NCBI RefSeq assembly: GCF_010091945.1
Contig: NZ_WVIE01000007.1
Location: forward strand, 62,001-126,000
DNA: 64,000 nucleotides
DNA from: Myxacorys almedinensis A
GTDB lineage: Bacteria; Cyanobacteriota; Cyanobacteriia; Leptolyngbyales; Leptolyngbyaceae
Direction: 5' to 3'
This document shows positions 1 through 64,000 of this stretch, piece by piece. Numbering within the stretch: the first letter of the stretch is position 1; each line of letters begins with the position of its first letter. Position numbers and translations under genes: made by a program. The notes beneath the pieces are model-generated. The model was given only the letters and a program-made list of their open reading frames with translations, searched no databases and was not told the DNA's origin.

Positions 1-275
1 ATACGAGCTATTTCTAAAGCCGATCCGCAAATGTGAGAAATCTTAAATGTTTATAAAACTTTGATATAAGCTGCCTAATAGCATCAACAATAAAGCACAG
101 ACTGTAGCCAGTATGACGTTCTTCCTGACGCCCTGAGAAGAGAAATTTACAAAAGAAAAAGATTGCGTCTAGAAAAAACCTTATATCTAGAGCTTGTGTC
201 TGGAGAATGATGCTGCGCCAAGAGAAGACTTTCTAGAATCGCTCCAGTCCGTTATAAAAAGGCAAAGTTCCTCCT
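1..275. other. Upstream region of psaL, no gene seen
   Basis: No coding region is supported here. The stretch is AT-rich and contains three TCTAGA palindromes (about 168-173, 186-191 and 232-237), which may lie in the psaL promoter and leader. I cannot assign a transcription start. No clear purine-rich ribosome binding site precedes the psaL ATG. Confidence 0.4.
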
Positions 276-800
276 ATGCAAATTCTCAAGCATCCAGAAT
301 CAACCCAACGCCCTGACGATCCTCGGAACAACGAAGTTGTATTTCCTGCGTATGATGTTGCCAACGGCAATCTCGCGACACCCATAAATTCCTCGCCCCT
401 GGTGAAAGCTTATATCAATGCACTGCCTGCCTACCGTGCCGGATTATCTGCTAGCCGTCGAGGGCTTGAAGTTGGCATGGCGCATGGTTATTGGCTAATC
501 GGGCCGTTTGCAAAGTTAGGACCGTTGCGGGATACCAGTTACGCTAACCTCGCAGGCTTGCTTTCCACGATTGGTCTAATCATCATTTCGACTATCACGA
601 TTTCTGCCTACGCCTACAGCAATCCACCGCAACCCACTGCGACCATTACAACTCCCAATCCTCCTGCTGCGTTTAGGGATGGTGATGGTTGGAATGACTA
701 CGGCTCAGGATTTCTCATTGGTGGCATTGGTGGTGCGACCATTGCTTACTTTGTGCTAAACAACATCGCCCTATTGAAGAGCCTCTTCTCAGGTCTGTAG
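276..800 (+). CDS. psaL: Photosystem I reaction center subunit XI (PsaL)
   Basis: PsaL is the thylakoid membrane subunit of photosystem I that forms the trimer or tetramer contact and binds chlorophyll and carotenoid. The 174-residue length fits the cyanobacterial family. The N-terminal part has the conserved run around residues 30-85 with LEVGMAHGYWLIGPFAKLGP. Two clear hydrophobic segments follow, about residues 88-113 and 141-163, the second rich in glycine (SGFLIGGIGG). The gene stands alone; a strong hairpin lies about 50 bases downstream. The start is the only suitable ATG and there is no obvious Shine-Dalgarno. Identification is firm from the sequence pattern. Confidence 0.97.
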   Translation: MQILKHPESTQRPDDPRNNEVVFPAYDVANGNLATPINSSPLVKAYINALPAYRAGLSASRRGLEVGMAHGYWLIGPFAKLGPLRDTSYANLAGLLSTIGLIIISTITISAYAYSNPPQPTATITTPNPPAAFRDGDGWNDYGSGFLIGGIGGATIAYFVLNNIALLKSLFSGL

Positions 801-847
801 AACGCCTTTTCTTGAGCGCTTCAACTCACTGCGCGTTGGGCAGTTGC

Positions 848-876
848 CCTCCTCCTAGCCTTTTCTTAGGAGGAGG
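848..876 (+). terminator. GC-rich hairpin after psaL
   Basis: CCTCCTCCTA (848-857) is perfectly complementary to TAGGAGGAGG (867-876) with a 9-base loop. There is no long T run after it, so it may act as an mRNA-stabilising 3' hairpin as well as or instead of a classical intrinsic terminator. Confidence 0.5.
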
Positions 877-1062
877 CATACCAGACCCTAGGTTTTAGAT
901 CATCTTCATGTGCGTGCAGAGTTGGAGTAAAGGCAACTTTGGGGATTTCTAAATGGATGCACTAAGCGATCGTATTGAGATTGACGGTTTGGTTCTATTA
1001 CTTCAACTAAGCTGAGTAGCACCCATTGGTTAGCGTACACGTTCAGCTAACACATGAGTTTG

Positions 1063-1632
1063 CTAACACATAGCAGGAACCGTTTCAAACAGGGCTTTTT
1101 CGATTTGGCTGAGCGCCTTCTCAAAGTCATCGTTGACGATCTGAACATCAAATTCTTTTGCTGCACCCACTTCTGCTTGTGCCCGACGGAGACGACGCGC
1201 GATCGCATCTTCAGAGTCTTGCCCTCGTCCCCGAATCCGGCTTTCTAGCTCATCCATGGAGGGCGGCGAGATAAAGATTTTGAGTGCTCCCGGAAATGAC
1301 TTACGAATCTGCCGCGCCCCTTCTAGCTCAATCTCCAAAATCACCCACCGTCCGGCTTGGATCATGGTTTCGACAGGTTTTCGAGGCGTTCCATAAAAGT
1401 TGTCGGCAAACTCTGCCCATTCTAAAAGCTCACCTTGCGCCACCTTCCGCTCAAATTCTGGGCGACTAACAAAGAAATAATTTTTACCATTTACCTCGCC
1501 AAGACGGGGTTTGCGAGTGGTCATCGAAGTCGAAAGAGAAAGCTCTGGGTGGCGTTGAAGCAGAGAACTTAGCAAGGTTCCCTTCCCCACTCCACTGGGA
1601 CCTGTCAAAACAATCAGTCTGCCCTTGCTCAT
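1063..1632 (-). CDS. gmk: Guanylate kinase
   Basis: Cytoplasmic enzyme that phosphorylates GMP to GDP with ATP. The 189 residues show the P-loop GPSGVGKGT near residues 12-20, the GMP-binding region with [10 protein letters not shown] and [12 protein letters not shown], and the lid segment with [17 protein letters not shown]. Length is standard. It lies downstream of a DUF370/RemA gene on the same strand, an adjacency also known in Firmicutes, with about 110 bases between them. The N-terminus [14 protein letters not shown] supports the chosen ATG. Confidence 0.97.
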
Positions 1633-1743
1633 GTGTCTATTCGATAGGTTGGCGCTAGTGTTCCCGATGCTAATTATGTGAGTATAGCCTGTAGAAGGAG
1701 GAATAAAGGGCGAAGAATGAGGGGGAGAGATGAAGAATTTGCA

Positions 1744-2010
1744 TTACTCGTCTCCACTTCCATCTTTAGTAAAAAGGAAGCGATGGGCAACCGTCTCTGG
1801 TTGGATAGCCGATAATACGATGTGACCAGAATCCATAATAATCACAGCGCGGGTGCGGCGTCCGTAGGTAGCATCAATGAGCTTTTCCCCTGTTCGCGCC
1901 TCGGTGATGATACGCTTGATCGGGGCTGATTCGGGACTGACGATCGCAATGACTCGGCTTGCAGAGACAATATTTCCGAACCCAATGTTGATTAGCTTGA
2001 TGTCGGTCAT
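1744..2010 (-). CDS. remA: RemA/DUF370 family regulator
   Basis: Small protein of 88 residues matching the DUF370 family (extracellular matrix regulatory protein A). In Bacillus RemA is a DNA-binding activator of matrix genes; the role in cyanobacteria is not something I can state from sequence. Typical signature stretches are [20 protein letters not shown] and the segment with [19 protein letters not shown]. An in-frame ATG 57 bases further upstream exists, but the start at 2010 is preferred because AGGGA sits a few bases upstream and family members begin [13 protein letters not shown]. It is followed by gmk on the same strand. Confidence 0.88.
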
Positions 2011-2120
2011 ACGTTCCCTGCTTGAGCCAGCAGGATTGACAGAGGCGTTTGGTTTTATCCTATCCAAAAAATTAGGCTAGACACCGACCATCAGAAATTT
2101 AAGAACAGGGAGCAATCGCT

Positions 2121-3899
2121 TTGCAGCCAGTTGATTTCACCACTTTGAGCGCGCTCCGTTGGGAACTTCAAGCGGAGTGGCTGCCATCGCGCCTAGAGCA
2201 GGTGTATCAACGCGATCGCTTCACCCTTTGCTTGGCGCTCCGCACGATTCAAAAGCGAGGCTGGCTAACGATTTCATGGCATCCTCAAGCCGCGCGGCTG
2301 CATATCGGTGATCCGCCACCGCGCGATCCGGATACGTTCACGTTTAGCCAGCAGGTGAGACATCAGGTTGGCAATTTAGCACTGGTCGCGATCGCGCCTG
2401 TTGCCCCGTGGGAACGGGCATTAGATTTGCAATTTGCCCGTCGTCCGGGGGATGCAGTGCTATGGCATCTCTATGTCGAAGTGATGGGTAAATATAGCAA
2501 CGCGATTTTGGTGAACAAAGATCATCAGATTGTGACGGCGGCTCACCAAGTCAGTGCTCATCAGTCCAGCGTTCGCCCCATTCAAACCGGGCAGATCTAC
2601 ACGCTGCCGCCTTCATTAACCGAGCCAGCACCAACGCTAGACGAATCTCAAGCACGCTGGCGAGAAAGAATTAGCCTGGTGCCTGGCGAAATTCGCCGCA
2701 ATTTAATTAAAAACTACCGAGGCTTGAGTTCGGCGCTGGTGCTGTCGATGGTGCAAGCGGCAGGGCTTGAACCGACCCGATCGACCGATGATCTCTTAGA
2801 TGCCGACTGGCAACGGCTATTCGAGGGTTGGCAAACGTGGTTAAAAACCCTTGAGCGCGGTCAGTTTCAGCCGGGATGGACGGATTTTGGGTACACCGTT
2901 GTAGGGTGGAGCCTCACAAAACCTGCAAACAGCGTGCAGGACATGGTTCACGCCTACTACCGAGACCGGCTTAACGAGCAAGAGTTTACGCAGTTGCGCC
3001 ACCAGATTGCTCAGAAACTCAAAACGATCTTAGCCAAGCTTTACCAGAAAGCAGACACCTTTCGATCTCGGTTGGATCACTCTGATCAAGCCGATCGCTC
3101 TAAAGATCAAGCTGATCTGTTGATGGCGAATCTGCATGCATGGGAACCGGGAATGAACGCGATCGCGCTTGCCGATTTTGAAACAGGCGCACCCGTCACT
3201 ATTCCTCTCAATCCTGAAAAAAACGCCGTTCTTAACGCTCAATCTCTGTATAAAAAGCACCAAAAGCTCAGGCGCACCCGCGCTGCGATCGAGCCGTTGC
3301 TCTCGGACGTGCAAAGCGAAATCGATTACCTCGAACAGGTAGAAGCTGCGCTCTCCCAATTTGACGACTACCAAGCCCCTGAAGATTTGGATGCCCTCGA
3401 AGAAATCCGTGAAGAACTGATTCAACAAAAATATCTCGAAGATTCGGAGTATCAAAAGCCCTTGCGGAAAGATGACGAGGCGAGCCAGCCCCGCAAATTT
3501 ACCTCACCGAGCGGGTTTGAACTCCTCATCGGACGCAACAATCGCCAAAACGATCGCCTCACCTTTCGCACTGCCAACGACTATGATCTGTGGTTTCACA
3601 CGCAAGAAATTCCAGGGAGCCATGTGTTGCTGAGACTAGAACCGGGCGCGATCGCAGACAAAAAAGATCTCCAGTTTGCTGCCAATGCGGCTGCCTATCA
3701 CAGTCGCGCTCGCCAAAGTGAGCAAGTTCCTGTCACCTACACCCAACCCAAGCATGTGTACAAACCTAAAGGTGCGAAGCCAGGAACGGTAATTTACAAA
3801 CAAGAACGAATTATTTGGGGAAACCCCGGAGACTTTTCTAGCTGTTCTGATGCGGATCTAAACAGTGCTGTGAACAGAGAAATTAGTCAGAAAGATTAG
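2121..3899 (+). CDS. rqcH: NFACT family protein, RqcH-like ribosome quality control factor
   Basis: A 592-residue protein of the NFACT (Rqc2/FbpA) family. Bacterial RqcH binds stalled 50S subunits and directs C-terminal alanine tailing of nascent chains; older annotations call it fibronectin-binding protein. The N-terminal NFACT-N domain covers roughly residues 1-200, a coiled-coil middle (about 270-450) follows, and the NFACT-R (DUF814) domain begins near 459 with the conserved DLWFHTQEIPGSHVLL around 488-503. Translation appears to start at TTG, preceded by AGGGAG eight bases upstream; no upstream in-frame ATG fits better. It diverges from the remA-gmk pair, suggesting a shared intergenic promoter region. 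Confidence 0.88.
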   Translation: MQPVDFTTLSALRWELQAEWLPSRLEQVYQRDRFTLCLALRTIQKRGWLTISWHPQAARLHIGDPPPRDPDTFTFSQQVRHQVGNLALVAIAPVAPWERALDLQFARRPGDAVLWHLYVEVMGKYSNAILVNKDHQIVTAAHQVSAHQSSVRPIQTGQIYTLPPSLTEPAPTLDESQARWRERISLVPGEIRRNLIKNYRGLSSALVLSMVQAAGLEPTRSTDDLLDADWQRLFEGWQTWLKTLERGQFQPGWTDFGYTVVGWSLTKPANSVQDMVHAYYRDRLNEQEFTQLRHQIAQKLKTILAKLYQKADTFRSRLDHSDQADRSKDQADLLMANLHAWEPGMNAIALADFETGAPVTIPLNPEKNAVLNAQSLYKKHQKLRRTRAAIEPLLSDVQSEIDYLEQVEAALSQFDDYQAPEDLDALEEIREELIQQKYLEDSEYQKPLRKDDEASQPRKFTSPSGFELLIGRNNRQNDRLTFRTANDYDLWFHTQEIPGSHVLLRLEPGAIADKKDLQFAANAAAYHSRARQSEQVPVTYTQPKHVYKPKGAKPGTVIYKQERIIWGNPGDFSSCSDADLNSAVNREISQKD

Positions 3900-3986
3900 T
3901 CAGGCTTTTTGGAACTTGGTTTTTCTATCAGAAAGATATATGTCAGAGAAAGTAAACTTTCGTGACAAATGATTTGTGCGCGCTGT

Positions 3987-4140
3987 TACAATATGTAGTC
4001 AAAAGGGATTAATTATTAAGCGGAACCTCTGCGAGTGTGGGAACAAGCAGCCCGGTTTCCTCCAAATGTAGAACCAATGTAAAACGACAATAGGTTGATT
4101 CTAAAGCCGCCTCGATTCCAGGTGGCTTTTTTATTTTTAT
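3987..4140 (+). ncRNA. Candidate intergenic small RNA
   Basis: The interval between rqcH and znuA holds no ORF but has the outline of a free-standing small RNA gene. A good -10 box TACAAT is at 3987-3992 with GTGACA 19 bases upstream, and an intrinsic terminator lies at 4103-4137. The predicted transcript is about 130-140 nt. Its middle contains GGTTTCCTCC (about 4054-4063), which is complementary to GGAGGAAACC and could pair with ribosome binding sites. The general form resembles the cyanobacterial Yfr small RNAs, perhaps Yfr2, but I cannot confirm membership by eye. An alternative is a long 3' UTR of rqcH. Confidence 0.45.
4103..4137 (+). terminator. Intrinsic terminator
   Basis: AAAGCCGCCT (4103-4112) pairs with AGGTGGCTTT (4120-4129) over 10 bp with one G-U pair and a 7-base loop, followed by a T-rich run to about 4137. 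It ends the candidate small RNA upstream of znuA. Confidence 0.85.
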
Positions 4141-4280
4141 CAATAAATTTAGGGAAAGTCTGTATTCAATCGCACAATGTTTCCCGTCCGACAGCCGTAA
4201 ATCGACTCAGACGCTTAAGCCGTTCGCGCGGCGGCTAGCGTTGCAGGTTCTCAGGCAAGGTAGCTAAATTCAGTAGAATA

Positions 4281-4320
4281 GAACTCATTCTCATTATAGA
4301 ATTGGAACCATTCTCATTTT
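4281..4320 (+). promoter_or_regulatory. Candidate Zur/Fur-type operator upstream of znuA
   Basis: CATTCTCATT occurs twice, at 4286-4295 and 4309-4318, each preceded by GAAC, so the repeat is a direct one with a 23-base period. Each copy resembles half of the AATGAGAAT/ATTCTCATT metalloregulator box. The position directly before a zinc-binding lipoprotein gene makes zinc-dependent Zur control the likely reading. The site abuts the TTG at 4321, which argues that translation starts at the later ATG. Confidence 0.55.
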
Positions 4321-4332
4321 TTGGTTCGCCTT

Positions 4333-5349
4333 ATGAAACGAAGTATGAGCCGCAATTGGCTCCGTCAAGCTCGGAAGGATCGGTTGTATCAGCTTGTTGC
4401 CGCCATTTTGGTGACCGGAACCGTTGCAGGCTGCAATTCGCCCACGACGCCTCCTCAAGCGACCGGAACCGCCCAACCTCAAGCGGCAAGCCCGGCTCAG
4501 CAAAACAATAAGCTGCGGGTGACCGCGACATTTTTGCCCGTCTATCTCTTTACAAAAGCCGTGGCGGGGGATGCGGCACAGGTGGATATTTTGGTGAAAC
4601 CGGGCACAGAAGTTCACGAATATCAGTCTACTCCTGACGATGTGAAAGCCTTGGCGCAAACCGATTTGGTCGTACAAAACGGATTGGGGATCGAAGAGTT
4701 TTTAGACGGTACGATCAAAAGCGCCCAGAATCCCAACTTGAAGGTGATCGATGCCAGCCAAGGCATTAAACCAATCGGGGAGACGTCTCAAGTCGTCCAG
4801 GCTAGAAAAGAGGGTGATCATGACCACAGCCACAGTCATGACGCTGGAAATCCTCATGTCTGGCTTGATCCAGTGCTAGCGAAACAGCAAGTTGAGAATA
4901 TTCGAGATGGCTTAGTTGCGGCTGACCCCGTTAATAAAGCAACCTACGAAGCCAATGCTGCTGCCTATATTCAACAGCTTGATGCGTTGAATCAGACCTA
5001 TGAAAAAACGTTGAACAACTACCGCGATCGCACGTTCATTACGTTTCATGATGCTTTTCCCTACCTTGCCCAACGCTACAATCTCAACCAAGTTGCGGTG
5101 GTCGAGCTTCCTGAAGATCAGCTTGCTCCAGAAGATGTGACCAACACGGTCAATGCGGTAAAGCAATTTGACGCGAAAGCCTTGCTCAGCGAACCGGGGG
5201 TTGATAACAAGCTTTTAGACAGCCTCTCGAAAGATTTAAACCTAACCCTACGTCCTCTCGATTCTCTCGAAACCGGAGAGACCGATCCGCAGTACTATTT
5301 CACAGCGATGAATGCTAACCTCAAAAACCTAGAAGCTGCCTTCAAGTGA
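4333..5349 (+). CDS. znuA: Zinc ABC transporter substrate-binding lipoprotein
   Basis: Cluster A-I solute-binding protein that captures Zn2+ in the periplasm for the ZnuBC importer. The N-terminus has a basic region, a hydrophobic stretch and the lipobox GTVAGC, so it is a lipoprotein, followed by a Pro/Gln/Thr-rich linker. Metal ligands typical of the family are visible: His in VHEYQSTPDD, His in NPHVWLDP and His in ITFHDAFPY. The loop around residues 158-172 is histidine and aspartate rich (GDHDHSHSHDAG), which is characteristic of zinc rather than manganese members. A TTG at 4321 is in frame, but the ATG at 4333 gives a better signal peptide. It begins the znuA-znuC-znuB operon. Confidence 0.93.
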   Translation: MKRSMSRNWLRQARKDRLYQLVAAILVTGTVAGCNSPTTPPQATGTAQPQAASPAQQNNKLRVTATFLPVYLFTKAVAGDAAQVDILVKPGTEVHEYQSTPDDVKALAQTDLVVQNGLGIEEFLDGTIKSAQNPNLKVIDASQGIKPIGETSQVVQARKEGDHDHSHSHDAGNPHVWLDPVLAKQQVENIRDGLVAADPVNKATYEANAAAYIQQLDALNQTYEKTLNNYRDRTFITFHDAFPYLAQRYNLNQVAVVELPEDQLAPEDVTNTVNAVKQFDAKALLSEPGVDNKLLDSLSKDLNLTLRPLDSLETGETDPQYYFTAMNANLKNLEAAFK

Positions 5350-5357
5350 TTTCTAGC

Positions 5358-5421
5358 GCGTTGAATTAGTCTGTTGAATTAGCCTGTTGAATTAGCCTGT
5401 TGAATTAGCCTGGTGATTAGC
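5358..5421 (+). repeat. 13-bp tandem repeat between znuA and znuC
   Basis: Four near-identical units of CTGTTGAATTAGC (first one diverged as gcgttgaattagt) plus a fifth shorter degenerate unit (ctggtgattagc) run head to tail. The last unit contains the GTG that begins the znuC reading frame. The array looks like recent slippage duplication and could vary in copy number between strains. Confidence 0.9.
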
Positions 5422-6192
5422 CCATTGATGACCCCGATTCTGCCGTCTAAATTTGATACCTCCTTTCCTGTGATTCAAGTCAGTGGGCTGACCGTTTATC
5501 GAGGGCAATATGCCGCCGTCGAAAACGTCTCCTTTGACCTCCTGCCCGGAACCTCAAGTGCGATCGTAGGACCCAACGGCTCTGGCAAAAGCACTTTGGT
5601 TCAAGCCATTTTAGATCTGATTCCTCATACCTCTGGCTCGGTGCAAATTTTTGGGCGACCGATCCAGAAGTTGGGAAAGCTGCGCCATGAAATTGGCTAT
5701 ATGCCGCAAAATTTTATCTTCGATCGCAGCTTTCCGATTTCTGTAGCCGAGCTAGTGCGGTTGGGGTGGGTCAAAACCGATCGCGCAATGAGCCAGAATG
5801 CCGCACTATCGCAAGCGCTTCAGCGAGTGAATGCAACCCATTTGCGCCATCAAGCGATCGGAACGCTGAGCGGCGGCGAACTCAAGCGCGTATTGCTTGC
5901 CTACTGTCTCGTTGTGCCTCGAAAGCTGCTGATTTTAGATGAGGCGTTTGCGGAAGTTGATGTGCAAGGAGAAGCCGATTTTTACTCGTTGCTAGACGAA
6001 CTGCGCCGCGAGGAAAGTTGGACATTGCTTCAGGTATCCCACGATCTAGACATGGTGGGTCGCCACTGCGATCAAGTATTGTGTTTGAATCGATCGCTGA
6101 TTTGTTCGGGTCAGCCTGAAACGGCATTGTCTCCCCAAAACCTTTTGCAAACCTACGGTTCTACCTTTAGCCGATATCACCATCAGCACTAA
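5413..6192 (+). CDS. znuC: Zinc ABC transporter ATP-binding protein
   Basis: Cytoplasmic ATPase of the zinc importer. The 259-residue product shows Walker A GPNGSGKST near residues 53-61, the Q-loop region with GYMPQNF, the ABC signature LSGGELKRV near 151-159, Walker B LLILDEAF and the H-loop VSHD. The C-terminus ends in HHQH, which is common in metal importers. The frame opens at GTG 5413 inside a tandem repeat; ATG 5428 (MTPILPSKFD) is an equally plausible start. It lies between znuA and znuB in a three-gene operon. Confidence 0.93.
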   Translation: MISPLMTPILPSKFDTSFPVIQVSGLTVYRGQYAAVENVSFDLLPGTSSAIVGPNGSGKSTLVQAILDLIPHTSGSVQIFGRPIQKLGKLRHEIGYMPQNFIFDRSFPISVAELVRLGWVKTDRAMSQNAALSQALQRVNATHLRHQAIGTLSGGELKRVLLAYCLVVPRKLLILDEAFAEVDVQGEADFYSLLDELRREESWTLLQVSHDLDMVGRHCDQVLCLNRSLICSGQPETALSPQNLLQTYGSTFSRYHHQH

Positions 6193-6206
6193 ACCTGCTC
6201 TGCAAG

Positions 6207-7034
6207 ATGCAAGATTTTCTGACCCTTTTGGGCTATCCGTTTATGCAGCGTGCGATCGCGGCGGGCGTTCTCATGGGGGTACTCTGCGGCTTTTTAGGCA
6301 GTTTTGTGGCGCTGCGGCAGCTATCATTCTTTAGTCATGCTGTTGGACATGCCGCCCTTGTTGGCATTGCCATGGGCGTTTTGCTGCAAGTAGACCCCAC
6401 TTGGACGTTGCTGCCCTTTACGCTGATCTTTGGGATTGCCGTTCTTTATCTCATCGATCAGACCGACCTATGGAGCGACAGTATTTTGAATATTGTGCTG
6501 TCGGGCGCATTGGCGATCGGGGTGATTCTCACAAGTTTTATCCGGGGCTATCGAGGTAACTTGATGGGCGTCTTATTTGGAGACATTCTCGCAGTCAACC
6601 TCACGGATATCGGGCTAACGCTCCTCCTGCTGATTGCCAGTGTCTCAATTCTTTTAGCCACCTTGCGCCAGCAGATTCTTCTGACGCTAAATCAATCAGT
6701 GGCTAAGGTGCAGGGCGTTGCGGTGCAGTTTCACCGCTATTTATTTGTAGTGTTGCTTTCGCTCACCGTTGCCGTGGCTATCAAAGCGGTCGGCATCTTG
6801 CTGGTAAACGCCTTTTTAGTGATTCCAGCCTCAACGGCAAAGCTACTAAGCCATCAATTTAAGCCGTATCTGATCGGATCAGTTGCGATCGGGGCGATCA
6901 GCAGTCTAGTCGGCATGATTGTTTCTGGAACGCTCAATTTTCCATCAGGTCCGAGCATTGTTCTCGTTCAATTCTGTCTTTTTCTGATCGTCTTTGGGCT
7001 GATAAAACTAACGGCAGCTTGGGTAAAAGTTTGA
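6207..7034 (+). CDS. znuB: Zinc ABC transporter permease
   Basis: ABC-3 family membrane component of the zinc importer, 275 residues, almost entirely hydrophobic with about eight transmembrane segments. Family features include the N-terminal MQRAIAAGVLMGVLCGFLGS, the SHAVGHAALVGIAMG segment and KAVGILLVNAFLVIPASTA in the coupling region. It starts 14 bases after znuC and completes the znuACB operon. Confidence 0.93.
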   Translation: MQDFLTLLGYPFMQRAIAAGVLMGVLCGFLGSFVALRQLSFFSHAVGHAALVGIAMGVLLQVDPTWTLLPFTLIFGIAVLYLIDQTDLWSDSILNIVLSGALAIGVILTSFIRGYRGNLMGVLFGDILAVNLTDIGLTLLLLIASVSILLATLRQQILLTLNQSVAKVQGVAVQFHRYLFVVLLSLTVAVAIKAVGILLVNAFLVIPASTAKLLSHQFKPYLIGSVAIGAISSLVGMIVSGTLNFPSGPSIVLVQFCLFLIVFGLIKLTAAWVKV

Positions 7035-7132
7035 TTTTTATGACTTACAGCGATAGTAGTAGTGGGGGGAGGGGGAGATCACCAAAATATCCAAGTAGAA
7101 TCTTTTTGACTAGTGAAAGCATTTCTGAACTT

Positions 7133-8278
7133 GTGAAACTAAAGTACGCTCTTGTCCATGAATGGCTGACTCCGAACGCTACCGGAGGGTCGGAACTCGT
7201 TGTCCAGGAAATTCTCAAGCATATCGATGCAGACCTTTACGCGCTGATCGATTTTGAGTCTACCAATCCCAAAAGCTATCTCTATGGGCGCACGATCGGC
7301 ACAACGTTCTTGCAGCATTTTCCTCTCGCCCGCAACGGAGTGCAGAAATATTTGCCGCTCATGCCCCTGGCGATCGAGCAACTCGACTTGCGCCAGTACG
7401 ACATTATTCTCTCGTCCTCTCATGCTGTCGCTAAAGGCGTCTTAACCTCGCCGAATCAAATGCATGTCTGTTATTGTCACGCCCCGATGCGCTATGCCTG
7501 GGATATGACGTTTGATTACCTCCGTAGCAGCCGTGTCGGGCAAGGCATTCCAGGGATATTGACGCGATATGTGCTGCATCAGTTGCGTCAGTGGGATGCC
7601 CTTTCTGCCCATCGAGTCGATTACTTTATTGCCAATTCTAAAAATACAGCCCGCCGGATTTGGCGATGTTATCGGCGTCGTGCAGCGGTAATTTATCCTC
7701 CGGTTGCTGTCGATCGCTTCCCGTTTCAAGCCGAAAAACAAGATTTTTATGTGACCGTCTCTCGCTTGGTGAGCTATAAAAAAATCTCGTTAATTGTGCA
7801 AGCCTTTAACCAGTTAGGTCGCCCCCTCGTTGTGATTGGAAGTGGCGCTGAACTTCAGCACATTCAACGCATTGCCAAATCCAATATTCAAGTTTTGGGG
7901 TGGCAGCCCGATGAGGTGGTCGATCGCTACTTGTCTCAAGCGAAAGCCTTTGTTTATGCTGCTTACGAGGATTTTGGCATTGCCCCGGTCGAAGCCCAAG
8001 CTTGCGGCACGCCTGTGATTGCCTATGGTGCAGGCGGCACCCTTGAAACCGTCAAAGATAGGCGACAATTTGGCGCAACCGCAACCGGAATTTTATTTTC
8101 AGAACAAACCGAACAGTCAATTATTAAAGCTGTTGAGAATTTTGAGGAGCATCAAAAGAGGTTTGCTCCGGAAGAGGCGCGATCGCACGCTCAGACTTTC
8201 CATCCCACCGGCTTCAAACAGCGCTACCTTGCATTCTTAGACTCTGCCCATAAGGAATTTCAATCCAACCTACCGTAG
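7133..8278 (+). CDS. Glycosyltransferase family 4
   Basis: GT4-type (GT-B fold) retaining glycosyltransferase likely acting on a lipid-linked surface polysaccharide. The C-terminal half carries the donor-binding features FYVTVSRLVSYKKISLIVQAF, VIGSGAEL, VLGWQP and the E-x7-E-type region EDFGIAPVEAQACGTPVIAYG. The frame is open back to 7019, overlapping znuB, and an ATG exists at 7040. I prefer GTG 7133 because homologous proteins begin close to KYALVHEWLTPNATGGSE and the extra N-terminus is low complexity. The acceptor and sugar are unknown. The neighbours (sugar transferase, gmd, fcl) suggest an exopolysaccharide or O-antigen role. Confidence 0.85.
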   Translation: MKLKYALVHEWLTPNATGGSELVVQEILKHIDADLYALIDFESTNPKSYLYGRTIGTTFLQHFPLARNGVQKYLPLMPLAIEQLDLRQYDIILSSSHAVAKGVLTSPNQMHVCYCHAPMRYAWDMTFDYLRSSRVGQGIPGILTRYVLHQLRQWDALSAHRVDYFIANSKNTARRIWRCYRRRAAVIYPPVAVDRFPFQAEKQDFYVTVSRLVSYKKISLIVQAFNQLGRPLVVIGSGAELQHIQRIAKSNIQVLGWQPDEVVDRYLSQAKAFVYAAYEDFGIAPVEAQACGTPVIAYGAGGTLETVKDRRQFGATATGILFSEQTEQSIIKAVENFEEHQKRFAPEEARSHAQTFHPTGFKQRYLAFLDSAHKEFQSNLP

Positions 8279-8438
8279 TTAGAAATACAAAGTTGCTGAG
8301 AATTTTTCTAACGATTCTTGAAACTTCTGGTTTTCTTGCTCAAAATTACTCATCAAATTGGGAGCAAATTTCGTCTGTAATCAGTCTATGGCTTTATGAT
8401 CAAAACTGTGTGTGTGGTGTGGAAGTGTAAGGAGTAAG

Positions 8439-9143
8439 ATGACTGCCGAAAGCCAACTCATTTCTGGCAAGGTAATTCGGGCATTTGTCAGACGCAGTGT
8501 GAGACCATTTGTTCTAGAAGCGCTAGATGGTCAACTCATAAAACGGTTGTTTGACATCCTATTTTCGTTGACAGTACTCATTCTGTTTTCCCCGGTTTAC
8601 TTGCTAATCGCATTGCTGATTGTCCTGAGTTCATCAGGTTCCATTTTTTACGTTCAAGAACGAGTTGGGAAGAACTACAAGCGGTTTAGATGCATCAAAT
8701 TTAGGACGATGGTTGCCAACGCAGACGAAATGTTGCTAGAGATGTTGCAAACTTCTCCTCATTTGCGTCAAGAATTTGAAACGAACTTCAAACTGAAACA
8801 TGATCCCCGCATTACCTGGATCGGGCATTTTTTAAGGATCACCAGCCTTGATGAATTTCCCCAGTTTTGGAATGTGCTGATGGGGGATATGAGCGTTGTT
8901 GGTCCTCGCCCGTTGGTGGTAGAAGAACTGCCCAAATACAGACCTCACATCGCCGCAATTTTAACGATTCGCCCTGGCATTACTGGGCTGTGGCAAGTCT
9001 CTGGGCGCAACGATATTCCTTATCCTCAGCGCGTCAGGATCGATTTGCACTATGCTACCTTCAGAACTTTCTGGCTAGACTTATGGATTATCTTTAAAAC
9101 GATCGGCGTGGTTGTTTTTCCAAAAAATAATGGAGCGTATTGA
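8439..9143 (+). CDS. Polyprenyl-phosphate sugar-1-phosphate transferase
   Basis: Bacterial sugar transferase family (PF02397; WcaJ/PssA/RfbP type), which moves hexose-1-phosphate from a nucleotide sugar to undecaprenyl phosphate and so primes polysaccharide repeat assembly. A single hydrophobic segment (about residues 30-60) precedes the catalytic domain. Conserved features are YKRFRCIKFRTMVANAD, RITSLDEFPQFWNVLMGDMS, VVGPRPL and RPGITGLWQVSGR. This is the short form without the extra N-terminal membrane domain. The start at ATG 8439 is chosen over the upstream in-frame ATG at 8412 because AAGGAG lies just before it. Confidence 0.92.
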   Translation: MTAESQLISGKVIRAFVRRSVRPFVLEALDGQLIKRLFDILFSLTVLILFSPVYLLIALLIVLSSSGSIFYVQERVGKNYKRFRCIKFRTMVANADEMLLEMLQTSPHLRQEFETNFKLKHDPRITWIGHFLRITSLDEFPQFWNVLMGDMSVVGPRPLVVEELPKYRPHIAAILTIRPGITGLWQVSGRNDIPYPQRVRIDLHYATFRTFWLDLWIIFKTIGVVVFPKNNGAY

Positions 9144-9207
9144 AGTCTCCTTTGCGGAATCTGATTGATCGGCTTTTAGTTCAAGCCAAAAAAGTGCATC
9201 GCACACC

Positions 9208-9468
9208 TCAATCAGCAAATTCTAGCGAATCATAATTTAACTCTGGTAGAGGGGCATCTGAATGTATCAATTTCAGATGCCCCTTTTCTTTAAAGGTGAT
9301 ATTAGGTTGCAAATTTTTCAAGTCATCCGGATTAACGCGGAGATAGCCGAAACTATTAGGCGTATACCAGGTCTGCAATATTTCTGTGCTGAGCAAATTG
9401 CTTTGACCGCCCACTTGTGGCACTGAGCAAGTTTGTCGGTTCGTAGAGCTAGTGAAAGGCACCGCCAT
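9208..9468 (-). CDS. Small hypothetical protein
   Basis: An 86-residue reading frame with balanced, protein-like composition and no membrane segment or recognised domain (for example QTWYTPNSFGYLRVNPDDL). It occupies an otherwise empty 510-base interval between two same-direction genes on the other strand. A strong plus-strand terminator hairpin lies inside its 3' half, which weakens the case. I do not recognise the family. It may be a genuine small cyanobacterial gene or a fortuitous ORF. Confidence 0.4.
   Translation of the reverse strand: MAVPFTSSTNRQTCSVPQVGGQSNLLSTEILQTWYTPNSFGYLRVNPDDLKNLQPNITFKEKGHLKLIHSDAPLPELNYDSLEFAD
9250..9291 (+). terminator. Intrinsic terminator after the sugar transferase gene
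   Basis: AGGGGCATCTGAA (9250-9262) is a perfect 13-bp complement of TTCAGATGCCCCT (9272-9284), with a 9-base loop and a following TTTTCTTT. Orientation and T run fit termination of plus-strand transcription from the sugar transferase gene that ends at 9143. Confidence 0.88.
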
Positions 9469-9655
9469 TGTTTCACAAAAGACCTACGTAGTTAACAATA
9501 GCTTGATGTTGCTTGGGCATCTGCCCGTGGGATTACTAGGGAGAGAACTTTTGGGCTAGATTAGCGTTACATTAAAGCGAAACTATGGGTTATCGTCGCT
9601 TAATTTACAGCGATCGCGCCCTGTCTATGTAGTTGCAGGTGAGGAACATTTAAGT

Positions 9656-10735
9656 ATGACGCAGCGTAAACGCGCACTGTTAACGGGGATCACGGGTCAA
9701 GATGGCTCCTATTTGAGTGAGCTACTGCTCGAAAAAGGCTACGAAGTTCATGGCATCATTCGTAGGACTTCCACATTTAACACCGATCGGATCGATCACA
9801 TCTACGAAGACCCGCATATTGAAGGCGCACAATTGTTTCTTCACTACGGCGACCTGACCGATGGCACGACCCTGCGGCGTATTTTAGAAGAAGTGCAGCC
9901 CAGCGAACTTTATAACCTAGGTGCTCAGTCTCACGTTCGCGTTAGTTTCGATGCGCCAGAATATACGGCAGATGCGGTCGGCATGGGCGCTCTTCGGCTG
10001 CTCGAAGCCACCCGCGACTACCAGCAGCGTACTGGCAACGAAGTCCGGTATTACCAGGCTGGCTCTTCTGAGATGTATGGAAAAGTGGTGGAAGTTCCCC
10101 AAACGGAAGCCACACCGTTTTATCCTCGCAGTCCCTACGCTTGCGCGAAAATGTTCGCTCACTGGCAAACCGTAAATTACCGGGAATCTTATGATATGTT
10201 TGCCGCCAACGGCATTCTGTTTAATCATGAATCTCCCCGGCGCGGTGAAACGTTTGTCACCCGCAAAATCACCCGTGCGATCGCGCAGATTGTGGCAGGG
10301 CGTCAAAAGAAACTGTACATGGGCAATCTCGATGCCAAACGAGATTGGGGCTATGCCAAAGACTACGTTCGTGCCATGTGGCTGATGTTGCAGCAAGACC
10401 GGGCAGATGATTATGTAGTCGCCACAGGCGAAACCCACTCGGTGCAAGAGTTTCTCACCATCGCGTTTGGGCGGGTCAACCTTGACTGGCAAGCCTACGT
10501 TGAGTTTGATGAGCGCTATTTACGACCGACAGAAGTAGATCTGCTGATTGGCAATCCGGCGAAAGCCAAGCAAAAACTGGGCTGGGAGCCATCAGTTACG
10601 TTTGAAGAGTTGGTGCATCTGATGGTGGATGCCGATCTCAGAGCCTTGGGGCTAAAAACCTCAGCCAATAGCAACGGCGAGCATAGCACCGACTATGCCA
10701 CCGTGCGTCAGAGTCTTGCGGGCATCTCTTTCTAA
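9656..10735 (+). CDS. gmd: GDP-mannose 4,6-dehydratase
   Basis: Short-chain dehydrogenase that converts GDP-D-mannose to GDP-4-keto-6-deoxymannose, the first step to GDP-L-fucose and related sugars. The 359-residue protein has the NADP-binding [10 protein letters not shown] near residues 11-20, the catalytic region with SSEMYGKV and [12 protein letters not shown] (Tyr-x3-Lys), and the substrate-binding [18 protein letters not shown]. It is followed by fcl, which uses its product. An intercistronic hairpin lies between the two. Confidence 0.97.
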
Positions 10736-10787
10736 GGATGGTGGAGTGATCTAATTCCCATTCTCTCGTGCCCTAGCTCTCTTCCCT

Positions 10788-10817
10788 AGGGAGCAGAAAC
10801 CAACATTTTTGCTCCCT
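10788..10817 (+). terminator. Hairpin between gmd and fcl
   Basis: AGGGAGCA (10788-10795) pairs perfectly with TGCTCCCT (10810-10817) around a 14-base loop. The tail is only weakly T-rich, so this may attenuate or process the gmd-fcl transcript rather than fully terminate it. Confidence 0.45.
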
Positions 10818-10918
10818 TTCGTGGGGGAGAGGGGTTGAGGATGAGGGCAACGATCGCGGTGAGATTTAATCCCCATTCTTAACTTTGGTTCGTTTCATGC
10901 AGTGAGCACCGTCAAACC

Positions 10919-11869
10919 ATGACCTCCACACCGTTAGATTTCAGCAACAAACGTATTCTTGTGACTGGTGGAGCAGGATTCTTGGGTCGCCAAGTTGTGA
11001 GCCAGCTTTGCCAAGCAGGGGCCGACCCTGAGAAGATCACGGTTCCGCGATCGCACGATCTCGACCTTACTCAGCTAGAAAACTGCCAGCGTGCCGTAGC
11101 CCATCAGGATATGGTCATTCACCTAGCGGCCCATGTAGGAGGCATCGGTTTGAACCGGGAAAAGCCCGCCGAATTGTTTTACGACAATTTAATGATGGGA
11201 ACCCAACTGATTCATTCGGCAATGCAGGCAGGAATTCAAAAGTTTGTCTGTGTGGGCACCATTTGTGCTTACCCCAAGTTTACCCCGGTTCCGTTTAAGG
11301 AAGACGACCTGTGGAATGGCTACCCAGAGGAGACCAATGCACCCTATGGCATTGCCAAAAAAGCGCTGCTTGTTCAGCTTCAGGCCTATCGTCAGCAATA
11401 TGGGTTTGATGGCATTTACCTGCTGCCCGTGAACCTGTATGGACCAGAAGACAACTTCGATCCGCGTAGTTCTCATGTGATTCCGGCACTGATCCGCAAA
11501 GTTTATGAAGCTCAGCAACGGGGAGACACTCAACTTTTGGTGTGGGGAGATGGCAGCCCAACTCGTGAATTTCTCTATTCGCAAGATGCGGCGCGGGGAA
11601 TTGTGATGGCGGCTCAGCGCTATAGCGATGCGGAACCTGTCAACTTGGGAACGGGGTATGAAATCTCGATTCGTGATTTGATCACCCTGATTTGCAAGGT
11701 GATGGAATTTGAGGGCGAGATTGTTTGGCAAACCGACCAACCCAACGGGCAACCACGGCGCTGTCTAGATACGCATCGGGCAAAAGAGGCGTTTGGATTT
11801 ATGGCTCAAGTTGGGTTTGAAGAAGGGCTAAACCGTACGATCGCATGGTATCGCCAAAATGCTCAATAG
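10919..11869 (+). CDS. fcl: GDP-L-fucose synthase
   Basis: Epimerase-reductase that turns the Gmd product into GDP-L-fucose using NADPH. The 316-residue protein has the nucleotide-binding [11 protein letters not shown] near residues 17-27, the active-site segment with GTICAYP and the Tyr-x3-Lys motif YGIAKKALL, and the substrate-binding [20 protein letters not shown]. Together with gmd this gives a complete two-step GDP-fucose route, so fucose is likely a component of the surface polysaccharide made by the neighbouring transferases. Confidence 0.95.
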
Positions 11870-12004
11870 TCTTTCCTAGGCATAACGCGACTCAGGGCAG
11901 AACCAGCCATGGGGCTGCAACTTCGCCCGACTGGGTGACCCCCTTGGATGAAGCGCCGGTGAGGCTATAGACATTATCCTATAGGGCGAATAGAGCACAG
12001 ATTT

Positions 12005-12054
12005 CCCGGTAGGCAATGGATGGGGGCATCTATTGTCTTTCCGGGGATTTTCTT
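12005..12054 (+). terminator. Imperfect long hairpin after fcl
   Basis: CCCGG at 12005-12009 through GATG at 12019-12022 pairs with 12027-12045 to give about 17 bp with one mismatch, one bulge and G-U pairs around a GGGG loop, followed by ATTTTCTTT. It lies between the convergent fcl and yebC genes and could serve as terminator for fcl. Confidence 0.55.
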
Positions 12055-12081
12055 TGATCTTGATTTTGCGCGCAGATTGGC

Positions 12082-12891
12082 TTAGACGAAGGCTGCGATC
12101 AGCATTTCTGCAAGATCAAAGTTGGCGGTGGCAGTTTGCACGTCGTCGAGATCATCTAGAGCGTCCATGAGTTTGAGCAGCGATCGCGCCTGCTCAGCAT
12201 CAGTAATTTCAACCGTGGTTTGAGGCTGCCATCGCAATTCTACTTGAGTGACAGTGTAGCCTCTGTCTTGAAGGGTTTGGCTCAAGGCTTCCAGGGTTTC
12301 AACGCCCGTAAACACTTCTACAATGTACCCGTCTTCGGTGGTGCTGACTTCATAGGTGTCGGCTCCCCCTTCGAGGCAGGCTTCGAGCAGGGCTTCTTCA
12401 TCGATCGCTGCGGTTGGGGTGGGTCGCTGGCGTCCGCGGCGGCTATCTTGGGAGAAAAACGAGAGTTCTGCTACGCCTTTTTGTTCAAACATCCAACTTA
12501 CGCACCCTGTTTCCCCCAGGTTTCCGCCATTTTTGCTGAAGGCTTCTCGTAGGATGGCTGCCGTTCGGTTGCGGTTGTCGGTAAGCGCTTCGACTAAAAC
12601 CGCCACCCCGCCCGCTCCGTAGCCTTCGTAGCGAATGGATTCGAGACCGTCGTTCGATCCAAAACTGCCTGCGCCCTTGGCGATCGCGCGGTCGATATTG
12701 TCGTTGGGGATGCCGACGGCTTTTGCCTTAGCGATCGCAGTTCTCAACTGAAAATTGGCGGTCGGATCAGGAACACCACAGCGAGCCGCAACGATGATCT
12801 CCCGCGAAATTTTGGTAAATACTTTTCCCTTAACTGCATCAACTCTGGCTTTCTGACGCTTAATATTTGCCCACTTGCTGTGTCCTGCCAT
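12082..12891 (-). CDS. YebC/PmpR family protein
   Basis: The N-terminus MAGHSKWANIKRQKARVDAVKGKVFTK-type start and IIVAARCG, then the segment with VGIPNDNIDRAIAKG and YEGYGAGGVAVLVEALTDNRNRT, are diagnostic of YebC/PmpR/TACO1. Members are described as transcriptional regulators and, more recently, as factors that help ribosomes translate difficult sequences. The 269-residue length is slightly above the usual 240-250 because of a basic, proline-rich insert near residues 148-165 (around SRRGRQRPTPT). It is a single gene, with sugar transporter genes upstream on the same strand. Confidence 0.93.
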   Translation of the reverse strand: MAGHSKWANIKRQKARVDAVKGKVFTKISREIIVAARCGVPDPTANFQLRTAIAKAKAVGIPNDNIDRAIAKGAGSFGSNDGLESIRYEGYGAGGVAVLVEALTDNRNRTAAILREAFSKNGGNLGETGCVSWMFEQKGVAELSFFSQDSRRGRQRPTPTAAIDEEALLEACLEGGADTYEVSTTEDGYIVEVFTGVETLEALSQTLQDRGYTVTQVELRWQPQTTVEITDAEQARSLLKLMDALDDLDDVQTATANFDLAEMLIAAFV

Positions 12892-12961
12892 ACCTGACGC
12901 CGAGCGAAATGATCACGATGTTCGATATATAGGATATCCAAAATTGGCAGCGTTGGAGCGA

Positions 12962-13792
12962 TTAACTTTTCCCGCCGGTAAACGTGACGCCCTGAATAAA
13001 GTAGCGGTTAAAAAAGGCGTAAATTGCCAGCGCTGGCAGAGTAAACACCATGGATGCTGCCATGATGTAGTTCCAGTAGGTAATATACTGACCTTTAAAA
13101 GCATTTAAGCCAATTGGCAGGGTAAACATATCTGGATCAGACATCACGACCAGAGGCAGTAAAAACTCGTTCCAAGATCCCATAAAAATAAAAATAGTTT
13201 GCGCGGCTAGGGCAGGTTTTGCCAGGGGAAGCACCACTTGAAAAAAGGTTTCAAACCGATTTAAACCATCCAACGCCGCCGCTTCTTCTAGCTCTTTTGG
13301 AAAGTTAAGAAAAAACTGCCGCATCATAAAAATAAAGGTTGCATTCACAACCGTTGGTACAATCAGTCCTTGATAAGAATTGAGCCATCCTAAAGATTTG
13401 AGGATTAAAAACTTAGGCAATAATGTGATTTGAGCCGGAACAACAAGAACCGCCAAAATTAGAAAAAACAAAAATTGGTTTCCAGGAAACCTGACTCTAG
13501 CCAGGGCGTAGCCTGCCATCGAGTTGAACAGCAGGTTGAAAAACGTGACGATTAGCGCTACGATCGCACTGTTGAATAACCAACGCCCAAATCGCGGCTC
13601 TTGCAAGAAAATTTGTTTGTAATTATCAAACGTAAATGAGTTGGGAATAAAATTAGAGCCGCCAGAGGAGATTTCTGCAAGGGATTTAAACGATGCAGAT
13701 AGTGCCCAAATAAATGGAATAAACGTGATAATGCCGTAGAGAATTAGTCCAATATAGAGAACTTTAATCGATCCGTGAAATGGTTTTTTCAT
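12962..13792 (-). CDS. Sugar ABC transporter permease, MalG type
   Basis: Inner-membrane permease of a CUT1 carbohydrate importer, 276 residues with six predicted transmembrane segments. The cytoplasmic EAA loop is clear (EAAALDGLNRFETFFQVVLP, about residues 180-199) and the N-terminal segment matches MalG-type proteins. It follows the MalF-type permease and a binding protein on the same strand. No ATPase gene is present in this cluster. Confidence 0.92.
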   Translation of the reverse strand: MKKPFHGSIKVLYIGLILYGIITFIPFIWALSASFKSLAEISSGGSNFIPNSFTFDNYKQIFLQEPRFGRWLFNSAIVALIVTFFNLLFNSMAGYALARVRFPGNQFLFFLILAVLVVPAQITLLPKFLILKSLGWLNSYQGLIVPTVVNATFIFMMRQFFLNFPKELEEAAALDGLNRFETFFQVVLPLAKPALAAQTIFIFMGSWNEFLLPLVVMSDPDMFTLPIGLNAFKGQYITYWNYIMAASMVFTLPALAIYAFFNRYFIQGVTFTGGKS

Positions 13793-13843
13793 AATGTTAA
13801 GCCCAATATCAGTTAAATGTTGACCCAGATGTTAATTCAAACA

Positions 13844-14749
13844 CTAATCCAAGCGTTCTTCTCCAAAGAACTGGCGCTGGATAATAGTGACTGTCATAAT
13901 CACAAGAGCAAGCACCAGAGTTAATGCTAAGGCGTATCCCATATCCAGATTTTTGAAAGCATATTGATAAATGAGAAGCACAATCGTAAGAGTTGCATTG
14001 TTTGGGCCACCCGAACCATTGGAAAAAATATAAGATTGATCAAACAATTGAAACGTTCCGATGATGCCCATAACTACGATAAAAAACGTTACTGGGCGAA
14101 GAAATGGCAATGTGATACACCAAAATTTTCCCCATCCGGTTGCACCGTCAATCGAAGCTGCTTCATACAAGCTTTCTGGCACATCTTGCAATGCTGCCAA
14201 ATAAATCACCATGAATAGCGGTGCAGTCGCCCAAATGTTCATAATCATGATGCCCCTAAGAGCAACTTCTGGATCACCTAGCCAATTGTAAGTTGGTAAG
14301 CTAAAGAAGCTAAGAACGTTATTCAGTAGCCCATTGGAGTTATAAATCCACATAAAAATTAGCGTTAACACAGCAGACGATGTGACAGTGGGTAAAAAGA
14401 AAGCAACCCGAAACAGGCTTCTGCCTTTGATTTTGGCATTTAGGGCAAGGGCTAATCCTAAGGCTAAAAGGGTCTGAATCGGAACGACGATCGCGACATA
14501 TTGCATCGTGTTTTTTAGCGCGATCGCAACTCGCTCATCGCCTTGAATTCTCATGAAATTTTTTAGCCCTGTGAAACGGTAGCTGACCTCACCTAGCAGA
14601 TTCACACTGTGGAAGGCAAGCACGATCGCATACAGCACTGGCAACACCAGAAAGATACCCAAAACAATCAGCGTCGGGGTCATGAACAGGTATCCAGAAA
14701 GCGCTTCTTGAATGTTGCGTCGTTTGAGGAACTCACTTTTTAGCGTCAT
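13844..14749 (-). CDS. Sugar ABC transporter permease, MalF type
   Basis: Partner permease of the CUT1 importer, 301 residues, six transmembrane segments beginning with YLFMTPTLIVLGIFLVLPVL. The EAA loop reads EAASIDGATGWGKFWCITLP. Spacing to the upstream binding-protein gene is about 30 bases and to the downstream permease about 50 bases, so the three are likely one operon. Confidence 0.92.
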   Translation of the reverse strand: MTLKSEFLKRRNIQEALSGYLFMTPTLIVLGIFLVLPVLYAIVLAFHSVNLLGEVSYRFTGLKNFMRIQGDERVAIALKNTMQYVAIVVPIQTLLALGLALALNAKIKGRSLFRVAFFLPTVTSSAVLTLIFMWIYNSNGLLNNVLSFFSLPTYNWLGDPEVALRGIMIMNIWATAPLFMVIYLAALQDVPESLYEAASIDGATGWGKFWCITLPFLRPVTFFIVVMGIIGTFQLFDQSYIFSNGSGGPNNATLTIVLLIYQYAFKNLDMGYALALTLVLALVIMTVTIIQRQFFGEERLD

Positions 14750-14781
14750 TTGTTTTGGTTGGCACTATTGAGTTGACACGA

Positions 14782-16038
14782 TTAATTTGACCAATAAATT
14801 TCTCGATTCGCGGTGTCTTGAGCCTTTTTCATAGCATCCTTCAAAGGCTGTTGCCCCAACAGGGCGCTGATAAACTGATTGTCAAAGCTGGTCATCACGG
14901 TGGGCAGCGTTTCACCAGATTGCCAGATAGTAGCGTAGGTTGCCCCCGTCGCCAGTGGCGCATAGAGAGGATCGCGATCGTACTTCAGTGCTGCCGCGAC
15001 TGACTGCCGCGATGGCAACGCTAATCCTTCGGTTGCCCAAGACTTCATCCCGTCTTTGCTAGTCAAAAATTCGATCAGTTTCCACGCTGCATCTTTGTGT
15101 TTCGATTGGCGATTCATCACGTAGGCCACGGTAAATGCCATTGTGCCTTTTTTACCGTTGAGAGTGGGAACCTCTGCGATCGCAAATTTTAGATCGGGAA
15201 ACGTTTCTTTGAGGTAAGGAATCGCCCATGCGCCCTCGATCGCCATGGCAATTTTGCCCTGCCCAAAGGCTTCACTGTTCGAGTTTGCGCCAACATCCGA
15301 TGGCTGGGCAACGGTGCGATCGCGGCGATATTGATCCACCAAAAGCTGCAAGCCTTTCACGGCGTTGGGGGTGGCAAAACTCGCATAGTTGTTGTGATCC
15401 GTCAGCCTGCCGCCAAAGGCTTGGATCATAAATAGCTGACGGGGCAGTTCGGGGGCAATGCCCATGCCATAGCGATCGGGCTTACCGTCTCGATTGGTGT
15501 CAACCGTTAACTGCTTGGCATGCTGCGTCAGTTCAGCCCACGTTTTAGGCGGTTGAGCGAGCTTGGCGTTTTGAAACGCAGTGGTGTTGTAGAAAAGCGC
15601 CAGCGTCGAAAAATCTTTGGGAACGCCGTAGAGTTTGCCGTTTTGCTGAAAGGCAGTTAAGAGCGAAGGTTCAAAGTCGGCAAGATCGTAGCTGGGCGTG
15701 ATGTACGCATTGAGGGGTTCTAAAACACCACTCTTCATTAGCATCGGAGCCTCAAATGCCTCTAGGTAAAACACATCCGGAGCCACATCGCCGATCAGCC
15801 GAGTTTTGATCACGTCCATATATTGGCTATTGATCACTTCCCGCTTGACTTTGATGTTGGGATGTTTGATCTCAAAGTCATTGATCACGCTTGCTAAAAG
15901 TTTTGACTCGTTGGGATTGCTTTGCCATCCGCTCAGTGTAATTTCAATGGGTGCATTTGCATTTCTAGACTTTAACTGACACGAAAAGAGAAGTAAAAAC
16001 AAACCGAAACAAGTCCACCTTGAAACCCAATTTTTCAT
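14782..16038 (-). CDS. Sugar ABC transporter substrate-binding lipoprotein
   Basis: Family 1 extracellular solute-binding protein (UgpB/MalE-like). From the ATG at 16038 the signal region ends at the lipobox LLFSC, with Cys20 as the lipid-anchored residue. The family pattern is seen in ITLSGWQSNPNESKLLASVI, FYNTTAFQNA, PPKTWAELTQHAKQLT and AMAIEGAWAIPYL. Residues about 178-186 read DTNRDGKPD, an EF-hand-like calcium loop common in this family. An upstream ATG at 16077 is in frame, but the later start gives a normal signal peptide. It heads the operon with the two permeases. The substrate is unknown. Confidence 0.9.
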   Translation of the reverse strand: MKNWVSRWTCFGLFLLLFSCQLKSRNANAPIEITLSGWQSNPNESKLLASVINDFEIKHPNIKVKREVINSQYMDVIKTRLIGDVAPDVFYLEAFEAPMLMKSGVLEPLNAYITPSYDLADFEPSLLTAFQQNGKLYGVPKDFSTLALFYNTTAFQNAKLAQPPKTWAELTQHAKQLTVDTNRDGKPDRYGMGIAPELPRQLFMIQAFGGRLTDHNNYASFATPNAVKGLQLLVDQYRRDRTVAQPSDVGANSNSEAFGQGKIAMAIEGAWAIPYLKETFPDLKFAIAEVPTLNGKKGTMAFTVAYVMNRQSKHKDAAWKLIEFLTSKDGMKSWATEGLALPSRQSVAAALKYDRDPLYAPLATGATYATIWQSGETLPTVMTSFDNQFISALLGQQPLKDAMKKAQDTANREIYWSN

Positions 16039-16124
16039 ACCAAAACGAACCTGCGATCGCCACAAAGGTAAATCCATCTTTCATAATGACTCTTGAGACT
16101 GCAACTGTGGTGGAGTGCTGACAA

Positions 16125-17576
16125 ATGGTTATGGTTATTCACAAATGGCTCAGAAGTTTGAGCGCGAAGCGTCGTCGCGTAGCGGCACCCCCACTCAACG
16201 GCGCGATCGCCCTTCCCCGCCAAAGGCTCACTGCCCAGATTCTCCCCCTCCTCGCTGCCTTCTGCCTCGGTTTTCTCCTGGTCGGATGCCAGCCCCAGCC
16301 CCCTGCCGCTGTCACCCACCTCACCCTCTGGCAGGGGGTAAATCCGCCGCCCAATCGAGATGTGCTGCAAACATTGGTAGACAAATTTAACCAGCAGCAT
16401 GGAGAAATTTATGTGGAATCGCTGTATGTTGGGCAAGGTGATCAGCAAGTGCCAAAAATTTTGGCGGCTGTGGTGGGAAATGCCGCGCCGAATATGTTGT
16501 GGTATGCGCCGATGATTACAGGGCAATTGGTTGAGCTTGGGGCGCTAAAACCCCTTGATGACTGGCTGGCAGCGTCTCCGGTTGCCGCAGAGGTCGATCC
16601 GGCGCTCAAAGAATCGACTCAGTACGACGGGCAAACCTGGTCGGTGCCGTTTGGGACAAATAATGTCGGAATTTACTATCGTCCGAGTTTGTTTAAAGCT
16701 GCCGGAATTGAGGAACTCCCGAAGACATGGAACGAGTTGCGGCAAGTGGCAAAGCGGCTGACTCGTGACACCAACGGCGATGGGCGACCCGATCAGCACG
16801 GAATGTTGTTGCCGCTTGGCAAGGGAGAATGGACAGTGTTTACCTGGCTGCCGTTTTTGTGGAGTGGGGGCGGTGAGTTGGTGGATCAAACCGTCAACTT
16901 AGAGAAAAAGGGGACGCTCATCTTTGGCAACCAGATCCGCTCAGGTGCAGTTCTTCCAGCCTCATCGGCGACCAGCGCTGATATTAATCTCGTGAATGCA
17001 GGTGCGATCGCAGGGCTGCAATTTTGGCGTGATTTAGTCCAGGATGGCTCTGCAATTCTTTCTCAGCCCGAACGCGGCTACGAGCTAGATGGGTTTCTCT
17101 CTGGCAAAGTTGCCATGCAGCTATCCGGACCTTGGACACTCGGACAACTGCAATCGAGCAAGACCGATTTTGGCGTTTTCCCCATTCCCAAAGGGACTCA
17201 GCAAGGCACCTCCACTGGCGGCGAAAATTTGTTTCTGTTTCACTCGACGCCCGCGCAAGAACGGGCTGCCTTTACGTTTGCCGAATATGTGATGAGCGAA
17301 GCCTTTCAGACCGAATGGGCGATCGGCACAGGTTATCTTCCCACCAATCTAAACTCTCGCGAAAGTCAAGCATATCGGGAGTTTAGAGCAAAACAGCCCG
17401 CAGTGGATGTGTTTCTCAGTCAGGTAAAATATGGGCGATCGCGTCCCATTTTTCCGGGCTATAACCGTATTTCTGACCAGTTGGGACGAGCGATCGAAGC
17501 AACATTACTCGATCGCTCGTCTCCCGAAGCGGCGCTTTCTGAGTCTCAACATCGGCTCGATCTGATCTTTAAGTGA
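16125..17576 (+). CDS. Second family 1 solute-binding lipoprotein
   Basis: A 483-residue binding protein of the same broad family as its divergent neighbour but not a close copy. The signal region ends in the lipobox FLLVGC (Cys55); the preceding n-region is unusually long and basic, so the true start may be further in, although no later ATG precedes the hydrophobic stretch. The DTNGDGRPD calcium-loop-like motif is at about 215-223, after LPKTWNELRQVAKRLT. The end AIEATLLDRSSPEAAL is typical of sugar-binding proteins. It may provide a second specificity for the adjacent permeases. Confidence 0.88.
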   Translation: MVMVIHKWLRSLSAKRRRVAAPPLNGAIALPRQRLTAQILPLLAAFCLGFLLVGCQPQPPAAVTHLTLWQGVNPPPNRDVLQTLVDKFNQQHGEIYVESLYVGQGDQQVPKILAAVVGNAAPNMLWYAPMITGQLVELGALKPLDDWLAASPVAAEVDPALKESTQYDGQTWSVPFGTNNVGIYYRPSLFKAAGIEELPKTWNELRQVAKRLTRDTNGDGRPDQHGMLLPLGKGEWTVFTWLPFLWSGGGELVDQTVNLEKKGTLIFGNQIRSGAVLPASSATSADINLVNAGAIAGLQFWRDLVQDGSAILSQPERGYELDGFLSGKVAMQLSGPWTLGQLQSSKTDFGVFPIPKGTQQGTSTGGENLFLFHSTPAQERAAFTFAEYVMSEAFQTEWAIGTGYLPTNLNSRESQAYREFRAKQPAVDVFLSQVKYGRSRPIFPGYNRISDQLGRAIEATLLDRSSPEAALSESQHRLDLIFK

Positions 17577-17605
17577 GTCTTTAAGTGAGCGATTGAAGGG
17601 TGCGA

Positions 17606-18658
17606 TTACAAGCGAGACGCCCGAAGCGCGGCTCCGATCAGCCCCACATCAGCGTTGAGCACGACATGAACCGGGACACGCTCCATCAGAGACGCCATCC
17701 GACCTTTATGGTTAAACGCATAGATAAAACTCCCGTCTTCGAGCAACGGCAGATTTTTAGCCGCAATGCCTCCTGCAATGTACACGCCGCCGTAGGGCAA
17801 CAGTTTTAGCGCTAAATTGCCTGCCTCTGCGCCATAGGCTTCGATAAACATCTGCATCGTTTTGATGGACAAGCGATCGCTTTGCGCCAACGCCGCCTGA
17901 GAAATGGTCGCCGCCGGATCGGCGCTTTTTTCGCTGCGTCCCGCTTGAGATTCCCATTCTCGAACTACGCTACCCACCTCTGGTGATTCGGGGGCAAAGT
18001 CGCGATCGCGCAAAAACTGATAGATCGCCACAATCCCCTGCCCCGACACCACCCGCTCTACGGAAATTCGCTCAATATTGTTTTTATCTAATAAATATCC
18101 TGTCAGTTGAAACTCTAATTCTGTCTTAGGAGCAAAATCGGCGTGTCCGCCCTCAGAGCTTAAAACCTGGTAGTTTCCATCTGCATAAACGAGGAAACAT
18201 TGCCCTAACCCCGTCCCCGCACCAATAACCGCGATCGGCGCGTTTTCCTCTACCTTTCCAACTTGCAGCGTGTGGGTGTGGCTGTCGTTTAGCCCCAAGA
18301 CGCCATAACCCACTGCCGCGAAGTCGTTGATTAGTGCCACTTTTGAAATAGAAAGCTGTTCCGAGAGCAGCGTGGCGTCCAGCGTCCAGGTGAGATTGGT
18401 CAGCTTAGAGGTGTTGTTGACGATCGGACCTGCGATCGCAAAACATGCCTTTTCTGGCGCAAACGGCTCTCCTCGCTCGTGCGCTGCCGCATCTAAAAAA
18501 GTTCTCACCATGGGCACTAGCCCTGAAAACTCGTGGCTCGAATAGCGGACTTCATAGAGCGACTCTAGCGCCGCCTCCCGGTCTGCGCCAGGGTTTGCCT
18601 TGACCAAGCGCAAAATTGTTTTCGTTCCCCCAATATCACCAGCGAGTAACAGCGTCAT
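17606..18658 (-). CDS. glk: Glucokinase
   Basis: Glk-family (PF02685) ATP-dependent glucose kinase, 350 residues. Visible features are the phosphate-binding GDIGGTKTILRL at the N-terminus, ACFAIAGPI, LINDFAAVGYG with the catalytic Asp, VIGAGTGLGQC and SSEGGHADFAP. The start at 18658 (MTLLLAGDIGG) is chosen over an in-frame ATG 57 bases upstream because it matches the family N-terminus. It is convergent with the binding-protein gene, and the genomic context (sugar importer, ROK kinase) fits use of imported sugar. Confidence 0.95.
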   Translation of the reverse strand: MTLLLAGDIGGTKTILRLVKANPGADREAALESLYEVRYSSHEFSGLVPMVRTFLDAAAHERGEPFAPEKACFAIAGPIVNNTSKLTNLTWTLDATLLSEQLSISKVALINDFAAVGYGVLGLNDSHTHTLQVGKVEENAPIAVIGAGTGLGQCFLVYADGNYQVLSSEGGHADFAPKTELEFQLTGYLLDKNNIERISVERVVSGQGIVAIYQFLRDRDFAPESPEVGSVVREWESQAGRSEKSADPAATISQAALAQSDRLSIKTMQMFIEAYGAEAGNLALKLLPYGGVYIAGGIAAKNLPLLEDGSFIYAFNHKGRMASLMERVPVHVVLNADVGLIGAALRASRL

Positions 18659-18749
18659 GACTTCAACACTCCGAGCAAATACGATACCAATACAACACAA
18701 ATCAATAAAATACAAATAGAGTCAACGTAAAATTTCAACCCACGCCGTG

Positions 18750-19391
18750 ATGAATTCCTCGATCGCCGATCTCAGACAAGATTACACACTCCAAGCCCTC
18801 AATGAAAGCGAGATTGACCCCAATCCATTTCAGCAATTTCAGGCTTGGTTTGAGCAGGCGGTGCATTCTGATCTGCCCGAACCCAACGCCATGACGATCG
18901 CGACCGCCACGACAGCAGGCATCCCCCAGGCGCGAATCGTTTTGCTAAAAGGCGTTGACGAGCGCGGCTTTGTGTTTTACACCAATTACAACAGCGACAA
19001 AGGCAAACAGCTAATTGAAAATCCTCATGCCGCGATCGCGTTTCTCTGGAAAGAACTTGAACGCCAAGTGCGGATCGTGGGAACCGTTGAAAAGACGACG
19101 CCAGCCGAATCGGATGCCTATTTTCAGAGCCGCCCTGTGGCAAGTCAGCTAGGGGCGTGGGCATCGAACCAGAGTGAGGTCATCGGCGATCGCGCTAGCT
19201 TAGAGCAGCGTTTAGCGCAGATCAAAGCCAAATATGAGCATCAAGACATTCCCCGTCCGCCTCACTGGGGCGGGTTTCGAGTCAAGCCCACCGAAATTGA
19301 ATTTTGGCAGGGGCGATCCAGCCGCCTCCACGATCGATTGCGCTATCGCCGCGTCAACGATCATTGGAACATTGAGCGGCTCTCGCCATAA
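18750..19391 (+). CDS. pdxH: Pyridoxamine 5'-phosphate oxidase
   Basis: FMN-dependent oxidase that forms pyridoxal 5'-phosphate from pyridoxine or pyridoxamine phosphate. The protein (213-214 residues) shows ARIVLLKGVDERGFVFYTNY with the FMN-binding region, SDKGKQL, the substrate segment RPVASQLGAWASNQSEVI, WGGFRV and the C-terminal RLHDRLRYRR. GTG at 18747 directly precedes the ATG; either could be used. It is divergent from glk. Confidence 0.96.
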   Translation: MNSSIADLRQDYTLQALNESEIDPNPFQQFQAWFEQAVHSDLPEPNAMTIATATTAGIPQARIVLLKGVDERGFVFYTNYNSDKGKQLIENPHAAIAFLWKELERQVRIVGTVEKTTPAESDAYFQSRPVASQLGAWASNQSEVIGDRASLEQRLAQIKAKYEHQDIPRPPHWGGFRVKPTEIEFWQGRSSRLHDRLRYRRVNDHWNIERLSP

Positions 19392-19450
19392 CGTCCGATT
19401 CATCACTTTTGATTCATCGCCTTTGATTCATCGTAAGGATAAGAACAATT

Positions 19451-22602
<3,152 letters not shown>

Positions 22603-22612
22603 GGGGTAAGCT

Positions 22613-23929
22613 CTAGGGCAGCGGTAAGGTGACTGTGACGGTTGTTCCCTGCCCCAACTCGCTGTCAATCTGAATGTCTCCGCCGTGCAGTTTGACACAC
22701 TGATGTACGATCGCTAAGCCTAAGCCTGTGCCAGAGATCGTATCGACATTTTTAGCTCGGTGAAACGACTCAAACAATCGCGGCATATCTTCGGCGGGGA
22801 TGCCCATGCCGTGATCTTGCACCTGAAGGACGACGGACGAGCGACCTTCTGCATCTGCCACAAAGTGGATTGCCAACCGAATTTTAGCTTCATTTAATGA
22901 ATATTTGACGGCGTTGCTGAGCAAATTGCTAAGAATCAGACCGAGTAGGTCTGGATCGAGTTCGACCTGAGTGCGGACAACTTCGCCAGCATTTGCCGCC
23001 CTAGGATCATAGTCCAACACGATCGATCGATGGCTGGGGCGATCGCTTGCCCGCACCTCTAACGGATCGAGTTGCAAGTCAGAGAGCAAGCTATGGCAAA
23101 ACTTTTTCAGATCAAACGAAGCCGGGTGAAACTCTAGCGTTCCGGCACTGGCTTTGCCCAAGGTCAGCATGTCTGCCAAGATGGTGGTCATCGATCGTAC
23201 GGCATCCCGGATTTTGAGAAAGTAGCGCGATCGCCGCTCTTCGGTACAGTCAACACCCATGCGTTCTAATAGCTCAGCCGAGGTCAGAACGATAGAAAGC
23301 GGCGTGCGAAACTCGTGGGATGTTGTGGTGATAAAGCGCGACTTGAGATCGCTGAGTTCTCGTTCTTTTTCTAAGGCTTGCAAGGTTTCAGCCTCTGCCC
23401 GCTTGCGCTCTAGGATTTCGGTTTGCAGGCGTTGGTTGATGAGTTCTAGTTCTTCTGTACGAGCTTGAACGCGGCGTTCGAGATCGGTGTTGAGAGATTG
23501 GAGCTTGGTTTGTGTATGATGCTGGTTGAGCGCAATCTCGATCGCGGTGTAGAGTTCTGTCGGCTCAAATGGTTTGAGCAGATAGCCGTAGGGAGACGTG
23601 TGTTTCAGTTTTCGCAGTGTGGTTTCGTCGGTATAGCCCGTTAGATAAATCACCGGAATATTCCAGCGCTTTTGAATTTCCTCGGCAACCTGAATCCCCG
23701 TTTGGCTTCCTTTGAGGCGAATATCCATGAGTACGAGGTCGGGCAGGGTCTCCGCGATCAGCGCGATCGCGGTTTTGCCAGAGTCTGCAACGCCTTCAAC
23801 CTGAAAGTGAGCCAACTCTAAACGCAAACGCAGGTTGAGCGCAACCACACTTTCATCTTCAACAATGACAATTCTCTCTCCTACCATTGCAGAGCTTCCT
23901 GCTGAGTTGCGGTGAATCAAAGTTGACAT
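22613..23929 (-). CDS. Hybrid receiver-histidine kinase
   Basis: A 438-residue soluble signalling protein. An N-terminal receiver domain (about residues 18-135) has the acidic pair IVEDES, phospho-acceptor Asp in LVLMDIRLKG and Lys in LLKPFE. A coiled coil (about 140-200) leads to the HisKA dimerisation domain with the phospho-accepting His in TTSHEFRTPLS. The HATPase domain has the N box LSNAVKYS, DHGMGIP and GTGLGLAIV. The order receiver before kinase suggests it is controlled by an upstream kinase. ATG 23887 is an alternative start. The input and partner are unknown. Confidence 0.93.
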   Translation of the reverse strand: MSTLIHRNSAGSSAMVGERIVIVEDESVVALNLRLRLELAHFQVEGVADSGKTAIALIAETLPDLVLMDIRLKGSQTGIQVAEEIQKRWNIPVIYLTGYTDETTLRKLKHTSPYGYLLKPFEPTELYTAIEIALNQHHTQTKLQSLNTDLERRVQARTEELELINQRLQTEILERKRAEAETLQALEKERELSDLKSRFITTTSHEFRTPLSIVLTSAELLERMGVDCTEERRSRYFLKIRDAVRSMTTILADMLTLGKASAGTLEFHPASFDLKKFCHSLLSDLQLDPLEVRASDRPSHRSIVLDYDPRAANAGEVVRTQVELDPDLLGLILSNLLSNAVKYSLNEAKIRLAIHFVADAEGRSSVVLQVQDHGMGIPAEDMPRLFESFHRAKNVDTISGTGLGLAIVHQCVKLHGGDIQIDSELGQGTTVTVTLPLP

Positions 23930-24382
23930 TTTTGGCGGTGCAAAAAGAAACGAAGGCGATCGCTTGGGGGCAACAAATCGGTCGGAGTCAGGTGGTGACT
24001 TTTAGGGTAACTTCTACAAAATTGTTAATCCATGCTTGCGGGGCGTAGAGCAACAGAAATAAGCGTTGCTATTGGCTCTGCCAAGCCCTAAAGAAGCGCA
24101 GAATGGGAGATATCCAAGCTGCTGAGCGAGACGATAAGCGAGTTGCACCCTTGAGCTCTTGCTTCGATGTTTGCGGTTTGACCGTAATTAGTTTGACGAG
24201 GATTAGCTGGGATTGTCAAAGTCTACCCCATCATCTCTTGCAACTGAGGTTAAGGTGATCTTCCCTGGGAGTAGTGAATCTAATGTAGATCGTATCACCC
24301 TGGGTAGGAAAATGCCTCAATTTGGGCGCAAGTCGGGTCTGAATACTAGGACTCAATCCGGTTCTCAAGGCGCGTACCGTTT
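23930..24382. other. Intergenic region, nothing assigned
   Basis: I find no supported gene. A GGTGAT...ATCACC dyad around 24255-24305 flanks about 35 bases and could fold, but nothing else points to an RNA gene. Confidence 0.4.
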
Positions 24383-24997
24383 TTAGCCAATCGGTAGATT
24401 TCCAGGTTGAACCGCGTGCACATATTCGCTTCCAGAATCTGGAAACCCGCGTCGATAGAGGGCTTCTTCGGGTTTGCCCCAGCCGAGTTGCAAGATGAGT
24501 TCTAGGGTTTCAGCTTTTCCCTGTTGAGTTAGGCTTGCCCACTCAGCGCGCGCCAAGATGCGATCGAGGTCGGGTTTGCTAATCGAGCGATGAAGTTTGC
24601 CGCTATTGAGACCCAGATAGAGATCCATCGTTGGGGTGAGGTCGCGCCAAAATTTGACAATGGTGGTTTTGTGCGATCGCAGCACTCTCAAATCACTCGC
24701 CAAACTGACTAACTGATCATCAACCTTGGGATAGCGTAAGGATTTACCGTTGATCTGGATCTCTTCCCAGACTAAGCCAGAAATTTGATGCTCTTGCTGA
24801 TAGCGATGAATCGTTTGCCGAAAATCGTTATAAGCGGTGAATCGCTGAATCCCGTCGGCATTGACAAAGCGATCGATCAGCGGATTTACACCAGACGGAA
24901 TCGCTGCCAGATTCAACCGTTGCCCATTCATGCAGGCTTGCCGCTCTTGCGCCAGAATCCTGAGCAGATCTTGAGTGCTGTAGGTTCGGGACATCAT
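24383..24997 (-). CDS. Conserved-looking hypothetical protein
   Basis: About 204 residues starting at MMSRTYSTQDLLRILAQERQ. No signal peptide or membrane segment is visible and I do not recognise a domain. The sequence is mixed alpha/beta in character with aromatic-rich conserved-looking patches such as GLVWEEIQINGKSLRYP and KFWRDLTPTMDLYLGLN. The open frame extends 16 codons upstream, but that part is hydrophobic and proline-rich and sits badly as a soluble N-terminus. It is a single gene with no functional clue from its neighbours. Confidence 0.7.
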   Translation of the reverse strand: MMSRTYSTQDLLRILAQERQACMNGQRLNLAAIPSGVNPLIDRFVNADGIQRFTAYNDFRQTIHRYQQEHQISGLVWEEIQINGKSLRYPKVDDQLVSLASDLRVLRSHKTTIVKFWRDLTPTMDLYLGLNSGKLHRSISKPDLDRILARAEWASLTQQGKAETLELILQLGWGKPEEALYRRGFPDSGSEYVHAVQPGNLPIG

Positions 24998-25257
24998 GGA
25001 GGGAGGAGACAGGGGGACAAGAAACACGGATGCTCTTATTTGCATCTTAGCGGTAGATCGAGGAGGAGACTGTGTTTCTCACGCTCTTTTTAAGGATTTT
25101 TTTGTTCTACTCCCGATGAGCGCAGGTTTTCTGCTCTGTTCGTAGCTATAGACTTAACAAAGGTAAATCAAGAGTTTGAAGATTGACAGTATCCACATTT
25201 TGGTAGTGCTCAAGATGTAATGATGGAGAAGTAAAGTCTTTTCTGTTCTCCTGCCAT

Positions 25258-25551
25258 GCCTGCCCCATTTGTGCATCCACCAAAACGGTTAAGAACGGTC
25301 ACATCCACAACGGTAAACAACGATTCAAATGCTACGACTGCGGACGACAGTTCATCGAACAACCTAGCAAAAAAGTGATCGACCAAGCCACACGGGAACT
25401 GATTGACCGCTTGCTGTTAGAGCGGATCTCTTTAGCGGGTATTGCTCGTGCGACACGGGTTTCTGAACATTGGCTGCAACCCTACGTGAACGAGAAATAT
25501 GCGAAGGTGCCCCGCCAAGTGCCGGTGACACCCAAAAAAAGGGGAGGCTAA
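25258..25551 (+). pseudogene. insA: IS1 insA-like frame, start lost
   Basis: The frame encodes the zinc-finger and helix-turn-helix part of IS1 InsA: CPICASTKTVKNGH, GKQRFKCYDCGRQF and IDRLLLERISLAGIARATRVS. The expected ATG (25256-25258) is out of frame by one base with the CPIC motif, so a one-base deletion has removed the normal start. A run of seven A near the 3' end (25534-25540) is the usual IS1 -1 frameshift site leading into insB. Confidence 0.85.
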
Positions 25552-25553
25552 CG

Positions 25554-25961
25554 ATGCAATGTGATGAACTGTGGTCATTCGTGGACAACAAGGGGAACAA
25601 GCAGTGGGTCTGGTTGGCGTTGGATGCTAACACACGTGAGATTGTCGGGGTTTACCTTGGTGCACGAGATGAAGCAGCGGCTCGCAAATTGTGGCAATCT
25701 TTGCCGCCGCTCTATCGGCAATGTGCAATTGCCTACACTGACTTTTGGGCAGCATAGGCGGCAGTTCTACCGGGCAAGCGTCATCGAGCGGTGGGCAAAG
25801 AGACGGGAAAAACCAGCTACATTGAGCGATTCAACAACACCTTGAGGCAACGAGTGTCTCGCTTAGTCCGAAAAACCTTGTCCTTTTCCAAATCCTGAGA
25901 GAATCACATCGGTGCCATTTGGTATTTCATCCATCACTACAACACAGCATTACTTGTGTAG
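25554..25961 (+). pseudogene. insB: IS1 transposase insB with nonsense codons
   Basis: The frame carries the IS1 DDE transposase: CDELWSFVDNKGNKQWVWLA, AIAYTDFWAA, then [20 protein letters not shown] and ENHIGAIWYFIHHYN. It is interrupted by in-frame TAG at 25755-25757, just after the second catalytic Asp, and TGA at 25896-25898. The element therefore cannot make a full transposase. Confidence 0.9.
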
Positions 25962-25968
25962 CACTACC

Positions 25969-26160
25969 CTCCAAGAAGCCAGATAAATAATCATCTCCTT
26001 CAATGATGCTTCCCACTTCAAAGAAACCCCAGTTATAGCTTCCTGCGGAGGTTAAAACCCCGGAGTCTAGACCGCGTTCTAAAAATACTTTCTTTTCTTC
26101 GTCATAAGCAGAAATTATATTAAGACGACCAAAGTAGTATTTAGAGTCCCTGCTTGACAT
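25969..26160 (-). pseudogene. 5' fragment of a gene truncated by IS1
   Basis: Sixty-four codons starting MSSRDSKYYFGRLNIISAYD remain before the IS1 right end; the open frame then runs 13 codons into IS DNA before stopping. The fragment is rich in aromatic and charged residues, ending near DDYLSGFLEG, and has no recognised domain. I do not find a convincing continuation on the other side of the element. It is interpreted as the remains of a small cytoplasmic protein gene. Confidence 0.6.
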
Positions 26161-26387
26161 AGTTTCAGAGTTGTAAAGTAAAAGAGCAGGATCTTTTCTC
26201 TAAATAAACCTTAGCCCACCCCTGAAGATGCTGACTACACGGAGGAGAATTGTAACTTTTTAGAGAAATCTAGAACAACACACAACTCTGGATGTTTAGG
26301 GCTATCAAGTGAGGCTCTACTACCCACCTAGTATAGCTCCATACTGTATCGTCAGGCTGCTGACGTTTTGCACAGCTATTCACGAGG

Positions 26388-26756
26388 TTACAGAATGTCA
26401 TCAATTATGACTGAACCACCCTCATAGAAATCTACACTGAGATGGTAGTCTGCAAGCAGTGCAGTTCCAATCAAAGGACGACGACCCATAGCCAGCACTG
26501 CAATGTTACGCTCTACCCCTCTCCACAAGATAGTTGCACGGTAGACATTAGCTATAACATCAGTGTTGTCAGCAAGATTCGCGCTGATTTCGCTTAAATA
26601 GGGTAAGTCAAGATGATCAATTACAGCAGGTGGTAAGGTTAAGGCTCCTTCAAAACCTGTGTCAACAATGCACTCAACCTCTAAGTCGGAACGTCCTGCA
26701 ACACGAAGAACAAGGCTAATTCGGGCTTGAAGTCCAACTACTGTTCCTTGGATCAC
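26388..26756 (-). CDS. Clan AA (retropepsin-like) aspartic protease
   Basis: A 122-residue protein with the active-site signature VDTGFEG at residues 31-37 and the second conserved segment MGRRPLIGTALL, typical of small bacterial clan AA proteases, which act as dimers. No signal peptide. Translation begins at GTG, which overlaps the TGA of the upstream gene (GTGA), so the two are translationally coupled. Substrate and role are unknown; the fold alone does not prove protease activity. Confidence 0.8.
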   Translation of the reverse strand: MIQGTVVGLQARISLVLRVAGRSDLEVECIVDTGFEGALTLPPAVIDHLDLPYLSEISANLADNTDVIANVYRATILWRGVERNIAVLAMGRRPLIGTALLADYHLSVDFYEGGSVIIDDIL

Positions 26757-27025
26757 GCTTCAGTCCTAACCAATGTACCGCCAATTGCATAAACAGCGTT
26801 GAAGCCAATTCTTTCTGTCCAAATTGCTGCGCCAGGATGTTTGGCTTGTAATTGAGAACTCGTTACAACCAAATCATCCCCGATCGCATACTCGCGAGTT
26901 TCGACATCAATTGAAACCAGTTTGCCAATGTTATTTACGGTTTCGACTTGAGGACGGATATGATTCTCATAAATTTCTTTACCACGTCGGGCAATCTCTT
27001 CACTACTGAGGTTAGGGTGAAGCAT
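26753..27025 (-). CDS. Small partner protein of the clan AA protease
   Basis: About 90 residues from the ATG at 27025 (MLHPNLSSEEIARRGKEIYE). The N-terminal third is helical and charged; the rest contains NIGKLVSIDVETREYAIGDD and HPGAAIWTERIGFNAVYAIGG. I recognise the pattern of a small cyanobacterial protein found next to clan AA proteases but know no function. The frame is open to 27181; the longer version adds a hydrophobic, less likely N-terminus. It overlaps the downstream protease gene by 4 bases. Confidence 0.7.
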   Translation of the reverse strand: MLHPNLSSEEIARRGKEIYENHIRPQVETVNNIGKLVSIDVETREYAIGDDLVVTSSQLQAKHPGAAIWTERIGFNAVYAIGGTLVRTEA

Positions 27026-27258
27026 AGAGTACTCTTTCGTATAGGCTACCAGTTCCCTCAATTTTATCGCACTGCGCTTCTGTTCCAGATGGTTGAGGAA
27101 GAGATGGATTAAAGATAGTGCGGTTTTTGGTACAGCTTGTTGCAGTCTGGAGATTGCCCATGCTCCGATCGCTGCACTCAACGTTTGATGCGACCCCTTG
27201 CGGGTAACTCGAAGAGATCGCTCTATCAGAAATAAGGGACTCTCGCCCCGAAGTAACG

Positions 27259-27639
27259 TTAACCAGCCAATGATTCTGCTGTAGATTGCACCTCTCGGCG
27301 TTTGGGACGCTTACGATCGCTGCGACGAGTCCCACCTGCCATCTGATATTCCTCACTGTTTTTGCCGTACTGGTAGGCAACCGCAATCAGCATTCGTTCT
27401 GTCCATTCAGCAATCACTTTTTCGGCATCGCTCATGGCGGTATAAGACTGATCCACAACCGATAGCGCAGTGTTGTAGGTTTCTAACTTCTGACGTGCTT
27501 CTTCGATCAATTGGCTATAGGCTTGTACCGTTAGCCCATTGCCAAGATCTAAGGTGGATCGGATGGACTTTAACGCAGCTAAACGAGTCTGAGCCTTTTC
27601 TAAGATTGTAGAGGCATACTTCTTTTTACGAGACATCAC
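27259..27639 (-). CDS. Small hypothetical protein with basic C-terminus
   Basis: A 126-residue protein (ATG 27639 or 27636) that is mostly alpha-helical, with likely coiled-coil stretches around residues 5-95 and a strongly basic tail around GGTRRSDRKRPKRR. The tail could contact nucleic acid, but this is inference. No known domain is recognised. It lies upstream of the protease pair on the same strand with a 230-base gap. Confidence 0.65.
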   Translation of the reverse strand: MMSRKKKYASTILEKAQTRLAALKSIRSTLDLGNGLTVQAYSQLIEEARQKLETYNTALSVVDQSYTAMSDAEKVIAEWTERMLIAVAYQYGKNSEEYQMAGGTRRSDRKRPKRREVQSTAESLAG

Positions 27640-27990
27640 CCGACTCCTTATTGGTTCAAAATGTCTACTTCAAGGTAGCCAAGCGGTGTGGTTAGCCGTA
27701 ACCGTAATCTCTATGAAACCAAGAGCAATTTTTATTAGAGATGAGATCGCTTCAGTAGATATTCTGAATTTGTTTTAAATCCTTGGGGCAATCTAATTTA
27801 GGTTGAGGATATTTAGAAAACCAGAACTCGAAATCAATAAATTAGAACTGAAAATCAATAACTGTTTATGGCAAATTAGACTTCGCTTAAACAAAACTTA
27901 TCTATTAGTTCTCAACCCTAGATTTCTTTTACTGCTAATCCATAAATTAGAACTCAATATCAAGTTGAGGGATTGAAAATAAAGAATTAA
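27640..27990. other. AT-rich intergenic region with short repeats
   Basis: No gene is seen. ATAAATTAGAACT occurs at 27837-27849 and again at 27942-27954, and AGAACT or its complement AGTTCT recurs several more times up to the terminator near 28000. This may be a decayed repeat family. Confidence 0.4.
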
Positions 27991-28037
27991 TGTTTAAAAA
28001 ACTAGAACCCCGACTTTTTTAAGAAGCGAGGTTCTAG
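27991..28037 (-). terminator. Intrinsic terminator after the PSI accumulation factor gene
   Basis: On the minus strand CTAGAACC (28036-28029) pairs with GGTTCTAG (28009-28002), the stem continuing inward with a mismatch, followed by a TTTTTT run (about 28001-27996). It sits about 40 bases beyond the stop codon at 28075. Confidence 0.8.
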
Positions 28038-28074
28038 GCAATATAGAAATCTGTGAGCCGTTGATTAAAGATTT

Positions 28075-28653
28075 CTACTCGTTAACAAGCTCAGTATTCA
28101 CTTCGTTCACGGGTCGCCGTTTGAGGATTACAGACTGCGATCGCGGCAACAGATCAAACACCTTTCGCAACACATCATCGATTTTTTCAAAAGGAATCGT
28201 TCCGGTTTCGTCTAAAACTATTTGACCCGACTGATCAAAGATCACCGTTTTCGGCACCAAGCCTTTGTAGTAATAGCCTTCTTCGGTTGGCTCAAATGTG
28301 TCTTTTGCTGGCAACGAGTCTACTCGAATCGCCAAAATATCGAGCGCCCGAACATAAAGACTCTGAACCTGAGAAACCGTCGTTGCAAACGCTTTGCTAT
28401 CGCGGCTATCGTCGGTATAAAACACGAGCAGCGCTGGCTTTCCTTGCTTGAGTGACGTGGCTAACTTCACTTTAGGAGGAGCGAGGGAACCATTTCCAGC
28501 GTAGAGCGCGAAGATATCCCCATCAAAGTGATCGTCTTCTAGCCCTGCCCATGCGGAAGGCGGGAGGCAAAGAAGGGATGCGATCGCAATTAAACAACAA
28601 ACAGCCACCGCAAAAACTCGCCGTTTCCAAGCGTTTAACCAAACAACATTCAT
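28075..28653 (-). CDS. Thylakoid membrane photosystem I accumulation factor-like protein
   Basis: About 192 residues with an N-terminal hydrophobic signal or anchor (residues about 10-33, ending PSAWAG) and a thioredoxin-like domain. The stretch DGDIFALYAGNGSLAPP, then KPALLVFYTDDSRDSKAF and GLVPKTVIFDQSGQIV, matches the cyanobacterial family annotated as thylakoid PSI accumulation factor. The position of a redox CxxC is occupied by DDSRDS and the mature part has no cysteine, so it should act as a chaperone or scaffold, not a disulfide enzyme. The start at 28653 is chosen over 28692 because it leads directly into the signal region. Confidence 0.75.
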   Translation of the reverse strand: MNVVWLNAWKRRVFAVAVCCLIAIASLLCLPPSAWAGLEDDHFDGDIFALYAGNGSLAPPKVKLATSLKQGKPALLVFYTDDSRDSKAFATTVSQVQSLYVRALDILAIRVDSLPAKDTFEPTEEGYYYKGLVPKTVIFDQSGQIVLDETGTIPFEKIDDVLRKVFDLLPRSQSVILKRRPVNEVNTELVNE

Positions 28654-28736
28654 AGGGGTCGGGATACCATTTTCAACATGCAGCACTTCCATCTCAGCAC
28701 TTCCATCTATTGTGAAGCATCGGCTCCCAATCTTTT

Positions 28737-29054
28737 CTATTTTTCAGGCTTGGGGATGGTAAAAGAAATCGGTTTCGACAGTTGCGCCGCAGGTTGGATG
28801 GGCATCGCTTCGGATTCAACCAGTTCTGGAGACTGTTTAGATACGGGCGTTTCGGGCAATTGGTGAGAACGCTCATCTAGCAAGCTGAAGGGCAGCCCGG
28901 CGCGTTTGTTGAAATTGGATGCGATCGCCAGAAATGCCCCGCCTAACACAAAAATAGGTAACGGCAACGTCATCTGTTGCGCCCATTGAAAAAATTGCGA
29001 CAACCCAAACAATACGATGAAACAAACCAATCCAAACTGAAACGTTGATCCCAT
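28737..29054 (-). CDS. Small membrane protein
   Basis: A 105-residue protein with two hydrophobic segments (about residues 5-22 and 29-47, containing LPIFVLGGAFLAIASNF) followed by a polar, proline-rich cytoplasmic or stromal-side tail. I do not recognise the family. It lies about 80 bases upstream of the PSI accumulation factor gene on the same strand, so the two may be cotranscribed and share a membrane-related role. Confidence 0.7.
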   Translation of the reverse strand: MGSTFQFGLVCFIVLFGLSQFFQWAQQMTLPLPIFVLGGAFLAIASNFNKRAGLPFSLLDERSHQLPETPVSKQSPELVESEAMPIQPAAQLSKPISFTIPKPEK

Positions 29055-29337
29055 AGCTCAAAAGCAGTCGATAGACAACTAGCGCAATTTTAGTACAAAC
29101 ATCCTGATGTGCCAGCTTACAATAAAACTATCGCTTCATTATGCATCTCATTTAATTTTAGTTATCAAACACTAACCTTTCTAAAATGTTGCGTTTACGC
29201 GCTCTCGCCTAGACCAGACAATAGAAGGACTGAAGAAAGATTGATTTTGTAGTATCGGTAACGGATGAGCGATCCATCGCATCCGTATCTTCATTTTCCC
29301 CCTATTCTCGTTCCCAGCATTCTAGGAGACCCAAGCT

Positions 29338-32313
29338 ATGGTGAGTCAGGCGTTCGATCCTCGTTATGAAGATCAAACTCAATCGATTGCCCGTCAACTG
29401 CTGAGCGCCACCCGTGAGTCGCGATCTTTCTTTGCCCGGCTTAAAGATCAATTGCAATGGGATGACAAAATGCTGGGCTGGGCGATGAGTAATCCGGGCT
29501 TGCGAGTGCAGCTATTTCGCTTTATCGATTGCTTGCCTGCCCTTCACAGCAAAGCCGAAATTGCCCGTCACATGCAAGAATATTTGGGCGATGAAATCGT
29601 TGAACTGCCGTCTGCCCTGAAAGGACTGCTCAACTTCGCCAATGCCGATTCGATGCCAGGACAGGTTGCCGCGACTACTGTTTCTACCGCCGTTGAGACC
29701 TTAGCGCACAAATACATTGCGGGAGACGACCTGAAGCAAATTCTTAAAACCGTTGAGCGGTTGCGAAAAGAGAAAATGGCGTTCACGGTGGATTTGTTGG
29801 GGGAAGCGGTGATCACGGAAGCCGAAGCGCAATCTTACCTCGATCGCTATTTAGAGTTGATGACGAAATTAACCGAAGCGTCTCGGTCTTGGTCAACTGT
29901 GCCTGAGATTGATACGGCTGACGGGGAACCCCTTCCAAAGGTGCAAGTCTCGGTCAAACTCACCGCTTTTTATTCGCAGTTTGATCCATTAGATGCCCAA
30001 GGAAGCGAAGCGCGAGTGCTCGATCGCAGTCGAATTTTATTGCGCCGAGCGAAAGAACTGGGTGCGGCGGTTCACTTTGATATGGAGCAGTACGAATACA
30101 AAGATCTGACGCTCTCGATTTTGAAGCAGCTTTTACTGGAAGACGAGTTTTGCGATCGCGCCGATATTGGCATCACGATTCAAGGGTATTTACGCGACAG
30201 TCAGCAAGATTTGCAAGATTTGATCGGCTGGGCAAAGCAGCGCGGCACTCCGATCACCGTTCGGCTGGTAAAAGGCGCGTACTGGGATCAAGAAACCATT
30301 AAAGCGGTACAGAAAGATTGGGAGCAACCTGTTTTCAATGACAAAGCGGCGACCGATGCAAACTACGAGAGGCTAACCGAGATGTTGCTCGAAAATCATC
30401 AGCATCTATATGCTGCGATCGGGAGTCACAACGTTCGTTCTCAGGCACACGCGATCGCCATCGTCAACGCCCTCAACATTCCCAACCGTCGCGTTGAGTT
30501 TCAAGTTCTCTACGGCATGGGCGACAAGCTCGCCAAAGCAATGGTCGATCAAGGCTACCGAGTCCGCGTCTATTGTCCTTACGGCGAACTCATTCCCGGC
30601 ATGTCCTACCTGATTCGTCGCCTCCTCGAAAACACGGCCAACAGTTCTTTCCTCCGCCAAACCTTAGAAGATCGCCCCATCGAAGATCTGATCGCCCCAC
30701 CCTGCCCCCCATCCGTTACATCCGCTACCCCATCCGCTGCCACCGAGTTTCACAATGCGCCCGACACCGATTATGCCGAAGCAGAGGCCCGCGATCGCAT
30801 CGCTTCTGCCATTCAATCCGTTCGCCAAACCCTGGGTCAAACCTACCTTCCCCTGATTGATGGCGAATATGTCGAAACCGCAGAGAACCTGAAATCTCTT
30901 AATCCGTCCCGCTCTAGTGAAGTGATCGGCGTGGTTGGCATGATTAGCGTTGAGCAAGCAGAGAGTGCGATCGCATCTGCCAAAACTGCGTTTTCAAGTT
31001 GGAAGAAAACCTCAGGGCGCGATCGCGTCGCTATTCTCCGCAACGCTGCCACTCTGACTGCCCAACGCCGCGACGAACTGATCGCCTGGATGGTGCTAGA
31101 AACCGGAAAACCTGTCAAAGAAGCCGACGCCGAAGTGTCGGAAGCGATCGACTTTTGCACCTACTACGCGGACGAAATGGAACGGCTCGATACGGGCGTC
31201 AGCTACGACTTTCCCGGAGAAACAAACCACTATCACTATCAGCCCCGTGGCATTGTGATCGTCATTTCTCCCTGGAACTTCTCCCTAGCCATTCCGATGG
31301 GCATGACGGTCGCCGCCCTCGTCACCGGAAACTGCGCCCTACTTAAGCCTGCTGAAACCTCGTCAATCATCGCTGCCAAAATTGCAGAAATCTTAGTGGA
31401 AGCGGGGGTTCCCCGTGGCGTTTTTCAATTCGTGCCAGGAAATGGTTCGCTCGTGGGAGCGCACATGGTGCAGCACAAAGACACACACATGATCGTCTTT
31501 ACCGGATCTCAAGCGGTGGGCTGCCAGATTTATGCCAATGCCGCTATTCTGCAACCGGGACAAAAACATCTGAAGCGGGTTGTCGCTGAAATGGGTGGCA
31601 AAAACGCCATTGTGATTGATGAAAGTGCCGATCTCGATCAAGCGGTTCAAGGCGTTGTTCAGTCGGCATTTAGCTATAGCGGACAGAAATGTTCTGCCTG
31701 TTCGCGCGCGATCGTGCTTGAATCGATCTACGATACCTTTTTAGCCAGACTGGTAGAAGCAACGCGATCGCTCAACGTTGGAGCCGCCGAAGATCCCAGT
31801 ACTCGCGTCGGTCCTGTAATCGATGACGAAGCCCAACAGCGCATCAAGTCCTACATCGAAAAAGGACGCACCGAAGCCGAAGTTGCCCTCGAAATGCCTG
31901 CTCCAGATGGCGGCTACTTTGTCGCACCGGTGATCTTTGCCAACGTTGCCCCTGACGCCAAAATTGCTCAAGAAGAGATTTTTGGACCTGTCCTCGCCGT
32001 GATGAAAGCTAAAACCTTCCAAGAAGCGTTAGACCTGGCAAACGGCACACCTTACGCCCTCACCGGAGGACTCTATTCGCGCACCCCCTCCCACATTGAG
32101 CAAGCTCAAACTGAATTCGAGGTTGGCAATTTATACATCAATCGAGGCATCACAGGTGCGATCGTCTCTCGTCAGCCCTTTGGCGGCTTCAAACTCTCTG
32201 GCGTCGGCTCGAAAGCAGGCGGCCCCGATTATCTACTGCAATTCCTCGAACCGCGAGTCGTCACCGAGAACGTCCAACGCCAAGGATTTGCCCCGATCGA
32301 AGGAGCCGACTAG
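29338..32313 (+). CDS. putA: Bifunctional proline dehydrogenase / glutamate semialdehyde dehydrogenase
   Basis: Oxidises proline to glutamate in two steps. The 991-residue protein has an FAD-dependent proline dehydrogenase domain (about residues 80-470, with VRLVKGAYWDQE and the C-terminal helix YLIRRLLENTANSSF) and an aldehyde dehydrogenase domain (about 505-985, with GNCALLKPAETSS, FTGSQAVG, EMGGKNAIVID, catalytic Cys in YSGQKCSACSR and EEIFGPVLAVMKA). It lacks the N-terminal DNA-binding module of enterobacterial PutA. AGGAGA about ten bases upstream supports the ATG. Confidence 0.95.
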   Translation: MVSQAFDPRYEDQTQSIARQLLSATRESRSFFARLKDQLQWDDKMLGWAMSNPGLRVQLFRFIDCLPALHSKAEIARHMQEYLGDEIVELPSALKGLLNFANADSMPGQVAATTVSTAVETLAHKYIAGDDLKQILKTVERLRKEKMAFTVDLLGEAVITEAEAQSYLDRYLELMTKLTEASRSWSTVPEIDTADGEPLPKVQVSVKLTAFYSQFDPLDAQGSEARVLDRSRILLRRAKELGAAVHFDMEQYEYKDLTLSILKQLLLEDEFCDRADIGITIQGYLRDSQQDLQDLIGWAKQRGTPITVRLVKGAYWDQETIKAVQKDWEQPVFNDKAATDANYERLTEMLLENHQHLYAAIGSHNVRSQAHAIAIVNALNIPNRRVEFQVLYGMGDKLAKAMVDQGYRVRVYCPYGELIPGMSYLIRRLLENTANSSFLRQTLEDRPIEDLIAPPCPPSVTSATPSAATEFHNAPDTDYAEAEARDRIASAIQSVRQTLGQTYLPLIDGEYVETAENLKSLNPSRSSEVIGVVGMISVEQAESAIASAKTAFSSWKKTSGRDRVAILRNAATLTAQRRDELIAWMVLETGKPVKEADAEVSEAIDFCTYYADEMERLDTGVSYDFPGETNHYHYQPRGIVIVISPWNFSLAIPMGMTVAALVTGNCALLKPAETSSIIAAKIAEILVEAGVPRGVFQFVPGNGSLVGAHMVQHKDTHMIVFTGSQAVGCQIYANAAILQPGQKHLKRVVAEMGGKNAIVIDESADLDQAVQGVVQSAFSYSGQKCSACSRAIVLESIYDTFLARLVEATRSLNVGAAEDPSTRVGPVIDDEAQQRIKSYIEKGRTEAEVALEMPAPDGGYFVAPVIFANVAPDAKIAQEEIFGPVLAVMKAKTFQEALDLANGTPYALTGGLYSRTPSHIEQAQTEFEVGNLYINRGITGAIVSRQPFGGFKLSGVGSKAGGPDYLLQFLEPRVVTENVQRQGFAPIEGAD

Positions 32314-32374
32314 ATGTCGTAAAACGCAAGTTTTGAGGTATAAGATTTGAGTGAAAGGATCGTCGCCAACATCT

Positions 32375-32866
32375 ATGTCCCAACCCTCTGTCTCTTCCGA
32401 CAATCGGCTCGATTGCCTAGAAGCGCTGATCTCTGGATTCGGTATCATCATGTCTCAAATTGTCGAGGAGCAGCGGCTCTCGGCTCAGCATCGGCGCGTC
32501 ACAGAAGAACATATGCGTGCTACGGCTGAGCAACAGCGTGCCACAGAAGAAATTCTGCGCGCGACGGCTGAGCAACAGCACATCAATACGGCGCAGATCG
32601 CCTTTAATGGTGAGCAAATTGCAGCAATGAGAGAGCAATCTGCCGCCAATAGTGAGCAAATTGCTACCACTGGTGAGCAAATTGCAGCGATGAGAGAAGA
32701 ATTTGCGGCGATGAGAGAGCAGTTTGCGATCGATCGAGAGGAACTTGCTGCCATGAAAGAGCGAAGTGATGCCAACGCCTATCAGATTGCTGCCAATACA
32801 GAAGGGATCGCCGAAGTGAGAATTCTACTGAGAGAATTTTTGGACAATCAGAGGCGCAACGGCTGA
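32375..32866 (+). CDS. Coiled-coil protein with internal repeats
   Basis: A 163-residue protein whose residues about 35-150 form one long helix of repeating units such as TAEQQRATEEI and GEQIAAMREQ/GEQIAAMREE. The repeats are also visible in the DNA as recurring GAGCAAATTGC. There is no signal peptide or membrane segment. Cyanobacteria carry many short coiled-coil proteins of this type without known function. A GTG at 32351 is in frame and may be the start; neither option has a strong ribosome site. It is 4 bases upstream of an SGNH hydrolase gene, so coupling is likely. Confidence 0.7.
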   Translation: MSQPSVSSDNRLDCLEALISGFGIIMSQIVEEQRLSAQHRRVTEEHMRATAEQQRATEEILRATAEQQHINTAQIAFNGEQIAAMREQSAANSEQIATTGEQIAAMREEFAAMREQFAIDREELAAMKERSDANAYQIAANTEGIAEVRILLREFLDNQRRNG

Positions 32867-32870
32867 AGCA

Positions 32871-33812
32871 ATGCAGACTAAACCTTCTCACTCTAAAACC
32901 CGGCTCAAAACTCGCTCTGTCAGATCCGCGACCCACTCTCCTTCAAGTGGGTTTCTCTTATCTCTCGCTGCAAATATTATTTTGGGAGCCACCTTGCTCG
33001 TGTGGTTTTTGGGCGATTCGTTGCTCGAAGTTCCGGAGGGGTTCACGTCGCAAAGTCTGCTCGATCGCTATGGAGACGAATCCGATGCCGCGTTTCCTGA
33101 ACCGAGTCCTGCCCTTTCTCCCGCTCAAGCTGCCTCGGCTCCAAAATCTCCAACCCTTAATACTCAACCCTCAAATCAGCGCTTGAACTACGATCAGTGG
33201 ATTGAAATTCTCACCAAAGAAGCAAAAGCGGCAGTGAAAAATAAGCCCGATCGCTTGATGGTGTTGGCAGGCGATTCGTTAAGTCTTTGGTTTCCGGCAC
33301 AATTATTGCCAAACGAGTATCTTTGGCTCAATCAAGGCATTTCTGGAGAAAGCTCAACCGGGTTATTAAAACGGTTAAAGCTATTTGCCAAGACAAATCC
33401 TCAAGCGATCTTCGTCATGATTGGCATTAATGATTTGACCAAAGGAGTTTCCGATCAGGTCTTGCTCGATCGCTATTCGCAGATGCTGAAAGATTTGCGG
33501 CAGACCCATCCCAATTCAAAAATTGTGATGCAGTCGATTTTGCCTCGTGCCGATGAACCGCTCGTCACGGCTGATAGTCGGCAACAGTTGCTTAAAATTT
33601 CTAACGATCGCATTCGCAAAATTAATCAAAAATTAGCCGCGCTCTCGCACGACGCCGGAGCCGACTACCTCGACTTGCAGCCTATGTTTGCCGATGAGCA
33701 GGGGTTTCTCCGCCCCGCCCTGACCACCGACGGGCTGCACCTGAGTCAGCAAGGCTATTTAGTCTGGCGCGCTGCTCTTGGTGCCTTTAACCAGACCCAT
33801 TTAACGAGATGA
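32871..33812 (+). CDS. Membrane-anchored SGNH/GDSL hydrolase
   Basis: A 313-residue protein with one N-terminal transmembrane segment (about residues 27-47), a proline/serine-rich linker and a C-terminal SGNH hydrolase domain. Block I is LAGDSLSLW with Ser near 136, the Gly block is NQGISGESS, the Asn block is IGINDLTKG and the catalytic Asp-His is in DGLHLSQQGY near 288. The active site would face the periplasm, where such enzymes deacylate or deacetylate lipids or polysaccharides. The substrate cannot be read from sequence. Confidence 0.87.
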   Translation: MQTKPSHSKTRLKTRSVRSATHSPSSGFLLSLAANIILGATLLVWFLGDSLLEVPEGFTSQSLLDRYGDESDAAFPEPSPALSPAQAASAPKSPTLNTQPSNQRLNYDQWIEILTKEAKAAVKNKPDRLMVLAGDSLSLWFPAQLLPNEYLWLNQGISGESSTGLLKRLKLFAKTNPQAIFVMIGINDLTKGVSDQVLLDRYSQMLKDLRQTHPNSKIVMQSILPRADEPLVTADSRQQLLKISNDRIRKINQKLAALSHDAGADYLDLQPMFADEQGFLRPALTTDGLHLSQQGYLVWRAALGAFNQTHLTR

Positions 33813-33945
33813 TGCTGGGGTTGCGTGGCTGCCAAAATCGCCATAAGTTGAAGGAGTTCGTCTCAACGTTCTATGATCAAACAACGCAGGCTCTGTGCCG
33901 TACAGGGTTTGGGAGGACATAGTGCGTTTGAGGGGCAAACACGTG

Positions 33946-35169
33946 ATGGATACGAAAGCGTTTAAGCGATCGCTCAACAGTTCAGATCATTATCACCGCA
34001 AAGGCTTTGGGCATGATGTCGAGGTTGCAGATGCGATGCAGTCTGAGTACCAGAGTGCTCTGATTCAAGAAATTCGCGATCATCACTATCGGCTCAAGCG
34101 GGGAGACGTGACGATTCGCTTAGCCGAAGCGTTTGGTTTTTGTTGGGGGGTAGAACGGGCGGTGGCGATGGCGTACGAGACGCGGCAACATTTTCCCACC
34201 GAAAAAATTTGGATTACCAACGAAATCATTCACAACCCGTCGGTCAATCAACGACTGCGAGAGATGAATGTGCATTTCATTGAGCTTGTGAACGGTCAGA
34301 AGGATTTTTCAGGGGTCTCAACAGGTGATGTGGTGATTTTGCCTGCGTTTGGGGCGAGTGTTCAGGAAATGCAGTTTTTGAGCGATCGCGGCTGCACGAT
34401 CGTAGACACGACCTGCCCGTGGGTCTCCAAAGTCTGGAACACGGTTGAAAAACACAAAAAAGGGGATCACACGTCGATCATTCACGGCAAATACAATCAC
34501 GAGGAAACGGTTGCAACGAGTTCGTTTGCCGGAAAATATCTGATTGTTCTCAATCTCAAACAAGCCGAATATGTGGCAGATTACATTCTTAAGGGCGGCA
34601 GTTCCGAGCGCCGCGCTGAGTTTTTAGAAACGTTCAAAAACGCCTATTCCGACGGATTCGACCCCGATCAGGATCTCGATCGCGTGGGCATTGCTAACCA
34701 AACCACCATGCTCAAGGGAGAAACCGAGCAAATCGGTAAACTCTTCGAGCGAACCATGATGCGAAAATATGGCACTCATAATTTAAACGAGCATTTTCTC
34801 AGCTTCAACACAATTTGTGATGCCACCCAAGAGCGCCAAGACGCGATGTTTGATCTGGTCAAAGAAAAGCTAGATCTGATGGTTGTCATCGGCGGTTACA
34901 ATTCCTCGAACACGACTCACCTGCAAGAGATTGCGATCGAGCGAAATATCCCGTCTTACCATATTGATAGTGATAGCCGAATTAGCACCGATAATCGCAT
35001 CGAACACAAGCCGCTTCACCGCGATTTAGAAGTTGTAGACAATTGGCTTCCTGAGGGCGAGATCGTGATTGGCGTTACCTCAGGGGCATCGACGCCTGAC
35101 AAAGTGGTAGAAGCCGTTTTAGAGAAAATCTTTGCCCTTAAATCTGCGTCGCCTGCTTTGCAAAGGTAA
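33946..35169 (+). CDS. ispH: 4-hydroxy-3-methylbut-2-enyl diphosphate reductase
   Basis: Last enzyme of the MEP isoprenoid pathway, an iron-sulfur protein giving IPP and DMAPP. The long cyanobacterial/plant form of about 407 residues has the three cluster cysteines in [21 protein letters not shown] and [11 protein letters not shown], plus [14 protein letters not shown] near the C-terminus. The start ATG at 33946 ([11 protein letters not shown]) matches the family; an upstream in-frame GTG at 33895 is less likely. It is followed 6 bases later by a DUF6816 gene. Confidence 0.96.
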
Positions 35170-35175
35170 TGCTAG

Positions 35176-35982
35176 ATGAGTAGACATACGTTATGCTCTA
35201 TTGCTCTTGCAGTCTTGCTCTTTGTGCTTTGGATACCGATCGCCAGTGCTGCCCCCCTGCGCGATCGCATCTCCTCCTTTCCCGACTGGCACTCTAAGCC
35301 CCCCGTCAAACCCGCTAATCAAGACATCTTTTACCCCGATTGGCTCGCCGGAACCTGGCAAGTTAAAAGCACCCTTGTCGATTTAGTTGCTCCGCTTGCC
35401 CCCAGCATTGTCTCACCCGGATTCGACAGCAATCGTACTTACATTAATCAACCCGTTGTATTTAACGTTCGCTTTGCTAAACGAAATAATTCCTCATCGA
35501 TTTTGTCTGTTCTTAACGTTTCCAAGCCAATATCCGTTGTGATTGCCGATCGCGCTTTCAATAGCTTAAATATTGCCCGTGCCTATCTTGATGATCCTTC
35601 AGAGCCTAGCAACACCGATCGCACCGTGCTGGCTGTCAAAGTTGATCCCACTTCTCCCAACAAGCAGATCACCCTGCTGCGAGACGGCTACCAACTCACC
35701 TCTACCATTACCGGACGCGCTACCGAAACTCCTAGTTCTAAAGAATTCATCACGACGGAAATCGTTCAGCAAGTCTTTCGTGGAACTGCACAGCCTTCCT
35801 TAAACCAGGTTGAAACGACAACCGCCTATCAGCATCACCCTACCCCGCCCACGATCGACGCCGATCAAATCACTGCTATTTACCTCTCGCCGCAAGACCC
35901 CAACTACTTTAAGGCAGGAGAAACGCCTGTTGCCCTCTATCGCTATCGGCTAGAGTTTTATCCGTCTCCGCCTAACCCTTAG
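35176..35982 (+). CDS. DUF6816 family exported protein
   Basis: A 268-residue protein with a clear signal peptide (hydrophobic residues 8-24, cleavage after SAA-P). The mature part begins LRDRISSFPDWHSKP and contains YPDWLAGTWQV, beta-rich thereafter, matching the cyanobacterial DUF6816 family of unknown function. A six-base gap from ispH suggests an operon. It is likely periplasmic or lumenal. Confidence 0.8.
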   Translation: MSRHTLCSIALAVLLFVLWIPIASAAPLRDRISSFPDWHSKPPVKPANQDIFYPDWLAGTWQVKSTLVDLVAPLAPSIVSPGFDSNRTYINQPVVFNVRFAKRNNSSSILSVLNVSKPISVVIADRAFNSLNIARAYLDDPSEPSNTDRTVLAVKVDPTSPNKQITLLRDGYQLTSTITGRATETPSSKEFITTEIVQQVFRGTAQPSLNQVETTTAYQHHPTPPTIDADQITAIYLSPQDPNYFKAGETPVALYRYRLEFYPSPPNP

Positions 35983-36414
35983 GGTCAAACGATGAGGTCA
36001 GGCAAGGCGCACAGGGCGGTGAAAGAAAGCCGCTTGCCCAACAATGCCCTTCATCTAACGACACAACTTTGGGCGCTAAAGTAAACTTTGTTTGCGTTTG
36101 AGCGCTATCCCACTTTTCCGTTTGCTATTGTCAATAAACCGAACGGAAATCTAGCCAACGATTGCCGCTCAAAGCTAACTGATTCGCTGAGAATGCTGGT
36201 TGAGCAAGTCAAGCTCAATCTAGTAAGAATCCTATAGGTCAGTGCGACTGTTTCTCGCTAGGCTTCTCGGTTGAGGTTAATCCCCTTTTCACTATTCTGA
36301 ATACGCTGAGTTAAACACCGTTTTTCAGTGGGTCTATTGAACCGTTTACCCAAGCATTTTTCGGCTTTCACAGGTTTGGTCTGCGTCTTACAAAACTCAA
36401 TTTTAGGCTAAAGC
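35983..36414. other. Intergenic region, nothing assigned
   Basis: No supported ORF, tRNA or strong terminator. I see only scattered short dyads. Confidence 0.4.
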
Positions 36415-36759
36415 ATGAATCACTACTGCGATCAATGGATTTCTGACTGGTGCGCCGATAACGGCTGGACGGAGTGGTTTCGTGAGCGCTCTAGCTATTG
36501 GGCGTTTCCTCCAAATGCTGTGATGCCGGTGCCAATTCCACCTCCAGTATTGCGAGCCATCAAAGTTGAAAAGGGACTGAGTGTGGATGAGCGCCTTTGG
36601 TGTTTGATCGCGATCGCGGTTGTCGTTTTAGGAGTGCTGGGAACGTTTCTGTTAGCATCACCGATGCCATTGGTTGTGGCGTTTGTCTTCAGTGCGATCG
36701 CAGTGGCTCGTCTAGAAGACGATGAGATGCTAGATGTTCATCCAGAACTTTACTCTTAA
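36415..36759 (+). CDS. Small membrane protein, hypothetical
   Basis: A 114-residue protein with a tryptophan- and cysteine-rich N-terminus (MNHYCDQWISDWCADNGWTE), a proline-rich stretch around residues 39-46 and two adjacent hydrophobic segments (about 61-81 and 83-100), then an acidic tail RLEDDEMLDVHPELYS. The composition looks genuine but the family is not known to me. A single gene between DUF6816 and chlP. Confidence 0.65.
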   Translation: MNHYCDQWISDWCADNGWTEWFRERSSYWAFPPNAVMPVPIPPPVLRAIKVEKGLSVDERLWCLIAIAVVVLGVLGTFLLASPMPLVVAFVFSAIAVARLEDDEMLDVHPELYS

Positions 36760-36951
36760 GGTTTTCTTTAGTATTGCTAAATCGATGCTGCTGGTGTTCC
36801 CGTTCCCTCATCTTGAGAGAAGGGGAATTTGCTTTTTCCCCCATTAAAGCCATTTGTTAAGCTGTGTTTCAACTTCGAGGTTACTCTGCCCTCTGACCAA
36901 AACCTGCATGGTACGATGCTTTCGTAGCTTTTAATAAATGGGAGAAAACCT

Positions 36952-38172
36952 TTGGCACTACGGGTTGCTGTTGTGGGCGGCGGTCCTGCCGGGGCTTCTG
37001 CGGCAGAGACATTAGCGAAAGCAGGTATTGAAACGTACCTTATCGAGCGCAAATTAGATAACGTCAAACCCTGTGGTGGGGCAATTCCCCTCTGTATGGT
37101 GGCTGAGTTTGACCTACCAGAGAACATCATCGATCGCAAAGTTCGGAAGATGAAAATGATTTCCCCCTCTAATGTGGAAGTCAATATCGGTTCGACCCTC
37201 AAAGACGACGAATATATCGGCATGTGCCGTCGTGAAATTTTGGATGGCTTTTTGCGCGATCGCGCCATTGCATCAGGAGCCAAACTGATCAACGGCACCG
37301 TTCACAAGCTCGAAATTCCTTCGGGCAATGGAGCCTACACGCTGCACTACGCCGACCATTCCGATGGCAGCCTCGAAGGCAGTGCCCAAACCCTGCAAGT
37401 CGATCTCGTTGTGGGCGCAGATGGGGCAAACTCCCGGGTTGCCAAGGCGATCGATGCTGGAGATTATCGGTATGCGATCGCATTCCAAGAACGCATCAGC
37501 CTGCCCGATGACAAAATGGCGTACTACGAAGATTTAGCAGAAATGTACGTTGGTGACGACGTTTCGACGGATTTTTACGCCTGGGTTTTCCCTAAATACA
37601 ACCACGTTGCCGTGGGCACGGGCACCATGTCGCCCAATAAGGCAGACATCAAAAAGCTGCAAGCAGGCATCCGGGCGCGGGCAGCAAAGCGGCTCAGAGG
37701 CGGCAAAATAATCCGTGTCGAAGCTCATCCCATTCCCGAACATCCCCGACCTCGGCGGGTTGTGGGTCGGGTTGCCCTAGTGGGAGATGCGGCAGGAACC
37801 GTCACTAAGTCTTCTGGAGAAGGCATCTACTTTGCCGCCAAGTCTGCCCGGATGTGTGCAGAAACGATCGTTGAGTTCTCTGATGGGGGTCGCCGCATTC
37901 CCACCGAAGCCGATCTCAAGGTTTACCTAAAGCGGTGGGACAAGATGTACGGCATCACCTACAAGGTGTTGGATATTCTACAATCGGTGTTCTACCGTTC
38001 GGATGCAACCCGTGAGGCGTTTGTTGAAATGTGTGCAGATATGGATGTGCAGAAGCTGACGTTTGATAGCTATCTGTATAAGACGGTCGTTCCCGCGAAT
38101 CCGTTGACGCAACTGAAAATTACTGCCAAGACCATCGGCAGTCTAATTCGGGGCAACGCTTTAGCGCCGTAG
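36952..38172 (+). CDS. chlP: Geranylgeranyl diphosphate/chlorophyll reductase
   Basis: FAD-dependent reductase that converts geranylgeranyl groups to phytyl for chlorophyll and tocopherols. The 406-residue protein starts with the dinucleotide-binding VAVVGGGPAGASAAETLAKAG, continues with KPCGGAIPLCMV and GADGANSRVAKAI, and has VGDAAGTVTKSSGEGIYFA. It starts at TTG, with GGGAG seven bases upstream, and no in-frame ATG precedes it. A HIP1-built terminator follows. Confidence 0.96.
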   Translation: MALRVAVVGGGPAGASAAETLAKAGIETYLIERKLDNVKPCGGAIPLCMVAEFDLPENIIDRKVRKMKMISPSNVEVNIGSTLKDDEYIGMCRREILDGFLRDRAIASGAKLINGTVHKLEIPSGNGAYTLHYADHSDGSLEGSAQTLQVDLVVGADGANSRVAKAIDAGDYRYAIAFQERISLPDDKMAYYEDLAEMYVGDDVSTDFYAWVFPKYNHVAVGTGTMSPNKADIKKLQAGIRARAAKRLRGGKIIRVEAHPIPEHPRPRRVVGRVALVGDAAGTVTKSSGEGIYFAAKSARMCAETIVEFSDGGRRIPTEADLKVYLKRWDKMYGITYKVLDILQSVFYRSDATREAFVEMCADMDVQKLTFDSYLYKTVVPANPLTQLKITAKTIGSLIRGNALAP

Positions 38173-38228
38173 CACCAGAATGATTGTGTTGTGATTTTCT
38201 AGATCCGATTTTCTGGATTCATGTGATC

Positions 38229-38265
38229 GCGATCGCGCCTCCATCAAGGTGCGATCGCTTTTTTA
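38229..38265 (+). terminator. Intrinsic terminator formed by two HIP1 octamers
   Basis: GCGATCGCGCCT (38229-38240) pairs with AGGTGCGATCGC (38247-38258) over 12 bp with one G-U pair and a 6-base loop, followed by TTTTTT. Both arms contain the self-complementary octamer GCGATCGC. It ends the chlP transcript. Confidence 0.88.
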
Positions 38266-38547
38266 TTCTTTTACAAACAAGCAATTCGAGCCAGCCTTGC
38301 TTCCCCTCCTGTAGCCTCTAATTAAAGGTTTAATGTTAAGTTTCGATTCGCTTTCACGCGGTAGATCCTAAGAAAATTGGAAGTAAATCCTACCTATTTG
38401 AAATTCTTCTTTAGGATACCAATACTGTCCTTATGATCTGTAAGGTTGCTCTGTAAATTGCTGCAAACGCATTAGCGGAGAATATCTACTTTTCACATTT
38501 ATTGGGCAGCACTACCAGTACACCGAAACCTACTAAAGGAGGGGTTC
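38266..38547. other. Upstream region of pntAB
   Basis: No gene is seen. The last 20 bases carry a strong ribosome site AAAGGAGGGG before pntA. The rest presumably holds the promoter and leader, but I cannot place a -10 box with confidence. Confidence 0.4.
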
Positions 38548-40152
38548 ATGACGATCGCGCTGGAAAAGCAACCGCATAGTGAGCATCCTTCAATTGACTC
38601 CCTAAACCCTTGTAAAAAGATCGGCATTCCTAAAGAGATTGTTACAAATGAATGCCGAGTGGCTGCCACTCCAGATACTGCAAAAATACTGCAAAAATAC
38701 GGGTTTGAGGTATTAGTTGAATCGGGGGCAGGAGACGCCGCAAATTTTTCTAATGCTGCGTTTGAAGCGGCAGGTTGCCAGATCATTGCTGATACACAAA
38801 CGCTGTGGGCAACCTCAGATTTAATTTTGAAAGTTCGTCCTCCCGCTTGGCATACTGGCTTAAATCAACACGAAACAGCATTGCTGCGAGAAAACGGCAC
38901 GTTGATCAGTTTTATTTGGGCCGCTCAGAATGCTGAACTGGTGCAACAACTCGCCACGCGCAAAGCCACTGTTTTGGCGATGGATGCGGTTCCCCGAATC
39001 AGCCGTGCCCAGAAATTGGATGCCCTCAGTTCGATGGCAAATATTGCGGGCTATCGTGCGGTGATCGAAGCCGCAGAGCATTTTGGACGCTTCTTTACCG
39101 GGCAGATCACCGCCGCCGGAAAAGTGCCTCCTGCCAAAGTGATGATCATTGGGGCAGGGGTCGCGGGGTTAGCAGCGATCGGAACGGCGAGAGGGTTGGG
39201 CGCGATCGTCCGGGCGTTTGATACCCGCCCAGTTGTGAAAGAACAAGTCCAAAGCATGGGTGCAGAGTTTCTAGAGCTTCAGTTTGAAGAAGACGGCTCT
39301 GGGGAAGGAGGATACGCCAAAACCATGAGTCCCGAATTTATCAAAGCCGAGATGGATCTGTTTGCTGACCAGGCAAAAGAGGTAGACATCATCATCACAA
39401 CGGCATTGATTCCGGGCAAGCAAGCTCCAACCTTGATCACGCGAGAAATGGTCGAGAGCATGAGATCTGGCTCTGTGATTGTAGACATGGCAGCAGAGCA
39501 GGGCGGCAACTGTGAAGTCACCAAACCGGGAGAAATCTACAAATATCATGGCGTGACAATCATTGGACTCACCGATCTGCCAAGCCGGATGGCATCGCAA
39601 TCGAGCCAGCTTTATGGCAAGAATCTGTGCCACCTGCTAGATGATATGGGCAGAAACGAAAACTATCGCGTTGATCTCAATGACGAAGTGATTCGCGGGG
39701 CTTTGGTGGTGCATCAAGGAGAAGTGATGCCGCCGCCCCCCCGAACAGCGGCACCTCCTGCTCCCAAACCTGTCGCGGTTGACCCTGTGGCAATGCCTCA
39801 AGCCCGTCCGAAAACGCCTCAGTGGATTTGGGCAGTGCTAATCGGTGCGGTTTTAGTCGGGATTGGCGCGATCGCGCCTGCTTCGTTTCTCGCTCACTTC
39901 ACCGTGTTTGTGCTGGCTTGCTTTATTGGCTGGCAGGTGATTTGGAACGTCAAACCCGCTCTCCATACCCCGTTGATGAGTGTCACCAACGCGATTAGCG
40001 GCATCATTATTATCGGGGGCATGCTGCAAATTTCCGGTGCGCCCACCTCGGCAACCACGATTTTAGGTGCGATCGCGATTTTTGTCGGAACCATCAATAT
40101 TGCGGGTGGTTTCTTGGTGACACAACGCATGCTTAAAATGTTTCAAAAATAG
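38548..40152 (+). CDS. pntA: NAD(P) transhydrogenase subunit alpha
   Basis: Proton-translocating transhydrogenase alpha subunit. The 534 residues join the NAD-binding domain I (about 22-395, with [18 protein letters not shown] and [20 protein letters not shown]) to three or four transmembrane segments (about 428-525), separated by a proline-rich linker. The membrane part equals the separate alpha-2 polypeptide of many bacteria, so here the alpha subunit is undivided, as in Escherichia coli. AAAGGAGGGG supports the ATG. pntB follows 11 bases later. Confidence 0.95.
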
Positions 40153-40163
40153 GGAGAGGACGG

Positions 40164-41561
40164 ATGATCGATAGTATTTCTAATGTTGCGTATGTGGCGG
40201 CAAGCGTCCTCTTCATCATGAGTTTGGGTGGCTTGTCAAATCAGGAAACCGCTAAAAAAGGCAACGTTTACGGCATTGCTGGAATGCTAATTGCCTTTGT
40301 TGCCACGATCGTTAGAAGTGACGTAACGGGCTACGGAATTTTGGCGAGTGTGATTCTTCCGGGAGCGATCGTGGGCGCAATTCTTGCCGCACGAGTCGCT
40401 ATGACCGAGATGCCAGAACTGGTAGCGATGTTGCACAGTTTTGTAGGACTCGCCGCCGTACTAGTGGGGGTGGCAAATTACCTCAGCCCGCAGTCGCTGA
40501 CCGGCGCGGAAGCCACCATTCACGAAGTCGAGATTTTCATCGGTGTCTTTATTGGCGCGGTTACGTTTACCGGATCGATCGTTGCGTTTGGAAAACTGCG
40601 GGGATTGATTGGCAGCAAACCGCTCACCTTGCCAGCGCGTCATGTCCTCAATAGTGGAATGCTGCTTGCCTGTGGTTGGCTGGGTCAACAGTTTCTTGGG
40701 GGAGACGTGCTGTCTGGGCTACAAGCACTGGTGATCATGAGCGCGATCGCAGGCGTACTTGGGCTTCATCTTGTCCTTGGCATTGGCGGCGCAGATATGC
40801 CCGTTGTGATCTCGATGCTCAACAGCTATTCGGGGTGGGCTGCTGCCGCCGCTGGGTTTATGCTCTCCAACGATTTGCTGATCATCACCGGTGCTTTAGT
40901 CGGAAGCAGCGGCGCGATTCTCAGCTACATTATGTGCAAAGCGATGAATCGATCGTTTATCAGCGTCATTCTCGGTGGCTTTGGAGCGGGCGGATCAACA
41001 GCGACAAAAGCGGTGATCGGCGAAGCAACCTCTATCTCCGTAGATGGCACGATCGAGATGCTAGACAACGCCAATAGTGTCATCATCGTTCCCGGTTATG
41101 GCATGGCTGTTGCCCAAGCACAGCATCCGATTTCTGACATCACGAAGCGGTTGCGCGATCGCGGCGTCAACGTGCGCTTTGGCATTCACCCGGTAGCAGG
41201 TCGCCTACCCGGACACATGAATGTCTTACTGGCTGAGGCAAATGTGCCCTACGACATCGTATTGGAAATGGATGAGATCAACGAAGACTTTCCTGAAACG
41301 GATGTGGTGTTGGTGATCGGGGCAAATGACACGGTAAACCCGAGTGCGTTAGAACCAGGAAGCGCGATCGCGGGGATGCCTGTTTTGGAAGTGTGGAAAG
41401 CAAAGCATGTGATTGTGCTAAAGCGCAGTATGGCAAGTGGCTATGCAGGTGTAGAAAATCCACTTTTCTACAACGAAAACACGCACATGCTGTTTGGTGA
41501 TGCCAAGAAAAACGCGGATGCCGTGTTGAGTCAGCTAGGCGTTTTAGAACTCGCCAAATAA
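40164..41561 (+). CDS. pntB: NAD(P) transhydrogenase subunit beta
   Basis: Beta subunit with nine or so transmembrane segments (residues about 5-260) and the cytoplasmic NADP-binding domain III. Key motifs are [51 protein letters not shown] and [19 protein letters not shown]. Length of 465 residues is standard. It forms the pntAB operon, which balances NADPH and NADH using the proton gradient. Confidence 0.97.
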
Positions 41562-41876
41562 CTCGCTGCCAGAACCCGACCTGTAGAAGAGTTTCTCGCC
41601 GCGCTTCCGAACCGAAGTTCGAGCCAATCAAAGAAAGTGTTCCGTCCAGACGGGCTGAAGAGAAGACCTGGGTTCGCTTTCAGCCTATTTGGGCGGGTTT
41701 TCCACGATTAGCCATAGAAGCAGGCTCCGCAGTGAGTGGTAGTCGAACTAGATTTTCGTTGTCGCGTCGAGGGTTGCCTAAAAAAGCAAATAGCGTTGTG
41801 CCGCTTTGGATAGCTGTAGCACCTTGCAGGTCTCAAGAAATGGCCCAAACTGCACGCTCGCAATCTCACCAGTTTC
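41562..41876. other. Intergenic region between convergent genes, nothing assigned
   Basis: Short ORFs in this stretch have no protein-like features. I see no clear terminator for pntB. Confidence 0.4.
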
Positions 41877-42476
41877 TCAGACCAAAGTTCTATCTTCACT
41901 CAGGTGAGGAGCATCTAGCCGAGCCGGAACATAAACCCGATCGACCCACTCATCGGTTGTCATCACTTGGCTGATCATCATTTGTTGAGCGACTAGGATC
42001 GAGCGGTGCATTTCTTCGCCCGTTACACTGCCCGCGCCGTTGCTGACGGGGAGCGTGCCCGTTGCATCCGAGAGAAATTCTACGGCAAAGTCTAAATGCA
42101 TGGCTTGCCGTGCCGTTGTGTCACAGCACATGTGGCTCATATAGCCTGCAATCACGACGGTCTCAATACCGTGCGATCGCAGCCAAGCTTCTAATTCGGT
42201 TCCCGTAAAGCAGCCGGGGTAGTTCTTCTCAAGCTGCAAATCAGAGTGGCGATCGCCCACTTCAGGATGCAATTGCCATTCGTAGCTATCTCGCTTGAAA
42301 AATGGAGCATCGTCGCCAGCAAACGTATGCTGCACTAGAATGATCGGCATATTTTGCTGAACCGCAACATCCATCACCCGGAGAATGTTACTGAGATGGT
42401 TTGATGGGTAAGAAATCGGCAGTTTCCCAACAAAATACTCGTTCTGAACGTCAATCACCAATAGCGCTCTTTTCAC
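41877..42476 (-). CDS. Isochorismatase-like cysteine hydrolase
   Basis: A 199-residue cytoplasmic hydrolase of the isochorismatase/nicotinamidase superfamily. The catalytic triad is complete: Asp9 in LLVIDVQNEYF, Lys84 in LEKNYPGCF, and Cys117 in AGYMSHMCCDTTAR. Family members hydrolyse amide or carbamoyl bonds (nicotinamide, N-carbamoylsarcosine, ureidoacrylate), and the exact substrate is not predictable. It lies about 170 bases downstream of the carbamoyltransferase-methyltransferase fusion on the same strand, which makes a carbamoylated or amidated substrate worth considering. Confidence 0.9.
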   Translation of the reverse strand: MKRALLVIDVQNEYFVGKLPISYPSNHLSNILRVMDVAVQQNMPIILVQHTFAGDDAPFFKRDSYEWQLHPEVGDRHSDLQLEKNYPGCFTGTELEAWLRSHGIETVVIAGYMSHMCCDTTARQAMHLDFAVEFLSDATGTLPVSNGAGSVTGEEMHRSILVAQQMMISQVMTTDEWVDRVYVPARLDAPHLSEDRTLV

Positions 42477-42650
42477 TACGCCTTCTCCTAACCTGCAAAT
42501 GAATAACCTATCAACAGTGTTAAGAAATTCAGCACTAACACCGTTGATAAATCATACACCGAGAGGAATACAGCAAAAGGCTGTGAGCGACACTTTGCCC
42601 ATCAGAAAGTTATGGTATACTAAATAACTCAGTTTTTCGAGCTTAGTGTA

Positions 42651-45600
42651 TCACCGCAGATAGGATGAGATGCATGTCGGCGTTGTTTTCGTCTGAAGCT
42701 CTGCAATACTTAGCCCTTCTGTAGGAGCCGGATCGTCTAAGCGGCGATTGCGACTGAGGTTGGGCGGCTCAGATGTAAGATGCAAAATTCCCTTGTAAAT
42801 TAGATCCAAGATCGAGTCTTGGTTAGTCGCATTGGAATAAGCAACCCATTTGGGCTGGAGTTGATTGATGTCTTGTAGTAAGCGATACATCTGTTCGCTG
42901 ATAGGGTAGGTTGTGAAATATGGGTTGTCTAGGGCAAACAACTCGATCTTGCGATCGCTGCTCCGAGGGCTAGTCTCTACCCGAAACCGAATATCAGGAG
43001 CCAACGATAAGAAACAATCGTGACTCTGTTCATCGTCGAGCAGTTGCCGTTGCTGAAAGTATTCTGAGATTTGCGAATGAATCGAGCACGCCGGATTGTG
43101 AATCGTTCGCGCGTAGTAGGAGCCTGTCTGAGACTCCTCGATCTGACAGATCAAAATGTAGCCAAAGTTGACCGCACTCAACCCCGCCTCATGGAAATTG
43201 TGTAACCACTGATCGAGTTCTGCGGTGTACTCTTCTGGCGTTTGATTGAAGGCGCTGTGGCAGTGCGGCACAGAGAACAAAATGTCATTGCGATCGGCGG
43301 TAGACAAGACCAACTGATGGGCCGCGCCACCGCGCCACCAGCGCTTAAGCTTTGCCTCGTATGCCGAAAGATTGACTAAATCAGTCACAATAAACAGCCG
43401 ACCGTGGGGTGCAAGATGATTTGCACTTTCTGAGATGATCCGAGCGAGAATGTCTTCGCCCGTTGCCCCGCCATCTCTAAATCGACAGTCGCGAGACGGG
43501 CTAGGCACAAACGGAGGATTCGCCAAAATCGTGTTGAAATAGCCAGAGGCTGCCTCATACAAGTCGCCAAGATGAAACCGAATGTTATCAATTCCGTTAA
43601 GTTGAGCATTAAATCGAGAAAAGCGAATAGCGCGTGGATTGATGTCAACGCTGAGCACTTCTCTCGCATATCGGCTGGCAACCAACCCCTGCACACCAGA
43701 GCCACAGCAAAGATCTAAAACGCGGCTCACGGTAGACTGAGGTGCCGTATGAACTAGACCTAAACTGTCCATTCCGATATACATGACCGGATCTTCGCTC
43801 AGTTCATCTTCTTCAAGCATCAGGTAGCGGTGATCGGTGGCAATATACAATCCCACCACATCCACAATATCCACTCGCGATGCCCAGTTTTCCCCCCGAC
43901 GGATCAGCAGCCCGATCTGACCAAGCAGAGAGAACAACTCCTCTCCAAATAGGGTTCGGAGTTTCAGTTCTGGTAGGGCACTCCGGAGTAGGAACAGCCG
44001 GATCAGATCAGCCAGGGCTGTTGTTGGCAGTCGATAGCGATCGTAATAGTGCAAGTAGGTCGGCTCAATCTGCTGCTGAGAGGTCACACCCAGCAATTGG
44101 CAGATGTTTGATTCAATATAGCCCGCTTGCTTGAGGCACAGGTAGAGCGATCGCAGGTGATGTCTGGCTGAGAAGCCCTCTTGCTCAAAAAACGCGAAGG
44201 TTTTTGCGGCAACCGTGGTTAGCGCAGAATCTGGATGCATCGGCTTTGAACTTGAGTGCTTCGGTTCTAGTCGATAAGAGCGCAGGTGTTGCTTTGCCCA
44301 ATCTATTCGTTGCTCAAACTCAAACTGAGTCAACCGCATCTCGACCCGCAGTTGCCCTAACCCATCTTTTGAAGCATTCAAAACGGCTAACACGAGCTTG
44401 ATTTCTTCAAAACTATAGCTAGAAGGCGGAACCTGCTGAGTGAGGTCTACTAACGATGAGCGACTTAACGGATCAAGCAGTAAGATGATGTCTCTTGAGA
44501 GTTTTGTCGAAAGCGGGCTGTAGAAAGGTGTTGCAGGAAAGAGAATGCTGGTTTCCTTGTACTGAGCGCCTTGCTCAGAGAGCATTTTCAATTCTTCTGA
44601 TGACCAAGGACAGTGGGTTGTTTCCCCAAAAAACAGCGCTCGATCGAGGGTGCCCATCAGGGCTTCGACGCTGGGCATTGGGCTAGGGAGTCCGTGAGGA
44701 AGCGGACTTTCGGTGACTTTATCCAAATGCTGTTCGTAAGTTAGTACAGGAACGTGACGCTTGGAAATCCAAAAATTTTCGATCGCTAGATAGTCGATGT
44801 CTGTTCCTAGAAAGGTTGCGATCGCTTCCAATGGCGTTTCTACAATCGGCTGCCCTGCAATATTAAAGCTGGTATTGAGCAGCACGGGGACACCCTGCCG
44901 TTCCTCGACCAACTTGTAGCAGAGCCGGTAGAAATAAGAATTATCTTGCTCGGTTACGGTTTGAACGCGCCCTGTTCCATCGGTGTGGGTGACTGCCGGA
45001 ATGCGATCGTAAAACTCTGGTTTAATGTCAGACACCAGCAGCATAAACGGGGCAGCAACGGGTTGTTCAAACACTTGAGCAACGGCTTCTAAGGGAATCA
45101 CCGGAGCAAAGGGGCGAAACGCCTCTCGAAACTTCACCCGTGCATTCAAGATATCTTTCATGTGCTTGAAGGTCGGATCTGCCATGATCGATCGATGCCC
45201 CAGCGCTCTGGGTCCATACTCTGCACCCCCTTCAAACCGAGTCACAATGCTGCCTTGCGCTAACGCTTTAGCACTGCGATCGAGCAGTTCATCGGGGGTC
45301 AATTCTTCTACCACAATCGACTCTTGAAAATGGTGGACAGCTTGGGCTACCTGATCACGGCTGTAGCTGCGCCCCAACGTTGCTTGCGTAAGTTTAACTC
45401 GCTTCTGACCGCCGCCTACCGTGTGATACGCCCACAGTGCACATCCGGCAGCAATTCCGCTATCTCCTGCTGCTGGAAAGATAAAAATATCGTCTAAGTC
45501 AAGCTGTTTGAGTAGCTCGTAATTGGCAACCGAATTTAGCCCAACTCCGCCTGCAATGCAGAGTTTTCGCAATCCAGTTTGTGCGATCGCCAACCCCACC

Positions 45601-46433
45601 ACATGCAGCAGCGCATCTTCTAATTCCTTCTGGACTTTGTAAGCCAAATCAACCAGGTAGGGACGCAGATAAGGTTTTCCTTCTCCGGTGTCATAGCGTT
45701 TTTCGAGAGCCGCTACTTCCAAGAAAATATCGTAGGCAGACATGCTGAGGCTATAGGAGTTCTCGATCGCGTGAATCCATCGATGCAGGTTTGGTTGCTC
45801 TCTGCCATAAGGCGCTAAGCCCATCAGTTTCCCGGCTTCAGCATGACGTACTTTATCGCTAATTCGCGTGACAAATCCAGCTTTGCGGGTGACATACTCA
45901 TACACAAATCCTAGGGTTGAGAGACCTGCGAGATGGGCGGGCACTAGCTCACTATGCAGTGTTGTGATCGAGTCGCCTCGACCCGTGTAGAGAGTATACG
46001 ATTCGGTTAGGTGTTCTGGCGTTGTGCTACCCGTTGCATCTACAGCCAAAATCAAGGCGTCATCAAATCCTGAAGTCCAGTAGGTTGAGTATGCATGAGC
46101 CAGATGATGACTGGGAATTCGCATTACCCTGTCGGTCATCTCTGCTGATAAGACCCGTCGCAAAATGTCGGGCGCATGATCATGCCCAGGCATATTGGCG
46201 GTGATAGTTGCTAGATCCTTTAAGCTAATGTTGCATGTGTCTAGGCAGTATCGCATCGCTTCTGCTGGGATTTGAATTTGGGATGCAACTCCTGGAGCAT
46301 GCAGCATGTAACCCGGACTAAATTTGTGACGATCGAGCCGCTCTTGCTCAATCGCTGCAACAATCTCACCATCCTTGACAATTGCGGCAGAGCGCTCATG
46401 TCCCAGATTAATTCCCATGTGATACTGTGTCAC
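42651..46433 (-). CDS. Carbamoyltransferase-methyltransferase fusion protein
   Basis: A 1260-residue cytoplasmic protein. Residues 1-560 are a NodU/CmcH/TobZ-type O-carbamoyltransferase: MGINLGHERSAAIV, the metal-binding His pair in SHHLAHAYSTYW (109-120), CIAGGVGLNS (292-301), GAEYGPRALGHRSIMADP (403-420), FREAFRPFAPVI (435-446) and PVLLNTSFN (516-524). Residues about 570-735 are unassigned. Residues about 750-1100 resemble a DUF7059-type helical region plus class I SAM methyltransferase, with motif I VLDLCCGSGVQG (905-916), SVDINPRAI (928-936) and NPPFVPSP (972-979). A further C-terminal region is unassigned. TobZ-type enzymes use carbamoyl phosphate and ATP. The expected product is a carbamoylated and methylated small molecule; the acceptor is unknown. 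Confidence 0.88.
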   Translation of the reverse strand: MTQYHMGINLGHERSAAIVKDGEIVAAIEQERLDRHKFSPGYMLHAPGVASQIQIPAEAMRYCLDTCNISLKDLATITANMPGHDHAPDILRRVLSAEMTDRVMRIPSHHLAHAYSTYWTSGFDDALILAVDATGSTTPEHLTESYTLYTGRGDSITTLHSELVPAHLAGLSTLGFVYEYVTRKAGFVTRISDKVRHAEAGKLMGLAPYGREQPNLHRWIHAIENSYSLSMSAYDIFLEVAALEKRYDTGEGKPYLRPYLVDLAYKVQKELEDALLHVVGLAIAQTGLRKLCIAGGVGLNSVANYELLKQLDLDDIFIFPAAGDSGIAAGCALWAYHTVGGGQKRVKLTQATLGRSYSRDQVAQAVHHFQESIVVEELTPDELLDRSAKALAQGSIVTRFEGGAEYGPRALGHRSIMADPTFKHMKDILNARVKFREAFRPFAPVIPLEAVAQVFEQPVAAPFMLLVSDIKPEFYDRIPAVTHTDGTGRVQTVTEQDNSYFYRLCYKLVEERQGVPVLLNTSFNIAGQPIVETPLEAIATFLGTDIDYLAIENFWISKRHVPVLTYEQHLDKVTESPLPHGLPSPMPSVEALMGTLDRALFFGETTHCPWSSEELKMLSEQGAQYKETSILFPATPFYSPLSTKLSRDIILLLDPLSRSSLVDLTQQVPPSSYSFEEIKLVLAVLNASKDGLGQLRVEMRLTQFEFEQRIDWAKQHLRSYRLEPKHSSSKPMHPDSALTTVAAKTFAFFEQEGFSARHHLRSLYLCLKQAGYIESNICQLLGVTSQQQIEPTYLHYYDRYRLPTTALADLIRLFLLRSALPELKLRTLFGEELFSLLGQIGLLIRRGENWASRVDIVDVVGLYIATDHRYLMLEEDELSEDPVMYIGMDSLGLVHTAPQSTVSRVLDLCCGSGVQGLVASRYAREVLSVDINPRAIRFSRFNAQLNGIDNIRFHLGDLYEAASGYFNTILANPPFVPSPSRDCRFRDGGATGEDILARIISESANHLAPHGRLFIVTDLVNLSAYEAKLKRWWRGGAAHQLVLSTADRNDILFSVPHCHSAFNQTPEEYTAELDQWLHNFHEAGLSAVNFGYILICQIEESQTGSYYARTIHNPACSIHSQISEYFQQRQLLDDEQSHDCFLSLAPDIRFRVETSPRSSDRKIELFALDNPYFTTYPISEQMYRLLQDINQLQPKWVAYSNATNQDSILDLIYKGILHLTSEPPNLSRNRRLDDPAPTEGLSIAELQTKTTPTCISSYLR

Positions 46434-46539
46434 GTTTTATGTCTCCTCAACCAATTCAATAAACTAATTAACCAGTTCAATCAACTAGAAATCTGACTCA
46501 AGTTTTTGTCTTATCAGTACTCAATTTCAGCGCTCAATT

Positions 46540-47976
46540 TCAGTGATAGAGAGCGATTGGAATTTGAATGAGAAACTCAGTACCTTTGTTTAGGGTTGAT
46601 AAGCATTTCAAGACTCCACCGTGTCTTTCTACAATCATTTGATAGCTAATCGATAAGCCCAGCCCTGTCCCTTTACCGACCGGTTTTGTGGTAAAAAAAG
46701 GATCAAAAATTTGCTTCTGAGTCTCTTCGCTCATCCCCATGCCGTTATCGATAATGTGAATCGCGATGTGTTCTTCTGCAACGGGTTCTGTCCGAATCCG
46801 AATCGTAGGCGTGAACGTGGACTTTGAGTTTTGAGGACACGCTTCTGCTTCTTGAATGCACCGAGATATTACGGCATCGATCGCATTACTAATCAGGTTC
46901 ATAAACACTTGATTGAGCGGTCCGGCGTAACATTCAACTAAAGGTAGATCAGCGTATTCTTTAATAATTTGAATGACAGCATTGCTCTCTGTGCCCTTCA
47001 AGCGGTTCTGAAGAATCATCAGCGTGCTGTCGATGCCGTCGTGAATATTAACCGGTTTAATTTCTGCCTCGTCTAGCCGAGAAAAGTTTCTCAGTGACAA
47101 CACAATTTCGCGGATGCGTTCGGCTCCAACATTCATGGAGGTCATCAACTTTGGTAAATCTTCTAGCAAAAATGCCAAATCGATTCGTTCTAGTTCTACC
47201 TGAATTTCTGTTGGGGTTGGGTAGTGAACTTGGTAGAGATGGATCACATATGCTAACTCTTGAATGTATTCTTCGGCGTGGCTCAAATTGCCGTGAATAA
47301 AGTTGACGGGATTGTTAATTTCGTGGGCAATTCCAGCGACGAGTTGCCCCAAACTTGACATTTTTTCTGCATGTACCAGTTGAGTTTGAGTTTGTTTCAG
47401 TTCCTTTAAGGTTACTTCTAGCTGTTCAGCTTGTTGCTTCAATTTTTCTTGAGAATCTAAAAGGGTTGCTTCGGTTTGTTTGCGCTCAAGATTTTCGACC
47501 CGAAGCTGTTGAATTCTAAGTTGCAAGGCTTCATTTGCTTCTTTGAGAGCGGCTTGTGCGCGTTTGCGATCGCTAACATTTGTTAATGAGCCAGAGATCT
47601 CTCCTTGCTCTGCCGAGCGGGCTGACAACTCTAACCACACAATTTCTGCGGTTTGGTGATGAAATCGCAATTCTTGATTAGCCACAACTTGCTTATCAAG
47701 TAGTTGTGGTAATAGCTCTAGCCAAATCTCCCGATCCTCAGCGTGGAGAAAGTCGTCTAGGGAGCGGTCTAAGCACTCGGTAGAACTGTACCCTAAAGTT
47801 GCGCTCCAAGCTTTGTTGAGTAGCGTAAAATTGCCAGCGCGATCGCACTTAAATACAATTTCTCGCAAATTCTCAACTAGCTCTCGGTATCGCCGTTCTG
47901 ATTCTGAAAGCTGCTCAATCAAACGGTATTGAATCTGCGTGTGCAGTTCGTTACCTGCTAAAAATTCTGATGTCAT
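46540..47976 (-). CDS. PAS-domain sensor histidine kinase
   Basis: A 478-residue soluble kinase. A PAS domain spans about residues 28-140 (LREIVFKCDRAGNFTLLNKA, ATLGYSSTECL), followed by a long coiled coil (about 140-205), a HisKA-like domain with phospho-acceptor His in LGQLVAGIAHEINNPVNF, and a HATPase domain with NLISNAIDAV, DNGMGMSEE, FTTKPVGKGTGLGLSIS. No transmembrane segment and no response regulator gene is adjacent. It lies about 100 bases upstream of the carbamoyltransferase fusion on the same strand and may sense a cue controlling that pathway. Confidence 0.92.
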   Translation of the reverse strand: MTSEFLAGNELHTQIQYRLIEQLSESERRYRELVENLREIVFKCDRAGNFTLLNKAWSATLGYSSTECLDRSLDDFLHAEDREIWLELLPQLLDKQVVANQELRFHHQTAEIVWLELSARSAEQGEISGSLTNVSDRKRAQAALKEANEALQLRIQQLRVENLERKQTEATLLDSQEKLKQQAEQLEVTLKELKQTQTQLVHAEKMSSLGQLVAGIAHEINNPVNFIHGNLSHAEEYIQELAYVIHLYQVHYPTPTEIQVELERIDLAFLLEDLPKLMTSMNVGAERIREIVLSLRNFSRLDEAEIKPVNIHDGIDSTLMILQNRLKGTESNAVIQIIKEYADLPLVECYAGPLNQVFMNLISNAIDAVISRCIQEAEACPQNSKSTFTPTIRIRTEPVAEEHIAIHIIDNGMGMSEETQKQIFDPFFTTKPVGKGTGLGLSISYQMIVERHGGVLKCLSTLNKGTEFLIQIPIALYH

Positions 47977-48278
47977 AATCTACAATTGGTGCGATTTGTG
48001 GCAAGGCTAAACGTTAGTGAGTAGAGCACAAAATTAAAGTTTGAAAACCTGCTGTGTGGAGGCTCAGCAAAGGTATTTAAAGTAGGCAGCACCAACCCTT
48101 TTATCTGACTTATGTTTTGCTAGAGCGAATTTGATGTTTTGTGCAAACGACCAGCAAAAAATAGAGCAAACTTTAGTCATAACTCGGTAGCGAATCAGCC
48201 ATGAAAAAGGTTGACCATTTAATTGTTAACAGCAGACTTTAATAACTGAACATTGGCATACCAATGACAGAACGATGG
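47977..48278. other. Intergenic region, nothing assigned
   Basis: The 300 bases between the second hydrolase gene and the histidine kinase gene contain no supported ORF. It probably holds the kinase promoter. Confidence 0.4.
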
Positions 48279-48893
48279 TTAAGCAGGAACCACAACTTCT
48301 AACGCATTGAGCAACTCTATGTGAGTCATCACCTCTGCGTACAATGCAAAAATACTGTTGCAGTAAAACCCTTGTTCAAGAACAGTCCGGGCTGATGTGC
48401 AGTCAGACAAAACAGTAACTTGATACCCTTTTTCACGAGCCGCCCGCCCTGTTGAGTCAATACAGATAGACGTAACTGCCCCTGCCAGCACAATATTTTT
48501 AATGCCATTTTGCTGAAGAACTTCTTGCAAATTGGTATTAATAAATGCATTGAATCCCCGCTTGCCAGGAACTTCTAAAATGCGATCAGCAAAGGGCTGA
48601 ATTTCAGCGATCGTTTCTGAACCAGATTGCCCAACCTGAAATGCACCGACTTCTTTGATTGTCTTTAGAATGCCAACCGGCTCGATTAACTCTTCGTAGT
48701 TAGGTGTGAAAAAAATAGGAGTTGTAACAATCAATGCTGGAGTGAGCGCAAGACACTCTAGCAAATGAACAGTATTAGCAACCACATTAGTGACTCTAGA
48801 CGATTCCTCAATCACCCCATGCAAGATTCCTTCAGATGAGAAGTAATCGTTTTGATAGCCAATTAAGACGAGCGCAGTTTGTTCAGGTTTCAT
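48279..48893 (-). CDS. Isochorismatase-like cysteine hydrolase with altered active site
   Basis: A 204-residue member of the isochorismatase superfamily. The nucleophile Cys144 is present in LAGAVTSICIDSTGRAA and the lysine is likely Lys111 in VPGKRGFNAF. The usual Asp of the VIDMQND motif is replaced by Gly12 (LVLIGYQNDYF). Homologous hydrolases use that Asp as base, so activity may be altered or lost; a subgroup with this change may exist. It is the first gene of a four-gene same-strand block leading to the carbamoyltransferase fusion, although gaps of 300, 106 and 174 bases leave the operon unproven. Confidence 0.85.
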   Translation of the reverse strand: MKPEQTALVLIGYQNDYFSSEGILHGVIEESSRVTNVVANTVHLLECLALTPALIVTTPIFFTPNYEELIEPVGILKTIKEVGAFQVGQSGSETIAEIQPFADRILEVPGKRGFNAFINTNLQEVLQQNGIKNIVLAGAVTSICIDSTGRAAREKGYQVTVLSDCTSARTVLEQGFYCNSIFALYAEVMTHIELLNALEVVVPA

Positions 48894-49301
48894 CAGTGTA
48901 TTTACTAAGTTAGCAAAGAAATTAGGCGCGATTTGTTCCTAAAATTACTGAGATTGCATTGCAGTGCTTGGTTTTGATGTTTGTGTAACATTTGAAACCG
49001 AAGTAAATATTCCCTTTTCAACGCAAAATAGTGCAGATTTTGTAAACTGCCTTTCATTGCTGTTATAGTGCCCATTTGAAGAGGAATTATTCAGTAATTT
49101 TTTAAGTGGATTCACTTAAATTTTTCGCCCAATTTTTGTCGTAAATAAATAAAATCATATCTGCATTTCCAAGGCTATAGGCTTGATAAGACTTAAGTTT
49201 AAATGTTCTAAAAAACACAAGCTAAATTAATCGTTTTACTGAACTTCATCCATAATGAATTGACTGTAGAAAAACCTAAGCATGTCGTGTGGGATATTAC
49301 C
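48894..49301. other. AT-rich divergent intergenic region
   Basis: No gene is seen between the divergent hydrolase and porin genes. It holds the TTTAAGTG/CACTTAAA dyad described separately and otherwise only AT-rich promoter-like sequence. Confidence 0.5.
49101..49120. promoter_or_regulatory. Perfect dyad upstream of the porin gene
   Basis: TTTAAGTG (49101-49108) and CACTTAAA (49113-49120) form a perfect inverted repeat with a 4-base spacer and AT-rich flanks. It lies about 180 bases before the porin start in a divergent region and could be an operator for a dimeric regulator; no regulator is known to me for this exact sequence. Confidence 0.35.
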
Positions 49302-51170
49302 ATGAGCAAGAACCGAGGCAAGGCGATCAAAATGATGGGGCTAGTCTGCCTAACAGCTAGTAGTTTCTCGCTCATACCTTCTGCGAGAACCAGCGCATCT
49401 GAACCGAGTCTATCTATACTGCAAACTGATTTATTCAGTCGCGATCGCACCTTTAATGTGCAAGGGGTTTCTGACATCGAAGAACAGGCTGCGCCAATGG
49501 AGCAAGTGACCTCTGTTTCTCAACTATCTGATGTGCAGCCAACCGATTGGGCATTTCAAGCACTGCAATCACTTGTTGAGCGCTATGGCTGCATTGCAGG
49601 GTATCCAGACCGGACGTTTCGTGGAAATCGGGCGATCACCCGTTACGAATTTGCAGCAGGCTTGAATGCTTGTCTCGATCGGGTGAACGAACTAATCGCA
49701 GCGGCAACGGCTGATCTAGTGCAAAAAGGAGATCTGCTAACTCTCCAAAAATTGCAGGAAGAGTTTTCTGCGGAACTAGCTACTTTGAGAGGGCGAGTGG
49801 ATGTCTTAGAAACTCGGACGATCGCGCTAGAAAAGCAGCAGTTTTCGACTACGACAAAACTAACTGGCGAAGCAATTTTCAGTTTGGCGAGTGCTTCTGG
49901 TGCCTACCCAGGTGGCAATCTAGCTTTTTTCAATAACACAAATCCGGTCAACCAAACTCAACCCACACCAGGGCGAGATGCTGAAGTAGTGTTTAACAAC
50001 CGCGTCCGCCTCAATTTAGTGACCAGTTTCTCAGGTCGAGATCAACTCATTACTGGGCTACAAGCCTACAATTTTGGGGGCGGTCCAAGCAGTGTGTTTA
50101 GGAGCAATAGCGGCAGTCTTGCCGGAACTTTGGGATACGGAGATGTTATCTTTGGCAACGCTAGCAATCTTAGCCTGGCTTACACGCCTCAGTTTCCCAC
50201 CGTCAACCCACAAGACTTTGCCTCAACCGGGAACAACGCCATTAGTCTCTACAAACTGCTGTACATTTTTCCAGTTGTCAACAAACTGACGGCATTTGTT
50301 GGAACAAACGCAGAAGTATCGGATGCGTTTCCGGCTATTCTCCCGTTTGCTGGGGAAGGGCAAGGAGCAGTTTCTCGCTTTGGTAGTCTTCCGGTCTCGC
50401 AGCGAGTTTCATCGGGTACATCGCAGACGGGATTGGCAGCAGCAGCAGGATTGATTTGGAATATTTCAGATACTTTCGATTTTCGGGCACTGTATGGCAA
50501 CGTGACGGCTCCGCTTCCGGGGGATGCAGGCTTTTTTGGCACTCCGCTCGGCGCAGGCGTTTTCAAAGATAGCTACATTCTGTCTAGCCAACTTACGATC
50601 AAACCAAGCCAGAAGCTAGACATTGGTTTGAACTATGCACATAGCCATCACAAGATTAATATTTTGGGCACCGGATTAGCATCTGCTGACTTTGGCACTA
50701 ATTTGTTCAATCCAACAGCAGCAGAACTCACGACGGCCGGTGGCTCAGCGCTGGTTGCGATCGTAGATCAACCGATTCATCTCAATACCTTAGGTGCAAC
50801 AGCCGCGTTCCGCGTTACGCCTTCGGTTACCTTGGCAGGTTCAGCAACCTATATTTTCAGTGAACTTGAAAATGTAGACGCCTCTACCAATTTTTTAAGT
50901 TGGCTTGTTGGGGTGCATTTCAAGGATGCAGTGAGCAAAGGCAGCACAGCAGGACTTTTGTTTGGTAGACCGTTGTCGCGGGTCAGCACCGCAGGAAGAG
51001 CCTTTTCGCCGGAAGACGCAACGCCGTATCAACTTGAAGGATATATTAACTTTCGATTAACCGACAACCTTAGCATTACACCTGGTATCTTTTTTATCTT
51101 CAACCCAGAAGGATTTAGAGACAACCCAACGGTAACGGTTCCTGTAGTGCGAACAACATTCACATTCTAG
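49302..51170 (+). CDS. SLH-domain porin, iron uptake porin type
   Basis: Outer-membrane porin of the cyanobacterial SomA/OprB-like family, 622 residues. After a signal peptide (hydrophobic stretch with MMGLVCLTASSFSLIP) comes an S-layer homology domain (about residues 80-125: DWAFQALQSLVERYGCIAGYPDRTFRGNRAITRYEF), which anchors the protein to the cell wall, then a short coiled coil (about 145-180) and a C-terminal beta-barrel ending in VPVVRTTFTF with a terminal aromatic, as expected for a barrel. The frame opens at 49260 (TTG), but ATG 49302 gives a proper signal peptide. These porins have been linked to iron or small-ion passage. Confidence 0.9.
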   Translation: MSKNRGKAIKMMGLVCLTASSFSLIPSARTSASEPSLSILQTDLFSRDRTFNVQGVSDIEEQAAPMEQVTSVSQLSDVQPTDWAFQALQSLVERYGCIAGYPDRTFRGNRAITRYEFAAGLNACLDRVNELIAAATADLVQKGDLLTLQKLQEEFSAELATLRGRVDVLETRTIALEKQQFSTTTKLTGEAIFSLASASGAYPGGNLAFFNNTNPVNQTQPTPGRDAEVVFNNRVRLNLVTSFSGRDQLITGLQAYNFGGGPSSVFRSNSGSLAGTLGYGDVIFGNASNLSLAYTPQFPTVNPQDFASTGNNAISLYKLLYIFPVVNKLTAFVGTNAEVSDAFPAILPFAGEGQGAVSRFGSLPVSQRVSSGTSQTGLAAAAGLIWNISDTFDFRALYGNVTAPLPGDAGFFGTPLGAGVFKDSYILSSQLTIKPSQKLDIGLNYAHSHHKINILGTGLASADFGTNLFNPTAAELTTAGGSALVAIVDQPIHLNTLGATAAFRVTPSVTLAGSATYIFSELENVDASTNFLSWLVGVHFKDAVSKGSTAGLLFGRPLSRVSTAGRAFSPEDATPYQLEGYINFRLTDNLSITPGIFFIFNPEGFRDNPTVTVPVVRTTFTF

Positions 51171-51208
51171 GCTCGCACTTTAGCACGCCTATGGCTTAGC
51201 GCTAACAT

Positions 51209-51238
51209 ACCTATTGCTAAAGCGGTTGAACAATAGGT
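51209..51238 (+). terminator. Hairpin after the porin gene
   Basis: ACCTATTG (51209-51216) pairs perfectly with CAATAGGT (51231-51238) across a 14-base loop. There is no T run, so it is a weak terminator candidate between convergent genes. Confidence 0.35.
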
Positions 51239-51371
51239 GAGTTGACCAAGCGCTGAGAAATTGCTAGAGAGGGTTCAAATCAATTCAAATAACGAACGGT
51301 GCAGAGAAACCTACAGCCTTAGTAGCTTTGCCTACACCGTTTGTCTTTCCATGTTATTAGCAGTCTTTCTA

Positions 51372-52532
51372 CTAATGATGGTGATGATGTCCACCGTGAT
51401 CGTGAGAGTGATCATGATGCTTGTGAGAATGAGCCACAGCCAGCGCAGGATTCACGGCAACGGCGTGTTCAGATAGAAGAGCTTCGATTTGGGGATGCGC
51501 CCAATCTGCCGTCATCTTCAGAAATTCTGGATTGTCGTTGACACAGGGCATCTGAATATAGGTGAGACTTGGATGCTTGCGACGCAGCCCATGAATGATG
51601 TGGTCTACATCTAGCAAGGTCTCATGGTTTTCGGTAGCAAAGCCAATCGGCATAAAGATCAGCGCTTTTGCTCCCAATTCGATCAAATTTTTGGCGGCAA
51701 GGTCGGCGTTGGGTTGAGTCCAGTCGATCAGCGGTGTTTGGTGATTGAGCCAACCAACTGAGATTAGAGGATAGCGATAGATCAAGCGATCGCGCACCTG
51801 ATCGTATAGCGCCTGACTTTCGGTGATGCCCGATGTAAAGCCTTTAGCCTTGTGCGGACAGCCGTGATTCATCAAAACAATACCAATTTCAGAGGGTAGA
51901 TACGCTTGAGCAAGCTTCTCTTGAATCTGGTCTTCGACGAGCTTTGCCATCAAATCGAGATATTCAGGCTTGTCAAAAAACGAGGGGATATAACGTGTGC
52001 CTTTCAGCCAATGGGCTTCTCCCTCATCGGCTAATTCTGCTAGAGCTTTGTTCACCTGCTCAACTGCGATGCCGCTAGTGAAGATCGAATCCACCACAAG
52101 CAATGGATAAATCAGCAGCTTATCAAACCCTTGAGCTTTGATTTCAGTTAACACTTGATTGGGCAAGAACGGCTTACAGAAGTTAAACGCTTTGAAGACT
52201 TGGACGCGATCGCCCCACTTTTCTTGCAGCGTTTTCTCGACCCCTGCCCGTTGCTGCTCAAAAATGGCGTTGTGCGGCGAGATAAAATGATCGTGCTGAT
52301 GGCTCCATTCATGGAGATCGAACATGGCCAGAAGCTTTGCCAAAGGAGGATAAATCCAAGTTGGAACCGGAGCAAACTTGGCAGTGAGCAGGTTGAGGGC
52401 TTGCTCGTTGTAGTTGGCAAAATCTTCGTAGCTTTCAACTTCGCCATAGCCCATCAGCAGAACGGCAACTCGCTCCGTTCCATTTGAAGCACTCTTATCC
52501 GATTGATGCAGTTTTTCAGGCGTTGCAACCAC
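51372..52532 (-). CDS. Ferrochelatase-family protein with histidine-rich tail
   Basis: A 386-residue chelatase-like protein. The N-terminal half (VAVLLMGYGEVESYEDFANY) and the later LLIYPLLVVDSIFTSGIAVEQ and GIVLMNHGCPHKAKG, plus MPIGFATENHETLLDVDHI, fit the class II chelatase/ferrochelatase superfamily. It lacks the C-terminal Hlip membrane segment of the usual cyanobacterial HemH. Instead it ends in a run of about 20 residues dominated by His and Asp (HSHKHHDHSHDHGG then five His), a likely metal reservoir. It may insert Fe, Co or Ni into a tetrapyrrole or deliver metal; I cannot tell which. Confidence 0.78.
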   Translation of the reverse strand: MVATPEKLHQSDKSASNGTERVAVLLMGYGEVESYEDFANYNEQALNLLTAKFAPVPTWIYPPLAKLLAMFDLHEWSHQHDHFISPHNAIFEQQRAGVEKTLQEKWGDRVQVFKAFNFCKPFLPNQVLTEIKAQGFDKLLIYPLLVVDSIFTSGIAVEQVNKALAELADEGEAHWLKGTRYIPSFFDKPEYLDLMAKLVEDQIQEKLAQAYLPSEIGIVLMNHGCPHKAKGFTSGITESQALYDQVRDRLIYRYPLISVGWLNHQTPLIDWTQPNADLAAKNLIELGAKALIFMPIGFATENHETLLDVDHIIHGLRRKHPSLTYIQMPCVNDNPEFLKMTADWAHPQIEALLSEHAVAVNPALAVAHSHKHHDHSHDHGGHHHHH

Positions 52533-52738
52533 GTCGCTTTCCTCGCTTTCTTATCGCTGATATGACTCCGCAGCACTTTTTGATGGCGGTTTACAGAGTC
52601 GTCCGTTTACCAGGCTAACATCCCCTACCGGGGGATGGAATAGAGAAAAATTCTTTTGTTATTAAAATATGTCTAGAGAAAGATGGGAGTAGGAGAGAAC
52701 GGACGCCTGCGGCAACCCAGCACAAGGAGGAATGAGGG

Positions 52739-53296
52739 ATGAAAATTATCGTGTGTCCAGGAATGCATTCGCCGAGGTTGACTGACACGTTTATCGCAGG
52801 GCTAGACCGACCTGAACAAACGTTCGTAATCTTTCCGAGCGATCGGCTTCCGGTCTATTCTCCCCATCATATTTTAGAATTTCTTCAGCCTCATCTTTCT
52901 CAGGGGCTACCCCTGCTTTGGATTGGGTTTAGTGCAGGAGTGGTGGGTGCGATCGCGGCGGCTACCCAATGGCAAACTCAAGGCGGGATCACTCGGTCGC
53001 TCATCGCGATCGATGGGTGGGGCGTCCCTTTGTACGGCAATTTTCCGATCTATCGCCTCAGTCACGATTACTTTACGCATTGGAGTTCGGCTCTGTTGGG
53101 TAGGGGATCGGAGAGCTTTTATGCTGATCCCCCTGTGGAGCATCTCGATCTGTGGCGTTCCCCTAACACTATTGCAGGGTATTGGATTGCGTCTCCTTCT
53201 GATCCATCTGATATGAATAGAGATAGTTTATCGACCTGTTCATCGACCACGGCGGCTGCGTTTGTAGCAACTTTGATTGACCGCTACACCGACTAA
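52739..53296 (+). CDS. Alpha/beta-hydrolase-like protein
   Basis: A 185-residue protein starting MKIIVCPGMHSPRLTDTFI. The GFSAG motif near residue 63 in PLLWIGFSAGVVGAIAAA is a typical nucleophile elbow, and the overall pattern fits a compact alpha/beta hydrolase. A catalytic acid or histidine is not clear; candidates are the His in SHDYFTHW. AAGGAGG a few bases upstream supports the ATG. A single gene before ilvB; function unknown. Confidence 0.7.
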   Translation: MKIIVCPGMHSPRLTDTFIAGLDRPEQTFVIFPSDRLPVYSPHHILEFLQPHLSQGLPLLWIGFSAGVVGAIAAATQWQTQGGITRSLIAIDGWGVPLYGNFPIYRLSHDYFTHWSSALLGRGSESFYADPPVEHLDLWRSPNTIAGYWIASPSDPSDMNRDSLSTCSSTTAAAFVATLIDRYTD

Positions 53297-53597
53297 ACGC
53301 CACAGTAAACGCCACAGTAAAATTTCGTGATTTCAATCCACAAAGCGCCCAAACATTAAACGCATTTTACAACCTGTGATTTAGTCAACATTTGCTAACG
53401 CGATCGCACGATCATTGCAGCCGCCTACATACAACCCTTTCCGCGATCTGTTGACCAAAACGGCGCATCTTTTTCAGGTTTCTCTTTACCATATCCCTCG
53501 ACAGAATTCGTAATCAGCACTACACTAAATTTCTATCTAAGTGCATCTTTAGATACAAAAATCTTCTATCTTCAATAGCTTTGGTGAGGTTCTCCCA
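53297..53597. other. Upstream region of ilvB
   Basis: No gene is seen. TAAACGCCACAG is directly duplicated at 53294-53305 and 53306-53317. I see no clear leader peptide or attenuator. Confidence 0.4.
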
Positions 53598-55436
53598 GTG
53601 CAGTTGCAGCAACGATCGACGGTTCAACGGGTAACGGGTGCTTTCGCATTAATGGACAGTTTGCGGCGGCATGGCGTCAAGCATATTTTTGGGTATCCTG
53701 GTGGGGCAATTCTACCGATTTACGATGAGGTGTATCGCTCAGAAGCCGCAGGATTTGTGAAGCATATCCTCGTGCGTCACGAACAGGGCGCAGCCCATGC
53801 CGCCGATGGTTATGCGCGGGCAACCGGAGAAGTGGGAGTCTGCTTTGCAACGTCTGGTCCGGGTGCAACGAATCTGGTGACAGGAATCGCCACGGCTCAT
53901 ATGGATTCGATCCCGATGGTGATTATTACTGGACAGGTGCCCCGCAAGGCGATCGGCAGTGACGCCTTTCAGGAAACAGATATTTACGGCATTACGTTGC
54001 CCATCGTAAAGCACTCCTATGTGGTGCGCGACGGTCGAGACATGGCAAGAATTGTCGCGGAAGCCTTTTACATTGCTAAGACCGGCAGACCAGGACCTGT
54101 CCTCATTGATATTCCCAAGGATGTTGGGGTCGAAGCGATCGATTATGTTCCCGTCGAGCCGGGATCGGTGCGGTTGCCGGGATATCGTCCGACAGTGAAG
54201 GGAAATCCGCGGCAGATCGGACAAGCTCTAAAGCTGATTCGCCAGTCGGAGCGCCCCTTGCTGTATGTGGGCGGCGGCGCGATCTCGGCGGGTGCCCATG
54301 CCGAAGTGAAGGAATTAGCCGAGCGGTTTGGGCTGCCAGTCACAACAACGCTGATGGGTATCGGCGCGTTTGATGAGCATCATCCCCTCGCGGTTGGAAT
54401 GCTGGGAATGCATGGCACCGCTTACGCGAATTTTGCCGTAACAGAGTGCGATTTGTTGATTGCTGTCGGGGCGCGGTTTGACGATCGCGTGACGGGCAAA
54501 CTGTCGGAGTTTGCCTCCCGTGCCAAAGTGATTCACATTGACATCGATCCGGCTGAAGTTGCCAAAGTGCGCGCTCCGGATGTGCCGATCGTAGGAGATG
54601 TTCGCCAAGTGCTCAGCGATCTGCTAGAGCGAAGCAAAGATGAAGGCGATCCGACCAATCCAGACCTGACCAAAGCATGGTTGGCGCGGATCGACACTTG
54701 GCGCACCGATTATCCCCTCGAAGCGCCGCAGTATCACGGTGTGCTATCGCCTCAAGAAGTGATTGCAGAGGTCGGGCGGCAAGCCCCTAACGCCTACTAC
54801 ACAACGGATGTGGGTCAGCATCAAATGTGGGCGGCTCAGTTTCTAAAAAATGGACCGCGCCGATGGATTTCGAGCGCTGGGCTGGGAACCATGGGGTTTG
54901 GTCTGCCAGCAGCAATGGGCGCAAAAGTGGCGGTTCCAGATGAAGAAGTAATTTGTATTAGTGGGGATGCGAGTTTTCAGATGAACTTGCAGGAGCTAGG
55001 AACCCTGGCGCAGCACGGCATTCATGTGAAAACCATGATTATTAACAATGGTTGGCAAGGCATGGTGCGCCAATGGCAGGAAGCGTTTTATGATGAGCGC
55101 TATTCATCCTCGAATATGCAGGTCGGAGCGCCTGATTTTGTGAAGCTCGCCGATGCCTATGGCGTCAAGGGGATGCTGGTTGAGTCGCGGGATGAGCTAA
55201 GCCACGCGATCGCACAGATGTTGGCGCATGAGGGTCCTGTGTTGATGGATGTGCGCGTTAAAAAAGATGAGAACTGCTATCCGATGGTGCCGTCGGGGGC
55301 GAGTAATGCTCAGATGATTGGGTTGCAGTCGCGTCCAAAGTTAGACCAAGCGGCGGAGCTTGTGTATTGCAGTCATTGCGGGGCGAAGAATGTTTCGACC
55401 CACAAGTTTTGTCCTGAATGCGGGACGAAAAGCTAG
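53598..55436 (+). CDS. ilvB: Acetolactate synthase large subunit with C-terminal zinc ribbon
   Basis: Thiamine-diphosphate enzyme of branched-chain amino acid synthesis, biosynthetic type. The 612-residue protein shows [15 protein letters not shown], the catalytic Glu in [18 protein letters not shown], and the ThDP-Mg motif [17 protein letters not shown]...NNG. After the normal end (about residue 580) it continues with [19 protein letters not shown], a four-cysteine zinc ribbon. Translation starts at GTG with GAGG upstream. The regulatory ilvN subunit is not adjacent. Confidence 0.93.
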
Positions 55437-55443
55437 AGGGTGT

Positions 55444-55473
55444 TATGCACTTTGAAACTATGCACTTTGAAAC
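55444..55473. repeat. 15-bp tandem duplication
   Basis: TATGCACTTTGAAAC occurs twice head to tail (55444-55458 and 55459-55473), directly after ilvB and overlapping the end of the IS5 remnant. Confidence 0.9.
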
Positions 55474-55639
55474 TTGATTTCAATAAACTGTTTCACCATC
55501 AACATCACAAAGGCAAGCAGATAAAACCTAGCTAACGTCTCTGCCAACCGCTCCTAGTCTCGCGCTCATCGCCGAAATCTAGACATCCAACCAAAACTGC
55601 GTTCTACCACTTAGCGACGCGGCAACAAGACGAAGCCCT
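55458..55639 (-). pseudogene. IS5-family transposase 3' remnant
   Basis: Read on the minus strand in one frame, the region gives GFVLLPRR-stop-VVERSFGWMSRFRR-stop-ARD-stop-ERLAETLARFYLLAFVMLMVKQFIEI, which is the C-terminal end of an IS5-group DDE transposase with three nonsense codons. Only this end is recognisable and no terminal repeats are visible. It is an old fragment. Confidence 0.8.
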
Positions 55640-56019
55640 TTCTTGCTTATGGGAGTCTCACCCACAAATTGCTGCTAAATCCAAAAGTTTGCGATTGGAA
55701 TTGAGGAAAGCGAACTGTGTTGCTCAGAATGATTTCGATACCGCTTCTCCCATTGATACCGCACTCAGGGCAGAACTGCGATCGATTGAGATAAATGGTA
55801 ATGAAAGCCAATGCTAGCAAGGGAATCCGCTTTCAGACTTGAACCCAAAAACGGGAAGTAGACTTGCTCTCGTTAGATTTGTATCTCAATCTTTATCTCA
55901 ATCCGTGCCTGAAACTGAGCAAACATGTGCGCTCAAGTTAGAGTTAGCTTCGGCGCGAAACGAGCTAAGCAAGGGCTGAAACCCGCATCAAATCGCCGAA
56001 ACCGTTACTCTGATTAGAA
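55640..56019. other. Intergenic region between IS5 remnant and tRNA-Thr
   Basis: No gene is seen. Part may be further decayed IS5 sequence, but I cannot follow the homology beyond about 55640. Confidence 0.4.
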
Positions 56020-56091
56020 AGCCGATGGTGGGATTTGAACCCACGACCGCTCGATTACGAATCGAGTGCTCTACCACTGAGCCACATCGGC
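56020..56091 (-). tRNA. tRNA-Thr (anticodon CGT)
   Basis: The minus strand folds as a complete cloverleaf: acceptor GCCGATG/CATCGGC, D arm GCTC-AGTGGTA-GAGC, anticodon arm CTCGA-TTCGTAA-TCGAG, and T arm GTGGG-TTCAAAT-CCCAC. The loop TTCGTAA gives anticodon CGT, which reads ACG (threonine). There is no encoded CCA next to the acceptor. Confidence 0.97.
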
Positions 56092-56194
56092 ACATATAAC
56101 AATTAGTAAGTATAGCAGGCTTCAGCCAAAGGGTTATGCAAATTTCTCACACAACAAGGTTGAGTAATTCATGGCACGATCGAGCTAGTCTTAC

Positions 56195-56476
56195 ATGTTC
56201 TCGAAACCCATGACCGAACGTTCTAAACGCTTGAAAACCCAAGACCCAGAGCAATATGCCCGCCTTGTTGCAGAATCCAAAGCTCCCTATCGAGGGCTAA
56301 GAAAGTTTATTTATAGCGGAGTTGGGGCTTCGGGTGCGATCGGGGCTTTTGTCTTTCTGACGCAAATTTTGGCAGGTCGAGATGTCGCCGTTGCCCTGCC
56401 CAATCTGGCGCTACAAGTCGGGCTTGTTGCCCTCATGGTTTGGCTGTTTCGATGGGAAAATCGCACGAAACGATGA
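56195..56476 (+). CDS. DUF3493 family small membrane protein
   Basis: A 93-residue protein matching the DUF3493 family (related to plant LPA1-like photosystem II proteins). The pattern KAPYRGLRKFIYSGVGASGAIGAFVFL is typical, with two transmembrane segments (about residues 42-60 and 68-85) and a basic tail. ATG 56210 (MTERSKRL) is an alternative start. It is probably a thylakoid or plasma membrane protein; function not established. Confidence 0.82.
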   Translation: MFSKPMTERSKRLKTQDPEQYARLVAESKAPYRGLRKFIYSGVGASGAIGAFVFLTQILAGRDVAVALPNLALQVGLVALMVWLFRWENRTKR

Positions 56477-56884
56477 AGCGCGATCGCACTAAAACCAGGG
56501 TGCACGAAACGCCCAAGAGATTGGATAACACCAACTCAACTTGTAGATGCGACCCCGGCTGACTCCTCCCCATCGGGGCAAGAAGGTGCCATAGACGGTG
56601 GGGTTATCTGTAGCCATTGCCATTTCAATTGGTCACTAGGCTTCTTGCAAACGTGGAGTGGCAACGATGGGTAACCGATGGCGCGGATGAGCAGAGGGTT
56701 TTGGGGCAAAGTCTCCTCCGTTCTATCAGTTCCATCCGCTACCCTATCCGCTGCCAACGGATTTAGGCAAGAAGCCTTACTCTAGCCCTCTCTCAAAATA
56801 GAAGGGTTAAAGAGGGCTTCGACCCGCTTTGCGAGGAGGGCAATTCGTAAATTCATAACGCTACTCAGCAAACCGCTAAATCGG
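56477..56884. other. Intergenic region, nothing assigned
   Basis: A minus-strand ORF at 56536-56757 has an unconvincing low-complexity composition and I do not call it. I see no tRNA. The region may be remnant DNA. Confidence 0.4.
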
Positions 56885-58516
56885 TTATCTACCCCCCACA
56901 ATGTAGGGCGACGGAATTGCTTGAGCCTGACCCGCATTCACAAGCGACTGGTAGATAAAGGCAGCAACTTCCCCCCGAGTTGCTTCACGATTTGGGTTGA
57001 GTTGCCCTACTGCGGGATAGTTGACAACCACTTGTTTTTGAGTTGCAGAGGCAACGAGGCTATTGGCATAAGCAGGAATCGCCGTTGCATCTTGGTACTT
57101 CGACAAAATTGAGACATCGCCTGCACCATACTCTAGACCATTTGCCAACGCAACTAAAACCTGCACTCTGGGGATTTTCTGCTCTGGTCTAAAGGTGCCA
57201 CCGGGATACCCTGACACAAAGCCACCTTTTGCTGCCGTTTGAATGGCGTCATACGCCCAGTGGCGTTGAGCCACATCTGAAAAAGTGATGCCAGGTTTTT
57301 TGGCAGGAGGGGAGAATGCCTTGAGAACGATCGCCGCAAATTGGGCACGCGTCACGGGTTCATTAGGCTTAAACGTACCGTCTGGGAAGCCCGAAATGAC
57401 GTTTTTAGCTGCCAGTGCTTGAATATAAGTTTGCGCCCAGTGCCCTTGAACATCGGTAAATGCGACATTTCCACCAGCAACAAAGTCAATTTTCCCAGCA
57501 ATCTTTTTCGGATCGATATTATTCCCGATCGCAACTATTGTCCCGCTTGTTGCGTTGTTCACGTCATACTTAACATTATTGCGAACAATGTTGTTTCCAA
57601 CATCATCTCGTGTGCCTAAATTGGGTTGTGCGCTGCTAGTAACAACGATTCCGTTTTCTTTGTTTTCAGTAATCGTATTGTTGCGAAGAACGGGACGAGA
57701 CGTATCGCTAACAAAGAGCCCAGATTGGTTTTGAGTAATTTGGTTGTTGGTTAGCGTGGGCGTTGCACTGCCTCCGATCGCAAGTCCAAATCCTGTATCA
57801 AAAAATACGCTATTTCTGATTTCACCTCGTGCTGTCTTCGCGATAGAAATTCCATTCCCCTGATTTTTGGTGAACATAGAATCAGTAATGATCGGATTTG
57901 CAGTTCCGGTAATGAAAATACCTTCTCGCAAGCTGTTGGCAAACGTGCTATTGACAATCAAAGGATTTGTATCTTCGATCCAAACACCTGTGCCACGGGA
58001 TGCCGGATTGGTTACACTAATGCCGCGCAGTTCACTGCCTTGAGACGCCAAAATAGTGACGTTTTGCCCAGCAAAGGTTTTGCTAATAATGCCGCCACTG
58101 CCTCTGATAACAGTACTTTGCCCTTTACTAGCTTCGTCGCCTCGAACAATAATACCGGGCTTGAGAATCAGCGGAAACTGTTCCCCATTTTCTTGAATAT
58201 AATTTCCTGGAGCCAGTTGAATCACCGAGCCTGCGGCAGCTTGTTGCAGAGCAAAGGATAGGGTGCGGTAAGGAGCCGCCTCAGTTTTGCCAGCGCTCGG
58301 CTGATCATTTCCACTGGTAGGATTGACGTAAATAACGGAGGTAGCAACGGTGGGAGATGAGGGAGTTGGAGTCGGCGGATTGATTTGCGCGAGTACGGCG
58401 CTGTGCCCGGCAAACCCAGTGAGGGCAGCCAGTCCAATGCCAGATGAGATGAGAGCCGCTCGTAAAAACGTCGGAAATTGCGAAGAGAGGTTAGTGGGGT
58501 TGCCCTGACATGCCAT
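56885..58516 (-). CDS. DUF1565 beta-helix protein with SLH domains
   Basis: An exported 543-residue cell-surface protein. After a signal-like hydrophobic stretch (about residues 19-43) and a proline/serine/threonine linker, residues about 60-340 form a right-handed beta-helix of the DUF1565/NosD type, with repeated units such as NPLIVNSTF, NPIITDSMF and RPVLRNNTI. Three S-layer homology repeats follow (about 350-400, 410-460, 475-530; e.g. FTDVQGHWAQTYIQAL, FPDGTFKPNEPVTRAQF), which bind cell wall polymers. Beta-helix domains often bind or cleave polysaccharide. Confidence 0.9.
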   Translation of the reverse strand: MACQGNPTNLSSQFPTFLRAALISSGIGLAALTGFAGHSAVLAQINPPTPTPSSPTVATSVIYVNPTSGNDQPSAGKTEAAPYRTLSFALQQAAAGSVIQLAPGNYIQENGEQFPLILKPGIIVRGDEASKGQSTVIRGSGGIISKTFAGQNVTILASQGSELRGISVTNPASRGTGVWIEDTNPLIVNSTFANSLREGIFITGTANPIITDSMFTKNQGNGISIAKTARGEIRNSVFFDTGFGLAIGGSATPTLTNNQITQNQSGLFVSDTSRPVLRNNTITENKENGIVVTSSAQPNLGTRDDVGNNIVRNNVKYDVNNATSGTIVAIGNNIDPKKIAGKIDFVAGGNVAFTDVQGHWAQTYIQALAAKNVISGFPDGTFKPNEPVTRAQFAAIVLKAFSPPAKKPGITFSDVAQRHWAYDAIQTAAKGGFVSGYPGGTFRPEQKIPRVQVLVALANGLEYGAGDVSILSKYQDATAIPAYANSLVASATQKQVVVNYPAVGQLNPNREATRGEVAAFIYQSLVNAGQAQAIPSPYIVGGR

Positions 58517-58750
58517 AACTTTTTACACGTAAACGATGATGTGGGATCAGTGAAGTCTTGCACCTGTGGAGGATGACAAACTCAAAGTGTTTTGGGTTCC
58601 CTCCTGTCGGTTAGAAATATACACAAGTTGACCGAATCTGGTGCATTTGAAGTAGGAAATCTTTAAAGTCTCCTTAGGCGGATTTACTGGGTTGTATTTA
58701 CTTAGAGCGCATTCTTGCCGCTTTATCCTCTTACTTACGATCGCATCTCT

Positions 58751-59356
58751 GTGCCAAACTACCTGATTATTTTTACTCGCTATCCTGAGCCTGGGAAAGC
58801 AAAAACTCGTCTCATTCCTGCCTTGGGTGAGGCAGGGGCGGCCGCCTTGCATCGTCAGATGGCTGAAGATACAGTGGCTCAGGCTCAGCGGCTCCAGAAA
58901 GACCAGTCTACTCTATCTCTTGAGGTGCACTTTGCAGGGGGTGACTTGGCGCAGATGCGGCACTGGCTCGGCGAGCAGGGGCAGTATCGATCGCAAGGTT
59001 CAGGAAGTTTGGGGGATCGGCTGATCCAGGCATTTCAGGGTGCCTTTCAGCAGCAGGCGACGGCGGTTGTGGTGATTGGTACCGATTGTCCTAGCTTGCA
59101 AGCTGACTTATTATCGTTGGCATTTGAACGCTTGACAACAGCCGATCTGGTCTTGGGCGAAGCGTCGGATGGGGGATATTACCTGATTGGTTTGCGACAG
59201 CCGACTCCTGAACTGTTCCAAACTATTTCTTGGAGTACCGACGTTGTGTTTCAGCAAACGTTAGCGATCGCACGAAAGTTAAACCTGACTACAGCATTAC
59301 TGCCTGTGCTAGACGATATTGATCGTCCAGAAGATTTAACAACGTTGAAGCGGTAG
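58751..59356 (+). CDS. TIGR04282-type glycosyltransferase (arsenosugar-associated)
   Basis: About 201 residues. The start NYLIIFTRYPEPGKAKTRLIPALG, the VVVIGTDCPSLQADLL segment and DLVLGEASDGGYYLIGL match the TIGR04282 family, related to nucleotidyl/glycosyltransferases, which is associated with arsenosugar biosynthesis in cyanobacteria. The GTG at 58751 is preferred over the in-frame TTG at 58715 because homologues begin near this point. The next gene is the TIGR04283 partner, 29 bases downstream of the stop. Confidence 0.85.
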   Translation: MPNYLIIFTRYPEPGKAKTRLIPALGEAGAAALHRQMAEDTVAQAQRLQKDQSTLSLEVHFAGGDLAQMRHWLGEQGQYRSQGSGSLGDRLIQAFQGAFQQQATAVVVIGTDCPSLQADLLSLAFERLTTADLVLGEASDGGYYLIGLRQPTPELFQTISWSTDVVFQQTLAIARKLNLTTALLPVLDDIDRPEDLTTLKR

Positions 59357-59364
59357 TGTTTACA

Positions 59365-59402
59365 AAATGCTTTCAAAAATCTCAAATGCTTTCAAAAATC
59401 TC
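59365..59402. repeat. 19-bp tandem duplication at a translation start
   Basis: AAATGCTTTCAAAAATCTC is perfectly repeated at 59365-59383 and 59384-59402. Because 19 is not a multiple of three, the two copies of the ATG are in different frames; only the second (59386) opens the glycosyltransferase. Confidence 0.95.
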
Positions 59403-60078
59403 AATTGTAATCCCGGTTCTCAACGAAGCCCACCATCTGTCTAAAACCTTAGCAACCCTAACTGAGGCAACCGGGGTAGACCTAATTGTGGTGGATGGGG
59501 GAAGCCAGGATGACACGATTGCGGTTGCCCAATCTGCCCATGCCAAAGTGATTTCTGCTCCGGCGGGTCGAGCCGCTCAGATGAATGCCGGAGCCGCGAT
59601 CGCAACGGGAGAGATTCTCCTATTTCTCCATGCCGACACTCAGCTTCCCTTAAGCTTTGAGACCCTGATTCGAGGCACCCTTGCCCAACCGCGCACCATC
59701 GCAGGCGCGTTTGACCTGACCATAGACGCGCCTGGGTTTGGTGTGCGGCTGGTGGAATGGGGAGTCCATCTGCGATCGCGCTATCTGCAACTCCCCTACG
59801 GGGATCAGGCGATCTTTCTGCCGAAACCTGTTTTTCACGCCGTGGGTGGGTTTCCAGATTTGCCAATTATGGAAGATTTTGAGTTGGTGCAACGCCTGCA
59901 TCAACACGGCAAAATCGCCATCGTTCCTGCTCCGGTGATAACGTCTGGGCGGCGCTGGCAAAGGCTGGGCGTGCTGCGAACCACCTTGGTGAATCAACTA
60001 GTGATCGGCGCTTACGTTTTAGGCATCTCGCCCGATCTCATTCGCCGGTGGTATCGCTCTGGGTTGGGGCGAGGGTGA
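59386..60078 (+). CDS. TIGR04283-type glycosyltransferase (arsenosugar-associated)
   Basis: A family 2 glycosyltransferase of about 230 residues. It begins LSKISIVIPVLNEAHHLSKT and shows IVVDGGSQDDT with the nucleotide-binding Asp, HADTQLPLSFETL with the metal-binding DxD-like site and GDQAIFLPKPVF. This fits TIGR04283, the partner of TIGR04282. The upstream in-frame GTG at 59356 overlaps the previous gene and is less likely than ATG 59386. arsM, needed for arsenosugar methylation, is not in the window. Confidence 0.87.
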   Translation: MLSKISIVIPVLNEAHHLSKTLATLTEATGVDLIVVDGGSQDDTIAVAQSAHAKVISAPAGRAAQMNAGAAIATGEILLFLHADTQLPLSFETLIRGTLAQPRTIAGAFDLTIDAPGFGVRLVEWGVHLRSRYLQLPYGDQAIFLPKPVFHAVGGFPDLPIMEDFELVQRLHQHGKIAIVPAPVITSGRRWQRLGVLRTTLVNQLVIGAYVLGISPDLIRRWYRSGLGRG

Positions 60079-60174
60079 GGGCGAATCTAACCCTCATACC
60101 AAATTGATTTTTCACCGCGACAGATCCTCGACCTCCCCCAACTATTTAGGGTGTTGATAGCGATCGCATCTACC

Positions 60175-60205
60175 CAAAAAACTCCCCCCAACCACTGAGG
60201 AGAGT
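60175..60205 (-). terminator. Intrinsic terminator after ndhJ
   Basis: On the minus strand ACTCTCC (60205-60199) pairs with GGGGAGT (about 60187-60181) with one G-U pair, followed by TTTTTT (60180-60175). It is located about 25 bases after the ndhJ stop codon. Confidence 0.75.
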
Positions 60206-60227
60206 CTTCAGTCAAAACACAGTCAAT

Positions 60228-60755
60228 TTAGTAAGCGTCTTGCAGTTCGTAAAAGTCTTGCGAGATGTAGTCTTTTCGCAAAGGATAGCCCACCCAATCT
60301 TCCGGCATGAGTAAGCGCTTTAGATTTGGGTGTCCTTCGTAGATGATGCCGTACATATCGAAAGACTCGCGCTCTTGCCAATCTGCCGCCTTCCAAATCC
60401 AAAAAACCGACGACACTCTCGGATTGTCGCGAGGGAGAAAGACTTTCAGCCGCACCTCATCCGGGCGATCTGCGTTATCCGAGCATTTTACCAAATGGTA
60501 GAAACTGACCAACTCTTTGCCTGGGCCAGAATCGTATGCGCCTTGGCACTGGAGATAATTGAACCCATTGGCATGCAGCGCCATGCAAAACGGAACTAAC
60601 AGTTCGGGTTCCACCTTGATTATCTCAACACCACTGGCGTCTCTTCCCATGAATTCATGGTCAAAGCCCTGTTCAGTCAGCCACTTAGACGACTTGCCCG
60701 CTTCCACAATCGGAGCCGCTTCAGCCGTTGGTTGCTTGGTTTCTTCTTCAGCCAC
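60228..60755 (-). CDS. ndhJ: NAD(P)H-quinone oxidoreductase subunit J
   Basis: Hydrophilic-arm subunit of cyanobacterial NDH-1 on the thylakoid membrane, related to the 30-kDa subunit of complex I (NuoC). The 175 residues contain [32 protein letters not shown] and [16 protein letters not shown], the family signature. Its start overlaps the end of ndhK by 8 bases in the ndhC-ndhK-ndhJ operon. Confidence 0.97.
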
Positions 60756-61479
60756 GATCGCGACCCTCCTGTTCTGCTTCTTTCAGTGCCGCCGGAATCG
60801 GTAAGCCCATTGCCTCTGCAAGTTCGCGAGGCGGAGCATTGCGAGAATCTAACTGGAGATAGGCTCCATCGTGGATCGGCTTAGCCACCTTCATATTGTG
60901 GGTGGTGCTGTAGTAGCGATGGGTCTGAAGCAGCGCCCCGCGCTCTTGAATCGATTCGTTGGAAATTTTCTTCCGCAGTTTGATGATGGCATCTACGATC
61001 GCTTCTGGGCGAGGTGGGCATCCCGGCAAATACACATCAACGGGAATCAGTTTGTCTACTCCTCGCACGGCGGATGGCGAATCCACGCTAAACATGCCAC
61101 CGGTGATGGTGCAAGCACCCATGGCGATCACATATTTCGGTTCGGGCATCTGTTCGTAAAGCCGCACTAATGCCGGAGCCATTTTCATCGTGATCGTGCC
61201 GGCTGTAATGATCAAGTCAGCTTGGCGGGGGCTAGACCGGGGAACCAGCCCAAAGCGATCGAAGTCGAAGCGCGAGCCGATCAACGCCGCAAACTCGATA
61301 AAGCAGCAAGCCGTCCCAAACAGAAGCGGCCAAAGACTCGATAATCTTGACCAGTTATACAAGTCGTCTACGGTGGTGAGAATGACGTTTTCAGACAGTT
61401 CTTGGGTCACCGAAGGACGCTCGATGGGGTTGACGAGCGACTCTGTATTAGTAGCCGCCGTTTGAGGATTCATGACCAT
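60748..61479 (-). CDS. ndhK: NAD(P)H-quinone oxidoreductase subunit K
   Basis: Iron-sulfur subunit (NuoB/PSST type) that carries the N2 cluster close to the plastoquinone site. Cysteines of the 4Fe-4S site appear in [20 protein letters not shown] and LPGCPPRPE. The start may be the ATG at 61479 or the ATG at 61473 (MNPQTAAT); both overlap the end of ndhC. The C-terminus is slightly long and charged ([10 protein letters not shown]). Confidence 0.97.
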
Positions 61480-61832
61480 TCCAACGCTCCTTTACGCCAA
61501 GCGTAGACGAGACCAACAACGAGAATCGCAATAAAGATCAGGGCTTCGATAAACGCGAGTAAGCCTAAGCGACTAAACGCGACAGCCCAAGGATACAGAA
61601 AGACGGTTTCAACATCGAAGATTACAAAGATCAGAGCAAACATGTAATAGCGAATGTTGAACTGAATCCATGCCCCTCCGATTGGCTCCATGCCAGATTC
61701 GTAAGTGGTGCGCCGTTCGGGTCCGCGCCGACTAGGGCGAACTACTTTTGATGCCACCAGTGCCAAGATCGGCACCAAGCTGCACACTAGTAGAAAGCCT
61801 AAGAGATATTCGTAGCCGCTTAAAACAAACAC
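61470..61832 (-). CDS. ndhC: NAD(P)H-quinone oxidoreductase subunit 3
   Basis: Membrane subunit (NuoA type) of NDH-1, 120 residues with three transmembrane segments (about 8-28, 60-82, 88-110). The conserved loop [20 protein letters not shown] and the [11 protein letters not shown] segment are diagnostic. First gene of ndhC-ndhK-ndhJ, overlapping ndhK. Confidence 0.97.
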
Positions 61833-62021
61833 CGTAAATTGCTGCCTCTATTTGAGATAGGGGTTGAAGATCGTTTGTTAACGATGCTTCACGCTCTATT
61901 ATAGGGCGATGCCTTCGGCTCTGATGTTGGAAAACCCTGATATTTCCTTAAAATCGCGCTACTTCTTTCAGATGATAGAGATTGAGTTGGCTTGATAGTA
62001 AGGCGTGGGCGGTGGGAGAAT

Positions 62022-62429
62022 TTACTGCGATCGCGCGACTAAACAAACGATCGCGTTGACCAAAGCGTAAGAGTCAAAGGGTTTAGATAGGTAATGCTGA
62101 AATCCGGCGAAGTCTGGATTGTCTTGCAGGGTGCTTAAAGTTTCGCCTGTTAGTGCGATCGCAGGCGTGTGGCTCTGCCGCTCTGCATCTTGATGCTGCA
62201 AATGCCGAAGCACATCGATGCCTGTGCCATCAGGGAGGCGGATATTACTGAGCAAAACATGAGGCTGAAAGCCACGGTCTAAAATTTGCAGTCCTTCTCT
62301 GACCGAGCCAGCCGTGACTACTGTTGCCCCCTGATGTTCTAGTAAAACAGTGAGGGCTATGCGAGTAATCGCTTCATCTTCAACAACGAGTACTTGAACG
62401 TGAGTCAGGGTGGGGGGTTGATCGGGCAA
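62022..62429 (-). CDS. Receiver-domain protein without phospho-acceptor Asp
   Basis: A 135-residue single receiver domain. The acidic pair is present (VLVVEDEA), as are the conserved Thr (IALTGE) and Lys (YLSKPFD). The usual phospho-acceptor Asp after beta-3 is Asn, in HVLLSNIRLPDGTG (codon AAT). It is therefore a pseudo-receiver that likely works by protein contacts, not phosphorylation. No kinase gene is adjacent. Single gene on the minus strand. Confidence 0.88.
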   Translation of the reverse strand: MPDQPPTLTHVQVLVVEDEAITRIALTVLLEHQGATVVTAGSVREGLQILDRGFQPHVLLSNIRLPDGTGIDVLRHLQHQDAERQSHTPAIALTGETLSTLQDNPDFAGFQHYLSKPFDSYALVNAIVCLVARSQ

Positions 62430-62653
62430 GTTAATGAACTACGCTAGACGATTTTTAAGGTCTCAGGGCAATCAGAGGATGCCTTCCGAAACGGATTGTA
62501 GACAGACGCCGACTCGCTAGTTTTATTCTTCTAAAATATTCTATAGGATAGATTGCCTTTCTCCTTATAAAAAGATCCAACCTCAAGAGATCCAATCTAA
62601 AGGATGAGCGCTCTATTCTAGGATAGGTAGAAAATTGCTCATGAGACATAGGT

Positions 62654-63769
62654 ATGGCAAGTGTCCAGTTAGACGGCATCTCACGGCGATTTGGCAAATC
62701 TGCGGCAACAGCAAAGCGAGCGTTTGATGGCATCGAGAATATTTCGTTTACCGTTCCAGACGGGCAGTTTTGGGTCTTAGTCGGTCCTTCTGGATGTGGT
62801 AAATCTACAATTTTGAGAACGATCGCCGGGCTGGAAACGGCGACCTCTGGCAATCTTTATATTGGGAAAACGCTAGTCAACCAAGTGCCTGCCCGTCAGC
62901 GCGATGTCGCGATGGTGTTTCAAAATTATGCGCTGTATCCTCACATGAGCGTGGCGGAGAATATTGCCTTTGGGCTAACCATGCGGCAAGTGGATGCGAA
63001 AACGATTCAAGAGCGAGTCGAAACGGTTGCACACATGCTTGATATTGCTCATTTAGTTGATCGCAAACCCAGGCAGCTATCGGGGGGGCAGCAGCAGCGG
63101 GTTGCGTTGGGGCGCGCGATCGCACGTCAGCCGCAAGTGTTTCTCCTTGATGAACCCCTGTCTAATTTAGATGCTCAACTCCGAGACGGTACGCGGGCTG
63201 AGTTGAAGCTACTGCATCAGCGGGTGGGCATTACCACGATTTATGTGACCCACGATCAGGTTGAGGCGATGACGCTGGCAGACCAAATTGTGGTGATCGA
63301 TCGCGGTACGATTCAGCAGATTGGCGCTCCGCAGACCATCTACGATCGTCCGGTCAATCGGATGGTAGCGACCTTTCTAGGGAATCCGCCGATGAATGTT
63401 TTACCGGTTACGTTCACGGGGGCAGGGTTTCAACTGGGTGAACAAAGCATTCCCCTGCCGCCCAGGTTAAAGCCGCAGTATGCGCCTGGGGCACGCTTTG
63501 ATTTGGGCATCCGACCGGAGTCTATCCAAGTCAGCCGCGAGGCGGGGCAACTAAGAGCCGAAGTGAGGGTTGTTGAACCGTTGGGGCGAGAAGTTTTAGT
63601 GCGTGTGGTGCTGCCCGGTGAGCCTCAAGGATTTCAACCGAGTTTGAATGTGCAAATTCGCCCCCAGTTAAACTTGCAGGTGCGCGATCAAATTTTTCTC
63701 ACGTTAGATCTAGAGCAGATGTTTTTGTTTGATCCAGCTACAGGAACGCGAATCTATCCAATTTTGTGA
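62654..63769 (+). CDS. MalK/UgpC-type sugar ABC transporter ATPase
   Basis: A 371-residue ATPase with Walker A VGPSGCGKST, Q-loop MVFQNYALYPHMSV, signature LSGGQQQRVALGRA, Walker B VFLLDEP and the H-loop VTHDQVEAMT. The C-terminal OB-fold domain (about residues 240-370, with LGIRPESIQV) is the regulatory domain typical of CUT1 sugar importers. No permease is next to it. The CUT1 permease genes at 12962-14749 lack an ATPase, so this protein may energise that importer; many bacteria share one MalK-type ATPase among systems. Confidence 0.9.
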   Translation: MASVQLDGISRRFGKSAATAKRAFDGIENISFTVPDGQFWVLVGPSGCGKSTILRTIAGLETATSGNLYIGKTLVNQVPARQRDVAMVFQNYALYPHMSVAENIAFGLTMRQVDAKTIQERVETVAHMLDIAHLVDRKPRQLSGGQQQRVALGRAIARQPQVFLLDEPLSNLDAQLRDGTRAELKLLHQRVGITTIYVTHDQVEAMTLADQIVVIDRGTIQQIGAPQTIYDRPVNRMVATFLGNPPMNVLPVTFTGAGFQLGEQSIPLPPRLKPQYAPGARFDLGIRPESIQVSREAGQLRAEVRVVEPLGREVLVRVVLPGEPQGFQPSLNVQIRPQLNLQVRDQIFLTLDLEQMFLFDPATGTRIYPIL

Positions 63770-63785
63770 TGAATCGCTGTCATGC

Positions 63786-64000
63786 CTACCGCGATCGTAT
63801 CCACTCCCATTCATTCTGCAATCCTTCAAGCAGCTTGATTTGCGGCTGATAGCCAAGTTTGTCTTGCGCTTTAGAAATGTCTGCCGATGTGTGACGGGCA
63901 TCCCCGATCGCGCGTTCAATATGGCGGCGTTGGATGGGTTGATCCACGATCTGTGCCATCGTATCGATCACTTCGGCGAGCACCACGCGGCTTCCGCCTC
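63786..64000 (-). CDS. NAD-dependent epimerase/dehydratase, C-terminal part (runs off window)
   Basis: Minus-strand frame open from the window edge to a stop at 63786. The residues GGSRVVLAEVIDTMAQI and RAIGDARHTSADISKAQDKLGY match the C-terminal end of sugar nucleotide epimerases (UDP-glucose 4-epimerase-like), with TSADISKAQDKLGYQPQ as the substrate-domain signature. The N-terminal Rossmann part lies beyond base 64000. The specific sugar is not predictable. Confidence 0.82.
   Translation of the reverse strand, partial: GGSRVVLAEVIDTMAQIVDQPIQRRHIERAIGDARHTSADISKAQDKLGYQPQIKLLEGLQNEWEWIRSR

Follow-up and report, generated by a model that had tools for sequence, protein, structure and literature searches.

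The 64-kb stretch of DNA analyzed here (the window) carries on its minus strand a coding sequence of 1260 amino acids (positions 42651..46433), which starts with GTG and has the sequence GAGGAG 9 nt upstream of the start. On the same strand lie a PAS-domain sensor histidine kinase (46540..47976), assigned by Pfam, and an isochorismatase-fold protein (48279..48893), assigned by Pfam and alignment and having Gly at the canonical Asp position; synteny identifies both as conserved neighbors of the gene. The 1260-amino acid protein has four parts: a carbamoyltransferase, an RRE-like winged helix, an AerE/GenN-type methyltransferase, and a hypervariable linker followed by an invariant C-terminal peptide. 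A preliminary description had recognized two of these in a single 1260-residue carbamoyltransferase-methyltransferase fusion, and the open reading frame from GTG along with Pfam domains above cut-off bears this out. The RRE-like domain and the invariant tail are additions of the present analysis. Relatives of the fusion, ~45–75% identical, occur in Cyanobacteria, Verrucomicrobiota, Planctomycetota, Pseudomonadota, and one Myxococcota MAG. Because relatives of this identity occur in five phyla and many genomes, the fusion is genuine and not two adjacent genes misassembled into one, the outcome that the preliminary description had named as refuting it. One relatives search placed the fusion at 13 loci, three of which (L009, L012, and L013) are truncated by contig ends. 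A literature search, mostly of open-access text, returned no published description of the fusion architecture or of the tail, in keeping with the earlier statement that no characterized enzyme with such an arrangement was known.

The carbamoyltransferase (amino acids 1–560; 44754..46433, minus strand) was earlier described as NodU/TobZ-type, and both of its Pfam domains score well above cut-off (Carbam_trans_N at 104–333, PF02543, 112.9 bits, cut-off 24; Carbam_trans_C at 388–558, PF16861, 210 bits, cut-off 27). TobZ, GdmN, and NovN, which act on antibiotic hydroxyls, are PDB sequence matches of this part. They share with the window protein the N-terminal 560 residues and the iron-ligand positions, but its C-terminal 700 residues have no match to them. 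The predicted iron ligands H109, H113, D132, and D324 align in sequence with H133, H137, D156, and D333 of GdmN, the iron-ligand residues named for that enzyme (PMC9633730), and all four positions are nearly invariant (≥90%) in family alignment A1. With both domains and the two His and two Asp ligands present, the sequence places this part in class III (NodU/TobZ/GdmN) of the carbamoyltransferases, and catalysis is predicted.

The methyltransferase occupies amino acids ~753–1111 (43101..44177, minus strand) and consists of a DUF7059-like N-terminal part and an MTS domain (893–1018; 71.5 bits, Pfam cut-off 23). VLDLCCGSG at 905–913 and NPPF at 972–975 lie where the preliminary description had placed motif I and NPPF. 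Its DUF7059-like label is sub-threshold in the window protein (19.3 bits, cut-off 27) and just passes in one relative (L163, 27.3 bits). By Foldseek and VIA-align, the predicted structure is of the AerE/GenN type over its whole length: AerE matches with Z 28.1–28.2 over 341–347 residues, and structures of the gentamicin N-methyltransferase GenN with aminoglycosides (5u4t and others) are equally close (Z 27.3–28.1), with the next methyltransferase family at Z 15.5. GenN is also the best PDB sequence match of amino acids 561–1260, and an entry titled 'carbamoyl N-methyltransferase' (9l4q) is among the structure matches. We compared AerE Y137, D141, and N231, the residues mutated according to PDB titles, which we take on that basis to be catalytic. 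They are matched by Y885 and D889 (43767..43781; register 883–1020 to AerE 135–282) and, by sequence alignment, by N972 of the NPPF motif (43509..43520). The corresponding Y325, D329, and N412 of alignment A2 are invariant in 25 of 25 rows, and against profile A2 the AerE chains Y137F, D141A, and N231A score 2.3, 3.4, and 4.0 bits below wild type. The Tyr/Asp pair is also found in methyltransferase relatives without the tail, and therefore marks the methyltransferase family rather than this substrate. Unlike the window protein, both relatives are free-standing: AerE, a 384-residue chain, methylates Asn side-chain amides of a separate peptide precursor (PMC11285071), while the substrate of GenN is an aminoglycoside.

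As GenN acts on aminoglycosides, the enzymes are just as compatible with a sugar acceptor. The protein might thus tailor a small molecule, with a sugar or other metabolite being carbamoylated and N-methylated and the tail serving as a docking or partner-binding motif or completing the active site of a dimer. The carbamoyltransferase matches to NovN, GdmN, and TobZ suit such a role, and TobZ, like GenN, acts on aminoglycosides.

The region between the two enzymes had been left unassigned in the preliminary description; it now holds a candidate RRE-like domain. Amino acids 645–727 (44253..44501, minus strand) form a β3-α3 winged helix in predicted model mae7499ecced7 (E88–91, E98–102, E110–112, H114–125, H128–138, and H142–158). 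In a second look with VIA-align at 927 realigned chains, the top three were RREs, namely lasso B1 with leader (6jx3_B, Z 7.0, a level that according to the tool is often reached by models lacking a clear match) and TbiB1 (Z 6.8 and 6.7). DNA-binding winged helices reached Z ≤5.8 and PqqD Z 4.8. Foldseek gave no significant match for this domain (best E 1.8), Pfam searches no match to PF05402 (PqqD), and hhalign of profile A6 no match to PqqD, which was represented by only four sequences. RREs are sequence-divergent, so the missing PqqD profile match does not decide the fold. The structural comparison is suggestive of an RRE fold, for which peptide binding is putative. A published survey noticed RREs fused to PF02543 carbamoyltransferases (PMC12710340). 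A second β3-α3 element, a putative winged helix considered as a possible further RRE, is seen in the secondary structure of the model at amino acids ~1148–1213 (42795..42992); it has no profile match to the first.

The hypervariable linker (amino acids ~1215–1247; 42693..42791, minus strand) has an identity between cyanobacterial and other sequences of 0.20 (calculated over 1215–1246), compared with 0.50 for the whole protein. The tail behind it, KTTPTCISSYLR (42654..42689), follows the family pattern KTTPTC[ILVM]S[SAN]YL in all 31 examined sequences that reach the C-terminus. These comprise a fixed list of 27 loci, all with the tail, plus L191, L192, L211, and L212; contig-cut sequences (L009 and L013), an N-terminal piece (L223), and duplicates (L001, L016, L017, L142–L157, L162, L163, L190, and L210) were left out. 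When 13 cyanobacterial sequences are paired with 10 others, nine of the 11 tail residues agree in all pairs. Every tail position is encoded by at least two codons, and therefore selection acts on the peptide; this synonymous variation rules out conservation merely through near-copy sequences.

The tail is restricted to the carbamoyltransferase-fused family. None of the 26 methyltransferase frames without a carbamoyltransferase motif carries it, the true ends of three of these being uncertain (the frames of L193 and L201 extend to the 3' limit of the fetched sequence, and that of L196 is interrupted by a stop). Beyond the 27-locus list, this survey took in frames holding NPPF, NPPY, or TTPTC; no frame of this kind was obtained from 13 loci, namely 12 methyltransferase matches and L223. 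Absence of the carbamoyltransferase from the weaker relatives was judged by motif in the fetched loci and, in five, by Pfam. Tailoring of a small molecule leaves both the suggestive RRE-like domain and a near-fixed 11-mer, Lys and Cys included, after a freely varying linker unexplained. An invariant peptide at the end of the protein instead suggests a peptide acceptor, probably the protein's own tail, over a free small molecule.

The Cys of the tail is invariant in 31 of 31 sequences, and the tail is undocked and disordered in the predicted model (pLDDT ~41). A carrier arm would account for both observations: the Cys (or the Lys) would take up the carbamoyl group transiently and swing it over, either to the methyltransferase or to some other acceptor, the tail itself not being the product. 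HypF offers a precedent: it uses carbamoyl-AMP to carbamoylate the thiol of the C-terminal Cys of HypE (PMC9633730). For a carrier, however, the Cys with a little surrounding sequence would suffice, and yet Lys, three Thr, Pro, Ser, Tyr, and Leu do not vary either; moreover, the tail Cys is not terminal, and the carbamoyltransferase is of class III (NodU/TobZ-like) and not HypF. We regard the carrier arm as improbable.

We also searched for the tail apart from the fusion. A degenerate tail pattern gave 14 matches in 14 of 16 genomes, each at the end of the fusion gene; the two genomes missed (G392 and G396) have that gene cut by a contig end. With one position free, the pattern gave 12 matches in 12 of 123 genomes of the family, 11 of them the fusion gene and the twelfth antisense inside a 298-amino acid ORF (L238) of sulfotransferase-like appearance; a reversed-pattern control gave one match in the same 123-genome search. 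The pattern thus revealed no stand-alone precursor peptide carrying this core in the 16 genomes or the 123 family genomes. The RRE-like domain could in principle recognize a separate peptide or protein in trans, the protein's own tail being a pseudosubstrate or autoinhibitor. The lack of a separate match to the tail pattern (in 14 of 14 matched genomes, and with 11 of 12 matches in the family genomes being the fusion gene) speaks against this, although a separate peptide could have a different sequence; we consider the reading very unlikely. PF04454 is found in none of the 16 genomes, which speaks against the tail as a cargo tag for encapsulins of that Pfam family.

The histidine kinase and the isochorismatase-fold protein adjoin the fusion gene in cyanobacteria and at locus L177; in G392 they are side by side, on a different contig from the fusion gene. 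They are therefore dispensable for its basic function in some hosts. The kinases of L177 and G392 are only 26–27% identical to that of the window, and the isochorismatase-fold protein occurs at ≥60% in five of 16 genomes (the window's own, G336, G386, G392, and G1051). The alignment of the latter protein left out loci L184 and L185. Outside cyanobacteria, BLAST between loci found no neighbor common across phyla save these partners in L177 and G392, which fits a one-gene system. A gene that mostly stands alone there could equally serve the tailoring of a widespread small metabolite. By contrast, no gene of the size of a polyketide or peptide synthetase lies in the window: the sole other ORF of at least 700 amino acids encodes a 991-amino acid proline-utilization PutA protein, and the window therefore contains no such synthetase of usual size, as the preliminary description had noted. 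On balance, we consider tailoring of a small molecule rather unlikely. Counting against the self-modification favored below, no protease or exporter was conserved beside the gene in loci compared by BLAST, whose neighbors were annotated in part, and the model leaves the tail undocked.

The reading that we favor, with slightly less than even confidence, is of a one-gene system that carbamoylates and then N-methylates its own C-terminal tail, in which the domains, their key residues, and the invariance of the tail are computed while acceptor and chemistry are inferred. The joint or sequential tailoring proposed in the preliminary description remains plausible, but the invariant tail suggests a peptide acceptor in place of a small molecule. 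The RRE-like domain would hold the stretch just before the C-terminal tail, and the carbamoyltransferase would use ATP and carbamoyl phosphate to form carbamoyl-AMP and would then carbamoylate a side chain of the tail. For the acceptor, the first guess would be the invariant Lys (K1249), as in StdF, with Thr, Ser, Tyr, and Cys (C1254) as alternatives. The AerE-like methyltransferase would then N-methylate an amide-type nitrogen, most economically that of the freshly installed -CONH2. The modified tail may be released as a conserved ribosomal (RiPP-type) product through cleavage by an unlinked protease, or may stay attached as a functional modification.

A broader and more tentative proposal is that the family constitutes a one-gene RiPP class, in which recognition domain, carbamoyltransferase, amide N-methyltransferase, and core are combined in one polypeptide that yields a nearly fixed N-methylcarbamoyl peptide and has spread horizontally over at least five phyla. 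RiPP cores usually vary between species, so an almost fixed tail counts against a RiPP product. The cores of PQQ and mycofactocin, however, are fixed, and by analogy a core as constant as this one would point away from a variable antibiotic and toward a conserved cofactor, metallophore, or signal. If correct, this would unite two modifications that are rare on ribosomal peptides, and offer a ready cassette for equipping peptides with carbamoyl and N-methylcarbamoyl groups, and a peptide fixed across five phyla would hint at a shared small molecule yet to be discovered. The tail motif provides a search key for further members.

Several known systems share elements of this architecture. To our knowledge, the known self-modifying precursor proteins are the borosins and the plant burpitides, to which the window protein would add a third chemistry. 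The borosin methyltransferase has a tetrapyrrole-methylase fold, for which the window protein has no Pfam match up to E 1. Fused borosins (OphMA; types I–III) combine methyltransferase, binding domain, and C-terminal core in one self-modifying polypeptide (PMC11395268, PMC11285071), and the invariant tail stands at the position of their core, making it a candidate core. The window protein, whose enzymes are unrelated to those of the borosins, differs in having a class I methyltransferase of MTS/AerE type with NPPF, an added carbamoyltransferase, and a nearly invariant tail. StdF of the std RiPP cluster is a NodU-like carbamoyltransferase that carbamoylates peptide Lys to homocitrulline (PMC13174530), but it carries an S8/S53 peptidase domain and its substrate is a separate precursor, StdA; the paper contains no mention of a methyltransferase. 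The crocagin pathway also joins carbamoylation (CgnI) and N-methylation (CgnL) on a RiPP, but through separate proteins acting on a separate precursor (CgnA), with methylation at the N-terminus; the nearest structures of CgnL are CcbJ and KedS8 (PMC10070186). HypF/HypE resembles the proposed system in that a protein receives carbamoyl at its C-terminus, and differs in its carbamoyltransferase class, in its terminal Cys acceptor, and in having no methyltransferase.

The fusion occurs in three of 386 genomes from the phylum of the window and, within one cyanobacterial family, in 15 of 217 genomes (12 intact and three broken). None of 350 records in a plasmid collection covers 80% of the query protein. 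Among viral contigs, 90 relatives were confirmed, and all 80 of those listed match only query residues 4–560, the carbamoyltransferase part.

The fusion gene (window 42651–46433, minus strand) encodes a protein of 1260 amino acids. Pfam places Carbam_trans_N at amino acids 104–333, Carbam_trans_C at 388–558, and MTS at 893–1018; a DUF7059 match (amino acids 805–850) is sub-threshold (19.3 bits versus a cut-off of 27). The preliminary description had proposed a carbamoyltransferase–methyltransferase fusion. Its motif positions are correct. The fusion is genuine and widely distributed: 13 relatives (49–75% identity) turned up when genome contigs were scanned, ten of which match residues 1–1259 or 1–1260, with the other three cut by contig ends (L009, L012, and L013).

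The first 560 amino acids match 7xb6 (‘Carbamoyltransferase’), NovN, GdmN, and TobZ in sequence (E 2e-71 to 8e-61). The iron ligands of GdmN, given as H133, H137, D156, and D333 in PMC9633730, align with H109, H113, D132, and D324, which are near-invariant across the fusion family. Judged by its sequence, the carbamoyltransferase should be active.

In the family alignment, a hypervariable linker (amino acids ~1215–1247) is followed by a fixed C-terminal end. This tail, KTTPTC followed by I/L/V/M, S, S/A, Y, and L, occurs in 27 of 27 sequences, three broken genes included; L191, L192, L211, and L212 also fit if N is allowed at the S/A position, for a total of 31 of 31. Identity between 13 cyanobacterial and 10 other fusion sequences is 0.50 overall, 0.30 for amino acids 1110–1214, and 0.20 for the linker, and is 1.0 at nine of the 11 tail positions, with synonymous variation at every codon position of the tail. 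As a 10-residue window the tail ranks just 56 of 1252 in conservation, owing to a hydrophobic position that always differs; the best 25 windows all fall within motif regions of the carbamoyltransferase and the methyltransferase. The tail occurs in none of 26 methyltransferase-relative frames without a carbamoyltransferase motif, and Pfam detected no carbamoyltransferase in the larger tail-less relatives L197 and L209. Across 16 genomes, the tail coding pattern gave one match in each of 14, always at the fusion gene, which in the other two is cut by a contig end. The cyanobacterial family (123 genomes searched) gave 12 matches, 11 of them the fusion gene and one antisense inside another ORF; a reversed-pattern control gave one match.

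The structure of amino acids 561–1260 was predicted (700 residues, mean pLDDT 80.4). Foldseek matched the model to GenN (E 4e-19) and AerE (E 2e-16), followed by a drop to 1e-8, and realignment with VIA-align gave Z scores of 28.1–28.2 for AerE (over 341–347 residues), 27.3–28.1 for GenN, and 15.5 for the next family. AerE is covered almost end to end by model residues 193–551 (amino acids 753–1111). PDB titles name AerE mutants Y137F, D141A, and N231A. In a profile search these chains scored lower (47.6, 46.5, and 45.9 bits, the D141A alignment also lacking its first block) than wild type (49.9 bits), and thus Y137, D141, and N231 match conserved family residues. Their equivalents by register, Y885, D889, and N972, do not vary in any of the 25 rows of family alignment A2. 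Since several tail-less methyltransferase relatives also have the Tyr/Asp pair, it is a marker of the methyltransferase family and not of the fusion. Tail-less relatives L193–L197, L199, L201, and L204, from the phylum of genome G391, carry the motif PVMYLG.D[ST], and several have long Pro/Ala-rich C-terminal extensions in place of the tail.

Amino acids 621–780 had no Pfam or NCBIfam match, and Foldseek returned nothing significant for this middle domain. A possible RiPP recognition element (RRE) had been read from its secondary structure ahead of the structural search. The top three of 927 chains realigned with VIA-align were RREs, 6jx3_B (Z 7.0, 77 aligned of 85 residues), 5v1u_A (6.8), and 5v1v_A (6.7), whose titles all name a bound leader peptide. 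DNA-binding winged helices rank below these (Z 5.8 and lower), as do PqqD (4.8), CteB (5wgg and 5why; 4.5), TigE (4.3), ThcOx (3.6), and SuiB (3.2); the CteB, TigE, ThcOx, and SuiB matches are to RRE domains. The modeled domain seems to be of the peptide-binding, RRE-like type, a Z score of 7 being weak by itself. Fusion of RREs to PF02543 carbamoyltransferases is reported in a survey (PMC12710340), so the combination as such has a precedent. The sequence KETS (amino acids 626–629; 44547–44558, minus strand), invariant in 22 of 22 rows, lies shortly before the RRE-like domain.

A flexible, invariant, gene-encoded peptide joined to a seemingly peptide-binding domain, a carbamoyltransferase, and a peptide-amide-type N-methyltransferase leads us to a tentative best reading, that the tail is the enzyme's own substrate. 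AerE is described as methylating a ribosomal peptide at its asparagine side-chain amides (PMC11285071), and StdF, from the carbamoyltransferase family of the fusion, provides a peptide-lysine precedent (PMC13174530). The main rival, that a sugar or metabolite is the acceptor and the tail a docking motif, appears rather unlikely, and a carrier arm like that of the carbamoyl-accepting protein HypE is less probable again. If the tail is the substrate, the carbamoyltransferase would modify it and the methyl group would go on the carbamoyl nitrogen. This last step is an economical guess, made because AerE methylates -CONH2 and the title of PDB entry 9l4q names a carbamoyl N-methyltransferase. The same self-modifying logic is described for fused borosins (PMC11395268); crocagin is likewise reported to receive carbamoyl and methyl groups, but from separate enzymes. 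No paper describing the fusion architecture or the tail was found in the literature searched. Read with its tail as substrate, the fusion protein is of the self-modifying-precursor-enzyme type, a type already known, from parts not previously met together in that literature.

Hosts of the 13 relatives are Dulcicalothrix, Verrucomicrobiota, Planctomycetota, gammaproteobacteria and other Pseudomonadota, and a ‘deltaproteobacterium’ MAG (Myxococcota by the tree tool's label). The fusion is patchy in cyanobacteria (3 of 386 genomes); the other 72 matching genomes have the carbamoyltransferase part only or, in G044, the methyltransferase part only. One cyanobacterial family has it in 15 of 217 genomes (12 intact and three broken). 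In other groups, where only matches extending to the profile or query end were counted, the fusion occurs in 1 of 288 genomes for the phylum containing G387 (G387; a further four matched in a methyltransferase part only), 2 of 274 for the class containing G393 (G393 and G1051), 3 of 372 for the phylum containing G391 (G391, G1163, and G1329), and 3 of 282 for the phylum containing G389 (G389, G1719, and G1707, the G1707 copy being split between two contigs). Cyanobacterial sequences form a single clade (support 96/94) in a 28-row tree, whose deepest joins are unsure owing to the long branches L177 and L230. Two changes are required on this tree for Verrucomicrobiota and another two for gammaproteobacteria, and the gene has therefore probably moved between phyla. 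The broken cyanobacterial copies, L174 (G447), L175 (G450), and L176 (G557), retain the tail on their surviving ends; one copy has a stop and lacks some parts, one has a foreign 453-amino acid ORF between kinase and remnant, and one is a 151-amino acid remnant.

In the window, and likewise in all 12 intact cyanobacterial loci fetched, an isochorismatase-fold protein (48279–48893, minus strand in the window) and a PAS histidine kinase lie upstream of the fusion gene on the same strand. At the divergent locus L177, the isochorismatase orthologue (62%) and kinase (26%) adjoin the fusion gene in rearranged form, and in planctomycete G392 such a pair is on a different contig from it. Outside cyanobacteria, close relatives have neighbors in common (L004/L005, L007/L015, and L010/L011) and a few large, common families turn up repeatedly (e.g., between L004, L005, and L015), with no neighbor kept across phyla in the loci compared. 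A second isochorismatase-family gene (41877–42476, minus strand) is directly downstream of the fusion gene and had no counterpart adjoining the other cyanobacterial copies fetched. Isochorismatase-type proteins use Asp, Lys, and Cys as catalytic residues. The upstream partner has LIGYQNDYF versus VIDVQNEYF in the downstream protein, and retains GKRG and the Cys. Gly occupies the usual catalytic Asp position in seven of seven aligned orthologues (the window protein and those of L003, L046, L047, L165, L177, and L183), with Lys and Cys retained, and the partner may therefore not be an ordinary hydrolase.
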